Part shown: one piece after another, positions 1 to 23,475 of the stretch
Numbering within the stretch: position 1 is the first letter of the stretch
Layout: each line of letters begins with the position of its first letter
DNA from: a virus
Virus record (IMG/VR): IMGVR_UViG_3300027833_000224
Location: 1 to 23,475 of that record
DNA length: 23,475 nucleotides
Reading direction: 5' to 3' (one strand)
Notes under the pieces: model-generated
Seen by the model: only the letters and a program-made list of their open reading frames with translations
Databases searched by the model: none
What the model was told of the DNA's origin: nothing
Made by a program: the position numbers and the translations under genes

Positions 1-322
1 TTTGCTCATCTTTGTATGCTTTAATCTTTTGATTTTGCATAGCAGTTGTATTAAGTGAGTCAAATGGCTTTTGAGCTTCAATCATACCCTGTTGCAATCC
101 TTTAGCTATATAAGGTATTCCAGAGCCATATCCTTGATTCTTAGGTTGAGCTGCATAAGATATCACAGACCCTAACAAACCCCTCATTAATGATTGACTT
201 TGCGCCTTTTCTTTTGCACCAGGAGCAAGTAATCCTAATTCTTCTAGTTGTTTAGTTGTCCCGTTTCCACCAGCTCCAAAAACATTTAGTCCAGAACCAG
301 CAATATCATTTAAGAATTTCAT
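1..322 (-). CDS. Putative virion/ejection protein, partial (3' end outside window)
   Basis: An open frame starts at the ATG at 322-320 and stays open for about 107 codons to the window edge, so the C-terminus is missing. The protein begins MKFLNDIAGSGLNVFGAGG and continues with a Gly/Ala/Gln-rich, low-complexity stretch containing YIAKGLQQGMIEAQKPFD (about residues 72-89) and then a lysine-rich, coiled-coil-like run. The start lies one base after the stop of the preceding gene, and an AGGA sits upstream inside that gene, so the two are probably co-translated. The composition and the place after two similar Gly/Ala-rich genes suggest an internal virion or DNA-ejection protein. No catalytic motif is visible and I do not recognise a named family. 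Confidence 0.75.
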   Translation of the reverse strand, partial: MKFLNDIAGSGLNVFGAGGNGTTKQLEELGLLAPGAKEKAQSQSLMRGLLGSVISYAAQPKNQGYGSGIPYIAKGLQQGMIEAQKPFDSLNTTAMQNQKIKAYKDEQ

Positions 323-323
323 A

Positions 324-857
324 TTATAAGAGTCCTTGTCTTTTTCTTTGCATTGGATTAGAAGTTAGCATACCACCACCTTGCATCCCAGGTTGGAATT
401 GAGGTCTTGATATACTTGCTTGTGGTACATTTAATTGAGGTTGTTGCTGTGGAGGTTGAGATAAAGCACTTACACCTTTATTAAATGCCATACCACCTAG
501 ATCTTGTCCTGTCATGCCAGTCATATCTGTAAAGCCATCCATAGCATTTGATGCTACATCACCTAACCCACCAAACATACCAGAACTAGCAGTTTCAGTT
601 AAACCTGGATTTGTCATCATTGATGTAGCTCCTGAGTAAGCAGCATTTCCGGCCGCTCCGCTTGTTAAAGCTGGGTTGACAAAACCACCTTGAGCAAATT
701 GTTGTGATGCGGCACTTCCGGCTGTTGGAGCTGAACTCATTGCACCACCTATACCACCCATTGCACCGCCAATTGCAGCACCTTTAAGTGGGTCTTGCCC
801 TGTAGCCATGCTTGTTGCTGCACCTAAACCGGCACCCATTAACATTCCTGAAGCCAT
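324..857 (-). CDS. Gly/Ala/Met-rich putative internal virion protein
   Basis: This is a 177-residue low-complexity protein. The first 45 residues are a run of Gly, Ala and Met with small hydrophobics (AAIGGAMGGIGGAMSS around residues 27-42), which could insert into a membrane like the glycine-zipper segments of phage ejection proteins. The C-terminal third is rich in Gln, Pro and Met (SQPPQQQPQLNVPQ) and ends with basic residues (MQRKRQGLL). Its start overlaps the upstream stop by one base (TAATG), which indicates translational coupling. It sits among two other Gly/Ala/Gln-rich genes. The ejection role is inferred from composition and position; no enzyme motif is present. Confidence 0.75.
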   Translation of the reverse strand: MASGMLMGAGLGAATSMATGQDPLKGAAIGGAMGGIGGAMSSAPTAGSAASQQFAQGGFVNPALTSGAAGNAAYSGATSMMTNPGLTETASSGMFGGLGDVASNAMDGFTDMTGMTGQDLGGMAFNKGVSALSQPPQQQPQLNVPQASISRPQFQPGMQGGGMLTSNPMQRKRQGLL

Positions 858-1765
858 TATTTACCACCCCCACTTGAAGTTGTTGTTGTTTGAGAACCAC
901 CTGGTGCGCCATAAGCAGCAGTGAGATAGTTGTTTAAGTGCATTTGTTGTGCGTTCTGACCATAGTCGTGTCGAGCAATCTCAGAGTCTAACTTAGCTTG
1001 ATCGAATCCAGCTTGTTGATTACCAGCATTCATCAATTGATTAGCACCATAATAATCATTACCAGCTATATTCTGAGCATTTCCCATTACATTCATTTGG
1101 TTTTGACGTTCTGCGTTGTAATTGTTATAGGCCATAGTTCCAGCTTGATTAGTTAATGCGTTAGCTAGATTCTGTGAGTTATCACTTGCAAGATTTGCAT
1201 GAGCATTACTGCCATATCTTCCAGAAAGTGAAGCCTGACTGTTTGTATTTTGCATTGCTTTATTGTATTGGTCTGTAGCTACATCAGCTCCAGCTTGTGT
1301 TGCTTGTGCAAGATAAGGATTGCCAGAGTTTAGGAAATCACCATTTAATGTTTGATTAGCCAATGCAGAAGAGTTTGTTAGTACATTACTACCAGCGTTT
1401 GCTTGGTTAGTCATCATAGCCATTGCATCTTGTTGAGCTTGGTTTGGCCCTAAATAAGTGTTACCAGCAAAATATTCAGGTGCGCCATTATTATATAAGT
1501 CTTTAGCTTCATCTAAACCATATGAAATGTAAGGTTTTAACATAGGGTCAATTTCGTTAGAAGATGATTGGCTTTGGCCACCACCGCCACCTTTAAACTC
1601 TTTTAAGTTTGTGATGGGGTTAATAGTGCCTGACCCGCCAACAGCTTTAAGTAGCTTTTGTTCAAAAGGATTGACATGAGCAAGCTCTGTATCACCCTCT
1701 CGACCTAGCTTACCTAAGTCTTTGGCTAGCCAGTTATATAATTTAATTTTCATGCTGATAATCAT
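857..1765 (-). CDS. Putative DNA-ejection / internal virion protein
   Basis: The protein has 302 residues. A basic N-terminus (MKIKLYNWLAKDLGK) is followed by HVNPFEQKLLKAVGGSGTINP, a glycine run near residue 60, and then a long Asn/Gln/Ala-rich body. The body carries SLSGRYGSNAHANLASDNSQ and YNNYNAERQNQ, a pattern I associate with phage virion proteins thought to be ejected or tail-associated. The tail is Ser/Thr/Gly-rich (SQTTTTSSGGGK). The ATG overlaps the preceding stop as ATGA and has AAGGA about 7 bases upstream, which favours this start over a second ATG four codons later. It lies between a GNAT-like gene and a Gly/Ala-rich gene. No transmembrane helix or catalytic motif is obvious. 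Confidence 0.75.
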   Translation of the reverse strand: MIISMKIKLYNWLAKDLGKLGREGDTELAHVNPFEQKLLKAVGGSGTINPITNLKEFKGGGGGQSQSSSNEIDPMLKPYISYGLDEAKDLYNNGAPEYFAGNTYLGPNQAQQDAMAMMTNQANAGSNVLTNSSALANQTLNGDFLNSGNPYLAQATQAGADVATDQYNKAMQNTNSQASLSGRYGSNAHANLASDNSQNLANALTNQAGTMAYNNYNAERQNQMNVMGNAQNIAGNDYYGANQLMNAGNQQAGFDQAKLDSEIARHDYGQNAQQMHLNNYLTAAYGAPGGSQTTTTSSGGGK

Positions 1766-2196
1766 TTTTGTTCCTTTTGGTTAATTGAATATTCCATTGT
1801 TGTGTATTTCTTTTTCATTCCGTATAACTTATCCCATAGTTTCATTATTGATTCGTCTCTAACGCTGCCTTGTACTTTTGTGTGTCCTGTTAATTTACAC
1901 CACTCTAAAAACTCATCCCAAACATGCCTTGTGTCTCTGCCACCAATATATGTTATATAAGCAACTTTTTCTCTACAATACATAATACTTTGTACAGTCC
2001 ATGCACAATGGCATTCGTTAGTTTCAGGGTTCATTCCCATTAATAACTGTTGTTGACCTTGTGCTACTTGCATCCTTAATTCGTCTGGACGTACCTCGTC
2101 ACTTCCTTTTTCAAATGCTTTGGAAATCTGTGGTTCTGCTTTATCCCACCAATTCTGTATTAAATGTGTGGGTACTGCAAATAACTTTAGTTTCAT
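1762..2196 (-). CDS. GNAT-fold-like phage protein (putative N-acetyltransferase-like)
   Basis: I place the start at the ATG at 2196-2194, giving 144 residues. It has AGGAG five bases upstream and begins 19 bases after the previous stop. A longer frame from 2268 would overlap that gene by 53 bases. The sequence has a hydrophobic beta-strand (VAYITYIGGRD, residues 78-88), a helix (VWDEFLEWCKLTGH), a second strand (KVQGSV) and a C-terminal helix/strand (SIMKLWDKLYGMKKKYTTMEY). This order resembles the small GNAT-like proteins found in tail or ejection modules of podoviruses. The classical acetyl-CoA P-loop (Q/RxxGxG/A) is not clearly present, so enzymatic activity is doubtful. It is part of the structural operon, ATGA-coupled to the next gene. 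Confidence 0.6.
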   Translation of the reverse strand: MKLKLFAVPTHLIQNWWDKAEPQISKAFEKGSDEVRPDELRMQVAQGQQQLLMGMNPETNECHCAWTVQSIMYCREKVAYITYIGGRDTRHVWDEFLEWCKLTGHTKVQGSVRDESIMKLWDKLYGMKKKYTTMEYSINQKEQK

Positions 2197-2215
2197 CCTT
2201 GCTCCTATATAATTT

Positions 2216-2494
2216 TTAGCCAAATATAACATAATAAAAGTCGGAGTTGTTTTCTCCGTCATAACCAATACTTGCCCTACCTTTCTCTCTGCTTAATGTA
2301 TATGGTAAGAAAGCTCCAGCATTTTTAGCACTAAATAAGATAATTGAATCATATCCAAGTCTTTCATTTAATAACTCATTAGAACCTGGATACAATCTTA
2401 TCTCACCAATGCTATTAATACCACCATCTAAGATTCTATTAACAACTTCTGCTGTTTCTCTTTGTGTTGCTGTGTTACTTAGCTTTTTATACAT
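2216..2494 (-). CDS. Small hypothetical protein of the tail module
   Basis: This is a 92-residue protein starting MYKKLSNTATQRETAEVVNRIL. It has a central segment ELLNERLGYDSIILFSAKN (residues 39-57) and ends with the aromatic strand SDFYYVIFG. Its start overlaps the stop of the tail nozzle gene by one base (TAATG), so it is likely translated by re-initiation. There is no signal peptide or membrane helix. I recall similar small proteins beside tail genes of marine phages but cannot name a function. A minor virion component or tail-fibre-associated protein is a reasonable inference from position. Confidence 0.7.
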   Translation of the reverse strand: MYKKLSNTATQRETAEVVNRILDGGINSIGEIRLYPGSNELLNERLGYDSIILFSAKNAGAFLPYTLSREKGRASIGYDGENNSDFYYVIFG

Positions 2495-3978
2495 TATCTC
2501 TGTCCGCTAGGGTTAATATCTAAGTCAGTAGCAATAGCTGTTGTCCAGTTTTCACCTACAGGTTCTACTCTAACTCTATGGTATCTACCACCTGATCTTA
2601 AATTGTTTCTATTTTCATAAGGTACAGATACAGGACCAAATTCGATTGTATCGTCTAATGCTTGTCTTGATGCAACTGAAATGTTAGCTTGTCCATTATC
2701 AATAATAGGTCTAGCTTGAGTAATAACTGACTGATAGCCAACCTCAATGTCTAATGTTTCTAGTCTAGGGTCTGCACAAACACCTGTAAATGAAACCATT
2801 TGTTTACCTTGAGTTCCAGCAAATACATACTTACCACCCATCCATACCCTATCGTCCAATGGTGCTGGTACATCTTTGTCAAGCTTAGGATATAATACAC
2901 CTAGCTTTTCTAAGTCAGTTCCCATTGTAGCTATATTGCCTACACTAGTTGCTAGCGTTTCTGTTCTTGACCACCTACCTGACTCTATGTGGTAGATTAA
3001 GTTTTGTCTTTTACCAAAGTTATCTGAATAATTCCATATTACTAATTTATAGATAGGGTGTACTGTTGTCGACATAGTAACCAATTCTTGTAAATTAGCA
3101 TTAGCTAGAAAAAACTCGTCTACTTTATTTGTACCTATAGCTGTTACAGTATTACCATCAGTCTGATAAAAACCATCATTAGATAAGAAGTAACTTATTC
3201 CGTTATCCTCAATACAGCTCTTACCTTCAAAACAACCAACAGTAGATATTTTATCAAACTGAAAGAATAAAGGTGAGCCTACATATGACATCCTATAGAC
3301 TGCATTTTCTAAAAAGATAATACCTATTTCACCACCTGTTATGTTGACAATTGCACCACCATCTGCAATATATTGAGAGTCAGCCTGTGACTGTGGACCT
3401 GATTCCCAATTCTCTTCGTTATTTAAATCACTCCATTTTACTAAGTTTGGAGCATCACCAGAGTCAATGTTACCAGCCACCACAAAGTCTCTCACAATAC
3501 TCATGCACTTTGCAGTTGGAGCTTCATTTAAATCTTTAAACTTAACAGACTCACCCATTGTCCATTCTTGTATTATATTATTATTCTTACAAGCCAACAC
3601 TCTCTTACCAAATTGCTCAAAGTGCCATGCTTCTGGAGATATACTATATGGTGATGACTCTCTACTAGCATCATCAATAACGAAGTCACCAGAGTAGGTA
3701 ATTGCTCTTCTTGATACAGGAGAGCCAGTGCTATATATGTTGTATAGCTTTTGGTCACTACCAGCAAATGTTTGTACTAATGCTGAGTCTTTACCAGAGT
3801 ATACAGCAGTTAAGTCTTGGTCTGCTAATGGGGATACCAAAACTGTTGTAGGAAAAGGACTATACCCTACATTGTTAGGGTACACATTACGTGCATCAGC
3901 TAAGTTGTTAGTTTCTGTTCCTGTTGTGCCGGGAAGATCTGGTGTCCACTCTCCCATCGAAATTCGTTTCATTGTCAT
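2494..3978 (-). CDS. Tail nozzle / tail tubular protein (T7 gp12- or P22 gp10-like)
   Basis: The 494-residue protein is predicted to form the distal nozzle of a short tail. Near the N-terminus it reads GEWTPDLPG (residues 9-17) and NLADARNVYPNNVGYSPFP. This matches the start of podoviral tail proteins that define where the ordered propeller begins. WHFEQFGKRVLACKNNN, VRDFVVAGN, LVKWSDLNNEENWE (about 179-192) and VYRMSYVGSP look like the repeated blades of the beta-propeller. It overlaps the glycine-rich adhesin gene by one base (TAATG). A second ATG two codons on is possible, but the first is better spaced from GGAG. The family is recognised by motif memory, and T7 gp12-like versus P22 gp10-like is not resolved. 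It supports assigning the phage as short-tailed. Confidence 0.8.
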   Translation of the reverse strand: MTMKRISMGEWTPDLPGTTGTETNNLADARNVYPNNVGYSPFPTTVLVSPLADQDLTAVYSGKDSALVQTFAGSDQKLYNIYSTGSPVSRRAITYSGDFVIDDASRESSPYSISPEAWHFEQFGKRVLACKNNNIIQEWTMGESVKFKDLNEAPTAKCMSIVRDFVVAGNIDSGDAPNLVKWSDLNNEENWESGPQSQADSQYIADGGAIVNITGGEIGIIFLENAVYRMSYVGSPLFFQFDKISTVGCFEGKSCIEDNGISYFLSNDGFYQTDGNTVTAIGTNKVDEFFLANANLQELVTMSTTVHPIYKLVIWNYSDNFGKRQNLIYHIESGRWSRTETLATSVGNIATMGTDLEKLGVLYPKLDKDVPAPLDDRVWMGGKYVFAGTQGKQMVSFTGVCADPRLETLDIEVGYQSVITQARPIIDNGQANISVASRQALDDTIEFGPVSVPYENRNNLRSGGRYHRVRVEPVGENWTTAIATDLDINPSGQR

Positions 3979-4814
3979 TAACCTACTCCACCTAAAATTG
4001 TTCCAGAAACCGCTATATCTATACCATCTGTATTAATAGCAAATTTGCCTAACCCACCAGGTCCACCACCATATGCTGTGCTACCTGAACCACCACCAGC
4101 AGTGCCATTTTGACCACAATTACCTCCGTTACCACTTATTTTTGGGTTAAAAGATGGGCTTTTTGTGCCTAACTGACCTATTGAATCAGAATAGCCAGTA
4201 ATACCAGCCCCATAACCACCATTAGCTCCAGGGATATAACTTGTAGAAATACCACCTCCATCAATTCTACCAGCTCCACCTCCTCCACCGCCACCACCAG
4301 CAATAGTGCCTGTGTTAACAATAGTTATATCAAAGCTATTAGAACTGCCTTTTACAATTCCATAACTACCATCACCACCTCTAGCTCCAGGAATCTGTGT
4401 ATTATAAATACCATTAGATTGTTTTCCAGCGCCTGATCCACCAAATCCACCACCACCTGATATGTAGCCATTGTTGTTAATGAGCACAGTTGAACCAGAC
4501 GGGAAGTTACCGACTGTGAAAGCGTTGGTTCTTGCTGGTATGTTGTAAGTACGTGGCGCATCATAAGATGAAATAACCGCTTCCGCTGGTATGTTAAATA
4601 TAACAGACAATGCTTCCGTTGGACTACCTAAATACTCATATAAGTTAAAGTTGTTTTGACTATCTATTAAGTCAACTGTCTTAATGAGTTCTTTCCAAGC
4701 ACCACCTGAGTTGACATATACATTCTTACATACACGCCAAGTGCCCAATTGGTTTATCCAAATAGACTTAGGAAGCTTCCAAGTGCCTTCATCATTTACA
4801 TAAATACCAGCCAT
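3978..4814 (-). CDS. Glycine-rich tail adhesin / fibre tip protein
   Basis: The 278-residue protein has two parts. The first 40 residues contain three copies of a short beta motif (IYVNDEGTW, IWINQLGTW, VYVNSGGAW), common at the start of phage tail fibre modules. From residue 100 onward there are long glycine runs (YISGGGGFGGSG, an eight-glycine run at 173-180, and GGGSGSTAYGGGPGGLG near 240-256). These alternate with strands such as GNFPSGSTVLINNNG and ITIVNTGTIAGG. This resembles adhesins that fold as polyglycine-II helix bundles, such as T4-like gp38 and lambda-like tip proteins with NNGYIxGGGG, and would bind the host surface. The start directly abuts the upstream stop (TAAATG). The receptor-binding role is inferred. 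Confidence 0.75.
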   Translation of the reverse strand: MAGIYVNDEGTWKLPKSIWINQLGTWRVCKNVYVNSGGAWKELIKTVDLIDSQNNFNLYEYLGSPTEALSVIFNIPAEAVISSYDAPRTYNIPARTNAFTVGNFPSGSTVLINNNGYISGGGGFGGSGAGKQSNGIYNTQIPGARGGDGSYGIVKGSSNSFDITIVNTGTIAGGGGGGGGAGRIDGGGISTSYIPGANGGYGAGITGYSDSIGQLGTKSPSFNPKISGNGGNCGQNGTAGGGSGSTAYGGGPGGLGKFAINTDGIDIAVSGTILGGVG

Positions 4815-5306
4815 TTAAACTTTGTACCATATGTCTCCATCAACTCCGCCAGAAGGTGATAAAGAAGACACTGTTTTCTTACCAATAGCATTAGTACCAA
4901 TCTTAGCCATTTCAATCTCATCAAATTGACCAGTCTTTGTTGTGCCATTAATAATACCACCTGTTATAGCAACTGCATTAGCATCCTGGGTTGATATAGT
5001 TCCTAATGTTCCTACCTCTCTGTCAACATAAGCAGTTGTTGCTAACTTTCTTGAGTTACTACCAGCTGATTGAGTTACGGCTATTGTGTTTCCGTTAAAT
5101 GTAGCATCGCCATTAACAGTTAATACACCATCAATAGTAGTAGCATCGCCACTAGAGCCATTTTGGAACTCTTTAACTTGACTCATCACTTCTCTAATTG
5201 CATTATTGATATTTGAAGGAGGACAATTTTCAGCGATATTAATTCCACCAACATCGGTATTGTTAGCTGGATTAACGTCCCATTGACTGATTTTTTCTTT
5301 TGACAT
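4815..5306 (-). CDS. Tail fibre-type structural protein (ISQWD family)
   Basis: The 163-residue protein begins with KISQWDVNPANNTDVGGINIAE and CPPSNINNAIREVM (residues 5-42), a highly characteristic opening of marine phage tail fibre proteins. It is followed by a beta-rich repeat region (TIDGVLTVNGDATFNGNTI), the strand/helix pair SRKLATTAYVDREV and GGIINGTTKTG, and a short C-terminal strand DGDIWYKV. It has no enzyme motif. It probably forms part of a trimeric fibre or its connector, since it sits between small tail proteins and the glycine-rich adhesin. The start has AAGGT upstream. Confidence 0.8.
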   Translation of the reverse strand: MSKEKISQWDVNPANNTDVGGINIAENCPPSNINNAIREVMSQVKEFQNGSSGDATTIDGVLTVNGDATFNGNTIAVTQSAGSNSRKLATTAYVDREVGTLGTISTQDANAVAITGGIINGTTKTGQFDEIEMAKIGTNAIGKKTVSSLSPSGGVDGDIWYKV

Positions 5307-5315
5307 TGTTATACC

Positions 5316-5504
5316 TTATTTGTTTTGAAGTTTGTAAGCTACAAGATTACATTCATTATATGACCAAGATGTCATTGTATTGGGAGTGTGTGGATGAGCT
5401 TCTTGGCATTCTTGCATTGACTTATAGCCTTTCGCTATCTTCCAGTCATTCTCAAATCCGTATCCCATACCACCTAATAAAGCTATTATTGCTACTATGT
5501 GCAT
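5316..5504 (-). CDS. Small hypothetical protein with hydrophobic N-terminus
   Basis: This 62-residue protein starts with a short hydrophobic stretch (HIVAIIALLGGMGYGF, residues 2-17). That stretch could be a weak signal or membrane anchor, although it lacks the usual N-terminal lysines. The rest is polar and has two cysteines (QECQ and NECN), which may form a disulphide if exported. A clear ribosome site (AGAGGAAA) precedes the ATG. It sits inside the tail cluster between two tail-protein genes with short gaps. Function is unknown; a minor tail or lysis-associated role cannot be separated. Confidence 0.65.
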   Translation of the reverse strand: MHIVAIIALLGGMGYGFENDWKIAKGYKSMQECQEAHPHTPNTMTSWSYNECNLVAYKLQNK

Positions 5505-5519
5505 AATTATTTCCTCTAG

Positions 5520-5780
5520 TTATTTAATTTGATTCCAATCTTGTGATTGGGTCATGTCCCACTCAGGTGTGTCAGGGTTAATCCTTGTCCACCCACTTCC
5601 AGCAATAGTGCCGTCTGTTGTTAATATTGCTTCACCTACTATGTTACCACCATCAAGCCATTTAGCGTTAGCATTAGCTTGAAGTATAGCTTCACCAACA
5701 AAACTTGCTTTTTCTCTAATGATTGCTCCACTACCTGTAGATGCAAAAGGTGCTGATGCAAATGTTGTAAATCCTAGCAT
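5520..5780 (-). CDS. Small putative tail structural protein
   Basis: The 86-residue protein begins MLGFTTFASAPFASTG, a short opening I associate with small tail proteins of marine phages. It then shows two related beta motifs (FVGEAILQANANAKW and IVGEAILTTDGTIAGSGW), so it looks like two repeats of a small beta unit, followed by a Trp-rich end (EWDMTQSQDWNQIK). AAGGA lies seven bases before the ATG. Its place after the large LamG/SPRY tail protein supports a virion role. No specific function is assigned. Confidence 0.7.
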   Translation of the reverse strand: MLGFTTFASAPFASTGSGAIIREKASFVGEAILQANANAKWLDGGNIVGEAILTTDGTIAGSGWTRINPDTPEWDMTQSQDWNQIK

Positions 5781-5789
5781 ATTATTCCT

Positions 5790-8141
5790 TTACCTTGCGT
5801 TAGCGTTTTTAAATGGTTGTTCGGCAAATGCCATGTATATATGTGTATTGCCATTTACTGTAGGATTTGTTGTTCTTAATTTAAATCCATTAGAAACCAA
5901 ATCTACTCCCTCTCCAATACCAGAAGCTTCTGCACTTCCCATGTTTGGTTGAAGGTATTTATCTGTAGCATTATAAGGATTTCTTGTGTCATCAAACATC
6001 ATCCAATCTGTTGCTTGAGTTACATTTTTTATCAGCACAAAAGCTGGTTTAAACCCTGTGTATACAAATGTACCATTAACATTACTATTGCCTTGATAAG
6101 TGCCAAACTTACTGTATCCTTCTACATCTGCAAAGCAATAGGCTACTGATGTATAAAGACCATAATTTGTAGAACTTGCTGAACCAACCCCTGTACCCAT
6201 AGTTATAACAGAACTTGTTGGAGCAGTGTTATTCCAAGGGTCTGTTGATGTACCAATACTGCTAGTTGTATTTAAATTTAAATAATTATTCTGCGGTGAA
6301 GCAGACATATCTTTATGGTATACAACCCAGTTTGCATCAAGACCTCGGTACTTCATAATAATCATAGATGGAGCAACACCTAGTCCATGACCAACTGTAG
6401 CACCTACCAAGTTGTTAGTTGTAAATGTTACCACACTAAACCCAGATTCTGGGTTAGTACTTACTTGTGACTCTATTGTTCCATCATTGTTAGTTACTGT
6501 TGTACCAGCTTTCCAGTTCCATCCTACATATGTAGAGTTGATAGCATTTACATCAGCTAAATCACCAACACTAAATCCATCTGGGTCAAATGACTTCAGT
6601 CCATTAGGATAGGTATATTCTTGGTCATTAGTGTTAGTAAAAATAGCCTTTGTTGCACCTCGGACACTATCAATCACATTATGTGAATGTGTCCCTGACC
6701 TCATTTTAATCCATGTAAGGTCAGGTTGGAATCCAACGCCAGTAATAGCACGAGAAGTTTCTGCATCACCACTATAGGTTATAGTATTAAAGCTCTCACT
6801 AGGAACTACTGTTGCACCGGGTAAGTTCTTTGTGCTTAATGCTTTAAAGCCTGTAGGTGGTGCGTAGGTAAATGGTGTTTGCCCAAAGTTACTTACATTT
6901 TGTCTTGACGCATTAGTAGTTTGACCTATTGTAAAGAATAAATTAGAAGTATCTGTTATAGTAAAAGCTACCCCAAGAGATACTCCGTTCCTATAAAAAG
7001 TTAGGTCTCCAGTGTCCATATCTATAGCTGTACCTATAGTCTGTCCTACAGAACACGCTGAAGCATAAGCTGTTTGTGTTACATTATTACTTTTATTTCC
7101 GTTTATACAAAGGAAACTCCAACCATCTGTAGTGTTAGAAGGCAAAACATTATTTTCTACTGTTCCTTTTAGGACTCCTACAAATTGGTCTACTTGAGTA
7201 ATAGTTGCTTCAAAATACCATTTACCGCTCAAAGGTAACTGAATAGTTGTTCGTTCATTATAAGCAGAAGTAGAAGAGATAACATCAAGATTACCATTAC
7301 TTAAAGTACTAGATGAACTGCTATTCAAAGGATTCAACGTAGCATAGTTATCTGTAGGTGTATCTGTTACTTGTACAACATTAGTATTAATCCAATCATT
7401 ACCATTACCTGATGTATCTTTACCTAGGTCAGCACTGTCTAATGCTTCTAAATAGAATCCATTAGTACCATATGTACCTGTGTATTTCTTAGGTAACCAT
7501 TCACCAAAAGCTCCTGTTTCACCAAAGGCTGATGGTTCTAGTGCTTGTCCATCTATGAAGTTATACTCTGATAGGTAGCCATCAAGCCAACTTGTTCCTG
7601 TATTAAATTTCCCTGTGTAATGCCAATATGCTGTATTAAGTGTTCCACTTGCATTTAAAGACGGATAGGTTTCCTTAGTAAACTCAGTAACTCTCTCACC
7701 ATTTATATATATAGCCAATCTGTCAGAAGCAGTTGCATTAGTGGTATTAGCTACTACTGTAATGTGATACCAAGCTGAAGGGTCTCTAAATACTTGGGCA
7801 GTTGTAAGTCTCCAATAAGTACCTCCAGCATAGTCAAAGTCAAAATCTATTGCATCGTTAGTATCAAACGTTATAAACCCACCAATTCCAAAACCACCAC
7901 TTGATGCAGTCTGTAAAAGTGCTTGAGATGTTCCTAATTTACCTCTTTTGACCCATCCGCTCCATGTCCAAGTTTGAAGGTTACCAGCACTAAAGAGTCT
8001 TTGTATCTGAGCATTAGTACCATTAAATAACATACTATCAACGACTGTATAGCCATCTTTTAGATAAGCATCTAATTCACCACGAGTGATTTTATATTGA
8101 ACACCACCTCTACTAACTACGAGTAAGTCTGTATCTGCCAT
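5790..8141 (-). CDS. Large tail protein with LamG-like, SPRY-like and DUF7483-like domains
   Basis: I choose the ATG at 8141-8139, which follows AGGAGAG at good spacing, over the TTG one codon upstream that touches the preceding stop. This gives 783 residues. The first 30 residues (ADTDLLVVSRGGVQYKITRGEL) are a tail-attachment motif. Residues about 35-210 form a concanavalin/LamG-like sandwich (FNGTNAQIQRLF, WTWSGWVKRG, WYHITVVAN). Residues about 295-430 are SPRY-like (GKWYFEATI, GTAIDMDTGDLTFYRNG). Residues about 455-780 carry two DUF7483-like repeats (VGFQPDLTWIKMRS and VAPSMIIMKYRG, with FKPAFVLIKNV as a further strand). Such proteins are common in marine phages and likely bind glycans on the host. 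Receptor specificity cannot be read from the sequence. Confidence 0.82.
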   Translation of the reverse strand: MADTDLLVVSRGGVQYKITRGELDAYLKDGYTVVDSMLFNGTNAQIQRLFSAGNLQTWTWSGWVKRGKLGTSQALLQTASSGGFGIGGFITFDTNDAIDFDFDYAGGTYWRLTTAQVFRDPSAWYHITVVANTTNATASDRLAIYINGERVTEFTKETYPSLNASGTLNTAYWHYTGKFNTGTSWLDGYLSEYNFIDGQALEPSAFGETGAFGEWLPKKYTGTYGTNGFYLEALDSADLGKDTSGNGNDWINTNVVQVTDTPTDNYATLNPLNSSSSSTLSNGNLDVISSTSAYNERTTIQLPLSGKWYFEATITQVDQFVGVLKGTVENNVLPSNTTDGWSFLCINGNKSNNVTQTAYASACSVGQTIGTAIDMDTGDLTFYRNGVSLGVAFTITDTSNLFFTIGQTTNASRQNVSNFGQTPFTYAPPTGFKALSTKNLPGATVVPSESFNTITYSGDAETSRAITGVGFQPDLTWIKMRSGTHSHNVIDSVRGATKAIFTNTNDQEYTYPNGLKSFDPDGFSVGDLADVNAINSTYVGWNWKAGTTVTNNDGTIESQVSTNPESGFSVVTFTTNNLVGATVGHGLGVAPSMIIMKYRGLDANWVVYHKDMSASPQNNYLNLNTTSSIGTSTDPWNNTAPTSSVITMGTGVGSASSTNYGLYTSVAYCFADVEGYSKFGTYQGNSNVNGTFVYTGFKPAFVLIKNVTQATDWMMFDDTRNPYNATDKYLQPNMGSAEASGIGEGVDLVSNGFKLRTTNPTVNGNTHIYMAFAEQPFKNANAR

Positions 8142-8144
8142 CAA

Positions 8145-10322
8145 TTACTCTCCTGTGTTAATACCAACAACTCTAAATATAGCCATATATGTTGATTGAC
8201 CCGCAGCTGTTGTATAGTTAATTTTATCTACACTTTCTGGGTACATATAAGCAGCAGCACCTCCTGATATACATACACGAGCACACTCACTTGTTGGAAT
8301 TAAATCACTTCTTTTTAAAGTAGGAGAGTCTGTTCTTACAGAATCAAACCTTAAATAATCAAAATTATCATAAGATTCACTTAAAGAAAAGTCTAAAGCT
8401 CCAGTTGGATTATCATATAATACTGTTTCTTCCCAACCTGAACCACCACCTACTGCTACAGGCATACGAGCTTCTTGCCATGTAAGTATTGAGCCTGTTC
8501 CAGCAGTAACTTTTATTGCATAAGTGCTTCCTACAGGAACTAATGTAGATAATTGTGCATTCACTACACCAGCACCTGAACCACCAGCACCACCTACACT
8601 TAAACCATCTAATTCTAAAACCATTTGTGAAGCACCAGATGGTAAAACATATGTTTGAATATAAAGAGGAACATCTTGAGTGTTTGTATAAACAGTATTT
8701 ACTGCTCTATCAGCAGTTACAGTTTCCCACACTAAAGGCTCTGGAGTGTAACTACCACTTCCACCAATACTTAACCCATCAGCAGTTACTTTATAATTAG
8801 TTCCTGTTCTTTCTGTTACAAATAAATCTGTACCTTTTAATTCTGTTGGTAATGCTGGTAGTGCATCTATATCTAAAGTACCACCACCTGTTACCTCTGT
8901 CCATGTAGCATCTTTTCTTCCATACTGCTTACCGTCTACAGGAGCTTCCCCTACTTTTGTTGTAATTGCTGTTGTATTAGCTGAGATGTTTACATCTTGA
9001 GCATCGTCAATAGCATCTGATTCAGCTTTAGTGTATGAATCACCTGTACCTGGTTTAGGAAATGCTTGAAATGCTATTTTAACACCTTCTATTACTGTTC
9101 CTTCACCTAGCTTTGGAATAACATTCATTACAACATAGCTACCTGATACATCTTCAATGCTAACAAGCTCGTATCTTCCGTAATTAGGACTTTCTACTTG
9201 ATTTAATACAATAGAATCACCAGCTTGAACTGCTGTAAATTGTCTTACATTGCCTGATTCATCAGTCTTTGAAACAAATATTTGTGTTGCTTCTGCATAA
9301 GAGTATGTAAACAAAGCTACATTCTGTAAGTACATATTGCCATCCTCAGGGTCTCTGTTAGGGGCTGATGGATAGTCAGCGGAGTAAGCTGAAGTAAAGA
9401 AGATGCTATCTTGTAGTTCTCCAATATCTTCTGAGTTCTGAGCTACTTGTCCTGATAGTGTGCCAATAGCTGTTGTGTTACTAGATATGTTACCTGTGTT
9501 AGTTTCAATGTCTGTTGTGTTAGCTGTTATTTCAGCATCTTGTTCTAGTTGTTGTGAGTCTATTTCAGCTTTAGTGTAAGTAGTAGTTTTATCTGCTTTC
9601 TCAAATAACTTACTATCAATTTCAGTGTTGTTGTAAGTTTCAGCTTTGGTATAGCTATCACCAACATTGGCTTTGCTATCTAATAGTGTGTTTGTTTGTG
9701 TTTTAGTATAAGTTGTTGCTTTATCAGCTTTTGCATCTAATAGTGTGTTTGTTTCTGTTTTAGTATACACATCACTAGCATCAGCTACAGTGTCCCATTC
9801 ACCATCTCTTCTACCATACATCAGTCCATCAACAGGTGCATCAGGTATGCCAGAGCTACCAGCAATACTTACCCATGTTGCATTATTACGAGCATATGTC
9901 TCACCATCTGTTGGTGCTTCAGGTGCTAGGTTATTTGCATCAGCATTAATGTTAGTAATACCATTGCCTTTGCCTACAAAGTTATTAGCAGTTACATTAG
10001 ATGATGGAAAATATATATTGTCATCAGCATTTAAGAATACAGCTTTCTCAGAAGGATAGGTACAGAATACACTTGCTTTACCATCTAACGAAAGTAAGCT
10101 TCCAGTGTTAGAAGATAATAGATTTCTTACAATCTCTCCACCTGTCTTAACACCATATCCTACTTCCCAATTTATATCCTCTGTAATACAGTAATAAACA
10201 GTGCTACCATCAGTGATTGCTTCCCAACCTTGATAGCCTTCTTTAGTTGCTCCTACCTGAATATCAGCCTTACCTATTGTAGTACAGTTTGTGTATACTC
10301 TGTCTTTTAATTGAATTGCCAT
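8145..10322 (-). CDS. Tail fibre protein with internal repeats
   Basis: The protein has 725 residues. The N-terminal ~100 residues (QLKDRVYTNCTTIGKADIQVG through FCTYPSEKAVFLNADDN) resemble the virion-attachment domain of many marine phage fibres. Residues 186-255 hold four to five copies of a YTKxExxxLLDxKAD-type repeat, with one more near 430; these predict a triple-stranded helical shaft. A second motif, APxDGxxYxRxxxxWxxV, occurs at about 136-153, 162-179 and 460-477. The region 260-305 is a coiled coil of NTT/DIE repeats. The C-terminal 200 residues are beta-rich with glycine patches (LSVGGAGGSGAG) and probably form the tip. AGGA precedes the ATG. Confidence 0.82.
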   Translation of the reverse strand: MAIQLKDRVYTNCTTIGKADIQVGATKEGYQGWEAITDGSTVYYCITEDINWEVGYGVKTGGEIVRNLLSSNTGSLLSLDGKASVFCTYPSEKAVFLNADDNIYFPSSNVTANNFVGKGNGITNINADANNLAPEAPTDGETYARNNATWVSIAGSSGIPDAPVDGLMYGRRDGEWDTVADASDVYTKTETNTLLDAKADKATTYTKTQTNTLLDSKANVGDSYTKAETYNNTEIDSKLFEKADKTTTYTKAEIDSQQLEQDAEITANTTDIETNTGNISSNTTAIGTLSGQVAQNSEDIGELQDSIFFTSAYSADYPSAPNRDPEDGNMYLQNVALFTYSYAEATQIFVSKTDESGNVRQFTAVQAGDSIVLNQVESPNYGRYELVSIEDVSGSYVVMNVIPKLGEGTVIEGVKIAFQAFPKPGTGDSYTKAESDAIDDAQDVNISANTTAITTKVGEAPVDGKQYGRKDATWTEVTGGGTLDIDALPALPTELKGTDLFVTERTGTNYKVTADGLSIGGSGSYTPEPLVWETVTADRAVNTVYTNTQDVPLYIQTYVLPSGASQMVLELDGLSVGGAGGSGAGVVNAQLSTLVPVGSTYAIKVTAGTGSILTWQEARMPVAVGGGSGWEETVLYDNPTGALDFSLSESYDNFDYLRFDSVRTDSPTLKRSDLIPTSECARVCISGGAAAYMYPESVDKINYTTAAGQSTYMAIFRVVGINTGE
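9678..9767 (-). repeat. 57-bp-period direct repeat within the tail fibre gene
   Basis: Two 33-base copies (9678-9710 and 9735-9767) differ at one base and are spaced 57 bases apart, i.e. 19 codons. They encode the TKTxTNTLLD part of the fibre shaft repeat. The near identity at DNA level means a recent duplication or active homogenisation; the protein repeats further along are more diverged. Confidence 0.85.
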
Positions 10323-10330
10323 TTGTTATC

Positions 10331-10720
10331 CTATGTAAGGGTTAATTTAAGTTGGTCTACATTTATAATGAATTGGTCGCCAGATAAAATCTCTTTAGCA
10401 TTATCTAGTGCTGTGAAATAAAGCATGAAACCAGCACTTGCTGAATCCATAACACCTACATAACCAACATTACCCCAATTACTTGTTGCTGTTGCCCATT
10501 CTAATTTATTAGCATTACTAGATTCTCCATTAAGTCCGCTAGTAGTAAATGTTACTTCTTTTCTTGTGTAAGATGCTTGGTCTACTTCGTTAGTAGTAAA
10601 TCCAGATTTTGTTGGGTCTTCAGTAAGTAAGGCTAAGTAAACTTTGCTTGGAGCTGGGTAAGAAAAGCCACCTACTGTTCCTTTGACTAATTTACTTGCT
10701 AAATAATTTGTAAAATCCAT
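10331..10720 (-). CDS. Phage tail protein, small fibre-like
   Basis: The 129-residue protein contains PSKVYLALLTEDPTKSG (residues about 24-40), SYTRKEVTFTTSG, ATSNWGNVGYVGVMD, FMLYFTALDNAKEILSGD and a final strand (FIINVDQLKLTLT). This order of strands matches a widespread small phage tail protein in which YVALLTADP, YxRxxVTF, WGTVxxxGxxD and LSFxxxxLxxxL recur. The exact role in tail assembly is not known to me. It lies between the head-tail adaptor and the large fibre, with AGGA upstream of its ATG and 8-9 base gaps to its neighbours. Confidence 0.78.
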   Translation of the reverse strand: MDFTNYLASKLVKGTVGGFSYPAPSKVYLALLTEDPTKSGFTTNEVDQASYTRKEVTFTTSGLNGESSNANKLEWATATSNWGNVGYVGVMDSASAGFMLYFTALDNAKEILSGDQFIINVDQLKLTLT

Positions 10721-10729
10721 TTGTGTGTC

Positions 10730-11350
10730 CTATGTTGTAATTTGAATTGATAAGGGTTGAGCTGGGAACGTACTTGATTCGTCTGATTTTGTTATTGATG
10801 CCAATCCTTCTGCGTATAATGCTTGCCATGTAGCTAGTCTAGGATCATCCATTAAGAATGGAGCTGACTCTGCTAATGAAGCATATAACACTAAATCAGG
10901 GCATACATCTAAGTATTCGTTAGTAGGGTTAGTGTCTGACATTGGTTGTGGTATCTTGTAGTAAGTCATGTTTACTGTTGTAGCACCAGTTGGTTGTGGG
11001 GCTAATACAAAGTTATCTGCAACTAATGTATAGTTTACTGGTTGTCCTTGTGCATTTGAGCCACCATTTCTTCTATAGAATTGCGATACTGTTTGAAATG
11101 TCAAAGGTATTACTGGGTTAGCATCTAAGTGTATGTCTTGCATTTCCAAGAAATCTGCTGGAGTTGGCACAACAAAACCACTACTCATTGAATATGTAGA
11201 TTGTTGCAAAGTCTGTCTAAGTCTTAAATCTCTATTAAGTCTTTTCTCTGCTAACGATATAAACATAGGTATCTGCTCAGTTAGGTCTGTCCTAGCCAAG
11301 TAACTTGCTATGTTAGTCTTTAAATTATCATATGAGGTAAATGCTGGCAT
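10730..11350 (-). CDS. Head-tail adaptor (connector) protein
   Basis: The 206-residue protein starts TSYDNLKTNIASYLARTDL and has ISLAEKRLNRDLRLR (residues about 31-45). This is a helical segment typical of phage adaptor proteins that dock under the portal (the gp6/gp4-like helical bundle class, often annotated as phage adaptor). A beta region follows (FVVPTPADFLEMQDIHL, PVNYTLVADNFVLAPQP, VNMTYYKIPQPM), then helices (CPDLVLYASLAESAPFL, ATWQALYAEGLASI). This helix-beta-helix plan and the position directly after capsid genes and before tail genes support the call. Confidence 0.8.
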   Translation of the reverse strand: MPAFTSYDNLKTNIASYLARTDLTEQIPMFISLAEKRLNRDLRLRQTLQQSTYSMSSGFVVPTPADFLEMQDIHLDANPVIPLTFQTVSQFYRRNGGSNAQGQPVNYTLVADNFVLAPQPTGATTVNMTYYKIPQPMSDTNPTNEYLDVCPDLVLYASLAESAPFLMDDPRLATWQALYAEGLASITKSDESSTFPAQPLSIQITT

Positions 11351-11353
11351 ATC

Positions 11354-11668
11354 TTATAGGTGTCCTTTTTTAGTCCTGAAAAACAAATTCTCAGGGTCAT
11401 TTAACCAAGCGAAGAAACGCTTTTGGTCTAGTATCTCAAATCCTTTCATAACTCCCTGTTTGTTTAGTATGTCTACCGCTGTAAATGGTATGCTAGCTAC
11501 TTTATTTCCAAATAGCTCATCTGACCATTTGGTGCTAGTTTCATTGTATTCTTTTTTGTTTTGTTCTATGAGTTCAGTCACATCCTGACCTACTCTAAAC
11601 TTTCTATTTCCTTCATCATCTATTCCAACTTCTGTTGACATATTCTGATGGTCTGTAAATTTCTTCAT
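11354..11668 (-). CDS. Hypothetical protein downstream of the capsid gene
   Basis: The 104-residue protein is highly charged and has the segments RKFRVGQDVTELIEQNKKEYNE (broken here as RKFRVGQDV / TELIEQNKKEYNE), WSDELFGNKVASIPFTAVD and FAWLNDPENLFFRTK. It shows no membrane helix or enzyme motif. It is placed between the major capsid gene and the adaptor, where head-decoration or head-completion proteins often lie, and it follows the strong hairpin after the capsid gene. Its ATG is preceded by AAGGGAT. I do not recognise a named family. Confidence 0.7.
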   Translation of the reverse strand: MKKFTDHQNMSTEVGIDDEGNRKFRVGQDVTELIEQNKKEYNETSTKWSDELFGNKVASIPFTAVDILNKQGVMKGFEILDQKRFFAWLNDPENLFFRTKKGHL

Positions 11669-11682
11669 ATTATCCCTTAAAG

Positions 11683-11707
11683 GTAATGCCCCCGAAGGGG
11701 CTATTAC
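11683..11707 (-). terminator. Strong UUCG hairpin after the major capsid gene
   Basis: Three bases past the capsid stop, the minus-strand transcript can form a 10-bp stem: outer arms GTAAT/ATTAC and inner arms GCCCC/GGGGC, with one unpaired A between the arms on the 5' side and the extra-stable UUCG tetraloop. Only a short U run (CUUUAA) follows, so it is a leaky terminator or an RNA-stability and processing element rather than a full stop. It would let capsid mRNA outnumber the tail genes. Confidence 0.75.
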
Positions 11708-11710
11708 TTG

Positions 11711-12607
11711 TTACACAATACCTGATACTTTAGCGTGAGCTTTTTCGTTTTTAACAACGAGTGTGTACTCAACGTTCATTAGGTGCTTCTCTGAATCACC
11801 AGTCTTAGCTAGTTTAGTTTTCTTGAAAGGTCTCAAGTAAGCTACTGAAGCCATTGAAGGGTCAACAAATAATGCACAAGCATCGTCTAAGAATCTATCA
11901 GGAACTACATTTAGTGTACCAAAGTCTGACAAATATACGTCAGCAGTACCAATAATTGTAGTTGGTGAAGATTTAGGAGCTTGATAACGCTGTTCAGCAA
12001 TACCAGTAAAACTAGATACTTGTACCTTGTTTTTAGGTGATACTAATAACATTGATGGCTCGCCACCTTGGTCATAAGCTTCTAACATTGCGCCTTTTAA
12101 GTCGTCCTCAGCAAATGTTGTAGTGCCATCAGTACCTGTTGCTGTTACATCGTTAGTTGTAACCCAAGCTTGCATACCTTGTAGTGTACGAGCTGTTGTA
12201 GAGTTACCAGCAGATTGTGCTTGGTCAGAAAGTAAAATAGTTTCCATATCGCGTTTTAGCTCTGATGAAGCCTTAGCTAGTTGGTAAGCTGTTTCTGTAG
12301 TTCTACCAGCTTTATCTACTACGTCATCTGTTGTTGACACTTGCACTACTTTGTCAGAGATTTGAGTTCTGTTACCTACTTTCTCTGTTGTTGCTAGTGC
12401 TGGTGCTACTGCATCAGCCCCTTCTAATTGTGCATTAGTTGGGTCTACGTCAGCCAGATTGTCTGTTTGCCATTCGTGGTATGTCGCTTTAGCTTTAGTT
12501 CTGCCAATAGTTGACATGAATGGAGTTGTTGTTGGTGAAATATCGTAAATCGCGTCTTGTAAATCTTCGCGTTTACCCTCTGTATCGTACGTTAGCATAG
12601 TTGCCAT
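11711..12607 (-). CDS. Major capsid protein (DUF5309 / SU10-like HK97 fold)
   Basis: The 298-residue protein begins MATMLTYDTEGKREDLQDAI and carries SPTTTPFMSTIG (24-35), ATYHEWQTDNLADVD (41-55), EKVGNRTQISDKVVQVSTT (75-93) and ELKRDMETILLS (116-127). These motifs are characteristic of the DUF5309 family of HK97-fold major capsid proteins of SU10-like and marine phages. The C-terminal part has VYLSDFGTLNVVPDRFL and CALFVDPSMASVAYLRPF, strands of the A/P domain. It follows the scaffold gene with a 15-base gap containing AAAGGAAAC and is followed by a strong hairpin, as expected for the most highly made virion protein. Confidence 0.92.
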   Translation of the reverse strand: MATMLTYDTEGKREDLQDAIYDISPTTTPFMSTIGRTKAKATYHEWQTDNLADVDPTNAQLEGADAVAPALATTEKVGNRTQISDKVVQVSTTDDVVDKAGRTTETAYQLAKASSELKRDMETILLSDQAQSAGNSTTARTLQGMQAWVTTNDVTATGTDGTTTFAEDDLKGAMLEAYDQGGEPSMLLVSPKNKVQVSSFTGIAEQRYQAPKSSPTTIIGTADVYLSDFGTLNVVPDRFLDDACALFVDPSMASVAYLRPFKKTKLAKTGDSEKHLMNVEYTLVVKNEKAHAKVSGIV

Positions 12608-12622
12608 TGTTTATGTTTCCTT

Positions 12623-13624
12623 TTAAATAAAGTTTTTGAATACCGAAGTGGCATCATCTATACTTCCTGATGACTTCAGTCGTTTTTTCTGTTTTTGATA
12701 TACGTCAGTCTTTGCTATCTTATTACCTTTCTTAGCCATCTTAGGAGCTTTTGTAAGCTTCTTAGAAACGCCTGGATTAGATTTTTGTAGCTTATCCCAT
12801 TGTGCTGCTTTTTGCATTACAATGACATGTCTGTGATCGTATACCTGTGCAAGTTCTTCATCACTGAAGCCTACACTTTTCCCAAATTCACGAATGTCTT
12901 TCTTGACTTGCTCGCTTTTCTTTGGATCAGAAAATTCCTTTACTTTTTCAGATAACATAAGTGCTTCATGCTGAACTACTTTAGCTTGATGCTGTGCAAC
13001 TTGTTGTTGTTGAGCGGTAGCTAATCTATCCTGTTCTTGCTGAAGCAACTGTAATTTTTTGTTGTTCTCTGTCTTATCTGCAACCTTAATTGCATATTGT
13101 ATTGGGTCGTTTTCTTTTAACTCTTCCATGTTTACGCCATCATCACCTTCTTTCTGTAATAATGCTTGAACTTGGCCTAGTCTTTGAGCATATTGCTCTC
13201 TCATTTGCATAGCTTCTGATACTGCGTGAGCTTCAGCTTCTACTTTCTTTCTATCTTCTGAAAGTTTCTGGCTTTTTTGAGTATAGTCTTCGCCCTTTTG
13301 GTAACCACTAACTAATTCATCGAGAGTTACATCTTTCTCAGTTCCGTTAGCCTTTACTCTAAAGGTCTTTCTTTCTTCTACCTCAACCTCATCTTCAGAT
13401 TCATCTTCTTCTTCGGTATCGTCTGGTTCGTCTTCCGACTCCTCTTCTACCTCTTCTTCAGTTTCATCTTCTGTAGTATCTTCTTGCTCGTCTGTTTCTT
13501 CCTCTTCTACTTCAGCCTTTGGGTTATCGTTTGATTCCTCATGCTCTAGTATTGTAGTAAAAACATCCTGTGCATCTGGAGTTTCAACTACTTCAGATGA
13601 AGTGTCGTTGATTTGCTCGGTCAT
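12623..13624 (-). CDS. Scaffolding protein
   Basis: The 333-residue protein has an extremely acidic N-terminal half: residues about 37-87 are almost all Asp, Glu and Thr/Ser. Next come FRVKANGTEKDVTLDELVSGYQKGEDY, a domain seen at the start of phage scaffold proteins, and a long Gln/Lys/Glu coiled coil (about 115-235, with QQEQDRLATAQQQQ). The C-terminal 60 residues are strongly basic (SKKLTKAPKMAKKGNKIAK). That is the usual capsid-binding helix of a scaffold. It lies immediately upstream of the major capsid gene. No protease motif is seen. Confidence 0.88.
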   Translation of the reverse strand: MTEQINDTSSEVVETPDAQDVFTTILEHEESNDNPKAEVEEEETDEQEDTTEDETEEEVEEESEDEPDDTEEEDESEDEVEVEERKTFRVKANGTEKDVTLDELVSGYQKGEDYTQKSQKLSEDRKKVEAEAHAVSEAMQMREQYAQRLGQVQALLQKEGDDGVNMEELKENDPIQYAIKVADKTENNKKLQLLQQEQDRLATAQQQQVAQHQAKVVQHEALMLSEKVKEFSDPKKSEQVKKDIREFGKSVGFSDEELAQVYDHRHVIVMQKAAQWDKLQKSNPGVSKKLTKAPKMAKKGNKIAKTDVYQKQKKRLKSSGSIDDATSVFKNFI

Positions 13625-13804
13625 AATTTCTTCCTTTTAATTGCTATTTAACGATAGCTCGTTTTTGTCATTTGACAAATTATTTGTATGCTCTGAAAGG
13701 TGCATAAAATGGGGCTGTAAAAGTGCTGTTTTTAGCGTTTTAGCCACATAATCGCCCTGTGTTGATTTAGGGTATACTACCCTACCTTAAACAATTATAA
13801 TCGC
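13625..13804 (-). promoter_or_regulatory. Intergenic region with two palindromes upstream of scaffold/capsid
   Basis: This 180-base gap separates the transglycosylase gene from the scaffold gene and is the likely site of a promoter or operator for the capsid genes. It holds a 17-bp dyad, TAGGGTATACTACCCTA (13768-13784), and a second dyad with arms TTTGTCA/TGACAAA around TT (13664-13679). A TATAAT on the minus strand (13799-13794) could be a -10 box, but no good -35 is visible. The scaffold ribosome site AAAAGGAAG lies at the left end. Promoter function is inferred; the palindromes are directly visible. Confidence 0.6.
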
Positions 13805-14800
13805 TTAGAGCATATTAAAATTCTTGAGATAATTGCTAGTTTCTTGTGGTAAATGTTCTTTCCATTTAACTCCATATTGTTGTAATAACTTCTCTACATT
13901 ACCTACACCATAGTTATATGCTGCTAATGTTAAATCAGGTTGATTACCAAACCTTTCGTTAAGTTTATTAAGATAGTTACGACTAAATTCTTCATGATCT
14001 GCTTCAGTTGCAGTTGCTAGGTCTAATGGCTCTAATCCAAAGCCTGGTTGTGCTGCTGTGCTAGGCATAATCTGATATTTACCTACTGCACCAGCCGGAC
14101 TTGTTATCATTTGTCCATTTTCATCTGTGTGTCTGTTACTAGACTCTTGCATTGCAATAGCTTTCATCATATCAGGGTTATCAAATGGAGACATGCTTAC
14201 CCGTTCTGTTGGGTTGGTTATTGTTTCAGGTGTTGTAAAAAACTCTGGGTTAGGTATTACTCCATTCTTTATTAGATCTTCTTTACTTGCTGTATCAGGA
14301 GATAATAAGTCTTTTATCCATGAGAATGGGCCTGATGGATTTTCTTGTGGTATATTAACATCGTTAGGATTACCTAATTGATTAGGATATGGGTTAGAAC
14401 CATAAGGGCTTTGCATTGTATCTGTTGGAGTAAACTGACTTGGTCTAGGCATACTCATATTAGGCCCAATGCTTGTATCTACTTGTGGTGATAACATACC
14501 TCTTGGTGCTGTTGAGTTTATCTGTCCCATATTAGGGCCAATACTTGTGTCTACTTGTTCACCTAGCATACCTGTTGGGTATGATCCTTTTTCATTTGCA
14601 AAGGTATTAGTTCCCTCACCTACTAAGTTGTTAAGAACAGGTTGAGCTGGTTGTTGTTGCATAGGAGTACCACCCATTAACGCCCTTGCATTTGCATGAG
14701 GGTCATACATCTTAGGTTGATTAACAAAGCTATCTTTTAATTCGTTAAGATGGCCTACACTGTTATCAAAGCCTTTGTTTAAGTAGTCAAGTAGTCCCAT
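13805..14800 (-). CDS. Virion-associated lytic transglycosylase
   Basis: This 331-residue protein has a disordered, Pro/Gln/Asn-rich N-terminal 200 residues, then a C-terminal SLT/lysozyme-fold domain. The domain shows MKAIAMQESSNRH (212-224, catalytic Glu at 219), SPAGAVGKYQIMPSTAA (234-250), LTLAAYNYGVGNVEKLL (290-306) and the final SNYLKNF. It would cut peptidoglycan glycan strands, probably from within the virion at DNA entry, because it lies with the portal and scaffold genes and has no signal peptide. Two copies of QVDTSIGPNM (82-91 and 106-115) lie in the linker. Confidence 0.87.
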   Translation of the reverse strand: MGLLDYLNKGFDNSVGHLNELKDSFVNQPKMYDPHANARALMGGTPMQQQPAQPVLNNLVGEGTNTFANEKGSYPTGMLGEQVDTSIGPNMGQINSTAPRGMLSPQVDTSIGPNMSMPRPSQFTPTDTMQSPYGSNPYPNQLGNPNDVNIPQENPSGPFSWIKDLLSPDTASKEDLIKNGVIPNPEFFTTPETITNPTERVSMSPFDNPDMMKAIAMQESSNRHTDENGQMITSPAGAVGKYQIMPSTAAQPGFGLEPLDLATATEADHEEFSRNYLNKLNERFGNQPDLTLAAYNYGVGNVEKLLQQYGVKWKEHLPQETSNYLKNFNML

Positions 14801-14801
14801 G

Positions 14802-15026
14802 TTATATTTTCCATTTTGATTTAGTTATCTTCTCATCTGAAGCTATTGACTCTAGGTGAGATAGTATTTCTGTTAAACAAGAGATGCGCATATAACATAT
14901 CTCTCTAGCGTGTGAATCTTCTACATCTGAGTTCAATAACATATCTATGTGCATTTGCTTTAGGTCTGCCATTGCTTCTACAAAGCTATCATCGTTAAGA
15001 ATGTTAGCGATTGCTTGTGATTTCAT
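14802..15026 (-). CDS. Small hypothetical helical protein
   Basis: The 74-residue protein appears mostly helical (AIANILNDDSFVEAMADLKQM, then EICYMRISCLTEILSHLESI) with a basic end (KITKSKWKI) and two cysteines. A clear AGGAG is placed five bases before the ATG. It sits between the metallopeptidase-like gene and the transglycosylase, one base from the latter. No family was recognised; a minor virion or chaperone role would be a guess. Confidence 0.7.
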   Translation of the reverse strand: MKSQAIANILNDDSFVEAMADLKQMHIDMLLNSDVEDSHAREICYMRISCLTEILSHLESIASDEKITKSKWKI

Positions 15027-15034
15027 GTTATCTC

Positions 15035-16126
15035 CTATCTGTTGTTAAATGCTTCTAATAATCCTTTCATTATCACAGGATCTACATCATACCCATATGG
15101 ATTATCTTCTGATTGTCTGTTGAATGGAAAGTATTTTCTTCTTTCGTCTTCATTAAGATTCATTCTTGTTTCTGTTAGTCTTGCTTCTGCTTCTACTGGT
15201 TGATAAAGATAAGATAGATAGTCTCTATGTCCATCATCTAAATCGCTAGCAGTTCTGGTTAGGTTTCCATCAGCATCATTCCACAATAAACCTTCTTGTG
15301 ATTTGTCAAACACATCTCTATTGTTTCTCAAGTATTCTTTCCAGGGAGCGTTACCTGTTCCACCACCCCAATCCTCTAATGATTGTATGCTATGTTGGTT
15401 CTCATGTAATATTGTGCTAAGTATATCTTTGTCTGATCTAAACTGTCCGTTAGCGTGTCTACCACCAAATAATGTTTGGTTAGGTATTGCCATATTATTG
15501 TGCATTTTTAAAGCATTAGCATCAGGGCTTAAATTGTTATCTCTTAACCATTTATTCATAACATCTAAATCAAAATGCTTATCTTCTGTTATCTTTTCAT
15601 CACTACCTATTTGTTCAAGTATTACATTGACAGCATCTGTATTCATACCAGCATACCCTGTTGCACCTTCACCATCACCACCCCAACCACCTGGTTGATG
15701 TGAACCAAAAGGACTTGCTCTTTCACCACTATCGTTTCTTTTTGATTTAGCCAAATCAAACTTACTAAAAGCAATACCAGGATAAGCTTTATTTACCTCA
15801 TCATGATTTAAATACTCCCATAAACTGCCAGACTCATTAGTATCATCTCTATTTACTTTATCTTCTAGCTTTGCCCATGATTGTAGTTTAGCTTTTGAGT
15901 CATCAATCTCTTGCATCATTTGACCACCAGTTCTTCTGCCATTCATTGTTTTAGCCCATATATCTTCAGGACTATAACCTTCTTGTTCCATTCTTAATGC
16001 TTCTTCATACATACCCTTATTCCATTGTGCAGAGTTAGGGCCAATGAACGTAGCTACATCTGTCTTCTGTCCAGTAAATGCCTGTGGTCTATTCTCCCAT
16101 GAGTTTATGATCTCGTCTAGTTTCAT
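15035..16126 (-). CDS. Polyvalent-type zinc metallopeptidase-like protein (HExxH)
   Basis: The 363-residue protein carries ILSTILHENQHSIQSLEDW (from residue 235) with the zinc motif HENQH at 241-245. A glycine patch (GGGTGNAP) and a downstream QPVEAEARLTETRM (309-322) follow, whose Glu could be the third metal ligand. Upstream, residues 25-85 contain TFIGPNSAQWNKGM, MEQEGYSPEDIWAKT and MQEIDDSKAKL, and WEYLNHDEVNKAYPGIAF follows. This arrangement is familiar from large polyvalent proteins of phages and conjugative elements, there followed by HExQH and EVEAR. It overlaps the ADP-ribosyltransferase-like gene by ATGA. It is probably carried in the virion. The target is unknown. Confidence 0.8.
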   Translation of the reverse strand: MKLDEIINSWENRPQAFTGQKTDVATFIGPNSAQWNKGMYEEALRMEQEGYSPEDIWAKTMNGRRTGGQMMQEIDDSKAKLQSWAKLEDKVNRDDTNESGSLWEYLNHDEVNKAYPGIAFSKFDLAKSKRNDSGERASPFGSHQPGGWGGDGEGATGYAGMNTDAVNVILEQIGSDEKITEDKHFDLDVMNKWLRDNNLSPDANALKMHNNMAIPNQTLFGGRHANGQFRSDKDILSTILHENQHSIQSLEDWGGGTGNAPWKEYLRNNRDVFDKSQEGLLWNDADGNLTRTASDLDDGHRDYLSYLYQPVEAEARLTETRMNLNEDERRKYFPFNRQSEDNPYGYDVDPVIMKGLLEAFNNR

Positions 16127-17154
16127 CTTTGTCTTTGTAGTTGTTGGAAGAAGTCAGGCTTTTCTGCTGCACCCACTTCATTAGACTGTAATAACATTCC
16201 TAACCCTGTCCCTCTCATTCCTTTAATACCTAGTTCAGCAACAACAGATGGATCTGCCATAATATCACCGGCTAAGTTAAATGTACCAGCACCTGTATCA
16301 CCATATGCTTGTGCTTGTTGTTGATTAACACCACCGATTGTATTCATTAGAGAATCCCATGCACTTACTTTAGGTTTATGTTCTAGGTCTAACTCATCAG
16401 CCATTAGATTAGCAGATAGTATTGCTCCAGCTCCTACACCAGCCATCTTTGGATTAAAGTGAGCTAATGGACTTCTTATGATTGATTGGTTATTAACTGC
16501 TATATGCTTTGCTGGTTTAATATCAGCACCATGTTTCATATGGTCATCTAAAGAATTAAAAATTGTATAGTCATCTTTAGCTCCTTTACTTAGCTTATCT
16601 CTCATAAAATCTTGAATAAAAGTTTCTTCTGGGGTTGGTAATGTTCCCCATTCAGTTGTTGACCTATAAGCTTCACCATCCATGTCGTAAGATTGTCCAC
16701 TGCCTTGCTTTATTTTTAATGGATATACTTGACTACCACTTGGGTTATCTATATTAAAATTAAGCTCTTTTAATTCATCTGTTGGTATATGTTTGTCTCC
16801 GCTAGTGTATGGCTTTCCTTTTCCATACTTTACTCTAGCACTGTCTTTAATGTTTTTTGCGTTCATTATAGGAGCATATTCTGCATAAGAACTTGCTACC
16901 TCTGGACTATCAGTAAGCCAAGTAAAGTTTTCACCAACACCACCAGACCCTGTAAAGCTTGGGTCAAACTCATCAAAAGAACTGCCACTTCCATGATAGT
17001 AAGTCTCATCACTAAAACCCATAGCATTAGCTCTGTCTAATGCAGTGTTATTCTCTGGTAAACCTAAACGCTTAACACCCTCTATTCTTGCAGCATCATC
17101 AGCTTTAGTCCATGCTTTAAACATGTCATCTACTTTAGTTCCTAGTTTAAGCAT
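16123..17154 (-). CDS. ADP-ribosyltransferase-like protein (ART-PolyVal type)
   Basis: This 343-residue protein shows the expected motifs in order: TYYHGSGSSFDEFDPS (51-66, His54 at the NAD-binding position), FTWLTDSPEVASSYAEY (77-93, the second strand region) and VNNQSIIRSPLAHFNP (220-235). The last matches the DPNQIKSAxxNxFDP end of ART-PolyVal domains. An ADP-ribosyltransferase would move ADP-ribose from NAD onto a host protein. A Gly/Ala/Met-rich segment (MAGVGAGAILSANLMA, 237-252) could be membrane-interactive. The third motif has Gln rather than Glu, so activity needs testing. It overlaps the portal gene by eight bases and the next gene by four. Confidence 0.78.
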   Translation of the reverse strand: MLKLGTKVDDMFKAWTKADDAARIEGVKRLGLPENNTALDRANAMGFSDETYYHGSGSSFDEFDPSFTGSGGVGENFTWLTDSPEVASSYAEYAPIMNAKNIKDSARVKYGKGKPYTSGDKHIPTDELKELNFNIDNPSGSQVYPLKIKQGSGQSYDMDGEAYRSTTEWGTLPTPEETFIQDFMRDKLSKGAKDDYTIFNSLDDHMKHGADIKPAKHIAVNNQSIIRSPLAHFNPKMAGVGAGAILSANLMADELDLEHKPKVSAWDSLMNTIGGVNQQQAQAYGDTGAGTFNLAGDIMADPSVVAELGIKGMRGTGLGMLLQSNEVGAAEKPDFFQQLQRQR

Positions 17155-19369
17155 TTACTTTAGCTAGCTTATCTACTGCGCTTAAAACATTGCGCATATC
17201 CTCGTTAGAGACTTTATCCTGGTTAGCCTGTGCTTTCTGTGCTAGTTCAGCAGTATGCAATGCTATGTCTGCTTCTAATTTAGCTCTCTCTGTTTGTATC
17301 TTGAGTAACTCTTTAGCACTATCTAGCTCTTGTTGCTTACGATCTAACTCTAGCTCTTGTTGTTCCATCTGTGCTTTCATGATTAGCTCTTGTTGTTTTA
17401 ACTGTTGAGCAGCTGCATCTGTTTGTGCTTTCATCTGTGCTTTGTCTGTCTCTGCTTTGGCGATAGCTTGTGCAGCTTTAACTTCCGGTGGTGTCTTATC
17501 TGCTTGTGCATCTGCTTGCATGACCTGTGCCATCTTAGCATCGTCTATCTCTTTAATAAATTGTGAGTCGTCTCTGTATCCTGACGCATTTATAAATTTA
17601 GCTAACGTTTGTCTGTATTGCTTTAGATCAACCAAAGGATTATCTAAGCCATACTGTTGTATCATCATCTCTTGTTTACCTAATATCATTTGTAACATAG
17701 CAATCTTCTCATTGCCTGTTCCGTTACCAAGACCAACGTTAATGTTGACATTGTATAAGTTATCCCACTCTCTTGGATCTATATCTAATGGTTTACCATT
17801 GATAGCTAATGCTCTAGGCTCATCTTGGTATTTACATACCAGGTGAAGTATACCTCTCATTAAGTCTTTGACACCAGTATCAGCAAAGATACGAGCTATA
17901 AGCTCTAACTTACCTTGTGATTGCGCTGTCATCGTAGCAACTGCAGTAGCACTTACATTTTGTAAGACATTAGCATCTAAGCCTTGTGACATATCACTAA
18001 CACCAGTCGCTTTAGCCTGTTCACCATCTAGGTAATCAAGCATAGGGAATGATTGTGCTGCACTGCTTTGTACTTGCATTGGAACAATAGCATTAGGATT
18101 CTTGAGCCTTATGATGCCACCAGCCGTACTGTTAAGAAGATCGTCTAGGTTAACTTGGCCTTCTACCGCACCAACACGTGAATTGTTAGTGAGGTATAGG
18201 TTATCTAACATTTGTCGGGTAATGGTAGATTTGATAAACTGAATCTCCATAGTCCTGTCTGCCATAGACTGACCATAGAATGAATGAGGTATTGGGAATG
18301 GACAGAGTGAATAGAAAGGAACGTAATCAATTTCTTCATCACTTAGTATTGTGTTACTTGCATAACATACTCTATGCTTCTTGGCCATACCATCTTCTTC
18401 ACCAATGTCTATGTATACTTCATAGTAAGCGATGAGGTCTTGGCTTGGGTCTGTGTTGTTTACATCGTTAAAGTCATCATAGTCAACATTGCCTCTGATA
18501 CCTACATCATCATCAGTAGATAGCTCTGCTACTATGTTGTTATCATATCCCATAGCAACTAAGTCTGATCTTGTTAGCATCTTACGTTGTGCAACAAACC
18601 TAGCATCTTCTATACAGTCTGCGTGTCTGTCTATCATGAACTCAGCAGTAGGCACGTTCTCTATCTTAACTCTACTAGCGTCTACTGTCTTTCTTATCTT
18701 AACGTTATATAAGATGATTGGTGGTACTTCCATCATTAATGGTTGTCCCATCTCATCTAACTGTGGTTGTGGTGGTAGTGGTTGGCCTTGCTCATCCATT
18801 GCCGGTTGACCCATCTCGTCCATAACAGGTTGAGGTGGTGCTGGTTGAGGTTCTTGTGGGATTGGTACTTCTTCTTGTTCTGTGATCTCTACGTCTTCAG
18901 CAGCCATAAGCATGCCTAGTTCGTCTTGTGTTAGCTCAAAGTATTCTTCTTCATTAGCATCTTGCTTAACGTCCCAATAAGCTTTAACGATGCCTACCTT
19001 ATTGACTAGGGCATCCCAAAACCAATTGTGTAATAAAATTGCACCCTGATTGTCTTTGTTGAATATGTGATTGACATATTGTGTAACGTTCTCTGCTACT
19101 GTGGCATCACCATCGTTCTGTGGTGTGAACTCTACAACGTCTACTGATTGTGTGAAGATTTTAAGGAGTTGTGGTAGTGCGCCATCTATAGCACTGGCTA
19201 CTGACCTGTCAACAACTGATGACTTACCTGGCACTTCGTTTCCGAAGGGTTTGCCTAAGTAGTATTCTGTGGCTTTCTTTATGTCTCTGTCTACATCTTG
19301 ATAGTTACTATAGCTGTCGTCTATGTAATTATCTAATAATGCTTTCAGTTGTTCTTCTGTCATCTTCAT
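17147..19369 (-). CDS. Portal protein
   Basis: The 740-residue protein starts KMTEEQLKALLDNYIDDSYS and has the portal features of podoviruses: a wing (KPFGNEVPGKSSVVDRSVASAIDGALPQLL, residues 40-69, read as two adjoining halves), HNWFWDALVNKVGIVKAYWD (114-133), a stem/clip region (LCPFPIPHSFYGQSMADRTM then IKSTITRQMLDNLYL) and QGLDANVLQNVSATAVATM. The C-terminal ~120 residues form a long Gln/Lys/Glu coiled coil (barrel). An unusual Pro/Gln-rich insert at about 168-217 holds three DE(M/Q)GQP repeats. It follows the terminase genes, the normal packaging order. The ATG has no strong ribosome site. Confidence 0.9.
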   Translation of the reverse strand: MKMTEEQLKALLDNYIDDSYSNYQDVDRDIKKATEYYLGKPFGNEVPGKSSVVDRSVASAIDGALPQLLKIFTQSVDVVEFTPQNDGDATVAENVTQYVNHIFNKDNQGAILLHNWFWDALVNKVGIVKAYWDVKQDANEEEYFELTQDELGMLMAAEDVEITEQEEVPIPQEPQPAPPQPVMDEMGQPAMDEQGQPLPPQPQLDEMGQPLMMEVPPIILYNVKIRKTVDASRVKIENVPTAEFMIDRHADCIEDARFVAQRKMLTRSDLVAMGYDNNIVAELSTDDDVGIRGNVDYDDFNDVNNTDPSQDLIAYYEVYIDIGEEDGMAKKHRVCYASNTILSDEEIDYVPFYSLCPFPIPHSFYGQSMADRTMEIQFIKSTITRQMLDNLYLTNNSRVGAVEGQVNLDDLLNSTAGGIIRLKNPNAIVPMQVQSSAAQSFPMLDYLDGEQAKATGVSDMSQGLDANVLQNVSATAVATMTAQSQGKLELIARIFADTGVKDLMRGILHLVCKYQDEPRALAINGKPLDIDPREWDNLYNVNINVGLGNGTGNEKIAMLQMILGKQEMMIQQYGLDNPLVDLKQYRQTLAKFINASGYRDDSQFIKEIDDAKMAQVMQADAQADKTPPEVKAAQAIAKAETDKAQMKAQTDAAAQQLKQQELIMKAQMEQQELELDRKQQELDSAKELLKIQTERAKLEADIALHTAELAQKAQANQDKVSNEDMRNVLSAVDKLAKVNA

Positions 19370-19405
19370 ATTATTGTTTGTTTCTCTAAGTTATTGATTT
19401 GTTTT

Positions 19406-19419
19406 ACTTATCGATAAGT
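19406..19419. promoter_or_regulatory. 14-bp perfect palindrome upstream of the portal gene
   Basis: ACTTATCGATAAGT is a perfect palindrome, lying two bases beyond the stop of the DUF6552-like gene and 37 bases before the portal start. It is flanked and overlapped by two direct copies of GTTTTACTTAT (19401-19411 and 19418-19428). This could be an operator for a regulator acting on the portal unit. The structure is visible; function is inferred. Confidence 0.5.
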
Positions 19420-19420
19420 T

Positions 19421-19639
19421 TTACTTATGTATAAAGTTTATTATTCCTAGTAAATATATTGTGAGTGCAACAAAGTTCATGCTAATCATTGCTTTGTCTT
19501 TCCACATAAATGAGACATATATCCATCCTATTGTGGCTGGTACTGCTAGAAATATGTTGAGTGGGTATATATTAGATGCAGTGAGTATCATACTGACGAT
19601 GATAATGAGACTGCTTATCCATTTGATTGTATTTGTCAT
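19421..19639 (-). CDS. Three-helix membrane protein, DUF6552-like
   Basis: The 72-residue protein has three hydrophobic stretches: about residues 8-26 (ISSLIIIVSMILTASNIYP), 28-46 (NIFLAVPATIGWIYVSFMW) and 50-70 (AMISMNFVALTIYLLGIINF). A short charged loop (KDKA) lies between the second and third. The NIYPLN and GWxYVSFMWxDKA motifs recall DUF6552, a family seen in marine bacteria and their phages. AGGAG overlaps the terminase stop, so it is coupled to the terminase. It has no known function; a holin-like role is possible but nothing in the sequence proves it. Confidence 0.75.
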   Translation of the reverse strand: MTNTIKWISSLIIIVSMILTASNIYPLNIFLAVPATIGWIYVSFMWKDKAMISMNFVALTIYLLGIINFIHK

Positions 19640-19647
19640 GCTTTCTC

Positions 19648-21021
19648 CTATAAATATTGATTCTTGTAGCTCTCTCCATCGTATGTTGATTCGTATGGCT
19701 TATTCCAATTAGATCTTGTTGTTGTGCTGTTAGTGTCTATACCTATAGCTAAATATCTAAAAGCATCTGCACAGTGAGATGACCAATCGTGTAATGGTTT
19801 CTCTTGGTATACGTTAAGCTTCTCGTTAAAGACTCTTCTATAGTTTCTAAGACACTCTAGGCCAAACTTAGTTGTTTCCTTATTGAACCAAGCGTTAGGT
19901 AACATCTTACGAACTGCCATGATGCCATCCTCTACTGATAGCTTTGCAGCAACCTCAATGTTAAGACCGGCTTCTGTTAGGAATTCATACCTAGACTTAC
20001 CTGTTTGTAGCTCTCTAACGTTTACATCGTGAGGTAGGATATGAGTATAATCTCTATATCCTTTCTCATCTAACCATCCTATATAATGGTCTAATGGCAT
20101 ACCATGATTTTCATAGTAGTCCATTAATCTAATTTCACCACCTAGAGTCTCGCAGACCCATATTGAAGTGCTATCAGATACTCCCAAGTCCCAAGCTGTC
20201 CACTTTTGAGTGGCACTTTCAGGTTGGAGTTCTCTTATGTGGTTTCTTCCATCTAAGTCCTTTATCATCTCACCATAATAACTACCTACGATAGGTGAAT
20301 CAAAAGATACTTCAAATTCTTGTTGGTACTTGTTCTCTCCCATAGCCTTACGAGCATCATCTAATTCTTCTTGTGCTATAAGGCCTGTATCACTTGCTTT
20401 AAACTCTCTTAGTGTCCATGAATCGTTAGCATCATCATCTGCAAAGTCTCTTAACTCTTTGAAGTGGTTAGCACCCTTTGGTGTACCAATAAATAATGCC
20501 CACCCTAATCTGTCCGAAAGAGCCGGTCGTATAACTTCTGTAAATAATGAAGGATGAACGTCACCGATCTCGTCAATGACCACCCCATCCAAATATATGC
20601 CCCTAATAGAATCAGGAGAGTCAGCCCCATAAAGGCTAATACGCCTTCCCATAAAATCAACACGAAGTTCACTTACGTTGCTAGTGCCACCAAGAGGACG
20701 AGTATAGTCAACCAAATAATTCCATGCGATACGCTTTGCTTGGCCATAAGTAGGCGCAATATATGCGAACTGAGGATCTTTCTTCTCACATTTAAGTGCT
20801 GAATGTATGAGCTGATTGATTGCTGCAACTGTTTTGCCCATCCTACGATGTGCGACTGCCACTGTCCACCTGTTGTCTTTAACGGCTCTGTGAATTTCTT
20901 TTTGAGGTTCTCTAGGCTCATAGCCTGTGCTAATTTCGTTCTCACTCGTCAATACCTGTTTTAACGACGATTGTGATTGGTTGGTCGCTGTCTCCTGTGA
21001 TTTCTTGACTTGCTTTTCCAT
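19648..21021 (-). CDS. terL: Terminase large subunit
   Basis: The 457-residue protein is the packaging motor: an N-terminal ATPase and a C-terminal RNase H-like nuclease. Walker A is the variant HRRMGKT (58-64) and Walker B is VVIDE (147-151, catalytic Glu151); an adenine-binding YEPREPQ motif precedes at 34-40. The nuclease acidic residues are Asp278 (WDLG), Asp332 (HDV) and Asp419 (ADAFRY). It would cleave concatemeric DNA and pump it through the portal. The first ATG overlaps the small terminase gene by 80 bases and has GGAG upstream. No later in-frame ATG precedes the Walker motif, so the overlap seems real unless a TTG is used. Confidence 0.93.
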   Translation of the reverse strand: MEKQVKKSQETATNQSQSSLKQVLTSENEISTGYEPREPQKEIHRAVKDNRWTVAVAHRRMGKTVAAINQLIHSALKCEKKDPQFAYIAPTYGQAKRIAWNYLVDYTRPLGGTSNVSELRVDFMGRRISLYGADSPDSIRGIYLDGVVIDEIGDVHPSLFTEVIRPALSDRLGWALFIGTPKGANHFKELRDFADDDANDSWTLREFKASDTGLIAQEELDDARKAMGENKYQQEFEVSFDSPIVGSYYGEMIKDLDGRNHIRELQPESATQKWTAWDLGVSDSTSIWVCETLGGEIRLMDYYENHGMPLDHYIGWLDEKGYRDYTHILPHDVNVRELQTGKSRYEFLTEAGLNIEVAAKLSVEDGIMAVRKMLPNAWFNKETTKFGLECLRNYRRVFNEKLNVYQEKPLHDWSSHCADAFRYLAIGIDTNSTTTRSNWNKPYESTYDGESYKNQYL

Positions 21022-21199
21022 CTAATCTGTCTCCGAGTTCTTTGATTGCAGCTATATCTCCAGATGCAGCTTTCTCATATAGAGCATTAGCTACTGAATG
21101 TAGTTTGGCATAGTCTTCTTGGACTGCAAGCTTCTTAACGATCTTGCCCCAGATTCTATTTTCTTTTGATGAGTTTTTGTTGCCTTTGGGTGCTGCCAT
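20942..21199 (-). CDS. terS: Terminase small subunit
   Basis: The 85-residue protein starts MAAPKGNKNSSKENRIWGK and contains LYEKAASGDIAAIKELGDRLDGK (split as LYEKAASGDIAAIKEL / GDRLDGK, residues 40-62). This GD-AIKELGDRLDGK pattern is typical of small terminases of podo- and siphoviruses. The basic N-terminus would bind the packaging start site. It lies directly before and overlaps the large terminase, has AGGA at good spacing, and follows a structured leader (21219-21304) where the packaging signal could lie. It is short for a TerS, so part of its DNA-binding surface may be reduced. Confidence 0.85.
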   Translation of the reverse strand: MAAPKGNKNSSKENRIWGKIVKKLAVQEDYAKLHSVANALYEKAASGDIAAIKELGDRLDGKASQEITGDSDQPITIVVKTGIDE

Positions 21200-21218
21200 G
21201 ATTGTTCCTGTATGAAGT

Positions 21219-21259
21219 GGTGGCTTTTAAACTGCTCAGGAGAAGGAAGCAGAGCCACC
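21219..21259 (-). promoter_or_regulatory. Structured leader hairpin before terS
   Basis: Arms GGTGGCT/AGCCACC (21219-21225 and 21253-21259) and CTGCT/AGCAG (21232-21236 and 21248-21252) stack into a 12-bp stem. TTTAAA is bulged on one side, and the 11-base loop contains tccttctcctg on the minus strand. It ends about 20 bases before the terS start. It could be an RNA regulatory fold or, as DNA, a pac/cos-type recognition site. No function is proven. Confidence 0.55.
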
Positions 21260-21282
21260 GATATTTTGAATTTTAACTAGCC

Positions 21283-21304
21283 CCTCCTGGTAATCTCCAG
21301 GAGG
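21283..21304 (-). terminator. Hairpin between pqqA-like gene and terS
   Basis: A perfect 8-bp stem, CCTCCTGG/CCAGGAGG, with a 6-base loop lies 40 bases past the pqqA-like stop. No U tract follows (GGGCTAGTTAAAA), so it is more likely an mRNA-stabilising or attenuating hairpin than a strong terminator. In bacteria a hairpin between pqqA and pqqB lets pqqA transcripts accumulate in excess, and this could be analogous. Confidence 0.6.
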
Positions 21305-21344
21305 CAAGCATCCGGATTTGTAGCATCCTTTGACTGTCTTACAA

Positions 21345-21416
21345 TTACTTGTTACAAACGTACATTGTTACTTCAAAACCGAAACGCATTTCAGTCGCAA
21401 CTGGTGTTGTCCACAT
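21345..21416 (-). CDS. pqqA: PqqA-like PQQ precursor peptide
   Basis: This 23-codon gene is read on the minus strand from the ATG at 21416. It opens MWTTP, continues RFGFEVTMY (residues 11-19) and ends in Asn-Lys. Bacterial PqqA has the pattern MW-x-x-P, then R-x-G-x-E-V-T-x-Y and a short basic end. In the 23-residue Klebsiella form the Glu at 15 and Tyr at 19 are the residues joined to make pyrroloquinoline quinone. Here Glu15 and Tyr19 are at exactly those positions. AGGA lies eight bases upstream. The gene sits alone between the ribonucleotide reductase terminator and the terminase, without pqqB-E, so it would act as extra substrate for the host PqqE/PqqD. The Cys at 21 is a difference from the forms I remember. 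Confidence 0.9.
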   Translation of the reverse strand: MWTTPVATEMRFGFEVTMYVCNK

Positions 21417-21527
21417 AATGTTTATCCTTTTTAACGATTAAAAAATAAACAAGATCAGATGAGAGCTATGCAAGTCATCCTTGATGTTTCCCCTTCTACT
21501 ACTAATATCGAATTTAAAAACAATACC
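21417..21527 (-). promoter_or_regulatory. Leader region of the pqqA-like gene, promoter presumed
   Basis: Because an intrinsic terminator ends the upstream unit at 21528, a promoter for pqqA should lie in this 111-base AT-rich stretch. No convincing -35/-10 pair is visible; TTGCAT plus a TTTATT 18 bases on is the best and is weak. The 9-mer ATCGTTAAA (minus strand, 21438-21430) sits just before the ribosome site and also occurs before the scaffold ribosome site (13655-13647). A phage or sigma-specific promoter is possible. Confidence 0.35.
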
Positions 21528-21553
21528 AAAAAACCCTTTAAAATCAAAGAGTT
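21528..21553 (-). terminator. Intrinsic terminator after ribonucleotide reductase
   Basis: On the minus strand the arms AACTCTTT/AAAGGGTT form an 8-bp stem with one G-U pair and a 6-base loop (GATTTT), followed by a run of four T. It lies 26 bases past the ribonucleotide reductase stop codon and is correctly placed to close that transcription unit. Confidence 0.7.
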
Positions 21554-21579
21554 AGTTGGTAAGTTTTGGCGTTCGATTT

Positions 21580-23454
21580 TTAGGTGATTTCACAGCTACT
21601 GCCTACACAAGCCAATGTTTGCGCTCCTTCTGTGTTATCATCCTCCTCAATCAACTCTTCAAACTCAATTAACTGAGGTGTTTCTTTTAATGCCTGTCTA
21701 AATGTTTCCTTATCTACCTCTTGATATGGTGCTTGTTGGTAGCTGTGGTCTGAGTGTGGTAAGAAACTAATACCTGATATTTCATCAAAGTTCTTATACA
21801 CCCAAGCTCCTACCTCTAACCATTCATGATCTCTAACGTTAATCGTTACAGAAGGTTTATGTTCACACCAATGGCGTTGATAAGTTAGCCATGTCTCTAG
21901 CTCTTCTAGTGCAGTTCTATCATCCCTAGTAATACATCCTCTAGGAGATTTGATAGGAAAGCTAAACACTGCTGTTTGCTTATACTTATCCATTAAGCAA
22001 TCCTCAACAGGAACTCCTTTATCCTTTAAGAAGGTGTACAAAGAGTCTTTCTTGTCTGTACGCACTGTTCTTATATAATAAGGACTATGCCTAGAATGAA
22101 TGCCTGAGGATGCATTAGTTAATTGAGAAACGGTACCACTTGGCTTAATGCAGCTGATAGCCGCAGAAACAGGGACATCTAGGAGCTTTGCATATTTCTC
22201 ATTAGTTTTTCTAGCTTCATCTCTCATTTGCTCTAAAAATACAGGGTCAGGGTTAGCCATCATCTTACTGTCCATAATCCCTGTTAATGACACGCCTAAC
22301 AATCTTTCTTCAGTAGTATTCTTATGCCAATCAGCAGATAGAAACTGAAACTTATCTAATGTAGATTGGAAAGTACCTAGTATGGTTGCTAACCTTACCT
22401 TTTCTAGTAAAGTTTCCTTAGTATCTTCCTCTCTAATAACAACTTCAGTTAGGTTACAGAATTGCTTATCCCTCAAAATTATTTCCGAACATGGATTTGT
22501 CCCGTAGTTTAAAGAGTCATCACGTCTACCCCATTTAGCTGCTTGTTTCTGTGATGCAACCCTGTTAAAGATACCACGTTCACCAGACTTAGACTTAATG
22601 AGAGAAATCCACTCATCAATAAACGTCTCAATGTCTGGCGTTTCAGTATAAGCCACTGAATTATTTGCAATTCTTCTCCAGGGTGTTTGGTCTTCATCAA
22701 ACCAATTACCAACTTTAGCTTCTCTCATGCGTTTGTCACTAAGATTAGACAATGAGATAAGAGCTGAACGTCTAACTCCACCTACTACTACAATCTCACC
22801 AATCATACAAGTGATATCATGCACTTCTAATGAGTTTAGCTTACGCCCTCTAGCGTTAAGAAAGGTATTAATTACAAAAGTAAATAGTCTTTCTAATGGG
22901 TCTGGGCCTGATGCTCTGCCACCAAACGTTTTAAGTCTAGCACCGGCTGGTCTAATACGAGTGTAGTCAATGGTTGGTATGTCACCCTCCCATAAACTAG
23001 ATAGAAGTTTTTTAAACGCTTTCGCCCACCCAAGTTTGCTGTCGCCAACAACAATAGTATCATCACAAGTATTAACACTCTCTGGCACTTTTGGTAGCTT
23101 TTCAATTTCTTGTCTTTCACAACTAAAACCTACTCCTGTACCATTCATTAAGATATATAAGCACTCTGAAAATGCTCTCTTGTTATTCATTGCAAGGTAA
23201 CTACAATTATATGCTGCAATGTTATCTCTTTCACATGCTTCACCAGCAGACATAAGTAGTCTCATAGATGGCATGACCTCTAGCTTTAATACAGCATCAT
23301 GTATTCTATCTATATCTTTACCTAGCTTTGGTTGATGTTTACGGATAAAGTCAGTTAGTCTAGTAACTGTCTCATCCCAGTTCTCTCTTCTTTTTAGTTC
23401 TGGTATGTATCTAGCGTAACGTGATACATGAATGAATCTTTGGTAATTGTCCAT
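21580..23454 (-). CDS. nrdJ: Adenosylcobalamin-dependent (class II) ribonucleotide reductase, monomeric type
   Basis: The 624-residue enzyme reduces ribonucleoside triphosphates to deoxyribonucleotides for phage DNA synthesis using a B12-derived radical. Key residues are in place: Cys84 (YNCSY) and Cys333 (QFCNL) as the reducing pair, Cys322 in NPCSEI as the thiyl radical site with Asn320 and Glu324, and KPSGTVSQL (437-445) as the phosphate-binding loop. The C-terminal CVGSSC pair (616/621) re-reduces the active site. GVRRSALISLS (226-236) is also typical. It resembles the Lactobacillus RTPR but is about 115 residues shorter. No ATP cone is seen at the N-terminus. AAAGGAGA gives a strong ribosome site. 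Confidence 0.93.
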   Translation of the reverse strand: MDNYQRFIHVSRYARYIPELKRRENWDETVTRLTDFIRKHQPKLGKDIDRIHDAVLKLEVMPSMRLLMSAGEACERDNIAAYNCSYLAMNNKRAFSECLYILMNGTGVGFSCERQEIEKLPKVPESVNTCDDTIVVGDSKLGWAKAFKKLLSSLWEGDIPTIDYTRIRPAGARLKTFGGRASGPDPLERLFTFVINTFLNARGRKLNSLEVHDITCMIGEIVVVGGVRRSALISLSNLSDKRMREAKVGNWFDEDQTPWRRIANNSVAYTETPDIETFIDEWISLIKSKSGERGIFNRVASQKQAAKWGRRDDSLNYGTNPCSEIILRDKQFCNLTEVVIREEDTKETLLEKVRLATILGTFQSTLDKFQFLSADWHKNTTEERLLGVSLTGIMDSKMMANPDPVFLEQMRDEARKTNEKYAKLLDVPVSAAISCIKPSGTVSQLTNASSGIHSRHSPYYIRTVRTDKKDSLYTFLKDKGVPVEDCLMDKYKQTAVFSFPIKSPRGCITRDDRTALEELETWLTYQRHWCEHKPSVTINVRDHEWLEVGAWVYKNFDEISGISFLPHSDHSYQQAPYQEVDKETFRQALKETPQLIEFEELIEEDDNTEGAQTLACVGSSCEIT

Positions 23455-23475
23455 TAAGTCTCCTTTCGTTTATGA

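Follow-up and report, generated by a model that had tools for sequence, protein, structure and literature searches.

A 23-codon gene on the minus strand of a viral DNA fragment encodes a predicted PqqA, the peptide precursor of PQQ, and genes of the same kind recur in viral contigs and in cultured methylophages. The fragment, hereafter the window, is the whole stretch of 23,475 nucleotides analysed, a linear 23.5-kb IMG/VR record (IMGVR_UViG_3300027833_000224). We consider it probable (about 0.8) that the phage gene is a working copy which supplies precursor to the PQQ enzymes of the host and thereby sustains or boosts its methanol dehydrogenases, a reading based on sequence comparison.

Identity of the peptide and its setting in the window

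The frame translates exactly to MWTTPVATEMRFGFEVTMYVCNK* over 23 codons, and an AGGA-type site lies upstream of its ATG (Table 1), as an earlier note on this DNA had described. Against Pfam PF08042 PqqA the peptide scored 35.9 bits (cut-off 21.1, E 7e-9) and against NCBIfam TIGR02107 39.6 bits (cut-off 20, E 3e-10). It shows the E-x-x-x-Y spacing of the crosslinked pair, Glu15 and Tyr19. As two curated models are matched above cut-off, the assignment to the PqqA family made in the earlier note is confirmed at the level of sequence. A codon-level PqqA pattern matched once in the window and in 0/100 dinucleotide shuffles and 0/400 simulated windows. PHROGs contains no family for this peptide, and its silence hence says nothing. 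The search of solved structures with the peptide matched nothing, the scan for consensus promoters and terminators around pqqA gave no signal above chance, and the Rfam search of the intergenic region returned sub-threshold matches only.

pqqA sits between the phage ribonucleotide reductase (RNR) and terminase genes, all on the same strand, and its start codon follows the RNR gene after a gap of 163 bases. The RNR is 72% identical to the RNR of the OM43 phages MEP401/402, and the terminase large subunit is 60% identical to that of methylophage Venkman; from these identities, a Methylophilaceae host is likely for the window phage. The 85-residue protein downstream of pqqA had no match in Pfam or PHROG, and its position suggests a small terminase subunit. 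A phage structural module, with an SU10-type portal and a major capsid protein, makes up the rest of the window. The window is phage DNA and not host contamination, given its RNR, terminase, SU10-type portal and capsid and the conservation of the site in relatives. Neither PqqE nor a PQQ alcohol dehydrogenase was found within the 23,475-base record, which agrees with the previous claim that PqqE is missing here.

Table 1 Features of the window and of a second pqqA-carrying viral contig
Record	Feature	Position	Strand	Evidence
Window	pqqA, 23-codon PQQ precursor peptide gene, MWTTPVATEMRFGFEVTMYVCNK	21345..21416 (stop codon included)	-	Translation, Pfam and NCBIfam
Window	Ribosome-binding region of pqqA, AAAAAGGATAAACATT then ATG, AAGGA core	21417..21432	-	Sequence; AGGA-type site
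Window	Class II (B12-dependent) ribonucleotide reductase, upstream neighbour	21580..23454	-	PHROG 367, 586 bits
Window	85-residue protein, downstream neighbour	20942..21199	-	ORF list
Window	Terminase large subunit	19648..21021	-	PHROG 2, 131 bits
Window	Hairpin element just 3' of pqqA	21268-21340	-	
Window	Small DUF6552 membrane-like protein behind terminase	19421-19639	-	
Window	Two polyvalent-domain proteins	15035-17154	-	
IMGVR_UViG_3300025120_009955	Methylotrophy features	3978-5864, 5935-8784, 12056-12790		

Conservation and selection

Among 20 relatives with an RNR of at least 75% identity and at least 250 bases of sequence downstream, 15 carry pqqA at the homologous site, where it starts 147-390 bases after the RNR gene. 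The other five have no pqqA at that site, and a DUF6552-like gene follows the RNR in four of them. pqqA is not fixed at the RNR site; these five relatives are fragments and may carry the gene elsewhere. One relative's pqqA starts ATG-AAA-CAG.

Glu15 and Tyr19 are kept in 162/162 viral homologues found by tblastn, a search that did not demand these residues; most of the loci had been collected via the motif and about a quarter via terminase or RNR. The weakest real match reached 29.7 bits and noise at most 20.7 bits. pN/pS was 0.27 across the codons that the search pattern leaves free (137 distinct sequences, synonymous sites near saturation), and 0.13 for close pairs. Among the positions left free by the pattern, Phe14 does not vary and Asn22 hardly does. 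Judging from these substitution ratios, the phage gene is under purifying selection. The earlier note had made its proposal depend on retention of the frame and of both crosslinked residues in related phages and had suggested a dN/dS comparison across them. All 162 homologues retain both, and the pN/pS values of 0.13-0.27 point the same way.

Spread among viral contigs and cultured methylophages

The pattern scan of IMG/VR gave at least 120 stretches, each with a PqqA-type frame and one copy per locus; among the 120 matches listed, 104 encode Methylophilaceae-type peptides and 16 peptides of another type. pqqA is far commoner than the earlier note had supposed. A ribosome-site core (AGGA, GGAG or GAGG) precedes 119/125 phage copies. 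The loci among the matches listed form three large groups, of 71, 24 and 14, that no two shared genes connect; the others stand in several pairs or singly. The largest group includes the window, P19250A, MEP301, Venkman and the Manatee Spring phage. The group of 24 has portal proteins, members of the group of 14 have a T4-type DNA polymerase, and Melnitz pairs with one contig outside the three large groups. At least three phage backgrounds with no link between them carry pqqA.

Its position differs between lineages. It adjoins RNR and terminase in the window, lies at the opposite end of the genome map from the RNR in MEP402, has recombination genes adjacent in MEP301 and Venkman, and has a tRNA adjacent in Melnitz. 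This variation suggests that phages acquired pqqA repeatedly or passed it among themselves; the 69-base gene holds too little signal for a tree to date or count the acquisitions. Two of the 16 viral peptides of other type (WETP...) resemble the Methylomonas peptide, so that phages of methanotrophs may also carry pqqA.

When 50,697 phage records were searched by tblastn with the peptide, 12 matched. Nine belong to cultured Methylophilaceae/Methylophilales phages, one is a metagenomic phage genome (Manatee Spring), and two are Acinetobacter records. The latter two, INPHARED entries for 'Acinetobacter phage MD-2021a' (CAKLQF020000010.1 and CAKLQH020000055.1), were rejected as phage carriers. The inspected region of CAKLQF020000010.1, with ppk and pqqBCDE, is clearly host chromosome, and CAKLQH020000055.1 matches likewise.

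The nine records of cultured carriers are P19250A, Venkman, MEP301, MEP401, MEP402 and four of the T4-like Melnitz. PqqA is annotated in none of them, and mostly there is no annotation at all: the matching region is free of any annotated feature in P19250A, MEP301, Venkman, MEP401 and MEP402, and in Melnitz (inspected in Melnitz-1) the match overlaps a hypothetical protein annotated on the other strand. The gene may have been overlooked because gene callers generally skip a 23-codon gene. The term 'pqq' is absent from the papers describing Venkman, MEP301 and MEP401/402, and the Melnitz paper mentions it solely as a medium additive. pqqA was present in every cultured methylophage surfacing in this analysis; the NCBI taxonomy names further methylophages, namely HIM624-A, phiMB624-A, MEP431-434, a second Venkman strain, MG-MtP1 and RSA-MfP1, the last described as a filamentous phage.

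Hosts and source of the gene

Phage copies most often encode WTTPAATEMRFGFEVTMYVMNK, and this peptide likewise ranks first in the genomes retrieved, which are mostly Methylophilaceae. A peptide also found in host genomes is encoded by 49/125 phage copies, a comparison that shows compatibility and is not a census since MRFGFEVTMY had served to select the host genomes. Three phage copies are DNA-identical to a Methylotenera copy over the 66 bases compared. Taken at the sequence level, the phage gene appears to be derived from hosts of the family Methylophilaceae and to have been retained by selection.

All 15 candidate host genomes, several of them incomplete assemblies, carry pqqA in 1-7 copies each; pqqE and a PQQ alcohol dehydrogenase each score over cut-off in 13/15. 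The earlier note's expectation that the host makes PQQ fits most of these candidates. Mostly they have one pqqBCDE set and several pqqA copies. Methylophilaceae bacterium 11 has one pqqA heading pqqBCDE and four solitary copies. The complete 1.3-Mb genome of OM43 LSUCC0665 has no pqqA adjoining pqqBCDE and three copies elsewhere, two of them in tandem; near the tandem lies a small gene whose start resembles a SoxYZ-like carrier. For Methylophilaceae, 3-12 pqqA copies and normally one of each other pqq gene have been described (PMC4109929), and pqqA copies are differentially expressed in a PQQ-producing methylotroph (PMC9851590).

PQQ enzymes in carrier viruses

PqqE was found in 0/20 carrier records, so the occurrence of pqqA without pqqE, first noticed in the window, is general among carriers. 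A PQQ (methanol) dehydrogenase was found in 1/50. This record, IMGVR_UViG_3300025120_009955 (72 kb), carries pqqA and a methanol dehydrogenase of XoxF type. The latter shares 87.5% identity with its counterpart in OM43 LSUCC0665 and has the DYD motif, which is typical of lanthanide XoxF. The contig further encodes a quinoprotein-dehydrogenase-associated SoxYZ-like carrier, the alpha subunit of a formate dehydrogenase, a ribonucleotide reductase, GroEL and a DNA ligase, and has weak matches to tail-fibre and minor-head proteins. It is similar to those Baikal methylophages that carry a methanol dehydrogenase. Further genes of this contig include IscU and a DnaK-like gene; the methylotrophy set is large for a single viral contig.

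Proposed role and alternatives

We propose that pqqA, taken up from the methylotrophic host family Methylophilaceae, is expressed upon infection, so that PqqA peptide would be produced from the phage genome. Host PqqD/PqqE would crosslink Glu15 to Tyr19 and, with the other PQQ enzymes, convert the peptide to PQQ, as its near-identity to host peptides suggests. The PQQ supply of the host methanol dehydrogenases (XoxF/MxaF) would then be maintained or raised, with a presumed rise in PQQ and a presumed benefit to the phage. Because candidate hosts mostly have one pqqBCDE set and several pqqA, extra precursor dosage for host PqqD/PqqE is probably the best mechanism. One PqqA is consumed per PQQ and hosts multiply only pqqA, hence a copy replicated with the phage would be a cheap gain in flux; owing to this stoichiometric consumption, a phage-borne copy also fits the way in which hosts already regulate supply. 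The same host copies make the gain from one extra copy less obvious. The five relatives that lack pqqA behind the RNR and the low count of carriers with a PQQ dehydrogenase (1/50) also weigh against the proposal.

The phage copy might instead only replace host pqqA expression lost on shutdown and hold PQQ at the level of uninfected cells, which we regard as possible, though the less probable course. Phages commonly shut off host expression, and PqqA is a consumed substrate that needs continual synthesis. The long latent periods of MEP401/402, about 17-20 h (PMC10580990), also fit such maintenance. Sequence cannot tell maintenance and boost of the PQQ supply apart. That the peptide lowers PQQ, by occupying PqqD/PqqE or the processing protease as a decoy and so redirecting host metabolism, is very unlikely. 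Carriers encode the substrate alone and no enzyme, and excess peptide could in principle titrate PqqD; however, in a decoy the reacting residues should have been lost or changed, whereas Glu15 and Tyr19 are the same throughout and many phage peptides match the host substrate exactly. One carrier phage encodes a PQQ enzyme itself and would need more PQQ, not less.

Equally improbable is a role outside PQQ, with the peptide or a modified product as signal, antimicrobial or superinfection factor. Radical-SAM-modified peptides can act in all three ways. A PqqA-annotated RiPP family has been found near co-expressed defence systems (PMC11118758). In the phages, however, the residues used for PQQ are unchanged, no extra maturation enzyme was found, and the peptide sequence tracks the PQQ-making host family. 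Least credible of all is a functionless passenger, a host fragment brought in by recombination or misassembly. The several orphan copies of the hosts would be easy to capture, but this explanation is already contradicted by the sequences: pqqA stands at the same site in 15/20 close relatives, it appears under purifying selection with frame and ribosome site intact nearly throughout, and it occurs in unlinked phage lineages and in sequenced isolates.

Supply of precursor to the host enzymes is the reading we retain, and the comparisons suggest that topping up PQQ may be a general tactic of methylotroph viruses. A wider joint reading, to which we give even odds, holds that precursor supply is near-universal and repeatedly acquired in Methylophilaceae phages, that PqqA dosage and not the PQQ enzymes limits methanol oxidation in infected cells, and that the trait may reach phages of other PQQ-making hosts.

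Relation to known systems

Cyanophage psbA is a host gene carried by phages that keeps a bottleneck component supplied. Phage pqqA differs from it in encoding a 23-residue peptide which is consumed as a substrate, not an enzyme or photosystem protein. The phage peptide shares with bacterial (Methylophilaceae) PqqA the length of 23 residues and Trp2, Pro5, Arg11, Gly13, Glu15, Val16, Thr17 and Tyr19. The phage gene stands alone without pqqBCDE, whereas in hosts one copy can head pqqBCDE, as in Methylophilaceae bacterium 11, and others are solitary. The orphan pqqA of Methylophilaceae chromosomes (PMC4109929) are also solitary and encode the same peptide, whereas the phage copies replicate with the phage.

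The earlier note had allowed that related methylophages with this gene might already be described, and this caveat was justified. A 2020 study described PqqA in VP_266, a population of Lake Baikal methylophages, and suggested that it supports methanol dehydrogenase (PMC7678222). VP_266 was described as one case, a T4-like contig which also has a methanol dehydrogenase, whereas the window and most of its relatives are other phage types with no dehydrogenase. Viral pqqA, pqqD and pqqE were listed in 2026 as auxiliary genes of reservoir sediment viruses (PMC13188868); there, they were read as phosphate solubilisation, with no link to a methylotroph phage or an isolate. Searches of an open-access library yielded no statement of pqqA as general in methylophages or as present in the isolates. 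The new part appears to be the breadth and recurrence of pqqA in methylophages and its systematic omission from annotation.

In fresh and coastal water, Methylophilaceae (OM43, Methylopumilus) are abundant methanol oxidisers. Should pqqA be a regular gene of their phages, infection would be tied directly via the cofactor to the first step of methanol oxidation. Among auxiliary metabolic genes, phage pqqA would be of the smallest kind and one that standard annotation does not see; surveys of such genes that set a minimum ORF length miss precursor peptides. The multiple host copies suggest the question whether PqqA supply limits PQQ in these cells.

Other features of the window

Just 3' of pqqA lies an element of the form AGTCAAAGGATGCTG-n-AAATCCGGATGCTTGCCTCCTGGAGATTACCAGGAGGGGCTAGTT with a strong hairpin. 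It is near-identical in three relatives though their coding sequences have diverged more, it had no Rfam match, and its exact core occurs in only three other viral contigs. A second recurrent small hairpin, TTCAGAGGACGACTTCAAGTCCTCA, is found at the corresponding place behind pqqA in four relatives. The hairpins behind pqqA look like interchangeable terminator-like modules. The small DUF6552 membrane-like protein lies behind the terminase in the window, and in some relatives a DUF6552-like gene directly follows the RNR and takes the place of pqqA. The two polyvalent-domain proteins carry LPD23 and a sub-cut-off match to the ADP-ribosyltransferase ART-PolyVal, and are probably ejected together with the DNA.
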